Source of the DNA: Halobacterium jilantaiense
GTDB taxonomy: Archaea > Halobacteriota > Halobacteria > Halobacteriales > Halobacteriaceae
Direction of reading: 5' to 3'
DNA length: 64,000 nucleotides
Assembly: GCF_900110535.1 (NCBI RefSeq)
Contig: NZ_FOJA01000001.1
Span: 2,391,393 to 2,455,392, forward strand
Shown: positions 1-64,000 of the stretch, piece by piece
How positions within the stretch are numbered: the first letter of the stretch is position 1
Layout: the number at the start of each line of letters is the position of its first letter
Made by a program: the position numbers and the translations under genes
The notes under the pieces: generated by a model
Told to the model about the DNA's origin: nothing
The model's database searches: none
Seen by the model: the letters and a program-made list of their open reading frames with translations, nothing else

Positions 1-2
1 GC

Positions 3-506
3 TACGAGTGCGACATCACCTTCCAGGGGACGGTCTGCTCCATCGTCTCGATGGACGAGCCGCTGACGGACACGTACTGGCTGAACATCGCCGACGAGGC
101 ACCGTTCGGCGCGCTCATCGAGCACACGAACTTCATCGGCCCGGAGCAGTACGGCGGCGAACACCTGCTGTACGTCCCGAAGTACGTCCAGAGCCGCGAG
201 GACGAGGTCTGGCAGATGAGCGACGACGAGGTCCGCGACCACTGGCTGTCCGGCATCGGGGACCTCTTCCCCGGGTTCGACCGCGACGCCGTGAACTGGG
301 TGGAGACGATGCGGAACCCCCGGACCGCGCCCGTCTACGAGCGCGGCTACCTCGACATGGTGGTGCCCTACGACCTCGCGAGCGAGGGCCACGAGGGCGT
401 CTACTACGCGGGCATGGCGAGCCGCGCCCAGTACCCCGAGCGGTCGCTGAACGGCGGCATCGTCGCCGGCTACGAGGCCGCCGACCGGATTCTGGACGGC
501 GCGTAG
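3..506 (+). CDS. FAD-dependent oxidoreductase, C-terminal part (cut by window edge)
   Basis: The frame is open from the first bases of the window, so the gene begins upstream and only about 167 C-terminal residues are visible. The end has the look of the amine-oxidase/protoporphyrinogen-oxidase FAD superfamily: the segment GVYYAGMASRAQYPERSLNGG, followed by a Gly/Ala helix ending in AADRIL, resembles the C-terminal FAD-contacting strand and helix (GDxx...S.(x)GAI.SG..AA). The Rossmann N-terminus that would settle the substrate is missing. A run of six T lies 43 bases after the stop. Substrate unknown. Confidence 0.7.
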   Translation, partial: YECDITFQGTVCSIVSMDEPLTDTYWLNIADEAPFGALIEHTNFIGPEQYGGEHLLYVPKYVQSREDEVWQMSDDEVRDHWLSGIGDLFPGFDRDAVNWVETMRNPRTAPVYERGYLDMVVPYDLASEGHEGVYYAGMASRAQYPERSLNGGIVAGYEAADRILDGA

Positions 507-548
507 TCTCGCCCGGTCGACTTCGCGTGCGGCGAACTCACACTGGTC

Positions 549-554
549 TTTTTT
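549..554 (+). terminator. T6 run after the first gene
   Basis: TTTTTT lies 43 bases past the first stop codon and 25 bases before the next ATG. Archaeal termination needs only a T-rich tract, so this may be a terminator. Its distance from the next start also fits a TATA-like element for the 579 gene. The two roles cannot be separated by eye. Confidence 0.35.
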
Positions 555-578
555 GTCGCCGCTGCCGTTCACCGCCGT

Positions 579-1031
579 ATGGTCCGACGCAGCCCCGACG
601 ACGGTCGCCTCTCCGAGACGTGGCGGGACGCCCTGCTCGGCGGCGTCGCGTCGATGCCCGTGACGGCCGCGCTCTACTGGCTGTCCGGTGGCGGCCGCGA
701 GTTCCCACTGAACGCCGTCGCGGTCGCCGGACTCGTCGCCGGGTACCTGGCCGCCGGTCGCGCTGCCGACACGGACGCCGTCGGCCTGCGTGCCGGCGTC
801 GTCGGCGGCCTCCCTGCGGTCGCGTGGCTGCTCGCGACGATTCTCGGGGGCGCGACGGCGCTGTCCGGGCCCGCCTGGTTCGAGGTCGCTGGTCTCGCGT
901 TCGCCGTCGGAGCCACCAGCACGGTCGCAGCGCTCGTGCTCGCGCTCGCCGCAGTTGTCGGTGTCCTCGGCGCGAGAGTCGGCGGCTGGGTTGCGGCCCG
1001 ACGCGGCCGGCGAGTCGGCCACGCCGGGTGA
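579..1031 (+). CDS. small polytopic membrane protein (DUF5518-like)
   Basis: A 150-residue protein with about four hydrophobic segments (roughly residues 18-36, 46-62, 71-93 and 105-138), small-residue rich, ending in a basic tail (ARRGRRVGHAG). Paired hydrophobic Gly/Ala-rich helices of this size are common in the haloarchaeal DUF5518 group, but I assign that only loosely. No catalytic or binding motif is visible. The T-run at 549-554 lies about 25-30 bases upstream of the ATG, suggesting a leaderless transcript. Function unknown. Confidence 0.7.
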   Translation: MVRRSPDDGRLSETWRDALLGGVASMPVTAALYWLSGGGREFPLNAVAVAGLVAGYLAAGRAADTDAVGLRAGVVGGLPAVAWLLATILGGATALSGPAWFEVAGLAFAVGATSTVAALVLALAAVVGVLGARVGGWVAARRGRRVGHAG

Positions 1032-1056
1032 GCGTCGGTTCCGCGGGGTGCGCCGG

Positions 1057-1305
1057 CTACCGGTCTGCGGCGAGCGCGTGGTGGTAGTCGAGCGTGCGGT
1101 ACGCCACGTACAGAATCGCGTTCAGGACGCCCGCGTAGACGAACACCTGTCCGAGGCGGGCGAACGCGCGGCCGAACACGCCGAGTTCGGTGGCACCGTA
1201 CAGGAAGAACGCTGCGACGACGCCCCACACGAGGAGGATGGCGGCGATGCGGGCACCGTCTTCGACGTACATCCCGACGCTGTCGGGGGAGGGCGGTCGA
1301 CTCAC
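1057..1305 (-). CDS. small two-helix membrane protein
   Basis: 82 residues with two hydrophobic stretches (about 19-38 and 49-67) separated by a short loop. The N-terminus is soluble (SRPPSPDSVGMYVEDGARI). It converges on the 579 gene, with about 25 bases between their stops. An alternative start at the internal Met 12 would give a shorter protein that keeps both helices. No family recognised; conserved size and composition suggest a haloarchaeal accessory membrane protein. Confidence 0.6.
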   Translation of the reverse strand: MSRPPSPDSVGMYVEDGARIAAILLVWGVVAAFFLYGATELGVFGRAFARLGQVFVYAGVLNAILYVAYRTLDYHHALAADR

Positions 1306-1389
1306 GCCACGTGGTCTCGTTTTCGGCCGTGTAAATCTACTGGGCGTTCCGGCGAGCGGTTCGGCGTTCCGAAGCCCTTACCCGCGCGC

Positions 1390-1407
1390 TGACTAACTGG
1401 TCAGTCA
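1390..1407 (+). promoter_or_regulatory. TetR-type operator abutting the start codon
   Basis: TGACTAACTGGTCAGTCA is an inverted repeat (TGACTRAC-TG-GTYAGTCA, 7 of 8 arm positions paired) ending at the base before the ATG of the TetR gene. A TATA-like CCCTTACCC lies about 28 bases before the ATG, so the dyad covers the transcription start of a leaderless mRNA. Autorepression of the regulator and its MATE partner is the natural inference. Confidence 0.75.
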
Positions 1408-2049
1408 ATGAACGGGGGAGACGACGACGGCAAGCCGGAGGCGCACGGCGCTGTCATGGACGGCGTCTACGACGCGCTCGTCGCCGACGGGTTCGCCGAC
1501 CTCACGATGCAGGATATCGCCGACGAAGCGGGCGTCTCGAAGAGCCTGCTGCACTACCACTACGACACCAAACAGGACCTCCTCGTGGCGTTCCTCGACC
1601 ACCTCATCGAGCGCGGGAAGGCCCGGGCCGCCGAACACGAGGACGAGCCCGCGCCCGAACACCTCCGGAAGTTCGTCGGGGGCGCGCTCGTCGACAACGA
1701 CGACGAGGACTGGGCGTTTGCCACCGCGCTGCTGGAACTCCAGGCGCAAGCACCCTACGACGCCGCCTACCGCGACCAGCTCGCGCGCAACGAGGCGTTC
1801 ATGCGCGACCACGTCGCCGACATCGTCCGCGACGGCGTCGACGCCGGCGAGTTCCGGGACGTCGACCCGGACGCCGTCGCCCGGCTCGTGCTCGCGGCCG
1901 TCGATGGTGCCCGCGTCGACCGCGTCGTCGTCGACGACGACACGCCCGAGGTGGTCCACGACGCTCTCCTCGACCACGTCCTCGCCGACCTCGAAACCGA
2001 CGAACCCGGCGCGCCCGAGCGCCGGGACGGACCGGGGGTCGAGCAATGA
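1408..2049 (+). CDS. TetR/AcrR family transcriptional regulator
   Basis: 213 residues. The N-terminal helix-turn-helix is clear (about residues 31-60: TMQDIADEAGVSKSLLHYHY, then DTKQDLL, the classic TetR recognition helix and following helix). The C-terminal ligand-binding part has the negatively charged tail expected of a halophile. Its stop overlaps the start of the MATE exporter by four bases (ATGA), so the two are translationally coupled. The usual role is sensing a drug or metabolite and repressing the exporter. The dyad directly upstream (1390-1407) is the likely operator. Confidence 0.92.
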   Translation: MNGGDDDGKPEAHGAVMDGVYDALVADGFADLTMQDIADEAGVSKSLLHYHYDTKQDLLVAFLDHLIERGKARAAEHEDEPAPEHLRKFVGGALVDNDDEDWAFATALLELQAQAPYDAAYRDQLARNEAFMRDHVADIVRDGVDAGEFRDVDPDAVARLVLAAVDGARVDRVVVDDDTPEVVHDALLDHVLADLETDEPGAPERRDGPGVEQ

Positions 2050-3560
2050 GCCAGCGGGACGTCGACCTCACCGGCGGCGGCCTCCTGAAGCCGCTGCTCG
2101 TGCTGTCGCTGCCCATCGTCGCCAGCCAGCTGATGCAGGTCGCGTACAACCTCGCGGACACCTTCTGGGTTGGCCAGCTCGGACAGGCACCCGTGAGCGC
2201 GCTGTCGTACTCGTGGCCCATCGTCTTCCTCGTCATCAGCGTCGCCGGCGGCTTCTCCGTGGCGGGAACCACGCTCGTCGCCCAGAACAAGGGGGCGGGC
2301 AACGACGACCGCGTGAACCACGTCGCCGGCCAGACCATCGCGTTCGTCGTGCTCACGTCGGCCGTCCTGTCGGTCGTCGGGTGGCTGCTCGCGCCGCTGC
2401 TCGTCGAACTCATCGGTGCCGCGCCCGGCTCCCGGGAGTACGTCCTCGCCGTCGAGTACACGCGCACCATCCTGCTGGGCGTGTTCTTCGTGTTCGGCTT
2501 CTTCATGTTCCAGGCGCTGCTGCGGGGCTGGGGCGACACCACGACGCCGATGTACCTGATGCTGTTCGGCGTCGTGTTGAACGTCGTCGCCGACCCGTTC
2601 CTCGTGCTCGGCTTCCATGACAACCTCGTCTTCGAGGTGCTGGGTCTCCAGGGGCTCCAGAACAGCCTCTACGCCGCCACGGGCTTCGCCGGGTTCGGCG
2701 TCCAGGGGGCCGCCATCGCCACCGTCGCCTCCCGGGGTGTGGCTGCGCTCGTCGGGATGGCGCTGCTGTTCTCCGGCCGGCTCGGCATCCAGCTCACGGT
2801 CGACGACCTCCGGCTGAAGCTCGCGACGGTCCGGAAAATCGTGCGCATCGGGCTGCCCGCGAGCATCGACCAGTCCACGCGCGCGCTCGGCATCACCGTC
2901 CTCACCGCCATCGTCGCCATCGCGGGCGACGACGCTGTCGCCGCGTTCGGCATCGGGAACCGCCTGAACTCGCTGGTCTTCCTGCCCGCCATCGGCCTCG
3001 CGCAGGGGACGGCGACCGTCGTCGGCCAGAATCTCGGCGCGGACCAGGCCGAACGCGCCGAGCGCGCGGTCTACTACGCGGCCGGCCTCATCGCCGTCGT
3101 GCTCGCCGGTGTCGCTGCCGTCGCGTTCACGTTTGCTGAACCCATCGTCGCCGTCTTCATCCCCGGGGAACCGGACGTCATCGCCATCGGCGCGCAGTAC
3201 CTCTACATCGTCGCGCCCTCCTTCCTCTTCCTCGGCGTCTACCGCGTCACGGCGTCGGCGTTCCGCGGCAGCGGCAACACCCGCACCGCGATGGTGTTCA
3301 CCATCCTCTCCCTGTGGGTGTTCCGCGTGCCGCCCGCGTACATCCTCCTGACGTACTTCGACATGGGCGCGGCGGGCGTCTTCTGGGCGACCGCGCTGTC
3401 GAACGTCGCCACCGCCGTCGTCGCGCTCGCGTGGTTCACCCGCGGCACCTGGAAGGAGCGCGTCGTAGACGATGACGACCCGGGAGCGGGGCCCGGCCCC
3501 GCAGCCGGCATCGAGGACCCGGAGGCCGCGGGAGCGGACGGCGAGGTGACGGACGACTGA
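2046..3560 (+). CDS. MATE family efflux transporter
   Basis: 504 residues and about 12 transmembrane segments in two homologous halves. It starts with a typical MATE segment (LLVLSLPIVASQLMQVAYNLADTFW) and has a second-half counterpart at about residues 275-300 (KIVRIGLPASIDQSTRALG). MATE proteins export cationic or organic compounds in exchange for Na+ or H+. The C-terminal 30 residues are an acidic, Pro/Gly/Ala-rich tail. It is cotranscribed with the preceding TetR regulator (4-base overlap), which points to inducible export. Substrate not predictable. Confidence 0.93.
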   Translation: MSQRDVDLTGGGLLKPLLVLSLPIVASQLMQVAYNLADTFWVGQLGQAPVSALSYSWPIVFLVISVAGGFSVAGTTLVAQNKGAGNDDRVNHVAGQTIAFVVLTSAVLSVVGWLLAPLLVELIGAAPGSREYVLAVEYTRTILLGVFFVFGFFMFQALLRGWGDTTTPMYLMLFGVVLNVVADPFLVLGFHDNLVFEVLGLQGLQNSLYAATGFAGFGVQGAAIATVASRGVAALVGMALLFSGRLGIQLTVDDLRLKLATVRKIVRIGLPASIDQSTRALGITVLTAIVAIAGDDAVAAFGIGNRLNSLVFLPAIGLAQGTATVVGQNLGADQAERAERAVYYAAGLIAVVLAGVAAVAFTFAEPIVAVFIPGEPDVIAIGAQYLYIVAPSFLFLGVYRVTASAFRGSGNTRTAMVFTILSLWVFRVPPAYILLTYFDMGAAGVFWATALSNVATAVVALAWFTRGTWKERVVDDDDPGAGPGPAAGIEDPEAAGADGEVTDD

Positions 3561-3593
3561 GGAACTAAGCCCACGGGGTGCCTATCGGAGAGC

Positions 3594-4268
3594 ATGGCAG
3601 TGGAACTGCGGCCGGGCGTCTGGCAGGTCGCGCTCCGGGGCGTCAACGCCTACCTCGTCGAGGACGACGCGGGCCTCGCGCTCGTCGACACCGGACTGCC
3701 GTGGCAGGCCGACAGCGTCCGCCGAGCCCTCGAAGTCGCGGGGTTCTCGATGCGCGACGTCGAGCGCGTGCTGCTCACGCACTACGACGTCGACCACGTC
3801 GGCGGCCTCCGGTCCCTGCTGTCCTCGGCGGGCGACGTCGAGGTGTGCTGTGGCGCGGGCGACGCCGAACTCGTCGTCGGCAACCGGAAGCCGCCGCTGT
3901 CGGTTCCGAAGGGCGTCAGCCAGCGGCTCGCGGGCCTCCTGACGCCGAGCGTCCACACGCCGGTGCGCGCGCTCGGCGACGGGGACGAGGTCGGTGGCTT
4001 CGAGGTGGTTGCGACGCCGGGCCACACGCCGGGCCACGTCGCCTACTACCACGAGGGGCTGGACGCCGCGTTCCTCGGGGATCTGGTGCGAGCAGACGAC
4101 GGCGAACTGGAACTGTCGCCGTGGCTGCTGTCCAGTGACACGAGCCAGCTTCCGGGGAGCGTCCGGCGCGTGCTCAACCGCGCGCCGGCGTTCGCGGCGG
4201 CCTGCGTCGGGCACGGCGACCCGATTCGGTCCGGCGGCCGGGCGGCGCTCGCCCGCGTCGTTCAGTAA
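3594..4268 (+). CDS. MBL-fold metallo-hydrolase with variant metal motif
   Basis: 224 residues with the metallo-beta-lactamase layout: LVDTGLPWQ near residue 31, the metal motif THYDVDH at residues 62-68, GHTPGHVAYY at about 143-152, and a late CVGHGDP. The canonical motif is THxHxDH. Here the second His is Asp (H63, D65, D67, H68), a change seen in some MBL subfamilies that can alter metal preference. It begins 33 bases after the MATE stop, with its own TATA-like ACTAAGCCC about 29 bases upstream, so it is probably leaderless and independent. Substrate unknown; hydrolysis of a thioester or lactone is a common role. Confidence 0.85.
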   Translation: MAVELRPGVWQVALRGVNAYLVEDDAGLALVDTGLPWQADSVRRALEVAGFSMRDVERVLLTHYDVDHVGGLRSLLSSAGDVEVCCGAGDAELVVGNRKPPLSVPKGVSQRLAGLLTPSVHTPVRALGDGDEVGGFEVVATPGHTPGHVAYYHEGLDAAFLGDLVRADDGELELSPWLLSSDTSQLPGSVRRVLNRAPAFAAACVGHGDPIRSGGRAALARVVQ

Positions 4269-4295
4269 CTCCCTGTCAGCGCGTCGACGCCGCGG

Positions 4296-4871
4296 TCAGT
4301 CGGTGAACGGGCTGTCCTCGGGGTCGACCTCGCTGGGCTCCTCGACACCGCCGCGCTCGACGCTGCCGTCGTCGGTCTCGACGTAGACGTCGTCCTCGTA
4401 GCCCCCGGCCGCGTTCTCGAACGCCGCGTCGTCCAGCTTCTCGGGCGTCGCCGGCGCGTCCGGGATGCCGTCGACCGGCCGGAACTCCCCCAGCGGGTCG
4501 TCGACGCTGACGCCGTGCCCGTCGAAGAACCCGGCGTAGCGGTCGTAGTGGTCGCCGAGTTCGTCGCCCGGGAACTCCATCATCTCCGCCCAGCCGTGGT
4601 TGTAGAAGTCGAAGTTCGCTACGATGTGGGTCATCTCGCGGGCCTCCGCCTCGGGATAGCCGGCCTGCAGCGCGGCGAGGTACATGTCCATCGTCGCGTC
4701 GAAGAAGCCGTCGAGGTGGTCGCGGCGCTCCTCGCGGCGCGCCTCGGGCGCTTTGTCGAGGAAGATACCGGTGTGGAGGTCGACGAGCTTGTCGTTGACC
4801 ACGTCGCGCAACCCCGGGACTTCGAGGGCCTTCTTCGACGCGAAGTGGCGGACGTTCTGGCGGAGCTTCAT
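4296..4871 (-). CDS. DUF6149 family protein
   Basis: 191 residues from the ATG giving MKLRQNVRHFASKKALEVPG. An upstream in-frame start at 4898 would add nine basic/hydrophobic residues, but the MKLRQN start matches what I remember of this haloarchaeal family. It is soluble and rich in acidic and aromatic residues, with a central HIVANFDFYNHGW segment and a conserved-looking C-terminal stretch (PEKLDD, YEDDVYVET). No enzymatic motif is visible. It is convergent with the MBL gene. Function unknown; the family name is from memory. Confidence 0.75.
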   Translation of the reverse strand: MKLRQNVRHFASKKALEVPGLRDVVNDKLVDLHTGIFLDKAPEARREERRDHLDGFFDATMDMYLAALQAGYPEAEAREMTHIVANFDFYNHGWAEMMEFPGDELGDHYDRYAGFFDGHGVSVDDPLGEFRPVDGIPDAPATPEKLDDAAFENAAGGYEDDVYVETDDGSVERGGVEEPSEVDPEDSPFTD

Positions 4872-4967
4872 ACCCGCCGCTAGGGGGCGTGTCCTCAAGA
4901 ACGTCCCGACACCGACACCGACACTCGCCGCCGGCCGATGGCCGCCGGAGCCGCGCGTACGCAGTCG

Positions 4968-5162
4968 TTACCTGACGTACCCGAGGTCGGGCTCCTCGTC
5001 GCCGCCCCCGGTGAACGGCACGCGCGTCACTTCCTTGAGGTAGGTGACACACACGAACCCCGGCCGCCCGGCGGGCCGGACGACCGGGTCGGCGTCTTCG
5101 GGGCACGGGAGGCTGTCGCCGGGGCGGACGAGTTCGGAGACGAGGCGGTAATCCTGTGGCAT
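4968..5162 (-). CDS. small conserved haloarchaeal protein
   Basis: 64 residues, soluble, containing two Cys (SLPCPED and GFVCVTYL) that are not arranged as a recognisable zinc site. The ATG at 5160-5162 is the only sensible start. Coding quality looks genuine (third-position G/C bias, acidic composition), but no family is recognised and the neighbours give no functional hint. Confidence 0.5.
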   Translation of the reverse strand: MPQDYRLVSELVRPGDSLPCPEDADPVVRPAGRPGFVCVTYLKEVTRVPFTGGGDEEPDLGYVR

Positions 5163-5281
5163 CGGTTGACTGCCGGCCCGCGTAAGCCGCGGGTACCGGA
5201 CTCTGGCTGCCGTAACGGTCGCCCTACCAAGACCGTTTCGCCTCGTGTGGGTGTGCTTACCAGTGTTGGGGCGAGAAATCG

Positions 5282-5288
5282 AAAAAAA
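5282..5288 (-). terminator. poly-T terminator of the Hsp20 operon
   Basis: Seven A on the plus strand (seven T in the minus-strand transcript) lie 18 bases past the hsp20 stop codon. A T-rich tract in this place is the usual archaeal intrinsic terminator. A second short A run (GAGAAATC) follows just beyond. Confidence 0.6.
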
Positions 5289-5305
5289 TCGGAGCGGCCG
5301 GTCGG

Positions 5306-5800
5306 CTACTGGAAGCCGATCTCGTGTCGCCGGTCGTCCTCGTCTTTCGGGACGCTGATGCGGCAGACGCCGTTGTCGTGTTCGGCCGTCGCCTGTTCGG
5401 GGTCGACGTGGCCCGGAAGCGCGATTGCGCGCTCCAGTCGGAGCGGTCGCTCCTGAAGGAGCGCGTGCCCCCCCTCGATCGAAGCGGGAGCGGCGTCGTC
5501 GCTCCGGTCGGCGGTCACGTAGACGTTGTTCGCGTCCGCGTGGACGGTGATCTGGTCTTCCTCGAAGCCGGGCGCGTCGAGCAACACCACCAGTTCGTCG
5601 TCGGACTCGACGACGTCGGCGCTCGGTGTCGCCGCCGGCGGCTGGTACTCCGCCGGCTCCGCCTGCTGCTGGCTCGCGACCGCGCCGGAACCGGCGGTCT
5701 GTGGCGACGGGGTCGTCGCTCCGACCGGCGTCCGTCCGGTCGCGTCCCAGGCGGCCGCCGTGTACGGAACGCCCTGCGTGGTCCGGTGGCGGTCAGTCAT
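5306..5800 (-). CDS. Hsp20/alpha-crystallin family small heat shock protein
   Basis: 164 residues. About 58 N-terminal residues are Ser/Thr/Pro/Gln-rich low complexity. The alpha-crystallin domain follows (about 60-160), starting ADVVESDDELVVLLDAPGF, with the family signature GHALLQERPLRLERAIALP at about 109-127 and the strand NGVCRISVPK. ATP-independent holdase activity is expected. The C-terminus ends EIGFQ and lacks a clear I-x-I oligomer-locking motif. It starts within the stop of the upstream Q-rich gene (ATGA overlap), so both come from one mRNA. GvpH-like proteins share the fold, but no gas-vesicle genes are nearby. Confidence 0.93.
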   Translation of the reverse strand: MTDRHRTTQGVPYTAAAWDATGRTPVGATTPSPQTAGSGAVASQQQAEPAEYQPPAATPSADVVESDDELVVLLDAPGFEEDQITVHADANNVYVTADRSDDAAPASIEGGHALLQERPLRLERAIALPGHVDPEQATAEHDNGVCRISVPKDEDDRRHEIGFQ

Positions 5801-6540
5801 CGCATCGACTGCTGAGCGCCCGGCGGCTGCATCCCCGTCGACTGCTGGCTGCCAACCGGCTGCTGGTGCTGTTGCTGACCGCCCACTGGCTGGCGCTGTT
5901 GCTGCCCGTCGGAGTGTCGCTGGCGGCCCTGTTCGGCTCCGAGAGCGACGCCCAGCTGCGGGACGACCTGTGCGAGCTGCTGGCTGCTGAGGCCGAGCCG
6001 CCGCCCCAGCGTCTCCGCGAGGAGCTTCGTGTCGGCCGACTCGACGTACTGCCGCGTCTGGCGGTTCTCTTCGACCGGCTGGCCGCTCATCTGGGACTGT
6101 GGCTGCTGAATCCCCATCTGGGACTGCGGCTGCTGGAACTGCGACTGCGGCTGTGGGATGCTCTGTGACTGCGGCTGCTGGAGCTGAGACTGTGGCTGCT
6201 GCTGGCTGTTCTGTGGCTGCTGGCCGCCCTGAGTGTGGGGCTGCTGTCGAATCTGGGACTGCGGTCGCTGCTGGCCACCGATTTCGGACTGCGGCTGCTG
6301 AATGCTCCGAGCGCCTGGCTGCTGCTGGCCGACCATCTGGGACTGTGGCTGCTGAAGCTGGGGCTCTGGCTGCTGGGTCTGTCGGGGGCCCTGTGGCTGT
6401 GCGACCTCGCGCTGTGGTGGCTGTCGTGTGCCCTGGCGCTGCTGGCTGGGCTGCTGGACCTGGGACTGCTGGCCGATCTGGTCGGGCTGCTGTTCGACTG
6501 TCGATAGCTGTGGCTGCTGGAAGCTTGGCTGGCGCTGCAT
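5797..6540 (-). CDS. glutamine/proline-rich low-complexity protein with PQSQ repeats
   Basis: 247 residues, of which I count 87 Gln (about 35%), with Pro next. Residues 61-154 hold seven PQSQ units plus PQSE and PQNS variants, usually introduced by QQ. It has only three Asp and about nine Glu but many Arg, which is very unlike the acidic proteins around it. Residues about 165-204 (VESADTKLLAETLGRRLGLS, then QQLAQVVPQLGVALGAE) look like a short amphipathic helical module. The tail returns to Q/G/P repeats. No signal peptide or membrane segment is present. It is the first gene of an operon with an Hsp20 chaperone. It looks like an intrinsically disordered or prion-like protein; client, scaffold or condensate-former is inference only. 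Confidence 0.75.
   Translation of the reverse strand: MQRQPSFQQPQLSTVEQQPDQIGQQSQVQQPSQQRQGTRQPPQREVAQPQGPRQTQQPEPQLQQPQSQMVGQQQPGARSIQQPQSEIGGQQRPQSQIRQQPHTQGGQQPQNSQQQPQSQLQQPQSQSIPQPQSQFQQPQSQMGIQQPQSQMSGQPVEENRQTRQYVESADTKLLAETLGRRLGLSSQQLAQVVPQLGVALGAEQGRQRHSDGQQQRQPVGGQQQHQQPVGSQQSTGMQPPGAQQSMR
6079..6360 (-). repeat. degenerate tandem repeat encoding PQSQ units
   Basis: Within the Q-rich gene, a short degenerate repeat (plus-strand look: CTGnGACTGnGGCTGCTG) recurs, encoding QQPQSQ-type units at residues 61-154. Unit spacing varies from about 8 to 18 residues, so it is a diverged repeat rather than a perfect satellite. Such DNA can expand or contract by slippage. Confidence 0.8.
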
Positions 6541-6550
6541 TGTGGAATCA

Positions 6551-6566
6551 GTCCCCGCGAGGGGAC
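6551..6566 (-). promoter_or_regulatory. 5'-UTR hairpin before the Q-rich/hsp20 operon
   Basis: GTCCCC-GCGA-GGGGAC on the plus strand folds as a perfect 6-bp stem with a 4-nt loop. In the mRNA the loop is UCGC and the stem ends 10 nt before the AUG. The operon's TATA-like element is at about 6590-6600, so transcription should start near 6565-6572, placing the hairpin at the 5' end of a short leader. There is no Shine-Dalgarno sequence between hairpin and AUG. A stability or temperature-responsive role is inference. Confidence 0.55.
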
Positions 6567-6587
6567 ACTCGGACCGACGACCCGACG

Positions 6588-6600
6588 GGTGATAAAGCGG
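6588..6600 (-). promoter_or_regulatory. TATA-like element of the Q-rich/hsp20 operon
   Basis: Read on the minus strand, CCGCTTTATCACC lies 50-60 bases before the ATG of the Q-rich gene. This is the best TATA-like match in the region and implies a leader of about 25-30 nt, in contrast to the leaderless genes around it. Confidence 0.5.
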
Positions 6601-6878
6601 CCAGATGGTTCACGAGAATTCAGCCGTCTCACGCCTCGTAAGGTGGTATTACTGGCGTGCGGAGGGCCAGTAGCTGGAACGCGCCGCCGACCGGTCGAGC
6701 GCGTCTGGGTGAGCCTACGGTGACGAAGTGTCGGCGTACTCGGCGACCGCCCGGGTGAGTCAGCGCCGTCGGGTAACTTCCGCACACATCGGCAACTGTT
6801 TGCAAGGCGCGAAGCCCCCGAATTCGGGCCGCCGAGGAGATAGCAATCCACTTTAACCCAGAAGGCGTGGCCTCGGGT

Positions 6879-8132
6879 ATGAGCGAGTCGTACGTGATAA
6901 TCGGTGACGGTATCGCGGGTAGTTCCGCTGCCGAAGCCCTCCACGAAGAGGCCCCCGAGGCCGACATCACAGTCGTAACTGACGAGGGCGAGACGCTGTA
7001 CAACCGCATCCTCATCAAGGAGTTCGCGAAGGGGAAGCTCCCGGAAGCCCCTATCAGTATCCACGACCCGGACTGGTACGACGAGCGCGACATCGACCTC
7101 CGGCTGAACACCCTGGTCACGGAAGTCAACCCCGACGCCCACACCATCGAGACCCACGAGGGCGACGAAATCGGCTACGACAAGCTGCTCGTCGCGGCGG
7201 GCGGGACGCCGAACCAGCTCCCCGTGGAGAACTCCGACGCGGAGGGCGTCCACCACTTCTGGACGTTCGAGGACGCGCGCCGCATCCGCGAGCACGCCGA
7301 GGACGCCGACACCGGCGTCGTCGTGGGCGCGGGCCTGCTGGGCATCGACCTGGCGGCCATCTGCGGCGGGCAGGACGTGGACGCGAAGTACCTGATGCGC
7401 GGGAACCGCTGGTGGCGGTACGCGCTCAGCGAGGAGGGCGCGGAAATCATCCACGATGGGCTCCGCGAGAAGGGCGTCGAGCCGGTCTTCGAGTCCGGCG
7501 CGGACCACTTCGAGACGAACGACGACGGCGAGGTCGTCGCGACCGTCGACGGGAACGGCGAGCGCCACGAGTCGGACTTCGTCGGCGTCGCCATCGGCCT
7601 GGACTTCAACGTCGAGATTCTCCAGGACACGGACGCCACCATCGAGAACGGCGTCCACGTGGACGAGTTCATGCGCACCGACGTCGAGGACATCTATGCG
7701 GCCGGTGACATCACGCAGTACTGGGACACCATCCTCGACCAGCGCGCGCAGAACGGTTCCTGGGGCTCCGCGAAGCAGCAGGGCGCGCTCGCGGGGAAGA
7801 CGATGCTCGCGGACAGCGGCCACGACGTCGACATCGAGCCGTTCCGCTGGGTGTCCTCGTACTCCATCACGCACTTCGACTTCCCGTTCCTCTCCTTCGG
7901 CTTCCCGACGCTGGGCGACGAGACCTGCGAGCGGAAGTACAGCGACACGGAGTGGCGGCAGCTCGCGTTCAAGGACGGCCAGCTCGTCGGCGGCGTCCTC
8001 ATCGGGAACCTCGCGCCGCAGTCGAAGTACAAGCAGCTCATCAAGGACGAGGCGGTCGTCGCGGACCAGCAGGACGTCCTGCTGCAGGAGAACTTCGACA
8101 TCGAGGAGCTCGCGACCGCGACCCAGCAGTAG
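6879..8132 (+). CDS. NAD(P)/FAD-dependent oxidoreductase (rubredoxin/nitrite-reductase type)
   Basis: 417 residues from ATG 6879 (MSESYVIIGDGIAGSSAAE). An in-frame GTG at 6867 is less likely because the TATA-like CTTTAACCC sits 27 bases before the ATG. The protein has an N-terminal FAD-binding GDGIAG motif, a second dinucleotide-binding VVVGAGLLGIDLA around residues 145-157, and the DIYAAGDI motif around 270 that closes the FAD site. This is the pyridine nucleotide-disulfide oxidoreductase class II layout, as in NirB N-termini and rubredoxin or ferredoxin reductases. No redox-active CxxC is seen. The electron partner is unknown. Confidence 0.88.
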   Translation: MSESYVIIGDGIAGSSAAEALHEEAPEADITVVTDEGETLYNRILIKEFAKGKLPEAPISIHDPDWYDERDIDLRLNTLVTEVNPDAHTIETHEGDEIGYDKLLVAAGGTPNQLPVENSDAEGVHHFWTFEDARRIREHAEDADTGVVVGAGLLGIDLAAICGGQDVDAKYLMRGNRWWRYALSEEGAEIIHDGLREKGVEPVFESGADHFETNDDGEVVATVDGNGERHESDFVGVAIGLDFNVEILQDTDATIENGVHVDEFMRTDVEDIYAAGDITQYWDTILDQRAQNGSWGSAKQQGALAGKTMLADSGHDVDIEPFRWVSSYSITHFDFPFLSFGFPTLGDETCERKYSDTEWRQLAFKDGQLVGGVLIGNLAPQSKYKQLIKDEAVVADQQDVLLQENFDIEELATATQQ

Positions 8133-8238
8133 GCGGCCTCCGGCACCCGGTTCTCGCGTACGACTCACTCCGTTTCTGGCCTGCATCCGGGCGACGACCG
8201 CCGACAGGCTTATGCCTATATATGTGGTACGTTATCAT

Positions 8239-8252
8239 GGCACACTAGTGCC
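8239..8252 (+). promoter_or_regulatory. dyad plus SD leader before the 8262 gene
   Basis: GGCAC-ACTA-GTGCC is a perfect 5-bp inverted repeat lying between a strong TATA box (CCTATATATG, 8214-8223) and the ATG at 8262, so it covers the predicted transcription start. It is followed at 8253-8258 by GGTGAT, an exact match to the anti-SD-complementary core. A Shine-Dalgarno leader is unusual here, since most neighbours look leaderless. It may be an operator or a leader hairpin. Confidence 0.5.
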
Positions 8253-8261
8253 GGTGATTGG

Positions 8262-8495
8262 ATGAACGCAACAATCCACGCGACCGAAGCCGAGTCCCCC
8301 GCCGCGGCCGCCACAGACGGCGGCACCCACGCGCCGGTCAGGGACTTCGACGAACTCGACGACCGCGCACAGGCCGTACTCCACGAGGCAGCCGCCGACG
8401 GCACTGCCCTCATCGACGACGAGGACGCCGCGGCGTTCACAGACGGCGAGGTCGTAAAGTTCACCGGCTACTACCGCATCACCGTCGCGCGCTGA
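8262..8495 (+). CDS. small acidic haloarchaeal protein
   Basis: 77 residues, soluble and acidic. The N-terminal 25 residues are Ala/Thr-rich. The rest (DFDELDDRAQAVLHEAAADG, then AAAFTDGEVVKFTGYYRITV) looks like a compact helix-strand domain that I recall as widespread in haloarchaea, but I do not recognise a function. It has a strong TATA box and a clear SD, suggesting high expression or translational control. It is monocistronic. Confidence 0.7.
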   Translation: MNATIHATEAESPAAAATDGGTHAPVRDFDELDDRAQAVLHEAAADGTALIDDEDAAAFTDGEVVKFTGYYRITVAR

Positions 8496-8585
8496 CCCCG
8501 TGCCCGACTGCCGGACTCGTGGTCCGAGTCCCACACCCCTACCCCAACCGAAGCCGTTTTTCCCGTTCGCGTCCGAGCGTTCGTC

Positions 8586-9005
8586 ATGAGCCAATCCGGC
8601 GGGAGCACGGACATGACACTCGCGTTCGAGCTGTCCGCGCTGAAGGAACTCGCCAAGCCCGGGACCGCGTTCGCCGGGGCGCGACAGTGGACCGAGTACG
8701 TCGGCGTGGTGTCGGACGAACCCACGTACGTCGTCACGAACTTCACGCGCAAGCGCCGCATCCGCCAGGACTTCTTCTCCGGGCCGAAGAGCCGGAAGGA
8801 CAGCCTCGAATCCGTGAAAGGCCAGTTCGACACCGAGCGCCACGTCTTCGTCGGCACGAGCGACGAGGACCGCGCGCTCGCCGAGGAAGTCGGCTGGGAG
8901 TACCTCTCGCTGGAGGACGCCGCGGAGAACGCCGACTGGGAGCTCGCGGAGGACGACGAGCCGGACGCCCTCCCCGGTGAGCCCGACCGCGACGACTGGC
9001 CGTAG
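8586..9005 (+). CDS. DUF7124-like haloarchaeal protein
   Basis: 139 residues, soluble. The core from MTLAFELSALKELAKPG through FTRKRRIRQDFFSGPKSRK to RHVFVGTSDEDRALAEEVGW is well conserved in my memory of haloarchaeal genomes (named DUF7124), with a variable acidic tail. The basic patch KRRIRQDFF amid an acidic protein is notable and could contact nucleic acid. Function unknown. The start at 8586 is used, but the internal MTLAF (Met 12) may be the real start. Confidence 0.7.
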   Translation: MSQSGGSTDMTLAFELSALKELAKPGTAFAGARQWTEYVGVVSDEPTYVVTNFTRKRRIRQDFFSGPKSRKDSLESVKGQFDTERHVFVGTSDEDRALAEEVGWEYLSLEDAAENADWELAEDDEPDALPGEPDRDDWP

Positions 9006-9081
9006 CCCGAGTCGCCGCCGGACCCAATTCGTTTAGGCGACCGAGACAAGGCGGCGGCAGCCCTGTGTTCGGTCGACACAG

Positions 9082-9282
9082 ATGTCCGGTCACCCACCCG
9101 ACGCCGAGGCGATGGTCGAGCCGTGCTCGAACTGCGACCGCGAGACGCCACACTCGGTCACCGTCGAACTGCGGACGGAGAGCGACGGTGCAGCGAACCC
9201 GTCGTTCTCGCGGGAGCCGTACCGCGTCACGGAGTGCCGGCGCTGCGGCGAGGCGCTCGCCCAGCGGATGAGCGACGCCTGA
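9082..9282 (+). CDS. small zinc beta-ribbon protein
   Basis: 66 residues with two Cys pairs, PCSNCDRETPH and ECRRCGEAL, about 38 residues apart. This is the knuckle-strand-knuckle arrangement of a zinc ribbon. Haloarchaea carry many such one-domain proteins (I recall DUF7835 for this kind). Likely a zinc-stabilised adaptor; a partner is not evident from the neighbours. Confidence 0.75.
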   Translation: MSGHPPDAEAMVEPCSNCDRETPHSVTVELRTESDGAANPSFSREPYRVTECRRCGEALAQRMSDA

Positions 9283-9308
9283 CCCGGCCGCTGTTCTCCT
9301 GTATCGCG

Positions 9309-10106
9309 TCAGTTCACGTCCGTCTGCCGGAAGTACAGCTGGCTGACGGCGACAAGCACGACCGTCCCGACTGCGAGGATGGCGGCCCCCGCGACGTCGT
9401 AGATGCCGTCCACGAGGATGGCCGTCGGGTCGAAGTACCGCATCGGCGCGACCGCCCCGACCCACGCGTAGTCCGTGCTGGTGAGCAGCGATTCGAGGAG
9501 GAACAGCGCGAAGACGGTGCCGGCGGCACCGCGCTGGGCGACGCTCGCGCGGCCCGCGACGACGCTGAACGCGAGGCCGATGGCGGCGCACGCGAACAGG
9601 TACGGCAGCGAGAGCGCGTGGACGACGGCGAGGTCGACCGCGCCGACGGGGTGGCCGATGGCTCGCGTCGCGACCCAGGTCGCGGCGGCGACGACGACGT
9701 TGACGAGCACGATGCCGGGTGCGAGCGAGAGGAACTGCTCGCCGACCAGCCGAGCGCGCGAGACGGGCAGCGACAGCAGGACGTCCATCCGGCCAGACTC
9801 CACGTCGCCCGCGACGAGGGAGGCGGCGCTGTACGCGACGTAGAGCCCGAGCAGGATGACCCACGCGAACTGGTAGAGTTCGGTCGCGAGGAAGCCCTCG
9901 ATGGTGTTGAACGCGCGCAGCCCGAACGCCTCCACGAAGACGGGCGGGAGCGCGCCCACGTACTCGGCGAGGTCGAGATTCCCCGTCAGAGACGGGAAGA
10001 ACGCGGCGTACATGGCGCTGAACGCCGAGAGGCCGACGGCCAGCCCGAGCATCCCGAGCAGTCGCCTGCGGGCGCTGTACCGCGCGAGTTCAAGCACTCG
10101 AGTCAC
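9309..10106 (-). CDS. ABC-2 type transporter permease
   Basis: 265 residues from a GTG start that overlaps the upstream ATPase gene by 17 bases. About six hydrophobic helices with an extracellular loop after the first (residues 40-75), and the central SLVAGDVESGRMDVLLSLPVSRARLVGEQF motif typical of ABC-2 permeases (about 95-125). It forms a two-component exporter with the ATPase of the next entry, probably as a dimer of each. Substrate unknown. Confidence 0.9.
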   Translation of the reverse strand: MTRVLELARYSARRRLLGMLGLAVGLSAFSAMYAAFFPSLTGNLDLAEYVGALPPVFVEAFGLRAFNTIEGFLATELYQFAWVILLGLYVAYSAASLVAGDVESGRMDVLLSLPVSRARLVGEQFLSLAPGIVLVNVVVAAATWVATRAIGHPVGAVDLAVVHALSLPYLFACAAIGLAFSVVAGRASVAQRGAAGTVFALFLLESLLTSTDYAWVGAVAPMRYFDPTAILVDGIYDVAGAAILAVGTVVLVAVSQLYFRQTDVN

Positions 10107-10989
10107 CTCCGTAGAACTGGAGGAAGACGTCTTCGAGGGGCGCTTCCTCGACGTCGAGTTCGAGCAGCGAGTGCCGGTCGAGTTCGTCGACGAGCGCGTC
10201 CATCCCGCCGGTGTACGTCAGGGAGACGCGCGTCGCGCCGTCGACGCGTTCCATCGTGAGGTCCGAGACGCCGGGGAGGTCGAAAGCGTCTGCGGGTAGG
10301 TCGCCCGCGACCCGAGCCCGGACGACCTTCCCGCTGCGGTCGAGCAGCGACTGGACGTCCTCGACGGCGACCAGCCTCCCGTCGCGGATGACGGCGACGC
10401 GGTCACAGACCCGCCGCACCTCGCTGAGGACGTGGCTGGAGAACAGCGCGGTGACACCGCGGTCGCGTTCCGCGCGGAGGAAGTCGTTGAACCGCGCCTG
10501 CAGCAGGGGGTCCAGCCCCGACGTGGGTTCGTCCATCACGACGACCTCGGGGTCGTGCATGAACGCCTGGACGACCCCGAGTTTCTGGACGTTCCCCGTG
10601 GAGTACTCGCGAATCTTGCGGTCCAGCGGCGGGTCGAACAGGTCCAGTAGCTCCGCGCGCCGGCCGCCGCCCTTGATGGACTCGTGGAGGTCGAGAATCT
10701 CTCGGCCGGTCGCCTGCTCGTCGAACTGGGGGTTCGAGGGGAGAAAGCCGGTGTCGGCGAGCGCCTCGAGGCGCTCGGACTCGACGGTGGTGTCGTGGCC
10801 GAGGACGGCGACGCCGCCGGACGTGGGGGACTGCATCCCGAGCAGCGTCCGGATGGTCGTCGTCTTGCCCGCCCCGTTCGGACCGAGGAACCCGAACACT
10901 TCGCCGGCTTCGACGCCGAACGAGGCGTCGTCGACTGCGGTGAGGTCGCCGTAGCGCTTCGTGAGCGAGTCGACCTCGATGACTGCCAT
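10090..10989 (-). CDS. ABC transporter ATP-binding protein
   Basis: 299 residues from ATG 10989 (MAVIEVDSLTKRYGDLTAVD). Longer in-frame readings upstream run through the intergenic region and lack family similarity. Walker A is GPNGAGKTT at residues 36-44; Walker B VVVMDEP with the D-loop GLDP is at about 149-161. The signature motif is YSTGNVQ at about 129-135 rather than LSGGQ, a variation common in ABC-2 exporter ATPases. A C-terminal regulatory extension of about 80 residues follows. It is the first gene of the operon with the permease. Confidence 0.93.
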   Translation of the reverse strand: MAVIEVDSLTKRYGDLTAVDDASFGVEAGEVFGFLGPNGAGKTTTIRTLLGMQSPTSGGVAVLGHDTTVESERLEALADTGFLPSNPQFDEQATGREILDLHESIKGGGRRAELLDLFDPPLDRKIREYSTGNVQKLGVVQAFMHDPEVVVMDEPTSGLDPLLQARFNDFLRAERDRGVTALFSSHVLSEVRRVCDRVAVIRDGRLVAVEDVQSLLDRSGKVVRARVAGDLPADAFDLPGVSDLTMERVDGATRVSLTYTGGMDALVDELDRHSLLELDVEEAPLEDVFLQFYGGDSSA

Positions 10990-11095
10990 GCGGAGGGGTC
11001 GACAGCCGCCGGCATGAATGTTTCCCGGGCGGCGATGCGCGTACACCGGCTGCGCTCCGCGGGGCTTAACCACCGCGGCCGCCAACTGGTCGGTG

Positions 11096-11650
11096 ATGAC
11101 GGAGCCACGCGTCCCGGGCACGGACGAGGACGACGACTGGGTCGACTTGCCGTGTGGCGAGCGCGCCCACATGAAGGACTTCGACCTGGGGATGCGGGAG
11201 TACGCGTGCTCGTGTGGCGACACGCACGCGGTCGTGATGGACATGCACCCGCCGTCTCGGTTCTTCCCCGAGTCCATCGCGGACGTGCTGCGGGAGACCG
11301 TCGAGCCCGCCGAGAGCGACAACTTCGACGAGTTCGGCACCCCGCACCTGATGGGCGCGGTGATGGAGCAACTGCCCGAGGAAGTCACCGCGGTTGAGGC
11401 CGCCAACGACGGCAGCGTCGGTTACGCGATGCTGTGGGTGACGGAGATGGACGGCCGGGAACTCCACGAGGTCGTCGTGGAGCTGATGGTGGAGTTGATG
11501 GACCACGCCGTCAGTCACGCCGACGACGCGGCGGCCGAACAGTTCGAGGCGCAGATGGCGGAGTTCGACGTGAGCGAGTTCGTCGACGCCTACCGGGGTG
11601 CCCGCGAGTGGGACGACGAGTCCGGGCCGCGGGACGCCGACGCGCGCTGA
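11096..11650 (+). CDS. DUF5815 family protein
   Basis: 184 residues from ATG 11096 (MTEPRVPGTDEDDD). The N-terminal region has LPCGERAH and YACSCGDTHAVV, giving three Cys plus His that could bind a metal. Downstream are a PPSRFFPE segment and a helical C-terminus (MVELMDHAVSHADD, EFDVSEFVDAYR). The layout matches my memory of the haloarchaeal DUF5815 family. Function unknown; soluble. It diverges from the ABC operon, with a TATA-like GGCTTAACC about 30 bases before the start. Confidence 0.8.
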   Translation: MTEPRVPGTDEDDDWVDLPCGERAHMKDFDLGMREYACSCGDTHAVVMDMHPPSRFFPESIADVLRETVEPAESDNFDEFGTPHLMGAVMEQLPEEVTAVEAANDGSVGYAMLWVTEMDGRELHEVVVELMVELMDHAVSHADDAAAEQFEAQMAEFDVSEFVDAYRGAREWDDESGPRDADAR

Positions 11651-11660
11651 CTGGGTCTCT

Positions 11661-12071
11661 CTAGTCGTCGCTCACGCGGATTTCCGTGACCGAGAGGTCC
11701 TCGAGCGCGAGCGCGAGGTTGCGCTTGTTCGCCTTCCACCCCGCGTCGAAGAGGTCACCGACCACGGGGATGGAGCCGATGCCGGTGTCGAGGAGAACGT
11801 TCACGAGCATCGCGGCCAGTTTCCCCCGGGAGACGCCGAGGCGCGCGGACTCGGCGACGAGGTACAGGGAGATTGCGCCCGACGCGGCGTCGCCGCCGAC
11901 CGGCAGTACGCCGAGAAGCGGGTCGATACCCACCCTGTAGTTCGTGCCGGGGACGGGAATGGCGTCGTCGAGGGCCCACGCCACGACTTGCATGCGCTTG
12001 ACGGCCGCTTGGTTGACGTCGTCTGGCAGGTCGTCGAGGTCGAACTCGCCGCCTGGCTCAGATTCCAACAT
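11661..12071 (-). CDS. DUF4112 domain protein
   Basis: 136 residues. The domain is recognisable from DDAIPVPGTNYRVGIDPLLGVLPVGGD (about residues 35-61), the SARLGVSRGKLAAMLVNVLLD helix, and the ending GSIPVVGDLFDAGWKANKRN. DUF4112 proteins have two or three weakly hydrophobic helices and are probably membrane associated. Function unknown across bacteria and archaea. Ten bases separate its stop from that of the convergent DUF5815 gene. Confidence 0.88.
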   Translation of the reverse strand: MLESEPGGEFDLDDLPDDVNQAAVKRMQVVAWALDDAIPVPGTNYRVGIDPLLGVLPVGGDAASGAISLYLVAESARLGVSRGKLAAMLVNVLLDTGIGSIPVVGDLFDAGWKANKRNLALALEDLSVTEIRVSDD

Positions 12072-12173
12072 GGCCGAACAGAGGAGTCCCCGGCTGATAA
12101 GACTCGCTGGCCACTGGTTGGCCGGCTTGTTACCGACTGCGGCGACGCGGCCGGCGCGCCGAAGTGGCCTCGG

Positions 12174-13199
12174 TCAGTTTCCGAGTGGGCGTGCGCGGGT
12201 GGTCTCCGGAATCCAGCACAGGGCGTCGAACGCGTCCGTGTAATCGTAGGTCAGCAGCCTGTCGGTGGCGTTCCTGTCCGGGTCGAACGTCGCGCCGGTC
12301 TCGAAGTGCGGGCGGCGAGCGAGCCAGTCAGTGAGCCGTTCCTCGTCGCGTGCCGACCGGAGGTCGACGACCGCTGGCGAGTCGACCGCGTCGTCGAGCG
12401 CGGCCTCGATGGTGTCGTCCAGCGGGTCGTCGAGTTCGTGACCGGTGAGCTCGTTCTCCGTGTCTTCGGCGGTGTCGATGGCCTGGAAGCCGCCGCGAGC
12501 GAACGCGAATCCGAGCGCCCAGTAGTCGTCGCCGTGGCGGACGGCGAGGTGCTGGCCGAGCGAGGGGACGCGCTCGCCGTACTGGAGCCCGGTACGGGCG
12601 ACGTGCGCGTCGTGAGCCCAGACTGAGAGCGTGTCCGTGCCGGTGAACGCCCGCACCCACTCGGCGTTCTCGGCCATCGCTTCGTCCCGGACCTGTGCGT
12701 GCGCCAGCGTGTCGGCCTCCCGGGGGTCGTCGGGGACGTGGCGCTTGCGTTCGGTTGCCTGTTCGAGCACGCGGCAGTGCCGCCGTGCGAGCGCCACGCG
12801 GTCCTCGCTGGTCGTGGCGGCGTACTCGCCGCTGTGCGCATCGAGCTGGGCCCGAATTCGGGGAACGAGACGGTCTGCCGCGGCGACCCGCTCGTCGACA
12901 TCGTCGTCCTGCTGGGGCGGGATGCCGCCGTCGGCCGCTTCGTCGAGGTCGCCGCCCACGCCGTCGAGGAAGTCCGGGTCCACCGTCTCGAAGAACGCGC
13001 GGAGCGCGTCGACGGGGCCCTGTGTGTACTGTGCGTCGACGCCGAAGAACCGGACGTCGGCGAGGCGGTCGCGGAGCGCGTCGAGGTCGTCCGCGGGGAG
13101 TTCGGGGTCCGTCCCGTGAAGTTCGGTCGCGTGGGTTGCGAGTTCGGTGAGTCGGTCGGTGTGCTGTGCCGTCGTCGTCGTGGTGCTGTCGTCTGTCAT
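12174..13199 (-). CDS. erythromycin esterase-like protein with internal deletion
   Basis: 341 residues. The C-terminal two thirds are typical of the EreA/EreC family: VRFFGVDAQYTQGPVDAL (49-66), RDEAMAENAEWV (171-182) and VWAHDAHVAR (193-202, with the family His at 196). Family members normally have, between an N-terminal LRDRLADAR and the VRFxGxD segment, about 80-90 residues that include the GEATHG catalytic motif and a downstream Glu. Here LRDRLAD (42-48) runs directly into VRFFG (49-53), so the catalytic segment is absent while the frame is intact. Esterase activity is therefore doubtful. The start and end look normal. Confidence 0.82.
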   Translation of the reverse strand: MTDDSTTTTTAQHTDRLTELATHATELHGTDPELPADDLDALRDRLADVRFFGVDAQYTQGPVDALRAFFETVDPDFLDGVGGDLDEAADGGIPPQQDDDVDERVAAADRLVPRIRAQLDAHSGEYAATTSEDRVALARRHCRVLEQATERKRHVPDDPREADTLAHAQVRDEAMAENAEWVRAFTGTDTLSVWAHDAHVARTGLQYGERVPSLGQHLAVRHGDDYWALGFAFARGGFQAIDTAEDTENELTGHELDDPLDDTIEAALDDAVDSPAVVDLRSARDEERLTDWLARRPHFETGATFDPDRNATDRLLTYDYTDAFDALCWIPETTRARPLGN

Positions 13200-13406
13200 C
13201 GTCGGTGTGTGGCTGTCGCTGCGGCCGCGGTGGCCGTCGCTGGGCGAGTGAGAACGTGGTGTAGCCGGCGCTACCGCGCTGTGCGGGCCCGGCGGGGTGA
13301 CCCCAGCGTCACCGACGGACGAGCTTCATGCGACCGGAGACACGGACGCAGCGTAAGGCCGTTTGGGTGGTGTGGTTGTCGTTGGCGTGATTCGGGCGGC
13401 GGATTG

Positions 13407-13422
13407 CTACGATTTTCGTAAT
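13407..13422 (+). promoter_or_regulatory. candidate Lrp-type operator upstream of carB
   Basis: CTACGATTTTCGTAAT contains the dyad YTACGA-TTT-TCGTAA. A nearly identical TTACGATTTTCGCAAT lies between carA and the Lrp-family gene (19271-19286). It sits about 35-50 bases upstream of carB's TATA-like CTTATTA (13454-13460). TACGA-spaced dyads are a known type of haloarchaeal Lrp/AsnC site. Shared control of carA, carB and the regulator is the inference. Confidence 0.65.
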
Positions 13423-13464
13423 TGAGTTCCGAGCATCGCACAGTTCCGTGTAGCTTATTACGAT

Positions 13465-13479
13465 GACCGAACTTCGGTC
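13465..13479 (+). promoter_or_regulatory. perfect inverted repeat at the carB transcription start
   Basis: GACCGAA-C-TTCGGTC is a perfect 7-bp inverted repeat with a 1-base centre. It lies between the TATA-like CTTATTA (13454-13460) and the ATG at 13489, where a leaderless transcript would begin. It could be a second operator, or a repressor site distinct from the TACGA dyad upstream. Confidence 0.5.
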
Positions 13480-13488
13480 GAGTAACAC

Positions 13489-16400
13489 ATGAGCGAGGAC
13501 GACCGGACGATTCTGCTCATCGGGAGTGGACCGATCCAGATCGGTCAGGCAGCGGAGTTCGACTACTCGGGCGCACAGGCCTGCCGAGCGCTCCAGGAGG
13601 AGGGCGCACGGGTCGTGCTCGTGAACTCGAACCCCGCGACCATCATGACGGACCCGGAGATGGCCGACGCGGTGTACATCGAGCCCATCGAGCCCGACGC
13701 CATCGCCGAGGTCATCGAACAGGAGAACCCGGACGGCGTCATCGCCGGGCTCGGCGGCCAGACCGGGCTGAACGTCACGGCCGAGCTCGCCGAGCAGGGC
13801 GTCCTCGACGAGCACGACGTGGACGTGATGGGGACGCCGCTGGACACCATCTACGCGACCGAGGACCGCGACCTGTTCCGCCAGCGCATGGAGGACCTCG
13901 GGCAACCGGTGCCCGCGTCGACGACCATCGACCTCGGCGACGACGAGACGGTGACCGACATGGACGAGGTCGCGCTCCGCGAGCGCGTCGACGACGCGGT
14001 CGAGGCGGTCGGCGGGCTGCCGGTCATCGCCCGCACGACGTACACGCTCGGCGGCAGCGGCTCCGGCGTCGTCCACGACTTCGAGGAGCTGGTGAGTCGC
14101 GTGCGGAAGGGCCTGCGGCTCTCCCGGAACTCCGAGGTGCTGGTCACGGAGTCCATCTCGGGGTGGGTGGAACTGGAGTACGAGGTGATGCGGGACGCCG
14201 GCGACTCCTGTATCATCGTCTGCAACATGGAGAACATCGACCCGATGGGTATCCACACGGGCGAATCGACGGTCGTCACGCCGAGTCAGGTCATCCCGGA
14301 CGACGGCCACCAGGAGATGCGGGACGCCGCGCTCGAAGTCATCCGCGACCTCGGCATCCAGGGCGGCTGCAACATCCAGTTCGCGTGGCGCGACGACGGC
14401 ACACCGGGCGGCGAGTACCGCGTCGTCGAAGTGAATCCGCGCGTCTCCCGGTCCTCCGCGCTCGCGTCGAAGGCGACCGGCTACCCCATTGCCCGCGTCA
14501 CGGCGAAGGTCGCGCTCGGCAAGCGCCTCCACGAAATCGAGAACGAGATCACGGGCCAGACCACCGCGGCCTTCGAGCCCGCAATCGACTACGTGGTGAC
14601 GAAGGTGCCGCGGTGGCCGAACGACAAGTTCCCCGAAGTCGACTTCGAACTCTCCACGGCGATGAAGTCGACCGGGGAGGCGATGGCCATCGGGCGCACC
14701 TTCGAGGAGAGCCTGCTGAAGGCGCTGCGGTCCTCGGAGTACGACCCGAGCGTCGACTGGAACGAGGTGGGCGATGACGAGCTCCGCGCCGACTACCTCG
14801 AATCGCCGACACCGGACCGCCCGTACGCGGTCTTCGAGGCGTTCGAGCGCGGCTTCACCGTCGACGAAGTGAACGACCTCACCGGCTACCGCGACTGGTA
14901 CCTCGAACGCTTCCAGAACGTCGCAGCGGCCTCCGCGGCCGCCAGCGAGGGCGACTTCGCGACGCCCGCACAGCTCGGCTACACGAACAGCGAAGTCGCC
15001 GAACTCGCCTCCGACGGCGGTGACGTGGCGGTCGGGGACGTTGAGGAGTCGGCTCCCGACCGGACGTTCAAGCAGGTCGACACCTGCGCGGGCGAGTTCG
15101 CCGCCTCGACGCCGTACTACTACTCGGCGCGCTCCTCGGGGTCCACCCGGAACGAGGTGCAGGCCGACCGGGACGCCGAGAGCGTCGTCATCGTCGGCGG
15201 CGGCCCAATCCGCATCGGACAGGGCGTCGAGTTCGACTACTGCACGGTCCACGCCGTCCGTGCGCTGCGCGAGCAGGGCATCGAGACCCACGTCGTGAAC
15301 AACAACCCGGAGACGGTGTCGACGGACTACGACACCTCCGACGGCCTGTTCTTCGAACCCATCACCGCCGAGGAGGTCGCGGACGTCGTGGAGACGACGA
15401 ACGCCGACGGCGTGATGGTGCAGTTCGGCGGCCAGACGAGCGTCGACGTCGGCGACCCGCTCGAAGCGGAACTGGAGCGCCGCGGCCTCGACTGCGAGGT
15501 CATGGGGACCAGCGTGGACGCGATGGACCTCGCGGAGGACCGCGACCGCTTCAACCGCCTCATGGGCGAACTGGGCATCAGCCAGCCGCGGGGCGGCTCC
15601 GCGACGAGCGAGTCCGAGGCGCTCGACCTCGCGAACGAGGTCGGCTACCCGGTGCTGGTTCGCCCGAGCTACGTGCTCGGCGGGCGCGCGATGGAAGTCG
15701 TCCACGACGACGACGAACTCCGCCACTACGTCGAGGAGGCGGTCCGCGTCAGCCCGGACAAGCCGATTCTCGTCGACGAGTTCCTCGCCGACGCCGTCGA
15801 ACTCGACGTGGACGCCGTCTCCGACGGCGAGGACGTGCTGCTCGGCGGCGTGATGGAGCACGTCGAGTCCGCCGGTGTGCACTCCGGTGACTCGGCGTGC
15901 GTGATTCCGCCCCGGAGCCTCGACGACGACACCCTCGGCCGGGTGCGGGAGGTCACCGAGGAAATCGCGCAGGCGCTGGACACGGTCGGGCTGCTGAACG
16001 TCCAGCTCGCGGTGCAGGACGGCGAGGTGTACGTCCTCGAAGCGAACCCGCGCTCGTCCCGGACGGTGCCGTTCGTCTCGAAGGCGACGGGCGTCCCCAT
16101 CGCGAAGCTCGCGGCGAGGGTGATGGCGGGCGAGTCACTGGCCGACCTGGGTGCTAGTGAGGGCGTGCCCGAGCAGTACAGTGTCAAGGAGGTCGTGCTG
16201 CCGTTCGACCGCCTGCCGGAGTCGGACCCCCGGCTCGGCCCGGAGATGAAGTCCACGGGCGAGGTCATGGGCACCGCCAGCGACCCCGGGATGGCGTACT
16301 GGAAGGCACAGACCGCCGCGTTCAACGCCCCCGAGCCCGGGTCGACGGCGGTCGTCGACCTTCCGGTCGAGGGCTTCGACGAGCACTTCGAGGTCGCCGA

Positions 16401-16617
16401 GACCGAGGACGTGCCCGCGGCAATCCGTCGCGGCGAGGTCGAGTTCCTCGCGAGTGACGACCAGGCCGCGCTGACGACGGCCGTCGAGGAAGAGATTCCC
16501 TACGTCTCCACGGCTGCTGCGGCCGAGGCGATGCTGGAGGGGCTGGCGGCCGCCGACGGCGACCTCGATGTCGCGCCGGTCGGTGACCGCCCGATTCGCG
16601 ACGAGACCTGGGGCTGA
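13489..16617 (+). CDS. carB: carbamoyl-phosphate synthase large subunit
   Basis: 1042 residues, the usual length. Two homologous halves each start with the ATP-grasp dinucleotide-like motif (ILLIGSGPIQIGQAAEFDYS near residue 7 and VIVGGGPIRIGQGVEFDYC near 567). Each carries its own ATP-grasp domain with ARTTYTLGGSGSG and RPSYVLGGRAMEV loops and E-N-P-R segments (VVEVNPRVSRSSALASKATG, VLEANPRSSRTVPF). It makes carbamoyl phosphate from bicarbonate, ammonia and 2 ATP for pyrimidine and arginine synthesis, using ammonia channelled from CarA. Unlike most genomes, carA is not adjacent: it lies 1.5 kb away on the opposite strand, but with a matching operator. Confidence 0.98.
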   Translation: MSEDDRTILLIGSGPIQIGQAAEFDYSGAQACRALQEEGARVVLVNSNPATIMTDPEMADAVYIEPIEPDAIAEVIEQENPDGVIAGLGGQTGLNVTAELAEQGVLDEHDVDVMGTPLDTIYATEDRDLFRQRMEDLGQPVPASTTIDLGDDETVTDMDEVALRERVDDAVEAVGGLPVIARTTYTLGGSGSGVVHDFEELVSRVRKGLRLSRNSEVLVTESISGWVELEYEVMRDAGDSCIIVCNMENIDPMGIHTGESTVVTPSQVIPDDGHQEMRDAALEVIRDLGIQGGCNIQFAWRDDGTPGGEYRVVEVNPRVSRSSALASKATGYPIARVTAKVALGKRLHEIENEITGQTTAAFEPAIDYVVTKVPRWPNDKFPEVDFELSTAMKSTGEAMAIGRTFEESLLKALRSSEYDPSVDWNEVGDDELRADYLESPTPDRPYAVFEAFERGFTVDEVNDLTGYRDWYLERFQNVAAASAAASEGDFATPAQLGYTNSEVAELASDGGDVAVGDVEESAPDRTFKQVDTCAGEFAASTPYYYSARSSGSTRNEVQADRDAESVVIVGGGPIRIGQGVEFDYCTVHAVRALREQGIETHVVNNNPETVSTDYDTSDGLFFEPITAEEVADVVETTNADGVMVQFGGQTSVDVGDPLEAELERRGLDCEVMGTSVDAMDLAEDRDRFNRLMGELGISQPRGGSATSESEALDLANEVGYPVLVRPSYVLGGRAMEVVHDDDELRHYVEEAVRVSPDKPILVDEFLADAVELDVDAVSDGEDVLLGGVMEHVESAGVHSGDSACVIPPRSLDDDTLGRVREVTEEIAQALDTVGLLNVQLAVQDGEVYVLEANPRSSRTVPFVSKATGVPIAKLAARVMAGESLADLGASEGVPEQYSVKEVVLPFDRLPESDPRLGPEMKSTGEVMGTASDPGMAYWKAQTAAFNAPEPGSTAVVDLPVEGFDEHFEVAETEDVPAAIRRGEVEFLASDDQAALTTAVEEEIPYVSTAAAAEAMLEGLAAADGDLDVAPVGDRPIRDETWG

Positions 16618-16664
16618 ACGCGACCGGCCACACGGTGTAGTAGCAGTGCGCCGTCGGACCCGCC

Positions 16665-17090
16665 GTGAGGCGGAGTCGCAGGCGGTTGGCAGTCGTCCTC
16701 GTCGTCCTCGCCGTCGGCTACCTGCTCGTCGGTAGCGGTCCGCTCGTCGGTGGGGGCGGCCAGCAGCAGGACTTCGAACCGTACCCCGAGCCCCCCGACC
16801 GGCTCACCGACGAATCGGCAATCGAGGCGGCGGCCCGGCACGAACGCGCGTACGTCGACCGCGAACTGGGAACGAACGGGAAGGTCCAGCCCTACGTGGT
16901 CGCGGCGACAGTCACGGGCAGAGAAGAGACCGTCCTCGCGCGCAACGAGCCCGGCGTCTACGTCCGCGTGAAGCAGCCATTCGGCTACTCGACGCGGTCG
17001 GCGGACGGCGACGGCCGCACGAACACCACGTACCTCGTGACCGAGTCGGCAGTCGAAGCCGTGTTCCGGGAGCGAGGAGCCTACGTGTAG
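16665..17090 (+). CDS. membrane-anchored hypothetical protein
   Basis: 141 residues from a GTG start 48 bases after carB. A basic N-terminus (MRRSRRR) is followed by one hydrophobic helix (8-29), then a Gly/Gln linker and a soluble domain of about 100 residues facing outside, with several charged strands. No lipobox. It could be cotranscribed with carB. No family recognised and no link to carbamoyl phosphate metabolism is evident. Confidence 0.65.
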   Translation: MRRSRRRLAVVLVVLAVGYLLVGSGPLVGGGGQQQDFEPYPEPPDRLTDESAIEAAARHERAYVDRELGTNGKVQPYVVAATVTGREETVLARNEPGVYVRVKQPFGYSTRSADGDGRTNTTYLVTESAVEAVFRERGAYV

Positions 17091-17220
17091 TCAGAGTAGC
17101 ACGCGGACGACTGTCAGGGTAGCAGTCCCTCTCGTTGTCGTCCCCCGAGTGCCGCTGTCCCCAGTACCCGGTTTGGCGGCGAACGATTCGGCTCCGAGTA
17201 CCTCCCCGCCGACAGCTCGT

Positions 17221-17604
17221 TCACGGCGTGACCGTATCGAACTCGACAGTATCGTTCTGCACTCGGACTTGCAGGGACTGGTCTTCGGAGGTGACCGCCC
17301 ACGCGTGTTGTCCTGACAGCTCCCCGGCCGTCTGAACGGTGGCGCTGAAATCCCCTGAGTCGGGGAGTGCGTCAGGGTACTCCGAGGCCTGACTGGGCTC
17401 GATGGTGGCCGTGTCCGACAGGACAGTCTCCCCGGTGGAGCGGTCCGTGACTTCGATGGTGACTTCGACGCTCTCGCCGGTCTGGTTGAACACGACAACA
17501 TCGGGGTTCGTCTCTGAGAGGATAGACGAACAGCCGGCGAGCATCGCCAGCGACGCAGGTGGTACTGCGCAGAGCAGGGCACGCCGTGATACTGTGCGTT
17601 CCAT
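17221..17604 (-). CDS. Tat-exported lipoprotein, hypothetical
   Basis: 127 residues. The N-terminus SRRALLCAVPPASLAMLAGCSS has a twin-arginine-like SRRALL motif and the lipobox LAGC (Cys at about 25), so it should be exported folded and lipid-anchored. The mature part (about 100 residues) is beta-rich, with VEVTIEVTDRSTGETVLSD, suggesting an Ig-like fold. A TATA-like ATATACC (plus-strand GGTATAT near 17629) lies about 28 bases before the start. Function unknown. Confidence 0.8.
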   Translation of the reverse strand: MERTVSRRALLCAVPPASLAMLAGCSSILSETNPDVVVFNQTGESVEVTIEVTDRSTGETVLSDTATIEPSQASEYPDALPDSGDFSATVQTAGELSGQHAWAVTSEDQSLQVRVQNDTVEFDTVTP

Positions 17605-17768
17605 GTGGGTGTTGAGGCGCGCTGGCGGTATATCTGCAGGCGCGAGATTTCACCCGGTGCGGTCGCTCGGACAGATTAATAATCGAGACACAAGTTAGCA
17701 GTTGTGGCCTGATTCGAGGCTCGGACGGCTAAATCCGGGTACTGGATCGGGGCCGACCGGCGCTCGGC

Positions 17769-17782
17769 GCTTCGGCCGAAGC
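17769..17782. promoter_or_regulatory. 14-bp perfect palindrome GCTTCGGCCGAAGC
   Basis: A gap-free palindrome in the intergenic region between the lipoprotein (minus) and a small membrane protein (plus), 68 bases before the latter's ATG and 35 bases before its TATA-like ACTATTTT. It could be an operator, but GC-rich palindromes occur by chance in such DNA. Confidence 0.3.
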
Positions 17783-17849
17783 CGAAATGGAGTGGCTGTG
17801 TAGTGTAACTCGAACAACTATTTTGTGTGCGTGTTCATACTGTCTGGGT

Positions 17850-18044
17850 ATGACGCCAATATTCCAACGAGACACGTCCTCGCTCGGCACCGTCATCGGA
17901 ATCGTTGTCGTTGCCGTCGCAATCCTCGGACGACTGCTCTTCGACTGGTCGTGGTCCAACCCCGACTCGTTCGTGCCAGCCCTCATCGGTGCCATCGCAG
18001 CCGCCGTCGCAGCATGGTATCTGGTCCAGCAAGCCCGGAGCTGA
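17850..18044 (+). CDS. small two-helix membrane protein
   Basis: 64 residues from ATG 17850 (MTPIFQRDTSSLG). Two hydrophobic helices (about 14-28 and 40-58). The longer reading from 17787 adds Cys-rich sequence that overlaps the promoter, so it is rejected. TATA-like ACTATTTT lies about 28 bases upstream, giving a leaderless mRNA. Function unknown. Confidence 0.6.
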   Translation: MTPIFQRDTSSLGTVIGIVVVAVAILGRLLFDWSWSNPDSFVPALIGAIAAAVAAWYLVQQARS

Positions 18045-18157
18045 CGGCTGAAACGCCACTGCGACGAACGCGGCAGCCAGACAGTATCGAGAAGAGGGCG
18101 CGACTCCACGGACGGCTTCGGGCGTCCCGGCAGTGGACCGCCGCAGTCAAAACGCCG

Positions 18158-19219
18158 TCAGTCGGCGGCGGGTGTCACTCGACGCGTCTCGGGCATCGCG
18201 AGCACGTCGTCGAAGAAGTCCAGCGTGTCGTTCGGGCCGGGGTTGGCTTCGGGGTGGTACTGGCGGGTGAGGACGCCGAGTTCGTCGGAGTCGAGGGCCT
18301 CCGGCGTGTCGTCGTTGACGTTGACTTGCGTGACTTCGAGGTCGCCGGGGTCGGCGACGGTGTAGCCGTGGTTCTGCGTGGTCATGACGACGCGCCCGGA
18401 GTCGTGGTCGAGGACGGGCTGGTTGACGCCGCGGTGGCCGAACGCCATCTTCTCGGTGTCGCCGCCGAGCGCGCGGGCGACGACCTGCTGGCCGAGACAG
18501 ATGCCAGCGACCGGGACGTCGCCGACGTACTCGTCGACGAGACGTTCGGCGGCGTCGAAGTTCGCGGGGTCCCCCGGGCCGTTCGAGACGAACAGCACGT
18601 CGGGGTCGATTGCGTCGACGTCGGCGGGCGTGGCGTCGTAGGGGAGGCGGTGGACCGTGGCACCGCGGTCGACGAGCGAGTCGACGATGGAGCGCTTCGC
18701 CCCGCAGTCGACGAGCGCCACGTCGGTGTCGCCGTCGCCGTAGGTCCGGACGCTGTCGACGCTGACGCGCGCGCCGATGTCCGTGAGGTCCGAGAGTTCC
18801 GGACAGTCAGCGAGCTGGGCGCGGGCCTCCGCGGGGCTGGCGTCCGGGCCGGCGGAGACGCCGACCTGCATCGCGCCGCCCTCGCGGATGTCGAGGACGA
18901 GGTCGCGGGTGTCGAGGCCGTCGACGGCGGGGACGCCCTCGTCGCGAAGCCAGTCGGCCACGTCGTCGGTGAGTTCGCGGGCGACGACGGCGCTCGGGTG
19001 GACGCGGTCGGACTCCATGCGGTCCTCGCGGACGCCGTAGTTGCCGACGAGCGGGTACGCGAACGTGAGCACCTGTGCCTCGTAGGACGGGTCGGTGAGA
19101 CTCTCCTCGTAGCCGGTGTAGGCGGTCGTGAACACGAGTTCGCCCCGCGCCGCGCCTGGCGCGCGGGCGTTCGCCTCGACGACGTCACCGGTCTCCAGCG
19201 CGAGGTAGGCGTCTGTCAT
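18158..19219 (-). CDS. carA: carbamoyl-phosphate synthase small subunit
   Basis: 353 residues from ATG 19219 (MTDAYLALETGDV). The N-terminal CarA domain has FTTAYTGYEESLTDPSYEAQ. The class I glutamine amidotransferase domain follows, with the nucleophile Cys in GICLGQQVVARAL and the His/Glu of YHPEANPGP near the C-terminus. It hydrolyses glutamine and passes ammonia to CarB. The TATA-like GGTTTATACTTCC on the minus strand (19242-19254) is about 27 bases before the ATG, so the mRNA is leaderless. It diverges from an Lrp-family regulator, and a TACGA dyad shared with carB lies between them. Confidence 0.97.
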   Translation of the reverse strand: MTDAYLALETGDVVEANARAPGAARGELVFTTAYTGYEESLTDPSYEAQVLTFAYPLVGNYGVREDRMESDRVHPSAVVARELTDDVADWLRDEGVPAVDGLDTRDLVLDIREGGAMQVGVSAGPDASPAEARAQLADCPELSDLTDIGARVSVDSVRTYGDGDTDVALVDCGAKRSIVDSLVDRGATVHRLPYDATPADVDAIDPDVLFVSNGPGDPANFDAAERLVDEYVGDVPVAGICLGQQVVARALGGDTEKMAFGHRGVNQPVLDHDSGRVVMTTQNHGYTVADPGDLEVTQVNVNDDTPEALDSDELGVLTRQYHPEANPGPNDTLDFFDDVLAMPETRRVTPAAD

Positions 19220-19270
19220 TACGAGATTCACACGAAGCTCGGAAGTATAAACCTTCCTTTCGAAGCTGAG

Positions 19271-19286
19271 TTACGATTTTCGCAAT
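19271..19286. promoter_or_regulatory. candidate Lrp operator between carA and the Lrp-family gene
   Basis: TTACGATTTTCGCAAT, dyad TTACGA-TTT-TCGYAA, matches the site upstream of carB at all but two of 16 positions. It sits about 20 bases upstream of the carA TATA and just upstream of the regulator's own promoter, so one site could serve both. A direct repeat CGAAGCT flanks the carA TATA (19233 and 19261). Confidence 0.65.
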
Positions 19287-19316
19287 CCTTTTTGTGTGGG
19301 TGCCACAACGGAGGGT

Positions 19317-19730
19317 ATGGACGACGTCGACCGTCAGATTCTGGACGCGCTCCGGCGAGACGCCCGAACGCCGTACACCGAAATCGCCGAGGACATCGGC
19401 GTCAGCGAGGGCACCGTCCGGAACCGCGTCGACCAGCTCATCGAGGACGATGTCATCGAGCGCTTCACCGTCGCCACCTCCACGGGCAACGTCAAGGCGA
19501 TGATCGAAATCGGGGTCGCGATGGACGTCGACACGAACGAGGTCGGCGACCGGATGGTGGAGTGGGACGCCGTCGACCACGTCTGGCAGGTCTCCGGCGA
19601 GGACGACATCGTGCTCGTCGTCGACGCCGCGGACACCGGCGGCGTCAACGACCTGATGACCAAAGCCCGCGAACAGGAGTCGGTCGTCTCCACGCGCACG
19701 CGGCTGATTCTCGACGAGAAGCTCGGCTGA
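19317..19730 (+). CDS. Lrp/AsnC family transcriptional regulator
   Basis: 137 residues from ATG 19317 (MDDVDRQILDALRRDAR). The N-terminal winged helix-turn-helix has ARTPYTEIAEDIGVSEGTVRNRVDQLIEDDVIERF (about 16-50). The C-terminal RAM/AsnC ligand domain has MIEIGVAMDVDTNEVGDRM and DIVLVVDAADTGGVNDLM. It probably senses an amino acid or nucleotide-related effector. It is divergent from carA, with the dyad shared with carB between them, pointing to control of carbamoyl phosphate synthesis. The position resembles the trh3 gene next to carA in Halobacterium, from memory. Confidence 0.92.
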   Translation: MDDVDRQILDALRRDARTPYTEIAEDIGVSEGTVRNRVDQLIEDDVIERFTVATSTGNVKAMIEIGVAMDVDTNEVGDRMVEWDAVDHVWQVSGEDDIVLVVDAADTGGVNDLMTKAREQESVVSTRTRLILDEKLG

Positions 19731-19769
19731 GTCGAAGCGCTATTAGGGAGGGTGGTCGTCCGTGAGCAC

Positions 19770-20393
19770 ATGAGCGAGACCGAGCCGAGCGTCCCCGTGG
19801 AGTCCGAACGGGACGACGAGACGGCCGAGAACGCCGAGCAGGCTGTCGTCGCGGTCGACGCCTTCGACGAGCGCGAGGGACTGGCCAACCGCCTCGACGC
19901 CCACACCGGCGACGGCGTCCGCCACCGCGCGTTCACCTGCCTGCTGTTCGACGAGGACGGTCGCATCCTGCTCGCGCAGCGCGCCGAACGCAAGCGCCTC
20001 TGGGACACGTACTGGGACGGCACCGTCGCCAGCCACCCCGTCGAGGGCCAGAGTCAGAAGGAGGCTACCCGGGAGCGCCTGGAGGAGGAACTCGGCATCA
20101 CCGCCGACCAGTACGGCGACCTGGAGGTCACGGACCGCTTCGAGTACAAGCGCCGGTACCTCGACCAGGGCCTGGAGTGGGAGGTCTGTGCCGTCCTGCA
20201 GGCGACGCTCCACGACACGAGCTTCGACCGCGACCCCGAGGAGGTCGGCGGCGCGATGTGGGTCGACTACGAGGACCTCTACGAGAACCCCCGGTACTAC
20301 CGCCAGCTCCGGCTGTGCCCGTGGTTCGAAATCGCGATGCGCCGGGACTTCGAGGACGACGCCGACCCGGTCCCGGACGGCGAACGCGAGTAA
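19770..20393 (+). CDS. idi: isopentenyl-diphosphate delta-isomerase type 1, Cys-less
   Basis: 207 residues, Nudix fold. The Nudix-like segment GTVASHPVEGQSQKEATRER then LEEELG lies at 84-109. It should interconvert IPP and DMAPP for archaeal lipid and carotenoid synthesis. In the E. coli enzyme the motif is VCGHP with catalytic Cys67; here it is VASHP, with Ala87 in the Cys position (bases 20028-20030). The catalytic Glu appears kept in EWEVCAVLQ (about 146-154). The charged N-terminal 30 residues are typical of halophiles. Start ATG 19770; 18 bases of alternative upstream start rejected. Confidence 0.9.
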   Translation: MSETEPSVPVESERDDETAENAEQAVVAVDAFDEREGLANRLDAHTGDGVRHRAFTCLLFDEDGRILLAQRAERKRLWDTYWDGTVASHPVEGQSQKEATRERLEEELGITADQYGDLEVTDRFEYKRRYLDQGLEWEVCAVLQATLHDTSFDRDPEEVGGAMWVDYEDLYENPRYYRQLRLCPWFEIAMRRDFEDDADPVPDGERE

Positions 20394-20447
20394 CGCAGCG
20401 CCCGCCCGACCCCCCGATTTTTCAGTGCCGACCGCGAATGCGGAGCC

Positions 20448-20873
20448 GTGCTGGTCCTCACGCGCGCCGCCTACGACGCCGTGCTCGACCACGCGCGAGC
20501 GGACGCGCCCCTCGAAGCCTGCGGGGCGTTCGTCGGCGAGCGCGTCGAGCGCGAGGACGGCGGCGTCGTTCGGCGCGTGACGGCCGTTCGCCGCGTCCCG
20601 AACGTCGCCGACGCGCCCCGAGTGCGGTACGAACTCGACCCGGAGACGACGCTCGCGGTGTTCGACGAGGCGGAGGCGACCGACCGGGAGGTCGTCGGGT
20701 TCTACCACTCTCACCCGTCTGGGCCGAGCCACCCGAGCGCGTCCGACCGCGAGCACGCGCGCTGGCCGGACCACGTCTACGTCGTGGCGTCGCTGGCCGC
20801 CCGGCCGCCGACGCTGGACGCGTGGCTGTGGACCGGCGAGACGTTCGAGCGTCAGGCCGTCGCCGTGCGCTGA
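20448..20873 (+). CDS. JAMM/MPN+ metalloprotease, desampylase-like
   Basis: 141 residues from a GTG start. It carries the full JAMM zinc site: Glu23 in LEACGAF, then HSHPSGPSHPSASD with H87, H89, S97 and D100 (H-x-H-x7-S-x2-D). Size and layout match the haloarchaeal JAMM1 desampylase, which removes small archaeal modifier proteins (SAMPs) from targets. A SAMP1 gene lies about 22 kb away in this window. A T-run (GATTTTTCAG) upstream may terminate idi and serve as the TATA element. Confidence 0.88.
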   Translation: MLVLTRAAYDAVLDHARADAPLEACGAFVGERVEREDGGVVRRVTAVRRVPNVADAPRVRYELDPETTLAVFDEAEATDREVVGFYHSHPSGPSHPSASDREHARWPDHVYVVASLAARPPTLDAWLWTGETFERQAVAVR

Positions 20874-20925
20874 GCGGCTACGCCGCGACCGCCCCGACAC
20901 GAATGCTCTGCGGGCGAGCCGATGT

Positions 20926-20942
20926 GTATTACTTGGTTATAC
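20926..20942 (+). promoter_or_regulatory. candidate operator upstream of tenA
   Basis: GTATTACTTGGTTATAC is an inverted repeat with 7-bp arms (one mismatched pair) around TTG. It ends six bases before the TATA-like GATTATTTG (20948-20956), itself about 28 bases before the ATG at 20981. Thiamine-responsive control would make sense for tenA, but the regulator's identity is inference. Confidence 0.5.
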
Positions 20943-20980
20943 CACTAGATTATTTGCCGCTGGTCGTTCACGGGCTACGT

Positions 20981-21673
20981 ATGGCGTTCAGCGACACGCT
21001 CCTCGCAGAGGCCGAACCGGTCTGGGACGCGCAGTACGACCACCCGTTCGTCACGGAACTCGCCGCCGGCACGCTCGACGACGACGCCTTCCGGCACTGG
21101 GTCGAGCAGGACTACCGCTACCTGCTGGACTACGCCGACGTGTTCTCGCTGGCGGCCGCGCGCGCCGACGACGAACAGACGACCACCCGGCTAGCGGAGA
21201 CCGCACACCGCGTGGTCGCGGACGAACTCGACCTCCACCGCGAGTTCGCCGCCGACTACGGCCTCACTCCCGAGGACCTCGAAACCGTCGAGAAAGCGCC
21301 GACCTGTCAGGCGTACACGGACCACCTCGTCCGCGCCGCCCGTGAGGGCGGACTGCCAACGGTCGCAGCCGCCGTCTACCCCTGCGGTCAGGGCTACCTC
21401 GATGTCGCCGACCACATGGCGGAACTGGCGGTCGACGAGCACCGCTACACGCCGTTCGTCGAGAAGTACACCAGCGACGCGTTCCGCGAGACCGTCGCGT
21501 GGATGCGAGAACTGGTCGACCGACTCGCCGACGAGCGACCGGGCGCTCGCGAGGACATGCGGGCGGCGTTCCACCGGAGCGCGCGCCTCGAACACGACTT
21601 CTGGGAGATGGCGTACACGCAGGAGACGTGGTCGGTGTCGCCGCGCCGCGCGCCCGACGCGACCGCGGACTGA
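20981..21673 (+). CDS. TenA family aminopyrimidine aminohydrolase / thiaminase II
   Basis: 230 residues, all-helical TenA fold. Expected active-site parts: EQDYRYLLDYADVFS near residue 43, the catalytic Cys in YPCGQGYLD near 132, and a late Glu in FWEMAY near 210. TenA salvages the pyrimidine part of thiamine by hydrolysing aminopyrimidine degradation products. A C-terminal tail of about 20 residues is disordered. The dyad upstream hints at regulation by a thiamine repressor. No other thiamine gene is in the window. Confidence 0.9.
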   Translation: MAFSDTLLAEAEPVWDAQYDHPFVTELAAGTLDDDAFRHWVEQDYRYLLDYADVFSLAAARADDEQTTTRLAETAHRVVADELDLHREFAADYGLTPEDLETVEKAPTCQAYTDHLVRAAREGGLPTVAAAVYPCGQGYLDVADHMAELAVDEHRYTPFVEKYTSDAFRETVAWMRELVDRLADERPGAREDMRAAFHRSARLEHDFWEMAYTQETWSVSPRRAPDATAD

Positions 21674-21683
21674 CCGCGTCGCG

Positions 21684-21917
21684 TCAGCCGCGAATCGCCG
21701 TCCAGACGCCGACCAGGCCCAGAAGAACCGCGGGAATCATCGGAATCGTGAGGTAGGTGTCGCGGAACCCGAGCCCGAAGCTCCCGGGCCCCACCCAGTA
21801 GATGAACGCGGGCGCGGCCAGCCCGCAGAGCGCGAGGACGGCGACCAGAAGCCACTGCGCGCGCTTGCTCATGTCGTCGGTACCGGCGGCCTCCTGGGGT
21901 TCGTGGGTCTGGACCAT
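21684..21917 (-). CDS. small two-helix membrane protein, coupled to ADH gene
   Basis: 77 residues with two hydrophobic helices (about 20-41 and 55-74) after a soluble N-terminus. An internal Met 16 (MSKRAQWLL) could be the start. The ATG overlaps the stop of the upstream oxidoreductase by one base (TGATG on the minus strand), so the two are probably cotranscribed. Function unknown. Confidence 0.65.
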   Translation of the reverse strand: MVQTHEPQEAAGTDDMSKRAQWLLVAVLALCGLAAPAFIYWVGPGSFGLGFRDTYLTIPMIPAVLLGLVGVWTAIRG

Positions 21918-22960
21918 CAGTCGAGTTCGCTGTCGGGTCTAACGACTACCTTCCCAAAGCCCTCCCGGTTCTCCAGCAGTTCGTGGGCGCGCGCCGACTC
22001 GCTCATCGGCAACACGTCCCGGATTCGGACGTCGAAGGTGCCGTCCCAGACGTGTTCGAGGGCGTCGTCCACTTCGCCCGGGGTCGCCATCGTCGACCCG
22101 AGGATGTCCAGTTGATTCCAGAACACGCGCTGGACGTGAGTCTCGGGCCGGCCACCGGTGGTCGCGCCGCAGGTGACGAGCCGGCCCCCCTTCGCCAGCG
22201 ACTGCAGGGAGTCGTCCCAGGTCGCCTCGCCGACGTGGTCGACGACCACGTCGACGCCGCGCTTGCCGGTCTCCGCGCGAATCTCGTCGGCGAAGTCCGC
22301 TTCCTCGTAGTTCACGACGTGATCGGCACCGAGTTCCTCGGCGTACCGGAGTTTCTCCTCGGTGCTCGCCGTCGCGTACACCTCCGCGCCGGCGTGGTCG
22401 GCAATCTGGACGGCCGCGTGGCCGACGCCGCCGCTCGCCCCCAAGACGAGCACTGACTCGCCGGGCGAGACGTCCGCTCGGGTGTTCAGCATCCGCCACG
22501 CCGTCTGGAACACCAGCGGTGCGGCCGCCGCCGTCTCCCAGTCGACGTGGTCGGGCACCGGGACGAGGTTGTCCGCCGGAATCGCGGCGTACTCGCTGTG
22601 GACGCCCGGCACGTGCTCGCCGATGACGTGGAAGGACGCACACAGCGGGTACTCGCCGTTCCGACAGAACTCACAGTCCCCACACGAGACGCCTGCAGAG
22701 AGCGCGACGCGGTCGCCCGCCGAGAAACGCGTGACGGCCGCGCCGACCTCGGTGACGACGCCCGCGCCGTCGCTGCCCGGCACGTGGGGCATCTCCAGGT
22801 CGAGGCCGGGCATCCCGCGGCGCGTCCACACGTCGAGGTGGTTGAGCGCGCCCGCCTTCACGTCCACCAGTACCTCGTCCCGCCCGACCTCGGGGTCCGG
22901 GACCTCGTCGTAGCCGATGACCTCGGTGTCGCCGTGGCCGTCGAACGTGACAGCGTCCAT
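21917..22960 (-). CDS. zinc-binding alcohol dehydrogenase / quinone oxidoreductase (MDR family)
   Basis: 347 residues from ATG 22960 (MDAVTFDGHGDTEVIGYDEV); the longer upstream reading crosses the divergent moaB gene. It has the GroES-like N-domain with the structural zinc lobe CGDCEFCRNGEYPLC, then the Rossmann domain with GASGGVG (NADPH binding), and HVGEATWDDSLQSLAKGGRLV. Catalytic-zinc ligands are weak, so a quinone reductase-like or crotonyl-CoA reductase-like activity is as likely as alcohol oxidation. It is followed by an overlapping small membrane protein gene. Confidence 0.9.
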   Translation of the reverse strand: MDAVTFDGHGDTEVIGYDEVPDPEVGRDEVLVDVKAGALNHLDVWTRRGMPGLDLEMPHVPGSDGAGVVTEVGAAVTRFSAGDRVALSAGVSCGDCEFCRNGEYPLCASFHVIGEHVPGVHSEYAAIPADNLVPVPDHVDWETAAAAPLVFQTAWRMLNTRADVSPGESVLVLGASGGVGHAAVQIADHAGAEVYATASTEEKLRYAEELGADHVVNYEEADFADEIRAETGKRGVDVVVDHVGEATWDDSLQSLAKGGRLVTCGATTGGRPETHVQRVFWNQLDILGSTMATPGEVDDALEHVWDGTFDVRIRDVLPMSESARAHELLENREGFGKVVVRPDSELD

Positions 22961-23032
22961 GCGCGACGACTCGGGGCGACCGACCAAAACTGTGGGGTCT
23001 ACGCTTTTGCCGTCGGCCTCCCTACTCCCGCC

Positions 23033-23671
23033 ATGGTCGACTTCCAGTCGAGGGACACGCGCCGCAGCAGCGACGAGGACGACGAACCGCCCGACGCGCC
23101 CGACGAAGCCGAATCGGCGGACGACAGTCACGACGAGGAGGACACACACCACGACGACGAGGAGACGCACACCGACCACGACCACCACGACCACGACGCC
23201 GCCGCCGTCGGCGCGGCGGTGCTGACGGTGTCCTCGACCCGGTCGCTCGACGACGACCCCGGTGGGGACGCAATCGTCGACGCGCTCGAAGCCGACGGCC
23301 ACGAGGTCGTCACCCGGGAACTCGTCACGGACAGCTACGACCGCGTGCAGGGCGCTCTCGACAACCTCCTCGGACGGAACGACGTCGATGTCGTCGTCAC
23401 CACCGGTGGGACGGGCGTCACCCCCGACGACGTCACTGTGGACGCCGCGCGGCCGCTGTTCGACCGCGAGCTACCGGGGTTCGGCGAACTGTTCCGCCGG
23501 CTCTCCTTCGAGGACATCGGGACGAAGGTCGTCGGGTCGCGGGCGACCGCCGGCGTCGTCGAGGGGACGCTCGTCTTCTGTCTGCCGGGCAGCGAGCGCG
23601 CCACGCGGCTCGGCACCGAGGACGTCATCCTCCCCGAACTCCCGCACCTCGTCGGGCTGGCGAACCGCTGA
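23033..23671 (+). CDS. moaB: MoaB/MogA-like molybdopterin protein with His-rich N-terminus
   Basis: 212 residues. Residues 55-212 form a MoaB/Mog domain: [37 protein letters not shown] (about 119-138), and [18 protein letters not shown]. It adenylates molybdopterin or helps insert molybdenum/tungsten. The first 54 residues are an Asp/Glu/His-rich extension with about a dozen His (DHDHHDHD and [11 protein letters not shown]), which could buffer a metal. TATA-like ACGCTTTTGCC is about 30 bases upstream. It is divergent from the MDR gene. Confidence 0.9.
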
Positions 23672-23734
23672 CGGGCGTCCGGACGGCGGCGCGAGTGACA
23701 CGTGAGAGAACGAACGGGCTGGACTCAGCCGGCG

Positions 23735-24148
23735 TTACGCCGCGGCCTGCGCGGACGCGTTCTCGGCCGTCTGCTCGCCGTCGCTGCCGAGCAGGCCGCC
23801 GAGCGCGTCGCCGAGGTGGTCGACCTCGTCGTTCAGGAACGAGCCGATGGTCTCGTGAACCTCACTGACGTGGTCGGGGACCTGACTCGGCAGGTCGGTC
23901 GGTGGGCCCTGCGCGGCCGCGGTGTCGTCGCCTGCGCCGGCCGCAGGCACGTCACTCGGCGGGCCGGCGTCGACGGCCGTCTCGTCGCCGTCGGTGGCGT
24001 TCTCGTCCGTGTCGCCCGCGGTACGGTCGGCTTCCTCGGGCGCGTGGTCGTCGGCCGGTTCGGCTGGCGCGGCGGCACCGGCGGCGACCGCCCCCGCGAG
24101 GAGGACGGACGCGGCGACGGCGACCGCGAGCAGTGTTCGAGCGTTCAT
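23735..24148 (-). CDS. secreted Ala/Asp-rich protein
   Basis: 137 residues from ATG 24148 (MNARTLLAVAVAASVLLAGAV), a clear Sec signal peptide with cleavage probable after AGAAA. The mature part is acidic and disordered (residues 27-85), then a short helical region (PDHVSEVHETIGSFLNDEVD, then HLGDALGGLLGSD). No lipobox. Function unknown; the neighbouring moaB gene is convergent. Confidence 0.65.
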   Translation of the reverse strand: MNARTLLAVAVAASVLLAGAVAAGAAAPAEPADDHAPEEADRTAGDTDENATDGDETAVDAGPPSDVPAAGAGDDTAAAQGPPTDLPSQVPDHVSEVHETIGSFLNDEVDHLGDALGGLLGSDGEQTAENASAQAAA

Positions 24149-24224
24149 CGCACTCGGGGCGAAGCGCCACACCCACTTCAACCGGGGAAGCCGTGAATCC
24201 TACTTCCAGTGTTTCAGGCCGCCT

Positions 24225-24246
24225 CAACTCCGATTAACTGGAGTTG
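24225..24246. promoter_or_regulatory. 7-bp inverted repeat between divergent genes
   Basis: CAACTCC-GATTAACT-GGAGTTG is a perfect 7-bp inverted repeat with an 8-base spacer (which contains TTAA) in the divergent region between the secreted protein and the 5-FTHF cyclo-ligase gene, 58 bases before the latter's ATG. It may be an operator for either gene. It lies on the far side of the probable TATA (GAGTTTTCC), and no known regulator is linked. Confidence 0.4.
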
Positions 24247-24303
24247 GGTCGAGTTTTCCGGGCGAACGGGAACGACTACGGGGCCAGCCCCGAAACCGAA
24301 CGT

Positions 24304-25008
24304 ATGGACAAGCAGGCGCTCCGCGAGCGCGTCTGGGACGACCTCGAAGCGAGCGGTGTCGCCCGGTTCCCGTTCCCGCCGCACGGCCGCATCCCCAACT
24401 TCGCGGGAGCGAGTGAGGCCGCCGACCGGCTCACCGGCACCGAGGCGTGGCGGCAGGCGGACACCGTCAAGGCGAACCCCGACGCCCCCCAGCTCCCCGT
24501 TCGACGCGCGGCGCTGCGCGCCGGGAAGACCCTCTACGCCGCCGTCCCGCGGCTCCGCGACGAGGACTGTTTCCTCCGCATCGACCCGGCGACCGTCGAC
24601 GACGTCGACGCGGCGACGACCGTCTCCGGCATCGGGGAGTACGGCGAGCCCGTCGGCCCCGAGGCGGTCGAGCCGATCGACCTCGTGGTCTCGGGGAGCG
24701 TCGCCGTCACCGAGCGCGGCGAGCGCGTCGGGAAGGGCGAGGGGTACAGCGACCTGGAGTTCGCGCTCCTCCGGGCGTTCGACCGCGTCGACGACGACAC
24801 GACCACCGTCACCACCGTCCACGAGCGACAGGTCGTCGACGACGCCGTCCCGGCCGGCGACCACGACGTGCCGATGGACCTCGTGGTCACGCCCGAGCGC
24901 ACCGTCGACACCGAGTACGAGGGCGGCAAACCCACCGGCATCGACTGGAACGCGCTCGGCGAGGACCGCATCGCGGAGATTCCGGTGCTCGGGCGGCTCC
25001 GGGAGTAG
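24304..25008 (+). CDS. 5-formyltetrahydrofolate cyclo-ligase
   Basis: 234 residues from ATG 24304 (MDKQALRERVWDDLEASGVARFPFP). The 5-FCL fold is seen in VKANPDAPQLPVRRAALRAGK (about 58-78), DLVVSGSVAVTERGERVGKG, and the family motif GKGEGYSDLEFALL (about 157-170). It converts 5-formyl-THF to methenyl-THF with ATP, or acts on a related cofactor, since some archaeal members are distant from the bacterial enzyme. No operon partner is evident. Confidence 0.85.
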   Translation: MDKQALRERVWDDLEASGVARFPFPPHGRIPNFAGASEAADRLTGTEAWRQADTVKANPDAPQLPVRRAALRAGKTLYAAVPRLRDEDCFLRIDPATVDDVDAATTVSGIGEYGEPVGPEAVEPIDLVVSGSVAVTERGERVGKGEGYSDLEFALLRAFDRVDDDTTTVTTVHERQVVDDAVPAGDHDVPMDLVVTPERTVDTEYEGGKPTGIDWNALGEDRIAEIPVLGRLRE

Positions 25009-25092
25009 CCGTCAGTTCCGGTCGCCGGTGAACACGCTGTCGGGGTTCGGCGGGACGAAGTTTAAGCGGGAGAACGCCGTACTCGCCTGTAG

Positions 25093-25383
25093 ATGCCGTC
25101 ACCGAGCGACGACGCGGCCGGCGAGCCCACCGGGAGCAGCGACGCCGCGACCACGTCGGCTCCCGACGCTGAGGCCGACGCGGCGGCAGCGCTGTCCGCG
25201 GCCATCGACGCCCGGGACGGCGACCCGGAGTGCGACCGCTGCTCGAAGCCCGCCGACTACTTCCTCTACGAGCCCGGCCGGGTCGAGACGTTCGTCTGCT
25301 GGGAGCACGTCAGCCCGTTCTCGGCGGCCGTCGACGACCCCGAGGACGCGCGGCCCGGCCGCCCGCTCGCGCTCTCGCTGTGA
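25093..25383 (+). CDS. small putative zinc-binding protein
   Basis: 96 residues. The disordered first half is Ala/Asp/Ser-rich; the second half has ECDRCSKPADYFLYEPGRVE, then TFVCWEHVSPF. The CxxC...CxxH arrangement (two Cys, then Cys and His 22 and 25 residues later) looks like a small zinc finger. No family recognised. A TATA-like AGTTTAAGC is about 35 bases upstream. Confidence 0.65.
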   Translation: MPSPSDDAAGEPTGSSDAATTSAPDAEADAAAALSAAIDARDGDPECDRCSKPADYFLYEPGRVETFVCWEHVSPFSAAVDDPEDARPGRPLALSL

Positions 25384-25420
25384 CCGGAACGCGTTTGTTC
25401 TGTCCCGGACACCGGACCGT

Positions 25421-25651
25421 ATGTCGCTGGCCCTCCTCGCGAGCCCACAGGCCGAGATGCTCTCGGCGTTCGTCATCGTCGGCGTCCTGCTGGTCGGGAT
25501 TCCGACCGTCGGCATCTACCGGGACGCCAGCGCGCACAGCCCACGGCCGGTCACGTGGACCGCCGCCATGGCTGTCGCGGCCGCCGTCGTCCCCCTGCTC
25601 GGACCTCTGGGGGTCTGGTTCCTCTACACGAGCGTCGAAGTCCGGCGGTAG
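25421..25651 (+). CDS. small two-helix membrane protein
   Basis: 76 residues from ATG 25421 (MSLALLASPQAEML). Two hydrophobic helices (about 10-31 and 46-70), ending WFLYTSVEVRR. It resembles short PLDc_N-type membrane proteins in layout (a helix, YRDAS, a second helix with LGPLGVWFLY), but that is weak. It converges with the cupin gene, their stops touching (25651/25652). Confidence 0.6.
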   Translation: MSLALLASPQAEMLSAFVIVGVLLVGIPTVGIYRDASAHSPRPVTWTAAMAVAAAVVPLLGPLGVWFLYTSVEVRR

Positions 25652-25966
25652 TCACCCCATCGGAGCCATCGTCGCCGTGAACACCGCCGCGGCGTCCGAG
25701 TCGTTGCGGGCACCGTGCGGGACGCCGCGCTCGTGGACGACCACGCCCGGTGCCGTCACGGCCTCCTCGTCGTCGCCCTGCACGACGACCACTTCGCCCG
25801 AGAGCACGTGGAAGGCGTTCGTCTGGTCGGCGTGCTCGTGGGGGTCGACTGCTGCGCCGGGACCGAGCGCGAACGCCTTCACGAGCGCGTCCTCGCTGAC
25901 GAACAGTTCCTCGGTGACGACCTCGCCCTCGTCGGGGTCGACGTCAGGATAGCGGTCGAGTGCCAT
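25652..25966 (-). CDS. cupin domain protein
   Basis: 104 residues, a single small cupin from ATG 25966 (MALDRYPDVDPDEGE). Metal motif 1 is PHEHADQTNAFHVLSGEVVV (about 41-60) and motif 2 is GVVVHERGVPHGARN (about 74-88). The layout gives His, His, Gln/Glu and His as probable ligands. These stand-alone cupins often act as small-molecule binding or dioxygenase-like proteins; substrate unknown. It is the last in a minus-strand run, with 25 bases to the lipoprotein gene before it. Confidence 0.88.
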   Translation of the reverse strand: MALDRYPDVDPDEGEVVTEELFVSEDALVKAFALGPGAAVDPHEHADQTNAFHVLSGEVVVVQGDDEEAVTAPGVVVHERGVPHGARNDSDAAAVFTATMAPMG

Positions 25967-25991
25967 ACCGGCGAGACGCGGGCGAGTGACT

Positions 25992-27158
25992 TCAGTTTCG
26001 GGCCGAGACGGTGACGTTCCCGGCGGTTCCCGAGACGGTCGCGTTCTCGACGAACGCCTCACGACCCGAGAACACCACAGTCGTCTCGTCGTCGACCGCT
26101 TCGACGCGAAGCGGCTCGGAGACGTTCGCCTGGAAGTCGCCGAATCGTTCCCTGAACCCTGTCGCTGCGGCGGGTTCGTCCCAGCGCACCACCCACGCGT
26201 GGCCGTTCCCCAATTCCGATTTGAACGTCGCGATTCGGCTGGCGCCCCAGCCAGCGGTCGCTCGCGCGGCTTGGTCGCGTGGCAGGCCGGCCTGGAGAAC
26301 CGCCCGAAGGCGGTCTTCGCCGGTCGGTTCGACGGCCGATTCGTCGGCGATGCCGTAGGCGCCGGATTCGGCCTCGACGGTCAGCGAGGGGGCCTGCTCG
26401 CTGCCCGGCCCCAGGCCGCGAAGCACTTCTTCGGCGGCTCGCGGCGGGTCTGCGAAGGTGGACGCCAGCGGCGCGTCGGCGTCGGCGTGTGTCCGGACCC
26501 ACTGGGCACCGTAGTAGTACGCCGCGGCGCCCCGCCAGTCGAGCGGGTCGTCCGTCGCCAGGTCGGCAACCTCCGCTGCTTCCGGGCCGTAGTCGAGATA
26601 GCGGTCGGCGTACTGCCACTCGACGTACTCAGCCGCCCCCTCCCAGGTGGCCATCCGGGCGAACACGTTCCGAATCTCCGGCCGCTCCACGTCGGCGTGC
26701 CACTGGTAGACGTGCGCGAACTCGTGTGCGAGCCGCGCCTCCAGTTCGGCGTCGGCCATCGCCGGCGACCGGAACAGCCGGACTTCGTCGTGCGTCCGGT
26801 TGTACGTCCCCTTGAGCGCGGGCCCGGCTCGCGTGAAGTTCGTCGCGCCGAAGGACCGCTGGAAGCGAGTCGGCTGGTAGTCGGTGCTGTTCGCGCCGGC
26901 ATCCACCACGACGCGAGGCGGCTCAGGCGCGTCGACGCTCACGAGGTCCCCGACGCGCTGCCAGACCGCGGTGGCGTTCGCGTCGCCGAGGCTGGCGCCG
27001 CGCTCGGTGACGCTGACCGTCACCGACGACGCCGGCTCGCCGGTCGCCGTCTCCGAGACCGTCGTTTGTGGGTTCTCCGGCGTCTCGGCGGGTGGCAGAG
27101 CACTGCACCCGGCTACGACGAGGAGGAGGACGGCAGCGAGCACTACAGTTTTTCGCAC
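25992..27158 (-). CDS. exported lipoprotein zinc metalloprotease (HExxH)
   Basis: 388 residues. Signal peptide with lipobox VAGC (Cys18), so anchored outside by a lipid. The zinc site is AHEFAH (H145, E146, H149), with a glutamate-bearing WEGAAEY about 24 residues later (E173 or E177 as third ligand), a gluzincin-like arrangement also seen in haloarchaeal secreted peptidases. The N-terminal 80 residues are Thr/Ser-rich linker plus a beta region. The C-terminal part (about 260-388) may be a regulatory or substrate-binding domain. Family not recognised beyond the HExxH type. It belongs to a minus-strand cluster but is likely transcribed from its own promoter. Confidence 0.8.
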   Translation of the reverse strand: MRKTVVLAAVLLLVVAGCSALPPAETPENPQTTVSETATGEPASSVTVSVTERGASLGDANATAVWQRVGDLVSVDAPEPPRVVVDAGANSTDYQPTRFQRSFGATNFTRAGPALKGTYNRTHDEVRLFRSPAMADAELEARLAHEFAHVYQWHADVERPEIRNVFARMATWEGAAEYVEWQYADRYLDYGPEAAEVADLATDDPLDWRGAAAYYYGAQWVRTHADADAPLASTFADPPRAAEEVLRGLGPGSEQAPSLTVEAESGAYGIADESAVEPTGEDRLRAVLQAGLPRDQAARATAGWGASRIATFKSELGNGHAWVVRWDEPAAATGFRERFGDFQANVSEPLRVEAVDDETTVVFSGREAFVENATVSGTAGNVTVSARN

Positions 27159-27195
27159 GCTCCGCGGATTCGAAACGACCGATGAAAAGTGTTTC

Positions 27196-27516
27196 TTACG
27201 CCACCAGTTCTTCCGCGACGGCGGTTACGTCCAGCAGCGCGGGGTCGACGGTCAAGTCGAGGACGCCCTTGACGAACTCGGGGACGCCGTCGCCGGTGTA
27301 CGCGACGGTCCGCAGGTCGGGGTTCAGTTCGTGGGCGACGGGCACCGCGGTGGCTTCGGCGACGTCGACGACGACTAGCAGGTCGGCGTCCGCGGCTCCG
27401 GCGTCTTCGAGGCGCTCGCCGGACGCCACGCCTTCGAGGCGCGTCACGTCGACGCCCTCGGCTTCGAGCGCGTCGGCGATGTCGGCGTCCGCGGCTCCGA
27501 CGACGATTGCGTGCAT
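27196..27516 (-). CDS. small alpha/beta protein, DUF7126-like
   Basis: 106 residues from ATG 27516 (MHAIVVGAADADIADALEAE). It looks like a CheY/Rossmann-like fold: VVGAADADIADAL, DLLVVVDVAEATAVPVAHEL, TVAYTGDGVPEFVKGVLDL. The strand-helix pattern and acidic loops suggest a nucleotide- or cofactor-binding fold, but no catalytic motif is seen. It lies 51 bases after guaAb and is probably in the same transcription unit. I recall the family as DUF7126; function unknown. Confidence 0.75.
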   Translation of the reverse strand: MHAIVVGAADADIADALEAEGVDVTRLEGVASGERLEDAGAADADLLVVVDVAEATAVPVAHELNPDLRTVAYTGDGVPEFVKGVLDLTVDPALLDVTAVAEELVA

Positions 27517-27566
27517 ACTGGTGGCTCGGGGCGGCTGGCTGAAGAACCTGCCGAGTCCGAGGAGAA

Positions 27567-28484
27567 CTACTCGTACTCGATGGTGGCGGGCGGCTTGTGG
27601 GTCACGTCGTAGACGACCCGGGACACCTCGTCGATGGTGCCGGCGATGCGGGACTGCAGCCGCTGGAGCGTCTCCCACTCCAGTTCCTGTGCGCGGGCGG
27701 TCATGCCGTCCCGCGACTCCACGGAGCGCACGGCGACGACGTGGCCGTGGACGCGGTTGTCGCCCTTGACGCCCGTGGCGCGGCCGAGCACGGCGGCGAA
27801 CGCCTGCCACGGCTCGTACTCTTCGAGCTCCTCCTCGACGATGTGGGTCGCCTCCCGGCAGACCTCGACCTTCTCGGGCGTGACCTCGCCGACGATGCGC
27901 ACGGCGAGCCCCGGGCCGGGGAACGGCATGCGCTCGCTGATGATCTCCTCGAGTCCGAGGTGGCGCGCGACCTCCCGGACCTCGTCTTTGTAGAGATCGC
28001 GCATCGGCTCCACGATGCCGTCGAAGCCGACGCGCTCGGGCAGCCCGCCGACGTTGTGGTGGCTCTTGATGGTGCCCTCGCTCTCGATGCGGTCCGGGTA
28101 GATGGTGCCCTGCACGAGCTGGGTCGCACCGACCTCCTCGGCGACCGTCTCGAACTCCCGGATGAACTGCTCGCCGATGCGGTGGCGCTTCTCCTCGGGG
28201 TCCGTGACGCCAGCCAGCTCGTCGAAGAAGCGGTCCTGCGCCTCCACGACACGGAGGCTGTCCATGTAGTCGAAGACCTCTCGGATCTCGTCGGTCTCGC
28301 CCTTCCGCATCAGGCCGGTGTCGACGTAGACGGGAACGAGCTGGTCGCCGACCGCCTCGTAGGCGAGCGCGGCCGCCGTCGAGGAGTCGACGCCGCCCGA
28401 CAGCGCGATGATGGCCGTCTCGTCGCCGAGTTCCTCGCTGATCTCCTCGCGGGCGTCGTCGACGAAGGAGTCGACGTCCACCAT
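27567..28484 (-). CDS. guaAb: GMP synthase (glutamine-hydrolysing) subunit B
   Basis: 305 residues: the PP-loop ATP-pyrophosphatase half of GMP synthase, with the [20 protein letters not shown] motif (about 27-46) and the C-terminal XMP-binding/dimerisation part ([22 protein letters not shown]). Archaea split this enzyme; the glutaminase subunit A is not in the window. It adenylates XMP and aminates it to GMP. Its start overlaps the stop of pyrG by one base, so GTP and CTP formation are transcriptionally tied. Confidence 0.97.
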
Positions 28485-30145
28485 CAGTTCGTCACCTCCG
28501 CGCCCGCGTCGTCGCGAGCCGGGTCCACGTCCGCGCGTTCGAGCACGGCGTCCAGCAGTCCGACGAACGGCGGGCTCGCCCGGGTCGGCCGGGAGCGGTA
28601 CTCGGGGTGGAACTGCGTCCCGAAGAAGAACGGGTGGTCGTCGTACTCCACGATCTCCATGCGGTTGCCGGCCTCCCCGGAGAACGTCAGGCCGTCGCTG
28701 GTGAGGTCGTCGATGTACTCGGGGTTGACCTCGTAGCGGTGGCGGTGGCGCTCGGTGCAGGACGTGCCGCCGTACAGGTCGGCGGCGAGCGTCCCCGGCT
28801 GAATCTCGGTCTCGTGAGCGCCGAGCCGCATCGTGCCGCCGAGGTCTTCGAGGTCGTACTGCTCGGGCAGCAGATCGATGACGGGGTACTGCGTCTCGTC
28901 GTCGATCTCGGTGGAGTGGGCTCCCTCCCAGCCGAGGACGTTCCGCGCGTACTCCACGACCGCGAGCTGGAAGCCCAGGCAGAGTCCGAGGAACGGCACG
29001 TCGTGCTCGCGGGCGTACCGAATCGCCTCGATTTTGCCCTCGGTACCGCGGGAGCCGAACCCGCCCGGCACGACGATGCCGTCGGCGCGCTCGATGCGGT
29101 CCTCGTGGTGGTCGTGCATCTCCTCGGAGTCAACCCAGAGGACGTTGACGTCAACGCCCGCCTCCAGGCCGGCGTGCTTGAGCGCCTCGTGGATGCTCAT
29201 GTAGGCGTCCTCCAGAGCGTACTTCCCGACGAGCGCGATGTCGACCTCGCCCGTTCGCTCCCGGGTGACGAGGTCGCGCCACTCGGTCGAACGCTCTTCG
29301 GCGGGGAGCGCGTCGTCCGCGATGTCGAAGCGCTCCATGACGTACTCGTCGAGGCCCTCCTCCTCGACGGTCAGCGGCACGTGGTAGACGTCCTCCACGT
29401 CCGGGTTCGAGAACACGGCGTCGGTCGGCACGTCGCAGAACAGCGCGATCTTCTCCTTGACGTCCGGGTCGAGTCGGTTCTCGCAGCGCCCCACGAGGAT
29501 GTCCGGCTGGAGACCGATCGACCGGAGTTCCTTCACGGAGTGCTGGGTCGGCTTGGTCTTCTGCTCGCCGTTCTTCGAGTACGGCACGAGCGTGACGTGC
29601 GTGAACAGGATGTCCTCGTCGTCTTCCTCGTGGCTGAACTGGCGAAGGGCTTCGAGGAACGGCATCCCCTCGATGTCGCCGACCGTGCCGCCGACCTCCA
29701 CGAGGCAGACGTCGCTGCCCTCGGCCGCCTCGCGGATGCGGCGCTTGATGTCGTCGGTGACGTGCGGGATGATCTGGACGGTCTTCCCGAGGTAGTCGCC
29801 CGAGCGCTCCCGCTCGATGACGTTCTGGTAGACCTTCCCCGTGGTGACGTTGTGGTCGGAGGTCATGTCCTCGTCGAGGAACCGCTCGTAGTTCCCGAGG
29901 TCGAGGTCGACCTCGCCACCGTCTTTCAGCACGTACACCTCGCCGTGCTGGTAGGGGTTCATGGTGCCTGCGTCCACGTTCAGGTACGGGTCAATCTTCA
30001 CCGCAGTAACGTCGAAGCCCGCGTTCGAGAGCAGTCGTCCGAGACTCGCCGCCGTGATGCCCTTCCCCAGGCCCGACATCACGCCGCCAGTCACGAACAC
30101 GAACTTGCTCCCGAGAGAGGGGTCGTATCCGGTCTCCGTCGGCAT
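28484..30145 (-). CDS. pyrG: CTP synthase
   Basis: 553 residues from ATG 30145 ([20 protein letters not shown]). The N-terminal amidoligase domain has [20 protein letters not shown]. The C-terminal class I glutaminase has the Cys nucleophile in [12 protein letters not shown] and a His/Glu pair in [12 protein letters not shown]. It makes CTP from UTP, ATP and glutamine. It is the first gene of an operon with guaAb (1-base overlap). A TATA-like T-rich tract GGTTTTTGCC lies about 25 bases before the ATG. Confidence 0.98.
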
Positions 30146-30316
30146 ACTGACCGTCCGGCAGGCGCGGCAAAAACCGTTTCGGGACGCCGGTCGCGCGACA
30201 GACCGTCCCACCCGGGCGCGCCGGTCCCACGACCCGCCACCTCGGACGTGTGGCGGAGGCGCTGGCCGAACCGGGCTGGTGACAGATTTTTGTGAGTTCG
30301 GCGGTAGGTCGGAGAC

Positions 30317-30535
30317 GTGAACGTCTTTCTCGTGGCCGTGGGTGTGTTCTTCCTCGTCTGCTCCGTGTATCCGTACACCCGTCCGATGGACGTGCGCAGT
30401 TTACCTCCCCCCCGCGAATGGCAACAGACTCCCCGACAGGCCGAGGAGACACAGCGGGAGTACGCGTTTGCGCTGGCCGTCTCTCTCACCATCCTCGGCG
30501 TGCTGTCTCTCGCCGCCGGCCTGCTGATGGGCTGA
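30317..30535 (+). CDS. small two-helix membrane protein
   Basis: 72 residues from a GTG start. Two hydrophobic helices (about 2-19 and 51-71) flank a soluble, Pro/Gln-rich loop ([20 protein letters not shown]). TATA-like GATTTTTGTG is about 25 bases upstream. No family recognised. Confidence 0.55.
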
Positions 30536-30735
30536 ACTGGCGGTACGCCGACCGGTCCCCGTGCGGTGCTCTGAGAACGGACAGCTACCGGCGGTTTCCC
30601 GGCCCGATCTCGGATTACCTCGGGCGGAGAGATGTCTCCCACGCGCCGACCGGTCCGACCCACCTGCCCACAGAACCCCCAGAAGACGGAACGTCGCCCC
30701 GTTCGACATCGACGAGCGTCCCCCGAGCGAGCGCG

Positions 30736-31341
30736 CTAGCAGGCGTCGAGCAGGAACGGCCCGACCGTCTCGGCGACCGTATCGAGTTTCCCGACGAAGA
30801 AGTGGTCGCTGTCGAGCTCCACGAGTTCGCAGTCGAGGTCGCGGGCCGCGTCGACGACTGGCTCCCAGTCTGCCGTGTCGTCCCGCGTCGCGTACACCAC
30901 CTGCAGAGGGGCCGTCACGTCCGCGAGCGCGGCGGCGGCGTCGAGGTCCGCGGGCAACTCCGCCGCGGGTGCCAGCAGCGACACCGCGCACAACCCGACC
31001 TCGGTCGTCGCGGCGGCGAGCGCGGCAATCGAACCGCCGAAGCTGAACCCGAAGACGCCCACGGTGTCGTAGCGCTCGGCGGCCCAGCGGAGCGCGTTCC
31101 GGGCGTCCTCGCGTTCGCCCAGCCCCTCGTCCCAGTCGCCGTAGTCGAAGCGCAGACACGCGACGCCCGCGTCGACGACGTACTCGGAGACCGCTTCCAG
31201 CCGCGCGTCGCCCCGGTGGCCGCGGTGCTGCGGGTGGGGCGGGCACGCCACGATGCACGCGGTCGCCTCGGTGTCCTCCGGCTCGTCCAGCGTCGCTTCG
31301 ACGTCTCTGACTCCCGGAACGAGTACCGTCTCCTGTCGCAT
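30736..31341 (-). CDS. alpha/beta hydrolase (dienelactone hydrolase-like)
   Basis: 201 residues from ATG 31341 (MRQETVLVPGVRDVEATLDE). Classic alpha/beta fold: CPPHPQHRG oxyanion-side loop, GFSFGG nucleophile elbow (Ser100), acid Asp in YATRDDTADW (153-154), and His179 in SDHFF. Probable catalytic triad Ser/Asp/His. The small lid fits acyl-peptide, DLH or esterase activity on small substrates; not predictable further. Confidence 0.88.
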   Translation of the reverse strand: MRQETVLVPGVRDVEATLDEPEDTEATACIVACPPHPQHRGHRGDARLEAVSEYVVDAGVACLRFDYGDWDEGLGEREDARNALRWAAERYDTVGVFGFSFGGSIAALAAATTEVGLCAVSLLAPAAELPADLDAAAALADVTAPLQVVYATRDDTADWEPVVDAARDLDCELVELDSDHFFVGKLDTVAETVGPFLLDAC

Positions 31342-31441
31342 GCCGCTCAGTTCGCGTCCGACCCAGTTATCGGTCCCGTCTCCACGGCGGCCGGCGTCCC
31401 GCACGTACCGTTATCCCGGCGGCCGTTGTACGTCTCGACGA

Positions 31442-32479
31442 ATGTCGGACGACCAGCCGAGCGACGAGATGAGCGAACGCGGCCCGCGGGACAGCCGCCG
31501 CGTCTGGCTGGCGATGGAGGCCGACCGCCGCGCAGTCACGGGCGGCCTGCTCACCGTCGTGTTCGTCTCGCTCGTCACCGCCGGAACCCTGCTCCCGTGG
31601 TCGGCGTACTCTCTGTTGACCGCCGGCGACCCCCACGAGACGCTGTTCAACGCGCTCGTCGGCGCGACCATCACGGGCGTCACGCTCGTGTTGACACTCA
31701 GCCAGCTCGTGCTCTCCCAGGAACTCGGCTCCGTCGGCGACCAGCGCGACCGCATGGAGGGCGCGGTCTCGTTCCGGTCGGACGTCGCGGACGCCATCGG
31801 CGTGGACGTCGCGCCGACGGAGCCGTCGGCGTTCCTGCGCACGCTCGTCGTGGATACTCGCGAGCGGGCCGAACAGCTTCGGGACGCCGCTCCGGACGGC
31901 GACGCGGGCGACGCCGTGGAGACGTACACCGACAACCTCGTGCAGAACGCCGACAGGGTCGTCGCGCAACTCCGCGGCACGGAGTTCGGGACGTTCGACG
32001 TGCTGCGGGCCGCGCTGAACTACAACTACTCGTGGAAAATCTACGCCGGCGAGCGCCTGCGCGCCGACCACGGCGACGCCCTCTCCGAGCGCGCGAACGG
32101 GACGCTCGACGACCTCCTGGAGACGCTGCGGCTGTTCGGGCCGGCGCGGGAACACTTCAAGACGCTGTACTTCCAGTGGGAGCTCTCCGAGCTCTCCCGG
32201 ACGCTGCTGTACGCCGCTGTCCCCGCGCTCGTCGTCTCCATCGCCGCACTCCTGCTGTTCAATCCGGCCCAGTACCCGGGGACGACGCTCGGCGTCAACC
32301 ACGCGCTGCTCGTCGTGAGCGCCGCCGCCACCGTCGCCTCGCTGCCGTTCCTCGTCCTGCTGTCGTACATCGTCCGCATCGTCACCGTCACGAAACGCAC
32401 GCTGTCCATCGGCGCGTTCGTCCTCCGCGAGACGGACCACGCGACCGACAGCGAGCTCGCCCGCGACTACAGCGAGTAG
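31442..32479 (+). CDS. haloarchaeal polytopic membrane protein, unknown function
   Basis: 345 residues from ATG 31442. Two N-terminal membrane helices (about 34-55 and 66-95), a long soluble central domain (about 100-245) with acidic and helical character, then two to three C-terminal helices (about 258-310). The layout resembles DUF2254-type proteins loosely, but I cannot confirm it. Its last 13 bases overlap the end of the convergent HPP gene. No catalytic motif. Confidence 0.7.
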   Translation: MSDDQPSDEMSERGPRDSRRVWLAMEADRRAVTGGLLTVVFVSLVTAGTLLPWSAYSLLTAGDPHETLFNALVGATITGVTLVLTLSQLVLSQELGSVGDQRDRMEGAVSFRSDVADAIGVDVAPTEPSAFLRTLVVDTRERAEQLRDAAPDGDAGDAVETYTDNLVQNADRVVAQLRGTEFGTFDVLRAALNYNYSWKIYAGERLRADHGDALSERANGTLDDLLETLRLFGPAREHFKTLYFQWELSELSRTLLYAAVPALVVSIAALLLFNPAQYPGTTLGVNHALLVVSAAATVASLPFLVLLSYIVRIVTVTKRTLSIGAFVLRETDHATDSELARDYSE

Positions 32480-32961
32480 GGCGGCCGCCACGGCCCCAGC
32501 CGGCGCACGGCGGTGTGGGTCGCGACGAGCACGAGCACGCCGACGCCGAACGCCGCGACGTCCAGCGCGCCGTCGGCGATGCCCAGCGAGACGATGAGCA
32601 CGGTCGCGTACGCGGGCGGGTGAACGCTGTCGGTCACGGTCATCCCCACAGTCGCGGCGACGGTAGCGACGAGCGCCGCCGCGACGCGACGCAGCCCCGC
32701 CGGCGACCCGGCCGGCGCGTCGAGCAGCGGTGCCGCGGCGCTGGCGAACGCGAGCACCGCGAGGAACGCCACCAGCGCGCCGACGAACTGCCCGACGACC
32801 ACCCGTCGCGGCCGGTCGTCGACGGCGGCGAGCACGTACGCCGACGGCCCCAGACTCGGTAGCAGCGCCGCCGTCCCCGTCGCCCACGCTATCGAGCCGA
32901 GCACAGCCAGCAGGAACGCGACGTACGTGCCGGCGGCGAGGCCGACCGGGCCCCGCGCCAT
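32467..32961 (-). CDS. HPP family membrane protein
   Basis: 164 residues and about four helices. It carries the family's SVHPPAYATVLIV (about 111-123), plus GPSAYVLAAVDDRPRRVVVGQF. HPP proteins are membrane proteins of uncertain transport function; some plant members move nitrite into chloroplasts. It overlaps the convergent 31442 gene by 13 bases at the 3' end. A second HPP-type protein, fused to Usp domains, is found at 47203. Confidence 0.85.
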   Translation of the reverse strand: MARGPVGLAAGTYVAFLLAVLGSIAWATGTAALLPSLGPSAYVLAAVDDRPRRVVVGQFVGALVAFLAVLAFASAAAPLLDAPAGSPAGLRRVAAALVATVAATVGMTVTDSVHPPAYATVLIVSLGIADGALDVAAFGVGVLVLVATHTAVRRLGPWRPPYSL

Positions 32962-32965
32962 CCGG

Positions 32966-34888
32966 CTAGTCGAGGAAGTCCGGTTCGGTGCGCTTCCCGT
33001 CGACCTCGCTGTCGAGGTGCGCGAGGAAGTCGTCGAGCGCGACGTCCTTCTGCTCGCGCTCCTGCCGGTCTCGCACCGACACCGTCTCGGCGTCCTCCTC
33101 GTCGTCGCCGAGGACGAGCATGTACGGGACGTTGTCGTCGTGGGCCTGCTGGATCTTCCGGCCGACCGTCCAGTCGCGGTCCTCGACCTCCACGCGGTAG
33201 CCGTCGAGCTCGTTCTTCACGCGGTGGGCGTACCCGAGGTTGTCGTCCGTCACGGGGAGGATGCGCACCTGCTCGGGCGCGAGCCACGTCGGGAACCGGC
33301 CGTTGTAGTGCTCGATGAGCACCATGAAGAACCGCTCGTAGCTGCCGTAGAGTGCGCGGTGGATCATCACCGGCTGGTGGGCGTCGTTGTCCGAGCCCGT
33401 GTACTCCAGGTCGAAGCGGTCGGGCATGTTGAAGTCGAGCTGGACCGTCGGGCCGTCCCACGAGCGGCCGAGCGCGTCGGAGAACCCGAAGTCGATCTTC
33501 GGCCCGTAGAACGCGCCGTCGCCCGGTTCGACCTCGTAGTCGACGCCCTGCTGGTCGAGCACCTCGCGGAGTTGGCTCTCGGACTTCTCCCAGATTTCGT
33601 CACTCCCGACGGACTTCTCCGGGCGCGTGGCGAGCGCGACCTCGTAGTCGAGGTCGAAGGTGTCCAGGACCTCGGTGATGGTGTCCATCAGCCGCCGGAC
33701 CTCCTCCTCGATCTGGTCGGCGCGCGCGAACACGTGGCCGTCGTCGATGGTGAACGCCCACACCCGCGAGAGCCCGGAGAGCTCGCCGCGCTGCTCCTTG
33801 CGGTAGACTTTGCCGTCTTCGAAGTACCGCACCGGGAGGTCGCGGTAGCTCCACGATCCCTCGTTGAAGATGGTGGCGTGGCCCGGGCAGTTCATCGGCT
33901 TCAGGCCGTACTCCTCGTCGTTCACGTCGAGGAGGAACATGTCGTCGACGTAGTTGTCGTAGTGCCCGGACTGCTTCCACAGCTCCGTGCGGAACAGGTG
34001 GGGGGTCTCGACCTCCTCGTAGCCCATCTCGCGGTTCAGGCCGTGGACGAAGTCGGAGAGCTCCCGCAGCACCGTCTTCCCGTTCGGGTGGTAGAGCGGG
34101 AGCCCGGGACCGGTGACGTCCGGGATGGAGAACAGGTCCATCTCCTGGCCGAGCTTGCGGTGGTCGCGCTCCTGGGCCTCCTCGCGGCGTTCGAGGTAGT
34201 CCTCCAGTTCGCTCTCGGAGGGGAACGCCGTCCCGTACACGCGCGTGAGGGTCTCCCGCTCCTCGTCGCCGCGCCAGTACGCGGCGGAGGTCTCCAGCAC
34301 CTCGAAGCCGCCGATTTCGCCCGTCGAGTCGACGTGCGGACCGCGGCAGAGATCCTCGAAGTCGCCCTGCTCGTAGAAGCTCACGGTGTCGCCGCCCGCG
34401 GCCTCCGTCTCCAGAATCTCGCGCTTGAACTCGTTGTCCTCGTACGCGGCTTCGGCGTCCTCGCGGGCGACCTCGACGCGCTCGACGTCGAGGTCGTCGT
34501 CGATGATGGACTCGGCCTCGGCCTGAATCTCGTCGAGGTCGTCGGCGTCCAGCTCGACGTTCGCCACGTCGTAGTAGAAGCCCTCGTCGGTGTACGGACC
34601 GATGGTGAGCTTCGCGTCGGGGTGGTGGCGGAGGATTGCCTGCGCGAGCACGTGCGCGGCCGTGTGCCGGAGCGCGTCGAGGTACTCGTCGCTCTGGTCG
34701 GTGACAATCTCGATCTCGCAGTCCTCCGTGAGGGGCTGCTCTTTGGCCACCAGCTCGTGGTCTATCTTCCCCGCGACTGTGTCACGGCCGAGGCCAGCCC
34801 CAATTTCGTACGCTACGTCCTCGACCGTCGCGCCGGACTCCACGTCGAGCGTGGACCCGTCCGGCAGCGTCACAGTGACCGAACTCAT
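32966..34888 (-). CDS. thrS: threonine-tRNA ligase
   Basis: 640 residues from ATG 34888 ([18 protein letters not shown]). Bacterial-type layout: TGS domain (1-65), editing-type N2 domain with a [14 protein letters not shown] zinc-like motif (about 75-88), the class II catalytic core ([20 protein letters not shown], motif 2 around [18 protein letters not shown], motif 3 in [19 protein letters not shown]), and a C-terminal anticodon-binding domain. It charges tRNA-Thr. TATA-like AGGCTTATGG is about 30 bases before the ATG. No clear attenuator or T-box is seen. Confidence 0.98.
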
Positions 34889-35132
34889 TACACAGTTGCT
34901 TCGCCGGGAGGGCTCCATAAGCCTGTTGAGACTGTGCGACTGCTTCAGGGAGTCCGGGCGGTCGTCGGAACTCTTCCGGGGCCGCCGAGTCCCCACACGC
35001 CTGACACAGTGGCACAGGGGACGGGCGACTGAACGGAGGGCAGAACCGGCCGAACGGCCGCCAATGGTCCACTGTCGCCCGGCGAGACGGATATTCGTCC
35101 AATCACAGTCCGTGGTACCGCGACACTCGCAA

Positions 35133-35140
35133 CGCTTATC
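35133..35140 (+). promoter_or_regulatory. TATA-like element of cspA
   Basis: GCTTATCC lies 28-35 bases before the cspA ATG, the right distance for a leaderless or near-leaderless archaeal transcript. The bases between it and the ATG show no Shine-Dalgarno sequence. Confidence 0.5.
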
Positions 35141-35167
35141 CCCGAACCGGCCCTACGGTTGTTTGCA

Positions 35168-35377
35168 ATGGCAGAAGGTAAGGTTGACTTCTTCAACGAC
35201 ACGGGCGGCTACGGTTTCATTTCGACTGACGCAGACGACGTCGACGACGACGAGGACGTTTTCTTCCACATGGAGGACGTTGGCGGTCCTGACCTCGAGG
35301 AGGGGCAGGAAGTCGAGTTCGACATCGAGTCGTCCCCGAAGGGCCCGCGCGCAACGAACCTCGTCCGTAACGAGTAA
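35168..35377 (+). CDS. cspA: cold-shock domain protein
   Basis: 69 residues from ATG 35168 (MAEGKVDFFNDTGGYGFIST). RNP1 KVDFFNDTGGYGFI and RNP2 DEDVFFHMEDV are intact, so it should bind single-stranded RNA or DNA as an RNA chaperone. The loop between them (DADDVDDDED) is halophile-style acidic. It stands alone, with a long upstream region and a strong TATA. Typical haloarchaeal CspA; abundance is expected. Confidence 0.96.
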   Translation: MAEGKVDFFNDTGGYGFISTDADDVDDDEDVFFHMEDVGGPDLEEGQEVEFDIESSPKGPRATNLVRNE

Positions 35378-35535
35378 CACCGCCGCCCGTCGTTTCTGAC
35401 GACGGTCGACGATTCATTTCACTATTCACGCCCCGTAGCTCGCGCTGTGCGAACTGTTCGGGCGTGCAGATTTCTCCCGCGTAGTGACAGCGCCCGGTAA
35501 TCACTGACTACAAAGAACGACAGCGAGTGACCGCG

Positions 35536-36567
35536 CTACTCCCGCGCGCCCGTCCCGGGCCGGTCGACCGCCTGCAGGTCGACGTGGCCGGCGGGCAGCG
35601 GGACGCCGTCGAAGTCGTCGTCGGCGAGCAGCAGCGAGCCGTCGAGGTCGGCGTAGTCCAGCAGCGGCGCGAGGTGGGCGGCGGCCGCGATGCTGGCGTT
35701 CGACTCTATCATGCAGCCACACATCACTTCCAGCCCGTGGGCCTTCGCGGTGTGAATCAGGCGCTTGGCTTCGCGCAGCCCGCCGGTCTTCATCAGTTTG
35801 AGGTTCGCAATATCGCACTTGTCCGCTATCTGTGGCACGTCGCTGGCCGTGACGCAGGACTCGTCGGCGGCGATGGGAAGTGCGGCGCGCTCGTAGACGA
35901 ACCGCAGCCCCTCGGGGTTCTCCGCCGGGACGGGCTGTTCGACGAACTCGACGCCGTAGTCCGCCACCCACTCGATGTTCCGGACGGCCTCCCGGGGGCT
36001 CCAGGCCTCGTTCGCGTCGACGCGGATGGTGGCGTCGGGCGCGGCCTCCCGCACCGTCGACAGCAACGCCTCGTCGCGGGGCGTCCCGAGTTTGACTTTC
36101 AGCGTGCCGTAGCCGGCGTCGACCGCCTGCCGGGTCTTCTCCCGCATCGTCTCCGCGTCGTCGATGCCGATGGTGTAGGAGCTGTCCAGGCTCTTCGCGG
36201 GGTCCAGCCCCCAGTACTGGTAGAGCGGGAGGCCGGCGCGCTTCGCGGCGAGGTCGTGGCACGCGATGGACACCGCGGCGCGTGCGGCGGGGTTGTCTCG
36301 GACGACCTCGTTCATACCTGCCTCGATGCGGGCGAGGTTTTCGGGGTCATCGACGCGCTCGACGACGTCCAGCAGCGACGGAAGGACGGCCTCCACCGTC
36401 CCGGCGGTCTCGCCGTAGTGAGCGGCGGGCGCTGCGCCGCCCACGCCCGTGTGCCCCTCCTCGTCGTGGACTTCGACGACGACGTTCGCAGCGGTCTCCT
36501 GGGTGCCGCGGGCGATGGTGAACGGGTGTTCCAGCTCGAACTCGCGGCGCTCGAACTCGGTCCTCAT
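35536..36567 (-). CDS. dgcA: enolase-superfamily racemase/epimerase, DgcA-like
   Basis: 343 residues, dipeptide-epimerase type of the enolase superfamily. K157 and K159 (LKVKLG), metal ligands D184 (VDANEAW), E210 (FVEQP), D235 (AADES), and K260 (LKLMKTGG) make the two-base racemase site. Because it overlaps by four bases with a DUF1611 gene (DgcN-like), I favour DgcA, an N-acetyl-D-glutamate racemase in the recently described DgcN-DgcA pathway, over L-Ala-D/L-Glu epimerase. Archaea lack peptidoglycan, so D-glutamate would be scavenged. Confidence 0.75.
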   Translation of the reverse strand: MRTEFERREFELEHPFTIARGTQETAANVVVEVHDEEGHTGVGGAAPAAHYGETAGTVEAVLPSLLDVVERVDDPENLARIEAGMNEVVRDNPAARAAVSIACHDLAAKRAGLPLYQYWGLDPAKSLDSSYTIGIDDAETMREKTRQAVDAGYGTLKVKLGTPRDEALLSTVREAAPDATIRVDANEAWSPREAVRNIEWVADYGVEFVEQPVPAENPEGLRFVYERAALPIAADESCVTASDVPQIADKCDIANLKLMKTGGLREAKRLIHTAKAHGLEVMCGCMIESNASIAAAAHLAPLLDYADLDGSLLLADDDFDGVPLPAGHVDLQAVDRPGTGARE

Positions 36568-37577
36568 CGAATCGCCTCCAGAACGGACTCCGTGCCGAAC
36601 CGGACCGGGTCGTCCGCAGGTGCGTCGATGGTGTCGGCGAACTCGGCGACGGCGTCGCGGGCGGCCTCGTCGCCGTCGACGCTCCGGGTGTTCAGCATCC
36701 CGCCGACCACGTCGCTGTCACTGACCGGCCCGGCGAACTGCTCGTAGCGCCCCGGGAACGACTCGACGGGCGGAATCGGCTGGTCGTAGCCGTGGACGGA
36801 CTCCCGACCGACTTCGTGACAGAGCACGAGGTGGTCTGGCTGGGAGCCGTGGACGATGCTCGCCGTCACGCCCGAGTAGGCGGGGTGGACGATGCTGCCC
36901 TGGCCCTCCACGAACACGTAGTCGTGGTCTTCGGCGGCGTCGAGGACCATCGCCTCGACGGCCCCGGCGGCGAAGTCAGAGACGACGCGGTCGACGGGCA
37001 CGCCCTCGCCCTCGATGAGGATGCCGGTCTGGCCGGTCGCGACGAACGCGGCGTCCATTCCCTGTTCGCGGGCGTCCTCGTAGAGTTCGCGGGTGGCGGT
37101 CATCTTCCCGACCGAGCAGTCGGTCCCGACCGTGGTGACGACGGTTGCGTCGACGCTGCCGGCGGTGCCCTCGGCGACGCCGATGTCCTCGGGCGGGCTC
37201 CGGACGTCCCAGAGGTCGCAGCCGTGTTCGGCGGCGAGGCCGGCGAACTCCTCGTCGTCGGCGAGGAAGTAGTGGAGGCCGGCGTACACGTCTGCGCCGC
37301 GTTCGAGCGCCGTCCGGACGTCGGGTCGCCACGACTCCTCGAAGCCGCCGCCGATGGGCGCGATGCCGACGACGAGCGCGTCGACGTCCGCGCCCACGTC
37401 GTCCATCGACGCGACGACGGGCGCGTCCTGCACGTCCGGGACGTGGTCGGCGACCCGGCTGCCGGCGGTGCCGCGGTCGAGGACGGCGACGACGTCGTAG
37501 TCGGCGTACCGCAGCACGCCGACCGCGGTCTTCGCGCGGTCCGGGAACTGCTCGTGAGCGAGCAAGGCGACGTTCAT
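36564..37577 (-). CDS. dgcN: DUF1611 protein, DgcN-like D-glutamate N-acetyltransferase
   Basis: 337 residues from ATG 37577 (MNVALLAHEQFPDR). P-loop-like GTDCSVGKMT (151-160) is the hallmark of DUF1611; an earlier DALVVGIAPIGGGF is also typical. In bacteria, DUF1611 proteins paired with a dgcA-like racemase acetylate D-glutamate (DgcN), so the pair would convert D-Glu to N-acetyl-D-Glu and then to the L form. The 4-base overlap (ATGA) with the next gene supports one unit. The archaeal role is inference. Confidence 0.75.
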   Translation of the reverse strand: MNVALLAHEQFPDRAKTAVGVLRYADYDVVAVLDRGTAGSRVADHVPDVQDAPVVASMDDVGADVDALVVGIAPIGGGFEESWRPDVRTALERGADVYAGLHYFLADDEEFAGLAAEHGCDLWDVRSPPEDIGVAEGTAGSVDATVVTTVGTDCSVGKMTATRELYEDAREQGMDAAFVATGQTGILIEGEGVPVDRVVSDFAAGAVEAMVLDAAEDHDYVFVEGQGSIVHPAYSGVTASIVHGSQPDHLVLCHEVGRESVHGYDQPIPPVESFPGRYEQFAGPVSDSDVVGGMLNTRSVDGDEAARDAVAEFADTIDAPADDPVRFGTESVLEAIR

Positions 37578-37689
37578 GGCGAACCGGTCGCTCCCGGCCG
37601 TCGTAAACCTGATGCAGTGGGCAAGGGCAGTGCCGTGTTTACTGTGAACTACCCACACAGTTTTGATGGTCCGCGGTGTACCGACTGGC

Positions 37690-37887
37690 ATGGCGACGAA
37701 AGAACGAGGCGTGACCGCGCTCGACCGACTGCGCAGTCGCTACGAGCGCGTGGACACGACCTGCTCGGCCTGCGGGTACGACGACGAGGACGGCCGGTGG
37801 CGGTCGACGACGGACGGCAGCCAGGTCCACTACAGTCACGTCTGCCCGCGCTGCGGCGCGGTCCGGAAGCGGACCTACCGCCTGTAG
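37690..37887 (+). CDS. small zinc-finger protein, HVO_0649 family
   Basis: 65 residues from ATG 37690 (MATKERGVTALDRLRSRYER). Two CxxC pairs, TCSACGYDDED and VCPRCGAVRKRTYRL, with a Ser/His/Tyr loop between. Small haloarchaeal zinc ribbon of the type named after HVO_0649 in my memory. An upstream start at 37663 is possible but overlaps the promoter. Divergent from dgcN, convergent with the Vms1 gene. Confidence 0.8.
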   Translation: MATKERGVTALDRLRSRYERVDTTCSACGYDDEDGRWRSTTDGSQVHYSHVCPRCGAVRKRTYRL

Positions 37888-37889
37888 CC

Positions 37890-38837
37890 CTACAGCAGCG
37901 ACAGCGGCACGCTCCAGAAGTCCTCGTGAGCGTGCGCGAGCGCGTCCTCGGGGTCGCCCGTCGCGTCCACGGCCGCCGTCGCGTCCGCGTCGAACTCCCC
38001 GAGCAGCGTCTCCTGACCGACCACGAAGACCCGGTCGGCGTCCACGTCCGCGAGCGCCGCCTGGCACTTCTCGACGTGCTCCCGAATCTGGTCGTCGCGG
38101 ATGCGCTCGAACCGCGACTGGGAGAACCCGCCCTTCGAGTGGTCGCTTTTCACGTCGCTCTCGAACCCCTCGAACGACTCGCGCTCTACTGCTCGCGGGT
38201 CGCGAAGCTCCCCGCTCGCACTGGTCGCGGCCTCGCTCTGGCCGGCCGCGCGGTCCGAGTACACTCCCAGCGCGAACAGGTCCGCGCGAACCACGGCGAG
38301 CGCGTACCGGCCCGACGGCTCGAACCACGCCCGCTCGATGCGCGCCCCGTCGCCGTACTCGCAGAACGCGTCCTCGGGCGGGTTCGGCGGTCGCAGCGCC
38401 GCGGAGACGACGCCGTCCTGGTCGCGCACCACGAGACACGGTGCCGCTCGCGCCACGAGCGGCGCGCGTTCTCCGAGCGCGTCCCGGACCGCTTCCGGCG
38501 GCTCGTCGGGGACGTACGCGGTCAGGACGCCTTCCTCGCCCGCCCGGAGGCTGTCGAGCAGCGTGAGCACGCGCGCCCGGCGGCGGCCCCGGAGGTCGAC
38601 CCGCCCGCGGAACTCGGGGCCGGCGTCTTCGCCGCCGACGCGGTCCAGGCGGTCTTCGAGTTCGGTGACCTTGTCCTCCAGTTCGTTCACGCGGCGCTCG
38701 GCCGCCTGCCGCTCCCGGCTCGCCTCGCTGCGGCGCTCTTCCTCGGCCGCCAGCTGGTTCGCCAGCGACTCCTTGTCGGCCTCTAGCTCCTCGATGCGCT
38801 CCTTGAGTTCGGTGCGCCCGAGGATGTCGTCCAGCAT
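37890..38837 (-). CDS. archaeal Vms1/Ankzf1-type peptidyl-tRNA hydrolase
   Basis: 315 residues. An N-terminal coiled coil of about 65 residues (LKERIEELEADKESLANQLA onward) precedes the VLRF1 domain. The active loop KGGFSQSRFER (235-245) carries the conserved Gln (Q240) needed for release of nascent chains from stalled ribosomes. A C-terminal part ends in an acidic, helical tail (DPEDALAHAHEDFW). Vms1-type proteins work in ribosome quality control on split 60S/50S subunits. Only two bases separate its stop from that of the zinc-finger gene. Confidence 0.85.
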   Translation of the reverse strand: MLDDILGRTELKERIEELEADKESLANQLAAEEERRSEASRERQAAERRVNELEDKVTELEDRLDRVGGEDAGPEFRGRVDLRGRRRARVLTLLDSLRAGEEGVLTAYVPDEPPEAVRDALGERAPLVARAAPCLVVRDQDGVVSAALRPPNPPEDAFCEYGDGARIERAWFEPSGRYALAVVRADLFALGVYSDRAAGQSEAATSASGELRDPRAVERESFEGFESDVKSDHSKGGFSQSRFERIRDDQIREHVEKCQAALADVDADRVFVVGQETLLGEFDADATAAVDATGDPEDALAHAHEDFWSVPLSLL

Positions 38838-38899
38838 GGACGGACGGCGGACGCCCGCGAGTAAAGGCGTTGTGTCCGCTCCGGTGCTGTCTCGCCGAG

Positions 38900-39238
38900 T
38901 CAGACCGCGCCGATGTTCAGGAGACGGGCGGCGTGGTCGCGTTTCGCCAGCAGCACCTCCGCCAGCGTCGGGGGATTGTCCACGCTCAGCCCCTCCAGGA
39001 GGTCAGCTGGCACGGCGAGTGTTCGCTGCGGGACGCTCTCCTCTCCGTCTACCGCGAGGTGTGCCTCCCCGAGTTTCATCACGAGGGGGAGGTCGGTGCG
39101 GGATAGTCCGTCGTCTGTCGCGTACAGCTGTTCGTTGACCCGCTCGTGCTGGGACCGGTTCATCGCGGCCCGGTCCGTGTCTGCGGGTTCGACGTACAGC
39201 CGTCCGAGGTAATAGCCGCTGGAGAACGCCTCGAACAT
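38900..39238 (-). CDS. DUF5802 family protein
   Basis: 112 residues from ATG 39238 (MFEAFSSGYYLGRLYVEPAD); an in-frame ATG at 39247 (MTCMFEAF) is less likely. The FSSGYYLGRLYVEP start, MNRSQHERVNEQLYA and DLPLVMKLGEAHL segments match the haloarchaeal DUF5802 family in my memory. Soluble; function unknown. A TATA-like CACTTATCAG is about 32 bases before the start. Confidence 0.78.
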   Translation of the reverse strand: MFEAFSSGYYLGRLYVEPADTDRAAMNRSQHERVNEQLYATDDGLSRTDLPLVMKLGEAHLAVDGEESVPQRTLAVPADLLEGLSVDNPPTLAEVLLAKRDHAARLLNIGAV

Positions 39239-39352
39239 GCATGTCACTCTCTAACGTACTCACTGATAAGTGCGTCGCCGAAGGTTTAAGCCGTACCGCA
39301 TTTCCACCGAGCAGACACCCTTTTCAGCGCTGACCGACAACCACTGGATAGA

Positions 39353-40006
39353 ATGGACTCCGGGGCACTGCTGGACCTGCTCGGCAACGAGAACCGCCGT
39401 CGCATCCTCCGGCTGCTCGCGCGCAAGCCCTGTTACGTCACCGAGATTTCCGAGTACATCGGTGTGAGTCCGAAGGCCGTCATCGACCACCTCCGCCAGC
39501 TCGAGGAGGCCGGCCTCGTCGAATCCCGGACCGACGACCAGCGACGGAAGTACTTCAACATCGCCGAGAACCTCCGTCTGGAGGTCCAGCTATCGCCGTT
39601 CGCCTTCGGCGCGAAGTCCGCATACCCGGCGAGCGCGGACCTCGATCTGACGCGCTGCCAGTACGTCTCCGTGCGCGTCGAGGAGCGCCACGCCGACGAC
39701 GACGTCGGCGACCTCGCCGGGAAGCTCGACGAGCTGAAGGACCTCGAACGGGAGCTCTCGCTGGCCCAGCGCTGGGTGCAGGGCCGGCTGGCGGACATCC
39801 AGACGGAGCTCGCAGACACCATCGGCGAGGGGCCGGACCGGCTGTACGCCGACGTGCTGGCGGCCGTCGCCGACGGCACGCGGACGCCGTCCGGCGTCGC
39901 GGACCGCCTGGAGGCCCCCGAGCCGCTCGTCGAGGGCGTCCTGGAGACGCTCGCCGACCGCGACGTGCTGGCCGCGGACGGCGGCGAGTACCGCATCCCC
40001 GAGTAG
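39353..40006 (+). CDS. ArsR-type winged-helix transcriptional regulator
   Basis: 217 residues. The winged helix (NRRRILRLLARKPCYVTEIS, then EYIGVSPKAVIDHLRQLEEAG) covers residues 14-58 and is followed by a conserved wing (RTDDQRRKYFNI). The C-terminus has a helical region (105-150) and a second small helix-turn-helix-like module (YADVLAAVADGTRTPSGVAD, residues 161-205), which suggests two DNA-binding units. Upstream has TATA-like CCCTTTTCA about 30 bases before the ATG. Target unknown. Confidence 0.85.
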   Translation: MDSGALLDLLGNENRRRILRLLARKPCYVTEISEYIGVSPKAVIDHLRQLEEAGLVESRTDDQRRKYFNIAENLRLEVQLSPFAFGAKSAYPASADLDLTRCQYVSVRVEERHADDDVGDLAGKLDELKDLERELSLAQRWVQGRLADIQTELADTIGEGPDRLYADVLAAVADGTRTPSGVADRLEAPEPLVEGVLETLADRDVLAADGGEYRIPE

Positions 40007-40041
40007 CAACCTTTTCCTCCGGCGGTCCGGTACGTCGGCGT

Positions 40042-41313
40042 ATGACAGCAGACGCTGGGGACCGCGTGCGCGTCGAGCGCGACGGCCTGACCCACGAGGG
40101 CGTGTTGTTGCCGTCGACGTCGCCCGACCACTTGGTCGTGAAACTCGACTCGGGGTACAACGTGGGCGTCGACGCCGACGCGGCCGACGTGGAGGTCCTC
40201 GAGGCAGGCGTCTTCGACGACGACGGCGACGAGGACGCGAGTTCGGCCGTCGAGTTCGACGACGACCTGCCGACTATCGCGCTCATCTCGACCGGCGGCA
40301 CCATCGCGTCGACCGTCGACTACCGGACGGGCGCGGTCACCGCCCAGTTCGACGCCGAGGACGTGCTGCGCGCGGTGCCGGACCTCGCGGGCCGCGCGAA
40401 CTACCGGGGTCGCGTCGTCGCGAACATCCTCTCGGAGAACATGGAGCCGTCCATCTGGCGGGACCTCGCCGAGGCCGTCCACGAGGAAATCGAGGCGGGC
40501 GCGGACGGCGTCGTCGTGATGCACGGCACGGACACGATGCAGTTCTCCGCGAGCGCGCTCTCGTTCATGCTCGACACGCCCGTCCCGGTCGTGTTCACGG
40601 GCAGCCAGCGCTCGGCCGACCGACCGTCCTCGGACAACGTGATGAACGCCGTGAGCGCGGTTGAGGCCGCCAAGTCCGACGCCGCCGAGGTCATGGTCTG
40701 CATGCACGCCGCCGAGAGCGACGACCGGTGTGCGCTCCACCGCGGCACCCGAGTGCGGAAGAACCACACGAGCCGGCGTGACGCCTTCGAGACCGTGGGT
40801 GCCGAGCCGCTGGGCTACGTCAACTACGACGAGGCCAGCGAGGACGCCACCGGCGACCCCCGCGGCGTCGAGTTCACGAAAGCGCACGCCGAGCGCGGCG
40901 CGGCCGACCTCGCTATCGACGCCGGCCTCGACCCGGACGTGGAACTGGTGAAGTTCACGCCCGGCATGGACGAGGCGTTCTTCGCGGCCTGCGAGGGCAA
41001 GGACGGCGTCGTCGTCGAGGGCACCGGGCTCGGCCACGTCCACACGGACTTCGTGGAGACCGTTGCGGACCTCGTCGACGACGGGACGACGGTCGTGATG
41101 ACGAGCCAGTGCATCGAGGGCCGCGTCTGCGACCGCGTCTACGACACCGGCCGAGACCTGCTCGACGCCGGCGTCGTGGAGGCCGGTGACACCCTGCCGG
41201 GGACGGCGAAAGTCAAACTGATGTGGGCGCTCGCGAACAGCGACGACCCCGAGGCGGCCATGCAGGAGCCGCTCGCGGGCGAACTGACCGAGCAGTCCCG
41301 TCCGTGGACATGA
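40042..41313 (+). CDS. gatD: Glu-tRNA(Gln) amidotransferase subunit D
   Basis: 423 residues. An N-terminal beta domain (1-80) precedes the type I asparaginase-like domain: ISTGGTIAST (around 91-100, nucleophile Thr), MHGTDTMQFSA (near 160) and a Lys in the TxK motif. With GatE it converts Glu-tRNA(Gln) to Gln-tRNA(Gln) in archaea; gatE is not in this window. Overlaps by four bases with a GNAT gene. Confidence 0.96.
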   Translation: MTADAGDRVRVERDGLTHEGVLLPSTSPDHLVVKLDSGYNVGVDADAADVEVLEAGVFDDDGDEDASSAVEFDDDLPTIALISTGGTIASTVDYRTGAVTAQFDAEDVLRAVPDLAGRANYRGRVVANILSENMEPSIWRDLAEAVHEEIEAGADGVVVMHGTDTMQFSASALSFMLDTPVPVVFTGSQRSADRPSSDNVMNAVSAVEAAKSDAAEVMVCMHAAESDDRCALHRGTRVRKNHTSRRDAFETVGAEPLGYVNYDEASEDATGDPRGVEFTKAHAERGAADLAIDAGLDPDVELVKFTPGMDEAFFAACEGKDGVVVEGTGLGHVHTDFVETVADLVDDGTTVVMTSQCIEGRVCDRVYDTGRDLLDAGVVEAGDTLPGTAKVKLMWALANSDDPEAAMQEPLAGELTEQSRPWT

Positions 41314-42242
41314 GCGTCGAACTCACCATCCGGCAGGCCGAACTGGACGACTACGAGGACGTGGTGGCGTTCACGAGCGACACGTGGTCGGACCGCCGGG
41401 AGGACGGCGACTACATCCCGACCATCTTCGAGGACTGGGTGGAGAGCGACGACGAGTACCAGCGCACGTTCGTCGCGGACACCGGCGACGACATCGCGGG
41501 CCTCGTCCAGTTCGTCCGGCTCTCCGAGCACGAGGCGTGGGCGCAGGGGATGCGCGCGAACCCCGACTACCGGGGGTCCGGCGTCGGCCTCGAACTCGTC
41601 CACGCGGGCTTCGACTGGGCGCGCGAACACGGCGCGACGGTCGCCCGCAACATGGTGTTCTCGTGGAACGTCATGGGGCTCGGGCACTCGCGGGCCGCCG
41701 GCTTCGCGCCCGCGTCGGAGTTCCGGTGGGTCCACCCGACGCCCGACGCGTCCGCGTCGCCGAGCCGCGAGGTCACGGACGACGTGAACGCCGCCTGGCG
41801 GTTCTGGCAGGACAGCGACGCGCGCGACGCGCTCCGCGGGCTGGCGCTGCACACCGAGGAGTCGTGGGCGCTCGCCGAACTCACCCGCGACCGGCTGGCC
41901 GCGGCCCGCGACGAGCGCGACGGCCTGCTCGTCGTCCAGGACGAATCGACCGGAACCGAGGGGTTCACGTTCCGCACGCGGACCTACGAGCGCGAGGACG
42001 ACGACGGCGTCGCGCAGACGTGGGCCGAGTACGGCGTCGCCGGCTGGACGGACCGGGACGCCGCCGAGGACCTCCTCGCTGCGGTCGCGCGGGACGCCGC
42101 GAGCGTCGACGCCGACCGCACGCGCGTCCTGCTTCCCGAGGACGTCGCGATGGTCAGCGACGTGGCCGTCACTCGAACCGAAATCGGCGACGAACCGGAC
42201 TTCGTGATGGCCGCCGACCTCACCGCCGACTACCGCGCGTAA
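41310..42242 (+). CDS. GNAT family N-acetyltransferase
   Basis: 310 residues from ATG 41310 (MSVELTIRQAELDDYEDVVA). The N-terminal GNAT domain (residues 3-140) has the Acyl-CoA pyrophosphate-loop signature MRANPDYRGSGVGLELVHAG (Q/RxxGxG/A). The C-terminal domain (about 150-310) is extra, with WAEYGVAGWTDRD and a third acidic segment, as in two-domain GNATs. Its start overlaps gatD's stop (ATGA), so they are cotranscribed; the substrate is unknown, and a link to amidotransferase function is only suggestive. Confidence 0.88.
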   Translation: MSVELTIRQAELDDYEDVVAFTSDTWSDRREDGDYIPTIFEDWVESDDEYQRTFVADTGDDIAGLVQFVRLSEHEAWAQGMRANPDYRGSGVGLELVHAGFDWAREHGATVARNMVFSWNVMGLGHSRAAGFAPASEFRWVHPTPDASASPSREVTDDVNAAWRFWQDSDARDALRGLALHTEESWALAELTRDRLAAARDERDGLLVVQDESTGTEGFTFRTRTYEREDDDGVAQTWAEYGVAGWTDRDAAEDLLAAVARDAASVDADRTRVLLPEDVAMVSDVAVTRTEIGDEPDFVMAADLTADYRA

Positions 42243-42995
42243 TCACCGCGATTTCTCGCCGTCCGCGAAGTCGGTGACGCCCGGGTAGTCCGTGATGACG
42301 CCGTCGACGCCCGCGTCGCGGCAGACCAGAGCCTCCCGCCACGTCTCGACCGTCCAGGCGTTCACCGCCCAGCCTCGACCGTGTGCGCGTTCCACGAGCG
42401 CCGCGTCCACGGCGTCGACCGGCGGGTGGAGTGCTTCGCAGTCGAACTCGCGCGCCCGGTCGAGACCGCGGTCGGCGTCGAGGCAGAGCGCCGCGCGCGG
42501 AATCCCCGGTGCGGCCTCGCGCGCGGCGGCGAGCGCGCCGTCGAAAAAAGACGAGAACACGACCGGCGCGTCGGCGGCGTCGAGGACACTCGCGACGCGC
42601 TCGACGAACGGCCGCCAGCGCGACTCGTCGGGGCCGGACCGACCGATGGTCGCCTCGACACCGGGCGTTTTGAGTTCGACGTGGAGGACCGTATCGGCCG
42701 GAACAGTCTCTGCCACGGCGTCGAGCGTCGGGACGCCCTCGCCCGAGCCCAACACGTCGGCCTCGCGGAGCGCGTCGGGGCTCGCGTCCCAGACGAACCC
42801 CGCGCCGTCCGTGATGCCACGGGAGTCGCTGCTGTCGTCTAGCCGGTGGTCGTGGAAGACGACCGGCGTGCCGTCGCTGGCCGGCTGGACGTCCACTTCC
42901 ACTCCGTCCGCGCTCCCGCCGACCGCGGCCTCGACGGCTGCGAGCGTGTTCTCGGGGGCGACGCCGGCGAACCCCCGGTGTGCGAGTTCGCGCAT
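42243..42995 (-). CDS. glycerophosphodiester phosphodiesterase
   Basis: 250 residues from ATG 42995 (MRELAHRGFAGVAPENTLAA). GDPD TIM-barrel motifs: HRGFAGVAPENT (catalytic His6/Arg7 and ExT), DGVEVDVQPASDGTPVVFHD (metal Glu/Asp and catalytic His), and the end DGVITDYPG. It hydrolyses glycerophosphodiesters to glycerol 3-phosphate and alcohol. The start overlaps the SAMP1 stop by one base, so it shares an operon with SAMP1. Confidence 0.93.
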   Translation of the reverse strand: MRELAHRGFAGVAPENTLAAVEAAVGGSADGVEVDVQPASDGTPVVFHDHRLDDSSDSRGITDGAGFVWDASPDALREADVLGSGEGVPTLDAVAETVPADTVLHVELKTPGVEATIGRSGPDESRWRPFVERVASVLDAADAPVVFSSFFDGALAAAREAAPGIPRAALCLDADRGLDRAREFDCEALHPPVDAVDAALVERAHGRGWAVNAWTVETWREALVCRDAGVDGVITDYPGVTDFADGEKSR

Positions 42996-43273
42996 CAGCC
43001 GCCGCTGACCGGCGGGAACATCGCCAGTTCGTCTCCCGGTTCGACCGGCGTGTCCATCCCTTCGCCTTCCGTCCTGACGTTCTCGCCGTTCACGAGGACG
43101 TTCACGTGGCTGTGCAGGCTGCCGTCGGCGGCGAGCACGCGGTCGCCGAGCGCCGGGCGCGCGTCGAGCAGCGCGTCCAGCGCGTCCCCGACGGTGCCGC
43201 CCTCGGGCACCTCGACCGCGACCCGGTCGTCGCCCGCTACGTCCGAGAGGTCTGCGAACAACTGCCACTCCAT
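42995..43273 (-). CDS. samp1: ubiquitin-like small archaeal modifier protein 1
   Basis: 92 residues from ATG 43273 (MEWQLFADLSDVAGDDRV). Beta-grasp MoaD/ThiS fold ending in the diglycine PPVSGG that is adenylated and conjugated to lysines. The MEWxLFADLxxVAG start matches SAMP1 as I remember it from Haloferax. A longer start at 43300 is rejected for that reason. It serves as protein tag and possibly sulfur carrier for molybdopterin. Coupled by one base to the GDPD gene. Confidence 0.93.
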   Translation of the reverse strand: MEWQLFADLSDVAGDDRVAVEVPEGGTVGDALDALLDARPALGDRVLAADGSLHSHVNVLVNGENVRTEGEGMDTPVEPGDELAMFPPVSGG

Positions 43274-43305
43274 GCCGTCCCCTCGTCGGTCGCCGGACAT
43301 AGGTG

Positions 43306-44472
43306 CTACGGGGCGTCGGTCGCGTCCGGCGCGTCCGGTGCGGCCGTCGCGGTCTCCAGCCGACGGGCGGCGTCGGGCCGCACGACCGCGTACACGGTGT
43401 CGCCCGCCGCGAGCGTCCGCGAGCGGTCCGGTATCGAGTCGACGCTCCCGCTCGACCGCACCGCGACCACCACGCCCGCCGCGTCGCGGACGGTCGCACC
43501 GTCGAGGTCGCTGCCCGCGGCCACCGACACGACCGTCATCGTCTCGTCGGCACCCCGGAGCAGCGCCGCGAACTGGTGGTCCGCGCCGGGTTCTCGGGGC
43601 AGCGTCGCCAGCCGGAAGTCGCCGCCGGCGACCCGCTGTGCGTCGGCGTCGTCCACGGCCAGCGTCACCGCGTCGCCGTGGACGCCCCGAATCTCGGCGG
43701 TGGCGACCCGTTCGCGAGCGCTGTCCGCGACCGACCACACCTGCACGAGGTCGCCTGAACTGGCGGCGTACGGCGGGTCGGCGTGGGCCGCGACCGCGGC
43801 CGTCCCCGGTGGGAGCGTCGGCCCGATGCCGGCGACCCGGCGGCCGAGCGCGAGGTACGACACCGTGCCGTCCTCGTCGAGTTCCACGTCCACGTAGCCG
43901 ACGTCGTAGTCGTCTTTCAGCCGGGCGGTCACGCGCTCCCGGAGCTGTTCGACGGTGAGCCGGCGCGGGAACACGAGCGTCTTCCCCGCGAGCTCGGACT
44001 TCACGTCCCCGGACACCGGGTCGTAGCCCTCGATGTCCGCGATGTCCTCGGGGAGGTCGACGGCGATGGCTCGCCCCACGCTCTGCACGAAGCCGCCCAC
44101 GTCGGCCGCCAGTTCGCGGGTGTCGGTCGCGCCCAGCACCAGCACGCCGAGGCGGTCGCCGGCCCGGATGCCCGGCACCACGAGCGCGCCCGCGACCGCG
44201 AACGCCGCGAGGTTGAACGCGACCACGAGCGGCTCCAGCGGGCCCGTGCTGCCACTGATTGCCTGCCCGAGCGCCACCCGGGTGTTGAGGTACAGCGTCA
44301 CGACCGTGGCGTCGACCAGCAGCGCCACGCCGAACGGAATCTGCTGGCGGAAGTACCACCGGAACACCGCCGCGAGCACGGCGACGACGCCCGTCGCCAC
44401 GATGACGACGGCGGCGACCTCGACGGCGGACTGCGTCGGCAGGCCGTCCACGACCGTCGCGGGGGTCGTCAC
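43306..44472 (-). CDS. membrane protein with RCK-C (TrkA-C) domain, copy 2
   Basis: 388 residues from a GTG overlapping the preceding gene's stop (GTGA). Three N-terminal membrane helices (about 14-40, 46-66, 76-100), then a soluble domain with GKTLVFPRRLTVEQLRERVT, matching the partner's AVAWQFPGDLRLSELEERVT. The C-terminus (about 295-375) is RCK-C/TrkA-C-like (TVVSVAAGSDLDGATVRDAA and SRTLAAGDTVYAVV). It appears to be a paralogue of the preceding gene. RCK-C domains bind ligands in K+ transport regulation; next to a K+ channel gene it probably belongs to K+ or anion control. Confidence 0.75.
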   Translation of the reverse strand: MTTPATVVDGLPTQSAVEVAAVVIVATGVVAVLAAVFRWYFRQQIPFGVALLVDATVVTLYLNTRVALGQAISGSTGPLEPLVVAFNLAAFAVAGALVVPGIRAGDRLGVLVLGATDTRELAADVGGFVQSVGRAIAVDLPEDIADIEGYDPVSGDVKSELAGKTLVFPRRLTVEQLRERVTARLKDDYDVGYVDVELDEDGTVSYLALGRRVAGIGPTLPPGTAAVAAHADPPYAASSGDLVQVWSVADSARERVATAEIRGVHGDAVTLAVDDADAQRVAGGDFRLATLPREPGADHQFAALLRGADETMTVVSVAAGSDLDGATVRDAAGVVVAVRSSGSVDSIPDRSRTLAAGDTVYAVVRPDAARRLETATAAPDAPDATDAP

Positions 44473-45698
44473 GCCACCACCTCCGCGAACCGGTCGATGT
44501 CGGCCCGCGACCCGGCGACGAACAGCTCGTCGCCGGCCGCGAGCGCCCGGTCGTCCTCGGGTGCGATTCGCCAGCTCCCGCCGTCGCGGACTGCCAGCAC
44601 CGCGACGCCGTACTCTTCGCGGACGCCGCCCGGGGAGGCCGCCACTCCGAGCGGGTCGTTCTCGCCGAGCGCGAGCCGCCGGACGCGCTGTCCGGCCCGC
44701 CGCAGCACGCCCAGCAGCTCGTACTCGCGGCCCGTCCCCCGGGCCTCGACGACGACCGGCGCGCGGTCGGTGTCGAGCAGCCGGTCGGCGTCGGATCGGC
44801 TCACGGCCACCGTCACGCGGCCCTCGCCGCCGGTCGTCGTGGGGGCCGACGGCGCGACCGGCGTGTCGTCCTCGTGGGCGTCCTCCGCGGCCGATTCGGG
44901 GTCGGCCGACGCGGCCTGCGGCGGCGTTCCACCGTCCGAGCGTGCGGACACGACCGTCCCCTCGACGCGGCCGTCGTCCAGCAGCACCGCCACCTCGTCG
45001 CCGCGGGCCATCCCCGTCGGCACCAGCGTCTCCACCGACACCGCCCGCCTCCCCGTCGGCGTGCGCTTCGAGACGCCGGCCGCAGGCGGTGCCGCGGCGA
45101 GGTTCGCGCGGCCGCGCTCGTCGACCGACACCGACACCTCCTGCAGGTCGAACTCCGATCGCAGCCGGTCGGTCACCCGTTCCTCCAGTTCGGAGAGCCG
45201 GAGGTCGCCCGGGAACTGCCACGCCACTGCGCGAAGCTCGGCGCGCAGCGGCTCCGGCAGCGGCGGATACCCCTCCACGTCGCGGACGCTCCCGACGACC
45301 CGGACGGTGACCTCGCTGCGGCCGCCGACGAGGTCGACCACGTCGGCGTGCAGCGTGCGGTCCCGCAGCCCCCGGAGCGTGATGCGGCGCGGCAGGTCTG
45401 CACCCAGCCGGTCGCCGACGGCGTGCGTGTACAGCGTCAGCATCGTCACCACCAGCAAGGCGACCACGAGCGTCGCGGCGTTCGCAGCGCCCGTGATAGA
45501 GGGGTCCGCGAACGCCAGCAGCCCGCCGTTGACGCCGGCGAGCGCGACGCCGAGCACGACGACACCGAACGCGGGCACCGTCAGCCCGACGACGTACCGG
45601 AACAGGAACCCGAGGCCGAACGCGACCACCGCCGGCACGACGCCAGCCAGCAGCCCGAGATAGATGCCGTGCAACACCTGCACGGGGAGCGCAGTCAT
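44469..45698 (-). CDS. membrane protein with RCK-C (TrkA-C) domain, copy 1
   Basis: 409 residues from ATG 45698 (MTALPVQVLHGIYLGLLAGV). Three to four helices (about 8-35, 38-60, 65-85), then a soluble part with LRAVAWQFPGDLRLSELEER (related to the partner), and a C-terminal RCK-C-like domain of about 85 residues (YELLGVLRRAGQRVRRLALG, RALAAGDELFVAGS). A Pro/Asp-rich linker follows the middle domain. It overlaps the paralogue by four bases (GTGA) and is divergent from a K+ channel; a heteromeric complex is likely by inference. Confidence 0.78.
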   Translation of the reverse strand: MTALPVQVLHGIYLGLLAGVVPAVVAFGLGFLFRYVVGLTVPAFGVVVLGVALAGVNGGLLAFADPSITGAANAATLVVALLVVTMLTLYTHAVGDRLGADLPRRITLRGLRDRTLHADVVDLVGGRSEVTVRVVGSVRDVEGYPPLPEPLRAELRAVAWQFPGDLRLSELEERVTDRLRSEFDLQEVSVSVDERGRANLAAAPPAAGVSKRTPTGRRAVSVETLVPTGMARGDEVAVLLDDGRVEGTVVSARSDGGTPPQAASADPESAAEDAHEDDTPVAPSAPTTTGGEGRVTVAVSRSDADRLLDTDRAPVVVEARGTGREYELLGVLRRAGQRVRRLALGENDPLGVAASPGGVREEYGVAVLAVRDGGSWRIAPEDDRALAAGDELFVAGSRADIDRFAEVVA

Positions 45699-45793
45699 AC
45701 ACCCGGCCAGTCGCGCTGTCGTCAAAACCCTACCGACGCGGGCGACGGCCGGACGCCGCCGGTCTTAAGCCGCACCGCCCCCGGCGTAGGGGT

Positions 45794-46960
45794 ATGGACC
45801 TGCCGGGCGTCGAGCGAGTGACCGGCCGCGTAGCGGTGGCGTTGACGCTCGCAGTCGCGGCGCTGTCCGTCGCCACGGGCATCCTCGGCATCGTCGACCC
45901 CGCCGCGAGCTTCGGGCCGGTCGCGCGCTACGTTCCGGTCCCGGTCAGCCAGACGGCGGGGTTCACCGGCTCGCTGACGGGGTTCCTGATGGTGATGAGC
46001 GCGTTCGGGCTGCGCCGCGGGCTGCGGGTCGCGTGGTACTCCACGCTCGTCCTGCTGCCCGTGACCGCCGTCCAGGGCCTCGTGCAGGCGACGCCGTACT
46101 CCGTACCGCTGGTCGCGCTCTCCGTCGTCGCGATTCCCGTGCTTGCCGTCGCCCGCAGCCGATTCGACGAGCCGATTTCGCTGTCGACGAGCCAGCTCGC
46201 CGCGGGCGGCGCGCTCGCCGGCGTGCAGGCCTACGGCACCATCGGCACGTACGCGCTGCGCGGCGACCGCGGCTTCACTGGCGTCTCGACGATGCTCGAC
46301 GCCTTCTACTACACGCTGGTCACGTCCAGCACCGTCGGCTACGGCGACCTCACGCCGACCACGCAGGAAGCCCGGCTGTTCTCGCTGTCCGTGGTCGTCC
46401 TCGGCACAGCGAGTTTCGCCATCGCACTCGGCGCGCTGCTCGGCCCCGCCCTCGAAGCCCGGTTCGCGAGCGCACTCGGACGCATGACACAGAGCGACCT
46501 CGAGTCCCTCGACGGCCACGTGGTCGTCGCGGGCTACGGCGACCTGACGGAACCGATTCTGACCGAACTCGCGACGAGCGGCCGGCGGTTCGTCGTGCTC
46601 ACCACCGACGAACAGAGTGCTTCGGAACTCCGCGAGCGCGGCGTGGACGTGCTCGCTGCCGACCCGGCCGACGACGAGGCTCTGATTCGGGCTCGCGTCG
46701 ACCGCGCCCGCGCCGTCGTGACGGCGACCAGCGACGACGGCGAGGACGCCCTGGTCGTGTTGACGGTCCGCGAGAACCACCCGGACGTCCGCGTCGTCGC
46801 CGCCGCCACCGAACAGGAGAACGAGGCGAAACTCCGGCGCGCGGGCGCGGACACCGTTATCAGTCCCGCGGTCATCGGCGGTCGACTGCTCGCGCGCTCC
46901 GCGCTCGGCGACCGGAGTGCCGAACAGGAGGCCGAGGACGTCCTCGACGACCTCGCCTGA
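45794..46960 (+). CDS. potassium channel with RCK (TrkA-N) domain
   Basis: 388 residues. About three N-terminal helices, then a two-helix pore with filter TVGYGD at residues 180-185 and a re-entrant loop, then a cytosolic Rossmann RCK domain with GHVVVAGYGDLTEPILTELA (about 235-255). This is the MthK/Kch layout, but with extra N-terminal helices (six in total) and no visible voltage sensor. K+ flux is expected. TATA-like TCTTAAGCC lies about 30 bases upstream. Divergent from the two RCK-C paralogues, 95 bases apart. Confidence 0.9.
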   Translation: MDLPGVERVTGRVAVALTLAVAALSVATGILGIVDPAASFGPVARYVPVPVSQTAGFTGSLTGFLMVMSAFGLRRGLRVAWYSTLVLLPVTAVQGLVQATPYSVPLVALSVVAIPVLAVARSRFDEPISLSTSQLAAGGALAGVQAYGTIGTYALRGDRGFTGVSTMLDAFYYTLVTSSTVGYGDLTPTTQEARLFSLSVVVLGTASFAIALGALLGPALEARFASALGRMTQSDLESLDGHVVVAGYGDLTEPILTELATSGRRFVVLTTDEQSASELRERGVDVLAADPADDEALIRARVDRARAVVTATSDDGEDALVVLTVRENHPDVRVVAAATEQENEAKLRRAGADTVISPAVIGGRLLARSALGDRSAEQEAEDVLDDLA

Positions 46961-47015
46961 CCACCTCGCGACCACCGCCGACAGCTTCTTGCTCCAGCGT
47001 CCGGTGCGTCCGAGT

Positions 47016-47186
47016 GTGACCCCGAGAACCATACTCGGTTCTGTCTTGCTCGCGGCCGGCGCTGCCCAGTTGGCCGCCGTCCCCGGGTACGACCACCGCG
47101 AGTCGGCAGTCGTCGCGTTCGCGGTCGGCACGCTCCTGGTCGCGGCCGGGTACGTCGTTGCTCCGCAGACTGACTCGCCGCTGTGA
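47016..47186 (+). CDS. small two-helix membrane protein
   Basis: 56 residues from GTG 47016 (TPRTILGSVLLAAGAAQ). Two hydrophobic helices (4-21 and 31-48). The longer reading from 46917 is out of the intergenic context (overlaps the channel gene's end) and unlike any family. The T-rich CTTCTTGC is about 27 bases upstream. Function unknown. Confidence 0.5.
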   Translation: MTPRTILGSVLLAAGAAQLAAVPGYDHRESAVVAFAVGTLLVAAGYVVAPQTDSPL

Positions 47187-47202
47187 CTGCGCGGCTACCG
47201 CT

Positions 47203-48651
47203 TCACCCGGTGTGGACGAGTGCGACGTCCGTCTCGATGTTCTGCAGGCGCTCGTAGGTCGGCCGGGAGACGAACTTCGAGGCGGCCGACCGGTCCGTGC
47301 TCGCCCCGAGGAACACGAGGTCGTAGTGGGTGTCGTTGCGCTGGACGAACTCCTCGACGGTCGACCGCGAGACGCGCGTCTCGCACCGCGCCTCGACGGT
47401 CTCCGTGAGGTTCGCGAGCATCGACTCCGTCCGCCGCCGCTCGCGCTCCACGTCGATGCACGAACAGACGCTCACGGACCCGTTGCGGCCGGCGAGCCGG
47501 CCGGCGTAGTCCAGCATCGCGTGCGCCACGTCTGACGCGCCCCGCACTGGGACCATGATGCGCTTCCAGCGCGTGCGGTCGGAGGCCGCCTGCAGCGCGA
47601 CCACGTCGAGGTCGCTGCCGAGCAGCGTCCGGACGAACGCCGCCGGGCCGCCGTCGTCGGCGTGCTCGAACGGCGTCACGACGAGGTCGCAGTTCACCTC
47701 GCCGGCCGTCGACACCACGGTCTTCGCGTGGTTGTCGTCGGCGACCGCCACCACGACGTCGCAGGGGACGCCGACCTTCGTCTCGATGTTCGCGGCCTGC
47801 GCTTCGAGGCGACGCGACGCGGCGTCCGCGGCCTCTGCTTCGGCGACGGACGCGGCACCCTCGACGTAGTCGGGGCTGTCGCCGTCCTCGTCGACGTTGC
47901 GCTCGGCGGCCGCGACCTCCTCGTCGTCGACGACGTGGAGCAACACCACCTTCCCGGCGTCGTGGGCGGCGGCGATACGCGCGCCCAGCATCGCGGTCTT
48001 CGCCGCGTGTTCGCCGCGCATCGGCACGATGACGTGGTCGTCGACCTCCGTCGTGTGGTAGAGGTAGCGGGCGCGCTCCTGGTAGACCTCGGAGCGCCAG
48101 GCGGAGAACACGACAGCGACCAGCGAGGAGGACAGCGCGACTCCGGCGACGTACGCGAACTGGGCGCTGCCCGTGATGAGCACGAGCAGCGCCGTCGAGT
48201 ACGCCGTCGGGAGTTCGAGGTCGAGCGCCCACGTCACCGCGCCCGTCAGGAGGATGCCGAGGGCCGCCGCGCCCGCGTCCGCGCCGAGATCGGCCGTCGG
48301 GATGCCGTAGAGATACGTCGCAGTCACTTCGACGGCCGCCCACCCGCAGAGCGCGCCGACCGTCAGCCCGCCGACGAACCGCCAGGGGTCCGAGTACCGG
48401 CCCTCCGGGTCCGAGAACAGCGTGTACGCGCCCGACGCCAGCGGCGGGAAGAGGAGGAACGAGACGGCGTCGACGGTGTTCGACAGCAGCGTCACGAGGC
48501 CGACGAGCAGCGGCACGAACAGCAGCACGGAGACGTGCAGGAGGTTCGACGTCGTCTCCAGCCACCGCCGGAGCTGGCGGAGTTCGCGCCGCTCGACGCG
48601 AACGGCGCGCCGCCGTGCGGCCGCGAGCCGTCGTCGGAGCTCGGAGAACAC
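47203..48651 (-). CDS. HPP-like membrane domain fused to two UspA domains
   Basis: 482 residues. The N-terminal basic helix is followed by about five membrane helices (40-180), including LFPPLASGAYTLFSDPEGRYS as in HPP proteins, but the HPP triad itself is replaced (LPTAYSTALLVLIT). Two universal stress protein folds follow: DDHVIVPMRGEHAAKTAMLG (about 205 on) and TRWKRIMVPVRGASDVAHAM (about 345 on). Membrane HPP-Usp fusions occur in haloarchaea and suggest a nucleotide-gated or stress-responsive transporter. The ligand-binding G-x2-G-x9-G is not clear in either Usp copy. Confidence 0.85.
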   Translation of the reverse strand: MFSELRRRLAAARRRAVRVERRELRQLRRWLETTSNLLHVSVLLFVPLLVGLVTLLSNTVDAVSFLLFPPLASGAYTLFSDPEGRYSDPWRFVGGLTVGALCGWAAVEVTATYLYGIPTADLGADAGAAALGILLTGAVTWALDLELPTAYSTALLVLITGSAQFAYVAGVALSSSLVAVVFSAWRSEVYQERARYLYHTTEVDDHVIVPMRGEHAAKTAMLGARIAAAHDAGKVVLLHVVDDEEVAAAERNVDEDGDSPDYVEGAASVAEAEAADAASRRLEAQAANIETKVGVPCDVVVAVADDNHAKTVVSTAGEVNCDLVVTPFEHADDGGPAAFVRTLLGSDLDVVALQAASDRTRWKRIMVPVRGASDVAHAMLDYAGRLAGRNGSVSVCSCIDVERERRRTESMLANLTETVEARCETRVSRSTVEEFVQRNDTHYDLVFLGASTDRSAASKFVSRPTYERLQNIETDVALVHTG

Positions 48652-48792
48652 GTCCAGCGAATCGGCGGTCGCTCCCTATGGGTGTTTCGGCATCGTTCGT
48701 CGCTTCCCGAACGGAACCCGCCTTCAGCCCACTGCAGACCGCGGCGGACACGCCCGCGCCCGACCGCCAGTGGACGGGCTGTCCACGCCGAC

Positions 48793-49527
48793 TCAGGCGC
48801 GTTTCAGTTCGGCGACCGAGTCGAGCGCGATGTCGATAGCGCGCGCGACGTTGTTCTTCGCCTTCTCCGGGAGTTCGTCGTCGCTGTCGGCTCCCTTCTG
48901 GTTGCCGGCGACGAGGTTGCCGTCGGCGGTACAGATAGCGCCCGCGGCGAGGCCGCGGCGGCGCGCCAGCGAGAACACGGTTGCGGCCTCCATCTCGATG
49001 CCGAGCAGGCCGGCGTCCTCCCAGTCACCGATGTACTCGTCGCCCTCGTTGTAGAACGCGTCGTCGCTCACGATGGGGCCGACGTGGACCTCTTCGTCGT
49101 TGCTCTCGGCGGCGTCGACGAGCGTCGCGAGTACGTCGTAGTCCGGGACGGCGGGGTACTCGACGGACTCGTAGCGCTTGCTCGTGCCTTCCTCTTTCGC
49201 GGCACCGGTCGCGACAATCATGTCCCCGACCTCGACGTCTGTCTGGAGGCCGCCGATGGTGCCGACGCGGATGAACGTCTCCACGCCGACCTTCGCGAGT
49301 TCTTCGACGGCGATGGCGGCGCTCGGGCCGCCGATGCCGGTGGAGCTAATCGTGAGGTCGACGCCGTCGTAGGTGGCGTTGACGACCTTGTACTCGCGGT
49401 TCTCGGCGACGACCTCGCTGTCGTCGCAGTGGCCGGCGATGCGGTCGACGCGACCCGGGTCGCCGGGAATGAGTGCGATGTCGTGGACGTCTCCCTCGTC
49501 GACGAGCAGGTGCGGCTGCTTTGCCAT
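48793..49527 (-). CDS. nucleoside phosphorylase (uridine/purine type)
   Basis: 244 residues, NP-I family: IALIPGDPGRVDRIA (phosphate loop, 17-31), TGIGGPSAAIAVEELAKVG and RVGTIGGLQ (85-95), and the substrate loop MEMEAATVFSLARR-like IEMEAATVF (about 182). It cleaves ribonucleosides to base and ribose 1-phosphate, feeding the ribose-1,5-bisphosphate route with the nearby PfkB kinase and R15P isomerase. The specific base (uridine versus guanosine/adenosine) cannot be decided by eye. Confidence 0.92.
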   Translation of the reverse strand: MAKQPHLLVDEGDVHDIALIPGDPGRVDRIAGHCDDSEVVAENREYKVVNATYDGVDLTISSTGIGGPSAAIAVEELAKVGVETFIRVGTIGGLQTDVEVGDMIVATGAAKEEGTSKRYESVEYPAVPDYDVLATLVDAAESNDEEVHVGPIVSDDAFYNEGDEYIGDWEDAGLLGIEMEAATVFSLARRRGLAAGAICTADGNLVAGNQKGADSDDELPEKAKNNVARAIDIALDSVAELKRA

Positions 49528-49631
49528 GCGACGGGGTTCGGCGGTCGCGGAGAAAAAGACGTGGATACGCGGCCGCCGACACGAGCACCGCCGGGCTCAG
49601 CGAGACACGACGGCTCCGAACGCCGTCGCGC

Positions 49632-50564
49632 TCAGCCCACAACCACGCCGCGCGGCGTCGCGTCCTCCAGTGCGGGCGGCCAGCCGTCGGTCAGACACGT
49701 CCACGACTCGCCCCAGTCCTCGGTCCGGTAGACGCCGTGGTTCGTGGCGGCGACGGCCTCCCCCGACTCGCCCGTGGTCGCGAGTTCGGCCCGGAGCAGT
49801 CCTTCGGCGCTCGGCAAGCCTCCACAGCGCGCCCACGCGTCGTCGTCCGAATCGCGGCGGAACACGGCGCTGTCGGCGGTCTCGAAGGTGTGTGCGCTCC
49901 GCGCGCCGTGGGCCGCGGAGACGAGCAGCGCGCCGGGGTCGGTCGGGTCGCAGACGACGCTCCAGCAGTACGTCCGGTCGAGGCCGTCCTCGGCGGTCTG
50001 CCAGCTGTCGCCGCCGTCCTCGGTGACGTAGAAGCCGTCGCCGGCGGCCGCGTACGCGAGGTCCGGGCGCTCGGAGTGGGTCGCCATCGAGTGCGTGTCC
50101 ATCGGGCCGGTCGGCACGCGGTCGCGCCACGAGTCGCCGCCGTCCCCGCTGCGGAGGAGCGCACCCGCCTCCACGGCGGCGTAGAGCCGGTCCGGGGTCC
50201 ACTCCAGCCAGCGCACGTGGTGCGTCGACGGCCGCGGCGGGAACGCCCAGTCGTCGCTCGACGGCAGGTCGGTCAGGAGTGCGCACTGCTCGAAGGACGC
50301 GCCCTCGGGCGCGTGGTAGACGGCGCTCGGTTCCGTTCCCGCCCAGACGCCGGACTCGGCGACGGTCACGCTCGTCACGTCGCCGACGGCCGCGACGCGC
50401 TCCCAGTCGCCGGCCCCGAGACGGTGATAGACGCCGTCGCTCGCGCCGACGAAGACGCCGTGCGGGCCGTCGTCGATGCACTGCAGGTCGCCCTCGAAGT
50501 CGGTCGACAGCGTCCCGTCGTCGAGGGCGAGCACGCGGTCGGGGTAGGCGGCGAGCAGACTCAT
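49632..50564 (-). CDS. Asp-box beta-propeller protein (sortilin/sialidase-like)
   Basis: 310 residues. Asp-box repeats of the S/T-x-D-x-G-x-T/S-W type: SGDGGDSWRD, TEDGGDSWQT, TEDWGESWTC, with blade signals elsewhere (GVFVGASDGVYHR, GLLRAELATTGESGEA). No signal peptide, so intracellular in this start, which is odd for BNR proteins. Lies between the nucleoside phosphorylase and PfkB kinase. Function unknown; it may scaffold or bind small sugars. Confidence 0.8.
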   Translation of the reverse strand: MSLLAAYPDRVLALDDGTLSTDFEGDLQCIDDGPHGVFVGASDGVYHRLGAGDWERVAAVGDVTSVTVAESGVWAGTEPSAVYHAPEGASFEQCALLTDLPSSDDWAFPPRPSTHHVRWLEWTPDRLYAAVEAGALLRSGDGGDSWRDRVPTGPMDTHSMATHSERPDLAYAAAGDGFYVTEDGGDSWQTAEDGLDRTYCWSVVCDPTDPGALLVSAAHGARSAHTFETADSAVFRRDSDDDAWARCGGLPSAEGLLRAELATTGESGEAVAATNHGVYRTEDWGESWTCLTDGWPPALEDATPRGVVVG

Positions 50565-50605
50565 ACCGGTCGTACCCGGCGAACCACGAAAGGTCTGTGC
50601 CCGGT

Positions 50606-51493
50606 CTAGAACTGGCCGTCGAGGAACGACCGGACCTCGGGCCGCGTCGGCGCGGTGCGCGCGCCCTCGTGCTGGGCGGCGAGCGCGCCGCAGGCGTTCG
50701 CGAACTCGAGGGCGCGCTCGTGGTCGTCGTCCGACAGCAGGACGGCGACGAAGCCCGCTGCGAAGGCGTCACCGGCACCCGTGGTGTCCACCGGCTCGAT
50801 GTCGAAGCCGGGGTGGCTGTACGAGGCCGACGGCGTGTGGACGGTCGCGCCCTCCGACCCGTGCTTGACGACGACGACGCGGTCGCTGAAGTCCGAGCCG
50901 GGGTAGGCGGCCTCCTCGTCGAGGACGGCCTCGGCCTCGTTGTCGTTGACGAACAGCACGTCGGTGCGGTCGAGGGCCGCGGAGAAGTCGCGGTCGCCGA
51001 GCCGGCGTCCCGGGTCGAAGGAGACGGTCGCGCCGGCGTCGTCGGCGAGTTCGGCGAGCCGGTCGGCGGTCGCGGGGCGCTGGCTGGTGAGGTGGAGGTG
51101 GTCGCAGCCCGCGACGACGTCCGGGTCCACGTCCTCCGGGCCGACGGCCTCGTTCGCGCCGTCGTTGCCGAGCACCATGACTTCGCCGTCGCCGTCGACG
51201 ACGAGGTACTTCACGCTCGTCTCCAGCCCGTCGACGACCCGGAGGCCGTCGAGGCCGACGCCGGCGTCCTGCAGTTCGCGCTGTGCGAGCAGTCCGTGCT
51301 CGTCGTCGCCGACGCTGCCGACGAGCCCCGTCTCGACGTCGAAGCCCGCGAGCGCGACGGCGACGTTCGCGGCGCTGCCGCCGCCCGAGCGCAACTGGGA
51401 GACGATCTCGGCCTCCCCGTCCGGCTCGGGGAGGTCGTCCACGCGGAGCGTGACGTCCCAGTTGACGTGGCCGGCGGCGACGACTCTGACCAT
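50606..51493 (-). CDS. PfkB family carbohydrate kinase (probable ribose-1-phosphate kinase)
   Basis: 295 residues. Ribokinase fold: N-terminal GSGxxN equivalent GGGSAANVAVALAGF (about 38-52), and the anion-hole/catalytic-base motif DTTGAGDAFAAGF (about 236-248). The family covers ribokinases, KDG kinase and nucleoside kinases. Neighbours (nucleoside phosphorylase, R15P isomerase) favour ribose-1-phosphate kinase of the haloarchaeal pentose bisphosphate pathway. Substrate assignment is inference from context. Confidence 0.85.
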   Translation of the reverse strand: MVRVVAAGHVNWDVTLRVDDLPEPDGEAEIVSQLRSGGGSAANVAVALAGFDVETGLVGSVGDDEHGLLAQRELQDAGVGLDGLRVVDGLETSVKYLVVDGDGEVMVLGNDGANEAVGPEDVDPDVVAGCDHLHLTSQRPATADRLAELADDAGATVSFDPGRRLGDRDFSAALDRTDVLFVNDNEAEAVLDEEAAYPGSDFSDRVVVVKHGSEGATVHTPSASYSHPGFDIEPVDTTGAGDAFAAGFVAVLLSDDDHERALEFANACGALAAQHEGARTAPTRPEVRSFLDGQF

Positions 51494-51543
51494 ACCACCG
51501 CGGAGCGGCCGCCGCGGCTAAAGTCCTGCGGGGTCGGCTCGAC

Positions 51544-52392
51544 CTAGAAGCCCGCGGGGTTCGCGGCGATGAACAGCACGACGTTGTGGACGCCCGGGCC
51601 GAGGCCGACGGCGGCGACGACGCCGAGCAGGAGGTTGCCCTCGCTGGGGAGTTCGCGGACGTAGTCGGCGAGCAGGGCGACGACGCCGGCCGCGAGCGCG
51701 AGTTTCACGAGGACGAACAGCCAGCCGGTGCCGAGCAGCGGCTCGGTCGGGAGGTCGGCGGCGAACTCGATGATGGCGGCCGACAGCGGCGTCTGCTCCC
51801 CGTACCCGAGTACGTCGATGCCGACCGTGGTGGAGGTGGCGTCGAGGGCGTGGCCGAAGACCGCGAGGACGCCGGCCGCGCCGACCGTCGCGGCGTCGTC
51901 GGGACGGACGCGGGCGACGACGGCCCACGTCGCGGCCGTGAGGACGGCGGCGGCGGCGACGGCCGCGAGCGGCCACGGGAGCGTGAGCGTCTGCTCGGTC
52001 CAGCCCCGGTAGAGCGCGGCTCCAACGGTGGGGACGGCGAGCAGGGAGCCGGCGGCAGCGAGCGCCGGGACCACTGGCACCGACGGGCCGGCACGCCGGG
52101 CGACCAGCCACGTCGCGCCCGCCACCGCGAACGTCGTCACGTAGACGACTGGGGAGCCGAAGAACGGTGCGACGGCGTCGGGGAACAGCGCGAGCTGGTA
52201 GCAGACGTAGAGGCTGGACCCGAGCACCATCCACGGCGCGAGCGCGAGCACGACCCGCGTGCTGACGGCGGGCCGGTCGCGGCGGAGCCCGGCGACCACC
52301 GCGAGCGTGGCGGCCGCGACGGCGACGAGGTAGGGCAGCGACGGGAGCGCGAACCCGCTCGGGAGCACGCCGGAGAGCGCGACAGCGTTCAT
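51544..52392 (-). CDS. DUF63 family membrane protein
   Basis: 282 residues with about eight hydrophobic helices. Conserved features typical of DUF63: FGHALDATSTTVGIDVLGYG near residue 185 and the C-terminal LGVVAAVGLGPGVHNVVLF. DUF63 is an archaeal membrane family of unknown function. The location between a kinase and R15P isomerase may be incidental. The GTG/ATG choice: ATG 52392 (MNAVALSGVL) is used. Confidence 0.9.
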   Translation of the reverse strand: MNAVALSGVLPSGFALPSLPYLVAVAAATLAVVAGLRRDRPAVSTRVVLALAPWMVLGSSLYVCYQLALFPDAVAPFFGSPVVYVTTFAVAGATWLVARRAGPSVPVVPALAAAGSLLAVPTVGAALYRGWTEQTLTLPWPLAAVAAAAVLTAATWAVVARVRPDDAATVGAAGVLAVFGHALDATSTTVGIDVLGYGEQTPLSAAIIEFAADLPTEPLLGTGWLFVLVKLALAAGVVALLADYVRELPSEGNLLLGVVAAVGLGPGVHNVVLFIAANPAGF

Positions 52393-52453
52393 ACGAGGTG
52401 GCGTCGGGCTCGCGAGGAAAGTGTTGCCCTTCGCCGGCCAGTACCGGTTGCGG

Positions 52454-53398
52454 TCAGTCCTCGGTCCAGGGCTCCGTGGTGCCGTCGCCGTACAGCTCCC
52501 GCATCAGTGTGACGATGCTCTCGGGCGGGAACTGGCCGCGCTCGGTGACGATGGCGTCGACGTACCGCGGCGGCGTCACGTCGAACGCGGGGTTCTCGAC
52601 GTCCGGGCTGCCGAGGCGCTCGCGGTCGTCGTCCGACAGCACCTCGGTCTCGTCGCGCATCTCGATTTCGACCGTGTGCCCGGTGAGCGTGTCCGGGTGG
52701 AGCTTCAGCGTCTGCGCCGCGACCATCACCGGGACGCCGCGCTCGCGGGCGGAGACGGCGAGCATGCTCGTCCCGACCTTGTTGATGACGGAGCCGTCGG
52801 CGGCGATGGAGTCCGCACCGACGAGGACGTGGTCGACCTCGTCGAGGTACCGGCGGCCGGCGTTGTCCACGATCATCGTCACCGGCACGTCCCAGTCGCG
52901 GAGCTGTTCGGCCGTGATGTGGCCCTGCTTGCGCGGCCGGGTCTCCTTGACGACGGCCTCGATGTGCTTGCCGTCGTCGATTGCGGCCTTGACACAGGCC
53001 AGCGCGTCCGTCGAGTGGCAGTGGGTCATCACCACGTCGCCGTCCCGCAGCCGGTTCGCGCCGATTTCCCCGAGGTCGTCCTGCGCGCGGTCGAGCTGGT
53101 CGCGGAACGACTCGGCGGCGTCGACGGCCGACGCCCGGAGCGTCGCCACCGTCTCGCCGTCCAGATTCCGGAGGACGTACCGGAGCGAGTTCGGGAGGCT
53201 CACGGCCGTCGGCCGGGTGTCGCGGAGGTGGCGGGCCGCTTCCCGCATCTCGGCGCGGAACGCCGCCGGGTCGCTCGCGTCGCTGGCTCGCGCCTGCGAT
53301 TCGAGCGCGTCGGCGGCGGCCCGGGCGATCGTCGCAGCCCCCCGAATCTCCATCTCCGCGATGTCCTCGGCCGTCGAACGGACGTCCTCGTTGACCAT
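52454..53398 (-). CDS. ribose 1,5-bisphosphate isomerase
   Basis: 314 residues of the eIF2B-alpha/MtnA superfamily, archaeal R15P-isomerase branch. Signature motifs: THCHSTDALACVKAAIDDGK with the catalytic Cys-like region (about 125-145), ETRPRKQGHITAEQLRDWDV, and the catalytic Asp in VLVGADSIAADGSVINKVGT (about 192-211). It converts R15P to ribulose 1,5-bisphosphate. In haloarchaea this feeds a phosphatase/non-carboxylating route rather than RuBisCO. It is encoded near a nucleoside phosphorylase and a PfkB kinase. Confidence 0.93.
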   Translation of the reverse strand: MVNEDVRSTAEDIAEMEIRGAATIARAAADALESQARASDASDPAAFRAEMREAARHLRDTRPTAVSLPNSLRYVLRNLDGETVATLRASAVDAAESFRDQLDRAQDDLGEIGANRLRDGDVVMTHCHSTDALACVKAAIDDGKHIEAVVKETRPRKQGHITAEQLRDWDVPVTMIVDNAGRRYLDEVDHVLVGADSIAADGSVINKVGTSMLAVSARERGVPVMVAAQTLKLHPDTLTGHTVEIEMRDETEVLSDDDRERLGSPDVENPAFDVTPPRYVDAIVTERGQFPPESIVTLMRELYGDGTTEPWTED

Positions 53399-53443
53399 AC
53401 TCGGCCTACGCGCCCACGAGGAAAAGAGTTCGGCGACCCGCCG

Positions 53444-56008
53444 TCAGCGGAAGTCGAAGCCGCCGTCCGTCGCCGCGTCCGGGTCGTCGTCGCCCGCGGA
53501 CTCACCGCCGTCGGCTGCCGCGGAGTCGGAGTCGTCGTCACCCGGCAGCACCTCGTCGGCCGGGTCGTCGCCGGCTGGCTCGTCGTCGCCACCCGCGCGC
53601 TCGCTGTCGGCGAGCGCCTCCCGGGTCTCGAACTGGGCGAGCAGGCTGTTGAGGTCCGACACCTGGTCGTCGAGCTCGTCCGCGAGGCCGGCGACCTCGG
53701 AGACCGAGGCGGCCTGCTCCTCGGCGGCCGCCGACACCTGCTGAGCCTCCGTCGCGGTGCGCTCGCTGAGCTCCTCGACCTCGTCGGTCATCGACACGAC
53801 CTCCTCCGTGGAGGCGGCCTGCTCGTCGGTCGCCTCGCTGATGGACTGCACGCTCGCGTTCGCGTCCTCGACCTGCCCGCCGATGTCGTCGAGCGCGGAC
53901 AGCGCGGCCTCGATGGTCTCGCTGCCGGCGTCGACGCGCTCGCCGAGTTCCGCCATGTCGCCGACGGTCGCCTCGACGTCCCGCTGGACGTCCTCGACGA
54001 GTCCCTCGATTTCGGCGGCGGACTCTTTGGTCTCGTCGGCGAGGTCCTTGACCTCGTCTGCGACGACAGCGAAGCCGTCACCGCTCTTGTCGGCGCGGGC
54101 GGCCTCGATGTTCGCGTTCAGCGCGAGCATGTTCGTCTGCTCCGCGATGTCCGTGATGACGCCCGTCACCTCGCCGATGGCGTCGACAGCCTCTTCGAGA
54201 GCGTTGACCCGTTCGACGGCGCTGTCGGCGGTCGCCTCGATGCGCTCGAGTTCGGCGACCGCGTCCTCGCCGAGCGCCCGGCCGCGCTCGCTCTCGGTCG
54301 CCGCTTCGTCGACGGTCTGGGCGACGTCGTCGGCGCTCGCCGCGATCTCCTCGACGGTCGCGGACAGCGACGTGATCTCGTCGCCGACCGTGCCGAGCCG
54401 GTCGCGCTGCTGGTCGGCGTCTGCCGAGATGTCCTGAACGGACTCGCTGACCTGGTCGCTCGCGTTCCGCATCTCCGCGGAGCTCGTGGAGACGTCGGTG
54501 CTCGCCCGGTCGACGGCGTCCGCGATGGACCGAACCTGGGAGAGCGTCGCCTCCACGTCGTCCATCATGTCGTTGAACGCCGCGGCGATGTCCCGCATCG
54601 GCTCGCTGTCGGCGTCCTCGTCGAGACGCCGAGTCAGGTCGCCGGCCGCGGCCGCCGCCATCTCGTCGCTGTACTCGGCCGCCCGCGCCTCCAGCCGCTC
54701 GGTGAGACGCTCGGACTCGCGGCGCGCCTCCTCGGCCTCCTCGCGCGTCTGCTCGGCGTTCTCGCGGGCCTCGTCGAGGTCCGTGATGAGCGCCTCCAGG
54801 CGCGTGTGCATCTGTGAGAGCGACGCCCCGAACGACCCGGGGAGGTCCTCGTCGAGCACGTCCGCGTCGAAGTCCTGCTCAGCGAGCGCGTCGGCCTGGC
54901 TCGCTGCCGTCCCGAGGTACGCCTGCATCCCCTGGAAGGACTCGACGAGCTGGCCGAGTTCGTCGGTCCGGTCGGTGTCCGGCACGTCGGTATCGAGGTC
55001 GCCCTCCGCGACCGCCGACGCGACCCCGGAGAGTTCGTCGAGGGCACTGGACGTCCGCCGCCCGACGGTGAGGCCGACGAGCAGCAGGCCGACGAGCGCG
55101 ATGACGACCATCCCGGCGAGGTACTCCGTCACCTGCGTCTGGAGCGCGTACGCCTCGCCGCGCGGCACGTGGTACGCCAGCACCCAGTCGGTCCCCGCGA
55201 CCGGCGTGTACGCGGTCGCGTACCGGCCGTCCTCCATGCCGGTGCGCTCGCTGTTCACCTCGTAGACCGTCTGGCCGCTGCGCGCGGTCTCGACCGCGTC
55301 CGGCGTCTCCCCGTCGCTGTCGGTGTACTGCTCCAGCAGCGCGCGGTTCCGGTTGTCGAACGTGATGGTGCCGTCGCCGCCGACGACCTTCACGTCACCC
55401 GTCGCGATCGGGGAGTTGAACGACTGCGAGCGGTCGGCCAGCGAGACCGTCATCGCGAGCACCCACCCGGTCTTGTCAGTCGGCGCGGTCACCGCCACTA
55501 CGGGCTCGCCGTCGACGCGGTAGGGGTCGGACATCTGGACGCTCGTGGTCCCATCGGCAATCGTCCCGAACCACGGCACGTCCTCGCTGGACAGTGACTC
55601 GCCCGTTCGCGCGTCGTCCGTGCTCGCCACCACGCTGTTCGTCCCCGTCGAGACGATGTGGATCGCCAGCACGCTGTCTTGGAGTGTCGCGAGCTGGCGT
55701 TCCAGCTCCGGCTCGACATCGCTCGCCCAGACGGAATCGCCGCCGAAGTCCGACGCGAGGAACTGCGCGGTCGCCTCCTTCTGGGTCGCCCAGTCGTGCA
55801 GCGAGGCCGCCTGCTGTTCCGCGATGCCAGACACCTGCTCTTCGGTGTCGGCACTGACAGACGCCTGCGTCTGGAGGTGGATGAACCCACCGGCGGCTGC
55901 GACCACCACCACCACTGCGAGCAACAAGATGTTGAACTTCGCGGCGTAGCTGCCCCGGAGTCTGGCGGGCAGCACGCGGTCGAGCAGCCCACGGTCGATG
56001 TCGCTCAC
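53444..56008 (-). CDS. basT: methyl-accepting chemotaxis transducer, BasT-like
   Basis: 854 residues. An N-terminal helix (about 22-47), an extracellular Cache-like domain (45-300), a second helix (about 300-320), HAMP domains (about 325-380 and 440-500), and the long MCP coiled coil with the tip sequence [20 protein letters not shown] (about 645-664). The C-terminus is a Ser/Asp/Glu-rich tail of about 60 residues. Taxis signalling to CheA via CheW. The upstream gene is a binding lipoprotein and the pair resembles BasB-BasT for branched-chain amino acid taxis. Ligand inference rests on context. Confidence 0.9.
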
Positions 56009-57246
56009 GACCCGTCACCCCCGGAGAAGAACCCCGGCTTCAGTAGTTCGAGTGTCTCCATGCCGCTGTCCACGACCTGCTGGACGAGGTAGCCGGTCAC
56101 CGGTTCGAGGTCGTCAGTGAGGTCCATGCTACCGGCCGCTCCCTTGTAGTTGAGTTCGCGGCCTGCGTCCACGAGACTGCGGGCGCGACCGAACTCGTTG
56201 ACGGTCACCGAGTGCCCGACGCCGCCCGAGACGGACTGCAGCGCGCCAGCGGCGGCCGACGACGACGCGTCCCCCGCGTACTCGCCGGCGAGCAGCGGCA
56301 GCATCGCGGCGTCGTAGGCGTTCGTGGCGTACACGAGCAGTGGCGCGATATCGCTCAGTTCGCGCCGCAGCCGCTTCGTCCCGACGGTGTTCGAACTGGC
56401 GACCGACGCCGTGTAGACGCCCGACCAGTTCGGTTTGGGGTTCGACGGAACGAGCCCGGAACTCAGCGCCACCCCGCCGTCGTACTCGCGCCGCAGCAGC
56501 TCTTCGAGGACGGACTCCGAGGAGCCCGGCGACCCGACGAACGCGATGGCGTCCGGGTCGGATGCGAGCGCGTCGTCGACAGGCCCTTCGGGCGTTTCGG
56601 TGGAGCCAGCGTAGGCGACACTGGCGACCACGTCGGCGTCGAGGCTGTTCTCGACGCCCTCCGCGAGCGCCGAGCCGAACGCGTTGTCGAGGTAGCAGAC
56701 TGCGACGGTGTCTGCGCCCGCGTACACGTCGTCGTCGACGATTTTCGCCATGACGGCGGCCTGCTGACTGTCGTTCGGGCACGTCCGCGCGAAGAACTTC
56801 CCGTCGTCAGTGCGGCCCGCGGACGCCAGCGTCGGCGCTGTGCTAGACGGGCTGACGAGTAGCGTTCGGTCCTCGGCGGCGCGCTCGGTGAGCGACCCCG
56901 TGACGTCACTGATGACCGGACCGACCACGGACAGCAGCGAGTGGTCCGCCGTGAGCTCGTCGTACGCCTCCGCGGCGGTCTCCGGGTCGGCCGCCGTGTC
57001 CTTCGAGACGTGGACGACCTCGCGGCCGCCGACGCCCCCGGCGCGGTTCGCGTGCTCGACCGCTGTGGCGACCGCGCGCTCGTGGTGGCTGGCGACGTCA
57101 CCGAGCGCGCCCGGCCCCGACAGCGGGAGCAGTGACCCGACCGCTACCGGCTGACTCGACCCCCCGATCCCCATACAGCCGGCGAGGCCAGCGACTGCCG
57201 TCGCCCCGGCGGTTGCTAGCCAGTCACGTCTAGTTGCACGATGCAT
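56005..57246 (-). CDS. basB: branched-chain amino acid-binding lipoprotein, BasB-like
   Basis: 413 residues from ATG 57246 ([20 protein letters not shown]); longer upstream readings cross the deoC gene. Signal with RRDW (Tat-like) and lipobox LAGC, so lipid-anchored and exported folded. The mature protein is a periplasmic-binding type I fold ([20 protein letters not shown], near residue 44 on). Here it serves a taxis transducer rather than an ABC importer, since no permease or ATPase is nearby. Coupled by four bases to basT. Confidence 0.88.
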
Positions 57247-57343
57247 ACCACGTTGGTTCCGGTACCCGTATTTCAACGTTCGGTTGGCGTTATCAGTACG
57301 GAGAGTCGAGGGTTCTTTGCCGGGCGCGCCCGCCCTGTCCGAT

Positions 57344-57982
57344 ATGGACCGCCACGAACTCGCTGCCCGCATCGACCACACCGTCCTCGGGCCGGAGACG
57401 ACGCCCGCGGACGTCGAAGGCGTCGTCGACGAGGCCGCCGAGTACGGCATGAACGTCTGTATCCCGCCGTGCTACGTTCCCGAGGCACGCGAGCACGCGC
57501 CCGACGACCTCACTGTCGCCACCGTAATCGGGTTCCCGCACGGCCAGCACGCGACCGCTGCGAAGGTCGCAGAGGCCGAGGGTGCCCACGAGGACGGCGC
57601 GGACGAGCTCGACCTCGTAATCAACGTCGGCCGCCTCAAAGCCGGCGAGCACGACGCCGTCGAGAGCGACATCGGGGCGGTCGTCGACGCCACGCCGCTC
57701 CCCGTGAAGGTCATCATCGAGACGGCGCTGCTGTCCGACGACGAGAAACACGCCGCCTGCGAGGCCGCCGAGGCCGCCGGCGCGGACATGGTGAAGACGT
57801 CGACCGGGTTCGCCGACGGCGGGGCGGAGGTGCCGGACGTGGAACTGATGAGCGAGTACCTCCCCGTGAAGGCCAGCGGCGGCGTCGGGACCTACGAGCA
57901 GGCGCAGGCGATGTTCGACGCCGGTGCCGTCCGCATCGGCGCGTCGTCCGGTGTCGAAATCGTCGAGTCGTTCGACGCGTAG
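57344..57982 (+). CDS. deoC: deoxyribose-phosphate aldolase
   Basis: 212 residues from ATG 57344 ([20 protein letters not shown]). Schiff-base Lys in MVKTSTGF (K151), Asp90 of the proton relay (ELDLVINV) and a second Lys in LPVKASGG (K176). It splits deoxyribose 5-phosphate to acetaldehyde and glyceraldehyde 3-phosphate in nucleoside degradation. Divergent from basB, 97 bases apart; TATA-like GTTCTTTGC is about 30 bases upstream. Confidence 0.96.
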
Positions 57983-58039
57983 CCGGTTCACCGCCTACCG
58001 CATCCCTTTTGGCCGCGGGCGGGCAACGACTGGGTAGCG

Positions 58040-59338
58040 ATGGCCCGCTACCACATCGAGACGTACGGGTGTACCTCGAACCGCGGCGAGAGCCGCGAAA
58101 TCGAGCGACGCCTCCGCGACGCCGGCCACCATCAGGTGGATGGGCCGGCGGACGCGGACGTCGCCATCCTCAACACCTGTACCGTCGTCGAGAAAACGGA
58201 GCGCAACATGCTCCGGCGGGCCGAGGAACTCGCCGACGAGACGGCCGACCTCATCGTCACGGGCTGTATGGCGCTCGCTCAGGGCGAGGAGTTCGACGAC
58301 GCGGACGTCGACGCCCAGGTGCTGCACTGGGACGAGGTCCCGGAAGCCGTCACGAACGGCGAGTGCCCGACGACGACGCCGGACGCCGAGCCGATTCTGG
58401 ACGGCGTGGTGGGTATTCTCCCCATCGCGCGGGGCTGCATGAGCAACTGTTCGTACTGCATCACGAAGCAGGCGACCGGCCGCGTGGACTCGCCGCCGGT
58501 CGAGGCGAACGTCGAGAAGGCCCGGGCGCTCGTCCACGCCGGCGCGCGCGAGATTCGCATCACCGGACAGGACACGGGCGTCTACGGCTGGGACGAGGGC
58601 GAACGGAAGCTCCCGGAGCTACTGGAGCGCATCGCCACCGAAATCGAGGGCGACTTCCGGGTGCGCGTCGGGATGGCGAACCCCGGCGGGGTCCACGGCA
58701 TCCGCGAGGAACTGGCCCGAGTGTTCGCCGAGCACGACGAAATCTACAACTTCCTGCACGCGCCCGTGCAGTCCGGCAGCGACGACGTGCTCGAAGACAT
58801 GCGCCGCCAGCACGAGGTCAGCCAGTACCTCGACATCGTGGAGACGTTCGACGACTACCTCGACGAGTGGACGCTCTCGACGGACTTCATCGTCGGCTTC
58901 CCGACCGAGGACGACGAGGACCACGAGCAGTCGATGGACCTGCTGCGCGAAACCCGCCCCGAGAAAATCAACGTCACGCGGTTCTCGAAGCGCCCCGGCA
59001 CCGACGCCGCCGAGATGAAGGGGCTCGGCGGGCAGACGAAGAAGGACCGCTCGAAGGCGATGACGGACCTGAAGATGGACGTCGTCGGCGACGCCCACGA
59101 GTCGATGGTGGGCACGGAGCGCGACGTACTCGTCGTCGAGGAGGGGACCGGCGACTCGGTGAAGTGCTACGACGAGTCCTACCGACAGGTCATCATCCAG
59201 AACGCCACCGAACACGGCCTCGAACCCGGCGACTTCGCCACGGTCGAGGTCACCGGCCACCAGACCGTCTACGCGTTCGCCGAGCCGGTCGCGCCCGTCG
59301 ACGCCGACGACGGCCGCGCCGAGACGACTGCGGACTGA
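58040..59338 (+). CDS. tRNA (t6A37) methylthiotransferase (e-MtaB type)
   Basis: 432 residues. An N-terminal UPF0004 domain with C11, C47 and C76 for the auxiliary cluster, a radical-SAM C133-x3-C137-x2-C140 (GCMSNCSYC), and a C-terminal TRAM-like domain (about 370-430). It adds a methylthio group to t6A37 in tRNA decoding ANN codons, as in eukaryotic CDKAL1. The archaeal form is usual in haloarchaea. Starts 57 bases after deoC's stop. Confidence 0.95.
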   Translation: MARYHIETYGCTSNRGESREIERRLRDAGHHQVDGPADADVAILNTCTVVEKTERNMLRRAEELADETADLIVTGCMALAQGEEFDDADVDAQVLHWDEVPEAVTNGECPTTTPDAEPILDGVVGILPIARGCMSNCSYCITKQATGRVDSPPVEANVEKARALVHAGAREIRITGQDTGVYGWDEGERKLPELLERIATEIEGDFRVRVGMANPGGVHGIREELARVFAEHDEIYNFLHAPVQSGSDDVLEDMRRQHEVSQYLDIVETFDDYLDEWTLSTDFIVGFPTEDDEDHEQSMDLLRETRPEKINVTRFSKRPGTDAAEMKGLGGQTKKDRSKAMTDLKMDVVGDAHESMVGTERDVLVVEEGTGDSVKCYDESYRQVIIQNATEHGLEPGDFATVEVTGHQTVYAFAEPVAPVDADDGRAETTAD

Positions 59339-59416
59339 CCGAGCGACCTCCCGAACTGATTTCGCGTCCTGCGAACGTGGGCAACGTCTAACAGTCGCGG
59401 GCTTCGAGACGACTGC

Positions 59417-60097
59417 GTGAATCGACGAGCCCTCCTCGCGGTTCTGGCCGCTTCGGGCGCGTGCGTGGCGTTCGGCGTAGCCGGAGCCACGTTCGGTGCC
59501 TCGATTCCAGCTGACGACCCCGCTCCCGGTTCCGTCGACGGGCCTCTGGACGTGGCTGCTGGCGGCGGCGGTGGCGGGGAGCGACTCGCCGACCGGAACG
59601 TCGCCGATGGGAGCGCTCGCTGCGTGCTCTGTGGCGTGAGCGCTCGCTCGCTAGTCGCCGGGCTGGTGCCCGCCGTCGGCCCGCTGACGTGGGCGGTCCT
59701 CGCCGCCGTCGTCGCCGCTGGCGCGTGGGTCGCCGGGCTGCGAAAGGGAGACGCCGACCCGGCGAACGGAGCCGAACCGACAGACCCCGACAGCGCGGTC
59801 CGGTCCGGGGAATCAACCGCAGCCGGTCACAGCGTTCCGCCCGATGCGCCTGCCACGAACGGAGTATACCGCGCGTGGGCGTCGCTGGCAGAACGAGTGT
59901 CCGGGACCGTCCCGGACACGCGGACGCCCCAGTCGGTCGCCGAAGACGCCGTCGACGCCGGGTTCGACCAGGACGCCGTGACGCGGCTGACCGCACTGTT
60001 CGAGCGCGTCAGGTACGGGCCAGCCACGGCGACAGCCGAGCGTGAGCGCGCGGCCCGCGAAGCGCTCGCAGACGCAGACGACGGGGAGGAGCCGTGA
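59417..60097 (+). CDS. DUF4129 domain membrane protein
   Basis: 226 residues from a GTG start. A hydrophobic N-terminal segment (about 5-28) that may be a signal anchor, an extracellular Gly-rich linker with Cys68 and Cys71 (RCVLCG), a second helix (about 85-107), and a C-terminal DUF4129 region (WASLAERVSGTV, TPQSVAEDAVDAGFDQDAV, LTALFERVRYGP). DUF4129 accompanies transglutaminase or DUF58 genes. It is the first of a four-gene operon, joined to the next by a GTGA overlap. Confidence 0.8.
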   Translation: MNRRALLAVLAASGACVAFGVAGATFGASIPADDPAPGSVDGPLDVAAGGGGGGERLADRNVADGSARCVLCGVSARSLVAGLVPAVGPLTWAVLAAVVAAGAWVAGLRKGDADPANGAEPTDPDSAVRSGESTAAGHSVPPDAPATNGVYRAWASLAERVSGTVPDTRTPQSVAEDAVDAGFDQDAVTRLTALFERVRYGPATATAERERAAREALADADDGEEP

Positions 60098-60642
60098 GCC
60101 GGCAGACGGTACTCGTGCTGACCGGCGTGGCGTCGACGACCGCCGGACTGGTGTTGCTCGGGACGCCGGCGTCGGCTCCGGCGGCGGTCCCCGTGTTGCC
60201 GGTCGTCGGTCTCCTCGGCGTCGCAGCGCTCGCAGTCGGCGGTCTCGCGGCGCTCGACCGGTTCGGGGACGGCGTCGGCACCGGTGACCCGAGCAGTTCG
60301 TCGGCCACTGTCGCAGTTCCGGGCGACGACTTCGACGACCGGCTCGCAGACCTGTCGGTGACCGACGACGCGGGCCGCGAGGCAGTTCGAGACCGGCTCA
60401 CGGCGGCTGCAGCGGTCGCGCTCGCGGCCGAGAACGGTTGCTCTCGGAGTGCTGCTCGGGAGCGAATCGACGCGGGCGAGTGGCCGGACGGCCGCGACAA
60501 CGCTCGGGTGCGGGCGTTCTTCGCGGGTCGCGACCCGACCCCGGCCGAGCGCGTCACCACGGTGCTGACCGGGGAGCCGACGATTGCTCGCCGAGCCAGA
60601 CGCACGGCGACCGTGCTCGCCGAGCGGGGGGACGACCAGTGA
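60094..60642 (+). CDS. DUF7269-like membrane protein
   Basis: 182 residues from a GTG overlapping the preceding stop (GTGA). Two hydrophobic helices near the N-terminus (about 5-22 and 28-50), then a soluble helical domain (about 80-182: REAVRDRLTAAAAVALAAEN, RDPTPAERVTTVLTGEPTIA). Known only as a partner in the DUF4129/DUF58 operons of haloarchaea in my memory. Function unknown. Confidence 0.72.
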   Translation: MSRQTVLVLTGVASTTAGLVLLGTPASAPAAVPVLPVVGLLGVAALAVGGLAALDRFGDGVGTGDPSSSSATVAVPGDDFDDRLADLSVTDDAGREAVRDRLTAAAAVALAAENGCSRSAARERIDAGEWPDGRDNARVRAFFAGRDPTPAERVTTVLTGEPTIARRARRTATVLAERGDDQ

Positions 60643-61919
60643 CCGGCGGTGCGAGCGCGTCCGGAGCGGTCCGGCCCACCGGCCGGTGGCGGGGGCTCGC
60701 CGGTGCAGCACTACTGCCCGGGGTCGTCGGGCTGTTCGCTCGAACGCCGGCGCTGCTCTCGGTGAGTGCACTCGGCGTCGCGCTCGCGGCGTACGCCCGG
60801 GGAGTGGAGCCGCCGCCCGCGGCGTCGGTGTCCGTCTCCCGGACCGTCAGTGACTCGCGTCCCGACCCGGGCGACGAGGTGACCGTGACAGTGGCCGTGG
60901 AGAACACCGGGTCGCGGACGATTCCGGCGCTGGAGGTCGCCGACGGCGTCCCGCCGGGGCTGTCGGTCACGACAGACAGTCCTGTACTCGGGACGGCGCT
61001 GCCGCCGGGCAGCACCGCGACCGTCACGTACCACGTCGCGGCGCGCCGCGGGGCCCACGAGTTCGAGCCCGCGACGGTCGTCACCCGGGACGTCGCCGGC
61101 GTCGTCGAGCGCCGGGTCGATATGGCGGCACAGTCCTCCGACACCATCGACACGCGCTCCGTCGCTCGGGAGTCCCGGGTGGGGTCGCTGCCAGCGACAC
61201 CCACTCCCCGTGCAGGGACGCGCCCAGCGGATGCGAGCGGCGGCGGCGTGGCGTTCCGTGGCGTCCGCGAGTACCGCCGCGGCGACCCGCTCGCGCGCGT
61301 CGACTGGCGTCGCCTCGCTCGCACGGGGGAGCTCGCGACCGTCGAATACCACGCTGACCGACGAGCGACAGTCGTACTCGTGGTCGATGCCCGCCGGACA
61401 GCCGCTGTCGCACCCGGTCCGGGCGAGCCGACTGCGCGACGGCGTGCGGCGGAGGGTGCGGACGAACTGTACGCGTCGCTGTCGGCGGCGGGGTACCGGG
61501 TCGGCGTGGCGGTCTTCGGTGAGGGTGCCGAGTGGGTGCCGCCCGGGAGCGGCCCAGCCCACGACGCCCGGGTTAACGACTGTCTGCAGCGGATTGCCGA
61601 CGACCCGGACTCGACCGCTGACCCGCCGGACTGGCGCGCGTGGCTCCGTGAACGCGTCCCGGCCGGAGTGGCCGTGGTCGCACTGACGCCGGTGTGCGAC
61701 GATGCGGCGCTGGACGCGCTCCACGTACTCGGGGCGCGAACGCTGGTTCGCGTGGTCGCTCCCGACCCGACGGCCGGGGACACCCCCGGCCACTGGCTCG
61801 CAGCACGTGAGCGCTCGCGACGGCTCGACGACTTGACATCGCGCAAGGTTCCCGTCGCCGACTGGCCGCCGGGCATCCCGCTTCGCGAAGCTCTGGCCGA
61901 GGCGGGGTGGCGAGGATGA
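60639..61919 (+). CDS. DUF58 domain protein
   Basis: 426 residues from a GTG overlapping the preceding stop (GTGA). Two N-terminal hydrophobic helices (about 22-52), a beta-rich (Ig-like) region (about 60-170), then the DUF58 core VREYRRGDPLARVDWRRLAR (about 208-227) and a vWA-like strand (VVLVVDARRTA). DUF58 proteins usually act with MoxR AAA+ ATPases, but no MoxR gene is seen in this operon. Role in envelope or assembly is inference. Confidence 0.88.
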   Translation: MTGGASASGAVRPTGRWRGLAGAALLPGVVGLFARTPALLSVSALGVALAAYARGVEPPPAASVSVSRTVSDSRPDPGDEVTVTVAVENTGSRTIPALEVADGVPPGLSVTTDSPVLGTALPPGSTATVTYHVAARRGAHEFEPATVVTRDVAGVVERRVDMAAQSSDTIDTRSVARESRVGSLPATPTPRAGTRPADASGGGVAFRGVREYRRGDPLARVDWRRLARTGELATVEYHADRRATVVLVVDARRTAAVAPGPGEPTARRRAAEGADELYASLSAAGYRVGVAVFGEGAEWVPPGSGPAHDARVNDCLQRIADDPDSTADPPDWRAWLRERVPAGVAVVALTPVCDDAALDALHVLGARTLVRVVAPDPTAGDTPGHWLAARERSRRLDDLTSRKVPVADWPPGIPLREALAEAGWRG

Positions 61920-62398
61920 ACCGGTCGGGCGTCGTGTCCGGCTTCGCGTCCGGCCTCGCTGCGGTCGCGGCACTCGTTCTGGCGGGCGTCGACGCGGCGT
62001 CGACGCTCGTCGCACTCGGGTCCGTCGCAGTGCTCCTCGCAGGGCTGTTCGTGGGACGCCGGGGTGCCGTTACGCTCGGCACAGCCGGACTGGGCGTCGC
62101 GGTGACGATGGCCGGGCTCGCCGGGGCGAGTGCGACGGGTCTCGCCGCCGGTGCGGCGGCGACGGTTGTCGCGTGGACCACCGGGCAGACCGCCGTGGAG
62201 TTCGCCAGCCGGGCGTCGGCGGTGGCGACCACCAGCCTCGAACTCGTGCACGTCGCCGGGACGACCGGAGTGGTTGGCGCGGCCGCCGCGCTCGCGGTTG
62301 CGCCCCGGACGCTGTCGTTCGACTCGTCGCCGCTCGGGGTGGCGCTCGTGCTGTTCGGTGGCGTCGCGCTCACGGCGGCCGTCCTCCTCGCGGACTGA
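61916..62398 (+). CDS. DUF7519-like polytopic membrane protein
   Basis: 160 residues from ATG 61916 (MNRSGVVSGFASGLAA), overlapping the previous stop by four bases. Five hydrophobic helices, almost entirely membrane. It is the last gene of the DUF4129/DUF7269/DUF58/DUF7519 operon. No functional motif. An upstream in-frame ATG at 61907 is rejected because it would enlarge the overlap without similarity. Confidence 0.72.
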   Translation: MNRSGVVSGFASGLAAVAALVLAGVDAASTLVALGSVAVLLAGLFVGRRGAVTLGTAGLGVAVTMAGLAGASATGLAAGAAATVVAWTTGQTAVEFASRASAVATTSLELVHVAGTTGVVGAAAALAVAPRTLSFDSSPLGVALVLFGGVALTAAVLLAD

Positions 62399-62405
62399 CC
62401 TGTCG

Positions 62406-62930
62406 CTACGCCGGCGGCCCACCGGCTTCGGGCGGGTGGGTGACCGTTCTGAGTCCCCACTCGACGGCGAACAGCGCGGCGGCCGCGAGGAGAAACACGG
62501 GGACGAACACGGACCCCCAGATTGCGAGCGTGATGCTGCCGCCACCCTCGACGAGGAACGTGTACCACGTGAACGCCGTCGCCGCGAACAGCGCGAACAG
62601 GGAGGTGGCGTACCGAAACCGGGCGTAGACGTAAGCCGACGCACCGGCCACCGCGGCTGCGCCGAGTGCGGCGAGTGCGACCCAGAACAGCGTGGCGGCC
62701 GGGTCGAGTGAGAGCGGGTCGGGTCGCGCGAGGAGCGTCGTTCCGGCCCAGAGGGCGACGGTGACGACGGCGTACGCGACGCCGAAGCCGGCTGCGAACC
62801 GACTGGGGGACGACGCGTGACTGCGGAGGGACGGGTGCCAGACGGCAGCGGTGACTGCGAGCCCAGCGACTCCGGCGACGAGGACTGTCGCGACTGTGCT
62901 GCCGAGGAGTGGCCAGGAACCTCCGGGCAT
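62406..62930 (-). CDS. five-helix membrane protein, unknown
   Basis: 174 residues with about five hydrophobic helices (8-30, 45-68, 78-100, 105-125, 135-160), ending PPEAGGPPA. No motif recognised. Its stop is seven bases from the DUF7519 stop on the other strand (convergent). Confidence 0.6.
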   Translation of the reverse strand: MPGGSWPLLGSTVATVLVAGVAGLAVTAAVWHPSLRSHASSPSRFAAGFGVAYAVVTVALWAGTTLLARPDPLSLDPAATLFWVALAALGAAAVAGASAYVYARFRYATSLFALFAATAFTWYTFLVEGGGSITLAIWGSVFVPVFLLAAAALFAVEWGLRTVTHPPEAGGPPA

Positions 62931-62993
62931 GGCGCAGTAGATGGATGGCTGACACTTAACGCTGCGGGCGGACTCACAGCGGCTGCGAGTGCG

Positions 62994-63899
62994 CTACTCG
63001 GTCGCGTTCACTGGGCTCTCGCCCTTCCACTCCCCGAGTTCCTTCGGGTCGACGTGGACGAACACGTCGTCGACCTCCGGGATGGATTCGAGGTCGAGGA
63101 TGAGTTCGGTCTCGATGTCGTGGGCCTCGTGCAGCGTCATCTCGCCCTCCACCTCGACGTGGAGACTCACGTCGATTTCGGGACCGACGTAGTGCGCGAC
63201 GACGTCGTGGGCACCCTCTACGTCGGGGTGGGCGAGCGCGCGGGACAGAATCTCCTCGCGGAGGTCCGCGGGCGGCGCGGCCCCGACGAGGTAGTTGAGG
63301 TTGTCGCGGACAATCTCGTAGCCGGTGTGGAGGATGCCGGCGGCGACGACGAACGCCGCCAGCGGGTCCAGCACCGGGTAGCCGGCGGCCGAGCCGAGGA
63401 CGCCGGCGAGCGCCGCCCCGGCAGTGAGGATGTCGTTGCGGTTGTCGAGTGCGGTCGCGCGCAGGGCGGGCGAGTGGTGGTTCTCGGCGACGCCGAGAAC
63501 GTACCGGTAGAGGACGTACTTCGCGACGGCTGTCCCCGCCAGCACGAGGACGCCCGGGAGGCCGGCGCTCCGACCGGGGTCGCCCGCGAGCAACGATGTG
63601 CTCGCCTGCCAGAGCACGGCCGCGCCCGCCGCGAGCACGCCGAGCGCGACCACGAGGGAGACGAACGGCTCGATGCGCTCGTGGCCGTGGGGGTGCTCGA
63701 AGTCCGGCGGCTGGGTCGTCAGGTAGAGGCCGCCGAGGACGACCACCGAGTACGCCACGTCCGCGAGGCTGTTGACGGCCTCGGAGCCGACCGCGAGGCT
63801 GCCGGTCGCCCACCACGCAGCGCCCTTCGCCGCGACCAGCCCGAGGTTCGCCGCGAGCACGAGGAGACCGACGCGGCGGACCGCCCGCTTGCGCTCCAT
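62994..63899 (-). CDS. cation diffusion facilitator, Mn-type
   Basis: 301 residues with about six helices and a C-terminal ferredoxin-like cytosolic domain (about 205-295). Metal site A residues: N43 and D47 in TM2 (VNSLADVAYS, N-x3-D) and D152 and D156 in TM5 (LDNRNDILTA, D-x3-D). This N/D plus D/D combination is the pattern reported for Mn2+ CDFs (MntE type), whereas Zn-type proteins have H/D. A His loop (FEHPHGHERIEPF, 68-80) is conserved in many CDFs. Manganese efflux is inferred. Confidence 0.87.
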   Translation of the reverse strand: MERKRAVRRVGLLVLAANLGLVAAKGAAWWATGSLAVGSEAVNSLADVAYSVVVLGGLYLTTQPPDFEHPHGHERIEPFVSLVVALGVLAAGAAVLWQASTSLLAGDPGRSAGLPGVLVLAGTAVAKYVLYRYVLGVAENHHSPALRATALDNRNDILTAGAALAGVLGSAAGYPVLDPLAAFVVAAGILHTGYEIVRDNLNYLVGAAPPADLREEILSRALAHPDVEGAHDVVAHYVGPEIDVSLHVEVEGEMTLHEAHDIETELILDLESIPEVDDVFVHVDPKELGEWKGESPVNATE

Positions 63900-64000
63900 C
63901 GACGCCTCCTACTCCGGCCCGTCACTTCGGGGTTTTGATTCAGTCGAAAGTCACCCTGACCGCGCCGCTCGGACCCTCACTGGCGTCTTCGCGAGCGAGG

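Follow-up and report, generated by a model that had tools for sequence, protein, structure and literature searches.

The window, by which we mean the whole 64,000-nucleotide stretch of the Halobacterium jilantaiense genome that was analyzed, carries a three-gene cassette on the minus strand. A gene for a glutamine-rich (Q-rich) protein comes first, followed by hsp20 and by a short gene that we call s61. The features are as follows:

4296-4898, minus strand: DUF6149 protein, cassette flank
4968-5162, minus strand: s61, the gene that follows hsp20; 64 aa, beta-rich, no known family (profile, AlphaFold2)
5306-5800, minus strand: Hsp20/alpha-crystallin protein, 164 aa, GVC-type subfamily (Pfam HSP20, score gap, motif, tree)
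5797-5800, minus strand: ATGA overlap of the Q-rich stop and the hsp20 start, presumed to couple their translation
5797-6540, minus strand: Q-rich, low-acid, predicted-disordered protein, 247 aa, cassette gene 1
5920-6060, minus strand: codons 161-207, C-terminal helical hairpin module (AlphaFold2 helices; pN/pS below 1)
6551-6566, minus strand: inverted repeat GTCCCCTCGCGGGGAC, after the TATA box and before the start codon (pairing in eight leaders)
6591-6622, minus strand: promoter block GAATTC...TTTATC, BRE/TATA-like, conserved in Halobacterium orthologs
6867-8132, plus strand: pyridine nucleotide-disulphide oxidoreductase, cassette flank

The glutamine-rich gene and its product

Haloarchaeal proteins are strongly acidic and work in molar KCl. 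The product of the first gene has 87 glutamines among its 247 residues (35%), with P 28, S 23, G 22, R 16, E 9, D 3 and K 1, seven PQSQ and a predicted pI of 11.2; Lys and Arg are scarce in the Q-tract. The original prediction, made from the letters alone, had the coordinates, strand, length, Gln content and PQSQ count of this ORF right on re-check. It had also given the protein almost no Asp or Glu; the protein is indeed low in acid, but with 12 acidic residues (4.9%) "almost no" goes too far. That the composition is exceptional is borne out by a background sample comprising the window and 20 segments of 20 kb taken at even spacing from this genome (464 kb in all), in which this is the only one of 1557 six-frame ORFs of at least 100 aa with more than 10% Gln. 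Gln is encoded by 85 CAG and two CAA codons, GC3 is 0.82 (vs. 0.88 in the adjoining hsp20), and the gene contains short imperfect 15/21-bp repeats. No known domain was found in Pfam (best match PKS_DE, E=0.052, below cut-off) or in NCBIfam.

Codon comparisons indicate that the frame is coding and that its C-terminal module is under purifying selection, because a 42-residue module gives pN/pS of 0.36-0.77 in 15 of 15 ortholog pairs and because orthologs in different genera retain the reading frame and the same hsp20 overlap. The ATGA overlap itself, correctly predicted for the window, is identical in all eight Halobacteriaceae loci read. The frame is kept, and linked to Hsp20 in 25 of 25 subfamily loci (see below), rather than being the untranslated or unconserved one that the original prediction had allowed for as its failure.

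AlphaFold2 models of four Q-rich orthologs show disorder except for two helices, at residues 161-182 and 186-207 (pLDDT ~74), and pLDDT in the window protein is mostly below 50 outside this hairpin. The Halobacterium protein is predicted from these models to be disordered apart from the C-terminal helical hairpin. A conserved helical module had been proposed at residues ~165-204; the module stands, with its limits best placed at 161-207. The hairpin is not universal: it is absent in two genomes (G001 and G010), and six others have a different helical domain instead, for which no credible Pfam or NCBIfam match was found. In the two genomes lacking the hairpin, the partner (L004, L007) is Gln/Gly/His-rich with ~1% Pro and has lost the module, with operon position and overlap kept. 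A motif resembling M-x-x-Q-x-x-x-Q-Q-P-x-L-S recurs at the N terminus of six orthologs, and no purifying signal was seen in its codons, a very short stretch. Orthologs differ fast in length, and composition outside the module evolves fast, with Q-richness retained.

Where the Q-rich protein is encoded separately from Hsp20 (split loci), it has 20%-52% Gln, 1.6%-9% acidic residues, 0%-4% Asn and, in 18 of 20 cases, 4%-15% Pro (~1% in G001 and G010). These partners have a Q/N-rich, charge-poor, low-complexity tract and lack, judged from composition alone, the Asn enrichment and scarcity of proline that would be compatible with amyloid. Of the original suggestion that the composition is prion-like or condensate-like, the charge-poor, low-complexity part survives, but classic amyloid or prion behavior is not supported by a protein that is Pro-rich and Asn-poor (~11% and ~1%, respectively, in the window protein; Gly and His replace Pro in two orthologs). 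Archaeal prion-like domains have reportedly been studied as amyloids by Zajkowski et al.; those are likewise archaeal low-complexity proteins, with a Q/N bias, whereas the cassette proteins are Pro-rich and Asn-poor, and we know of no link between those domains and an Hsp20 operon.

Linkage to a subfamily of Hsp20

Loci were gathered by Hsp20 similarity, with Gln content never a criterion, and the correlation between Q-rich proteins and Hsp20 is therefore not built in. Profiles made from an alignment of ten Hsp20 orthologs, and then from a wider set of 16, were searched in 394 Halobacteriales genomes. The wider profile scored 25 genomes at 121-140 bits and the next best at 105, a gap that is partly by construction because the profile was made from subfamily members. 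The 25 genomes, drawn from five families, have the GVC-type Hsp20 described below, and in all 25 it is linked to a Q-rich sequence; the unit is absent from the other 369. No Q-rich neighbor was found at unlinked Hsp20s in a sample of 28 haloarchaeal Hsp20 domains.

A search of other haloarchaea for Q-rich ORFs directly upstream of Hsp20 genes had been suggested at the outset, and a separate ORF of this kind is present in 21 of the 25 subfamily genomes. In the 20 complete split loci (L006 was left out, its Q-rich ORF being cut by a short contig) the hsp20 start lies -19 to +17 nt from the Q-rich stop. In the remaining four genomes (L093/L144, L095, L097, and L099/L150), one ORF of 213-406 aa holds both, with the Q-rich region joined to the Hsp20 N terminus as a natural fusion. 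By these comparisons the Q-rich protein and Hsp20, as originally proposed, make up one conserved gene unit, adjoining or fused across five families and with its own Hsp20 lineage. The idea that the two proteins have matching low-complexity ends is strengthened by the fusions, which place a Q-rich tract on the Hsp20 N terminus. No description of the pair was found in the open-licence literature. A phage or defence origin of the cassette was considered and rejected, given that PADLOC returned nothing and PHROGs matched only Hsp20 itself.

The Hsp20 of the window has an alpha-crystallin domain at residues 62-157 (Pfam PF00011, E=2e-12), and its PDB matches are small heat shock proteins (sHsps), namely Hsp16, Hsp20 and Hsp14 of archaea and others. 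It scores below the NCBIfam cut-offs for the Hsp14 and Hsp20 equivalogs. Its N-terminal region is Q/P/A-rich, and its C terminus, EIGFQ, is IXI-like, with F: where the motif is I-x-I/V, the window protein ends I-G-F-Q and its relatives I-G/A-F/I/V. The A-x-x-x-n-G-V-L signature is not matched (GVC in the window), and the domain still scores as Hsp20. At this position the 25 subfamily loci have GVC (22), GMC (one) or GVV (two); the 26 control Hsp20 domains with the motif displayed have GVL (25) or GVI (one). The protein thus shares with archaeal Hsp20/Hsp14 sHsps (PF00011) the alpha-crystallin domain and an IXI-like end, I-x-F/V/I, but differs from them in having GVC/GMC/GVV for GVL, a long Q/P-rich N terminus and a dedicated Q-rich partner. 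On these sequence characters it is a distinct, diagnosable sHsp subfamily.

Among 50 alpha-crystallin domains placed in a tree, those of the split form make one branch (86/85) with the fused forms adjoining, and the labels split, fused and unlinked need only two changes. A single origin of the Q-linked Hsp20s is consistent with this tree, and is not proven by it because the joined group has modest support (89/52) and includes one unlinked protein (L014). The nearest Hsp20 outside the subfamily, in another member of the Halobacteriaceae (L181, G017), has a long N-terminal extension that is rich in Arg/Pro/Ala/Glu rather than Gln and may be a further low-complexity arm.

Q-rich proteins with a central helical domain of ~100 aa are encoded upstream of a diphthine-synthase-like gene at L105-L110 and L156 (G099, G155, G106, G121, G136, and G126). 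No Hsp20 was found within the stretch read at these loci, which belong to another haloarchaeal family. This helical domain has homologs at the C terminus of Q-rich cassette proteins, in G359, G270, G234 and others. Gln-rich partners can therefore exist alone.

Third gene, leader and flanks

The s61 profile has strong matches in 16 of the 394 genomes, and all 16 are among the 25 cassette genomes (hypergeometric 2e-22, with shared ancestry not corrected for). A weak extra match in G164 is probably due to chance. The homologs follow hsp20 in the same orientation in families f1, f4, f5, f8 and f11, and one is convergent, beside a fused Hsp20; s61 is missing in the sub-lineage whose Q-rich protein has the different helical C-terminal domain, and in three of the four fusions. 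By this distribution s61 is co-inherited with the cassette. Pfam, NCBIfam, PADLOC and PHROGs gave no family match, and s61 is named here as a new protein family. Its AlphaFold2 model, of moderate quality, has three strands (pLDDT 82, pTM 0.60); we assign no fold because a Foldseek search of the PDB returned nothing below E=0.4. The cassette carrier G005 has a second, orphan copy of s61 (L216, G005:C9) next to a seemingly regulator-like ORF and distant from any Hsp20.

Upstream of the Q-rich gene, a TATA-like TTTAT core is common to eight Halobacteriaceae loci, and most of the Halobacterium loci have the full GAATTC...TTTATC block. The inverted repeat between this promoter and the start codon (GTCCC/GGGAC) keeps its five pairs in all eight Halobacteriaceae leaders (40 of 40 cells), including one compensatory and three G-U pairs. 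The repeat could form a 5' hairpin or serve as an operator/regulator site, and it stays a candidate because the shuffle control was not significant (61/500); for the same reason we rejected a 5' hairpin as a proven RNA element.

In five of 13 Halobacterium genomes, the cassette is absent and the oxidoreductase and DUF6149 genes adjoin, ~150 nt apart, with all three cassette genes missing. This arrangement argues for gain or loss of the cassette as a whole unit. The same flanks surround the same three genes in a genome of another family (G286, locus L138), which points to an old unit. The simplest reading of the gene orders is that this unit occupied the oxidoreductase/DUF6149 site, was lost several times, and was relocated or transferred elsewhere. 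The third gene, the leader elements at 6551-6622, the GVC Hsp20 subfamily, the clean absence in sister species and the Q-rich relatives without Hsp20 all go beyond the original prediction.

Stress response and possible function

In Halobacterium NRC-1, sHsp-2 (18.53 kDa), Hsp-5 (14.3 kDa) and sHsp-1 (14.15 kDa) were all more than twofold up at 49 C on 2-D gels, these identifications being called putative by their source (PMC1475562). The Hsp20s of H. salinarum have predicted masses of 18.54 kDa for the cassette ortholog and 14.31 and 14.16 kDa for two others. From the match of 18.53 to 18.54 kDa, we infer that sHsp-2 is the cassette Hsp20. Acidic gels of this kind would miss the Q-rich protein, whose pI is ~11. 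The hsp1/VNG1802 operon of NRC-1, which joins an sHsp gene to one for which no homologs were known (PMC2121645), was considered as a possible cassette locus. It resembles the cassette in this respect, but by predicted mass hsp1 is another Hsp20 (14.15 vs. 18.54 kDa), and this candidate was rejected.

Two yeast proteins offer comparisons. Hsp42 has a disordered prion-like domain that is essential for sequestering misfolded proteins (PMC6813348). Its layout, a low-complexity, disordered, uncharged arm plus an alpha-crystallin domain, is shared by the four fused haloarchaeal proteins. In most cassette-bearing haloarchaea, however, the arm is a separate, co-translated protein that is Q/P-rich and not a yeast-type prion-like domain, and the unit adds a third protein, s61; the likeness is one of layout, and homology of the arms is not expected. 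At the gene level, the haloarchaeal form of this layout has the arm separate in 21 loci and fused in four. Btn2 is a sequestrase with a disordered/prion-like region (PMC11064659). It is likewise a separate protein, but it is not encoded with an sHsp and is not based on Gln repeats. By analogy, the cassette looks like an archaeal counterpart of Hsp42-type sequestration machinery.

Our preferred interpretation, held tentatively and at slightly less than even confidence, is a stress-regulated, three-gene chaperone cassette in which Hsp20 becomes a sequestrase through the Q-rich protein, its detached low-complexity arm. We favor it because the fusions make the Q-rich chain an arm of the chaperone and because yeast Hsp42 is the nearest studied case. 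The Q-rich protein would be the arm of Hsp20 released as a protein of its own, and would join Hsp20 oligomers by way of its C-terminal hairpin and/or Gln-rich contacts to the Q/P-rich Hsp20 N terminus. It would turn a simple holdase into a sequestrase, with unfolding proteins gathered into reversible assemblies, and an uncharged Gln/Pro/Ser/Gly chain would suit a molar-KCl cytoplasm, which screens charge attraction and salts out polar chains. A physical complex, condensation, sequestration or client capture, a role for s61 and a redox role for the motif cysteine are all things that we infer. A version that commits to more of these, a salt-adapted chaperone machine of two or three components in which a separate Q-rich scaffold, the GVC Hsp20 (with its conserved motif cysteine) and s61 form reversible stress assemblies, would be an archaeal sequestrase not described before and is possible rather than probable. 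Against a sequestrase stand the Q-rich homologs without Hsp20, a hairpin that is not universal, the Pro-rich and Asn-poor composition, and the 369 of 394 haloarchaea that do without the unit.

The alternative that survives best, which we consider rather unlikely, has the Q-rich protein as a dedicated client, or as the material of a polymeric structure (granule coat, filament, gel), that Hsp20 keeps soluble until assembly. A client and a chaperone that share an operon and are translationally coupled would fit this, as would the related Q-rich proteins without an adjacent Hsp20, and fast compositional change outside the module with Q-richness retained is what structural low-complexity material might show. 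However, the four natural fusions make the Q-rich part the chaperone's own arm, and the neighbors read show no consistent link to a secretion, membrane or structural gene.

Hydrophilins are defined by a Gly content of more than 6% and a mean hydrophilicity of more than 1. The window protein, a hydrophilic, uncharged, Gly-containing chain with 8.9% Gly and a mean hydrophilicity of 1.50, falls within this definition, and might be a hydrophilin/LEA-like protectant for low water activity that acts in parallel to Hsp20 with no physical complex. Several orthologs have too little Gly, though (G006 2.2%, G153 2.8%, G234 2.6%), and both the fusions and the strict pairing with one Hsp20 lineage suggest more than co-expression; we regard this explanation as distinctly unlikely. 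We give just as little credence to the Q-rich protein as a regulator of Hsp20, one that either blocks or releases its oligomerization, or else serves as its anchor, with s61 in the part of adaptor and without any condensate. A fixed order of small separate genes, an overlap giving tight stoichiometry, and a hairpin module that is under purifying selection in most Halobacteriaceae would all suit regulation. Against it, a long Q-rich tract is present in every member, even those without the module, which suggests a role for the tract in its own right. A spurious frame, arising by neutral repeat expansion or as an artefact of GC-rich DNA, is very improbable and was rejected: short imperfect repeats and fast length change between orthologs might suggest it, but the ORF is the sole one of its kind in 464 kb, its linkage is 25/25, frame, overlap and promoter are kept across genera, and module pN/pS is below 1.

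If the version with reversible stress assemblies is correct, low-complexity-driven sequestration would be an archaeal feature too, evolved by splitting or fusing an arm. The cassette also bears on how low-complexity assemblies could form with charges screened in molar KCl. An operon of a nearly uncharged Gln-rich protein and one Hsp20 lineage, with both fusions and clean losses, offers a tractable model in H. salinarum, one that could test Hsp42-like, chaperone-guided sequestration in archaea and the nature of a salt-proof disordered scaffold.
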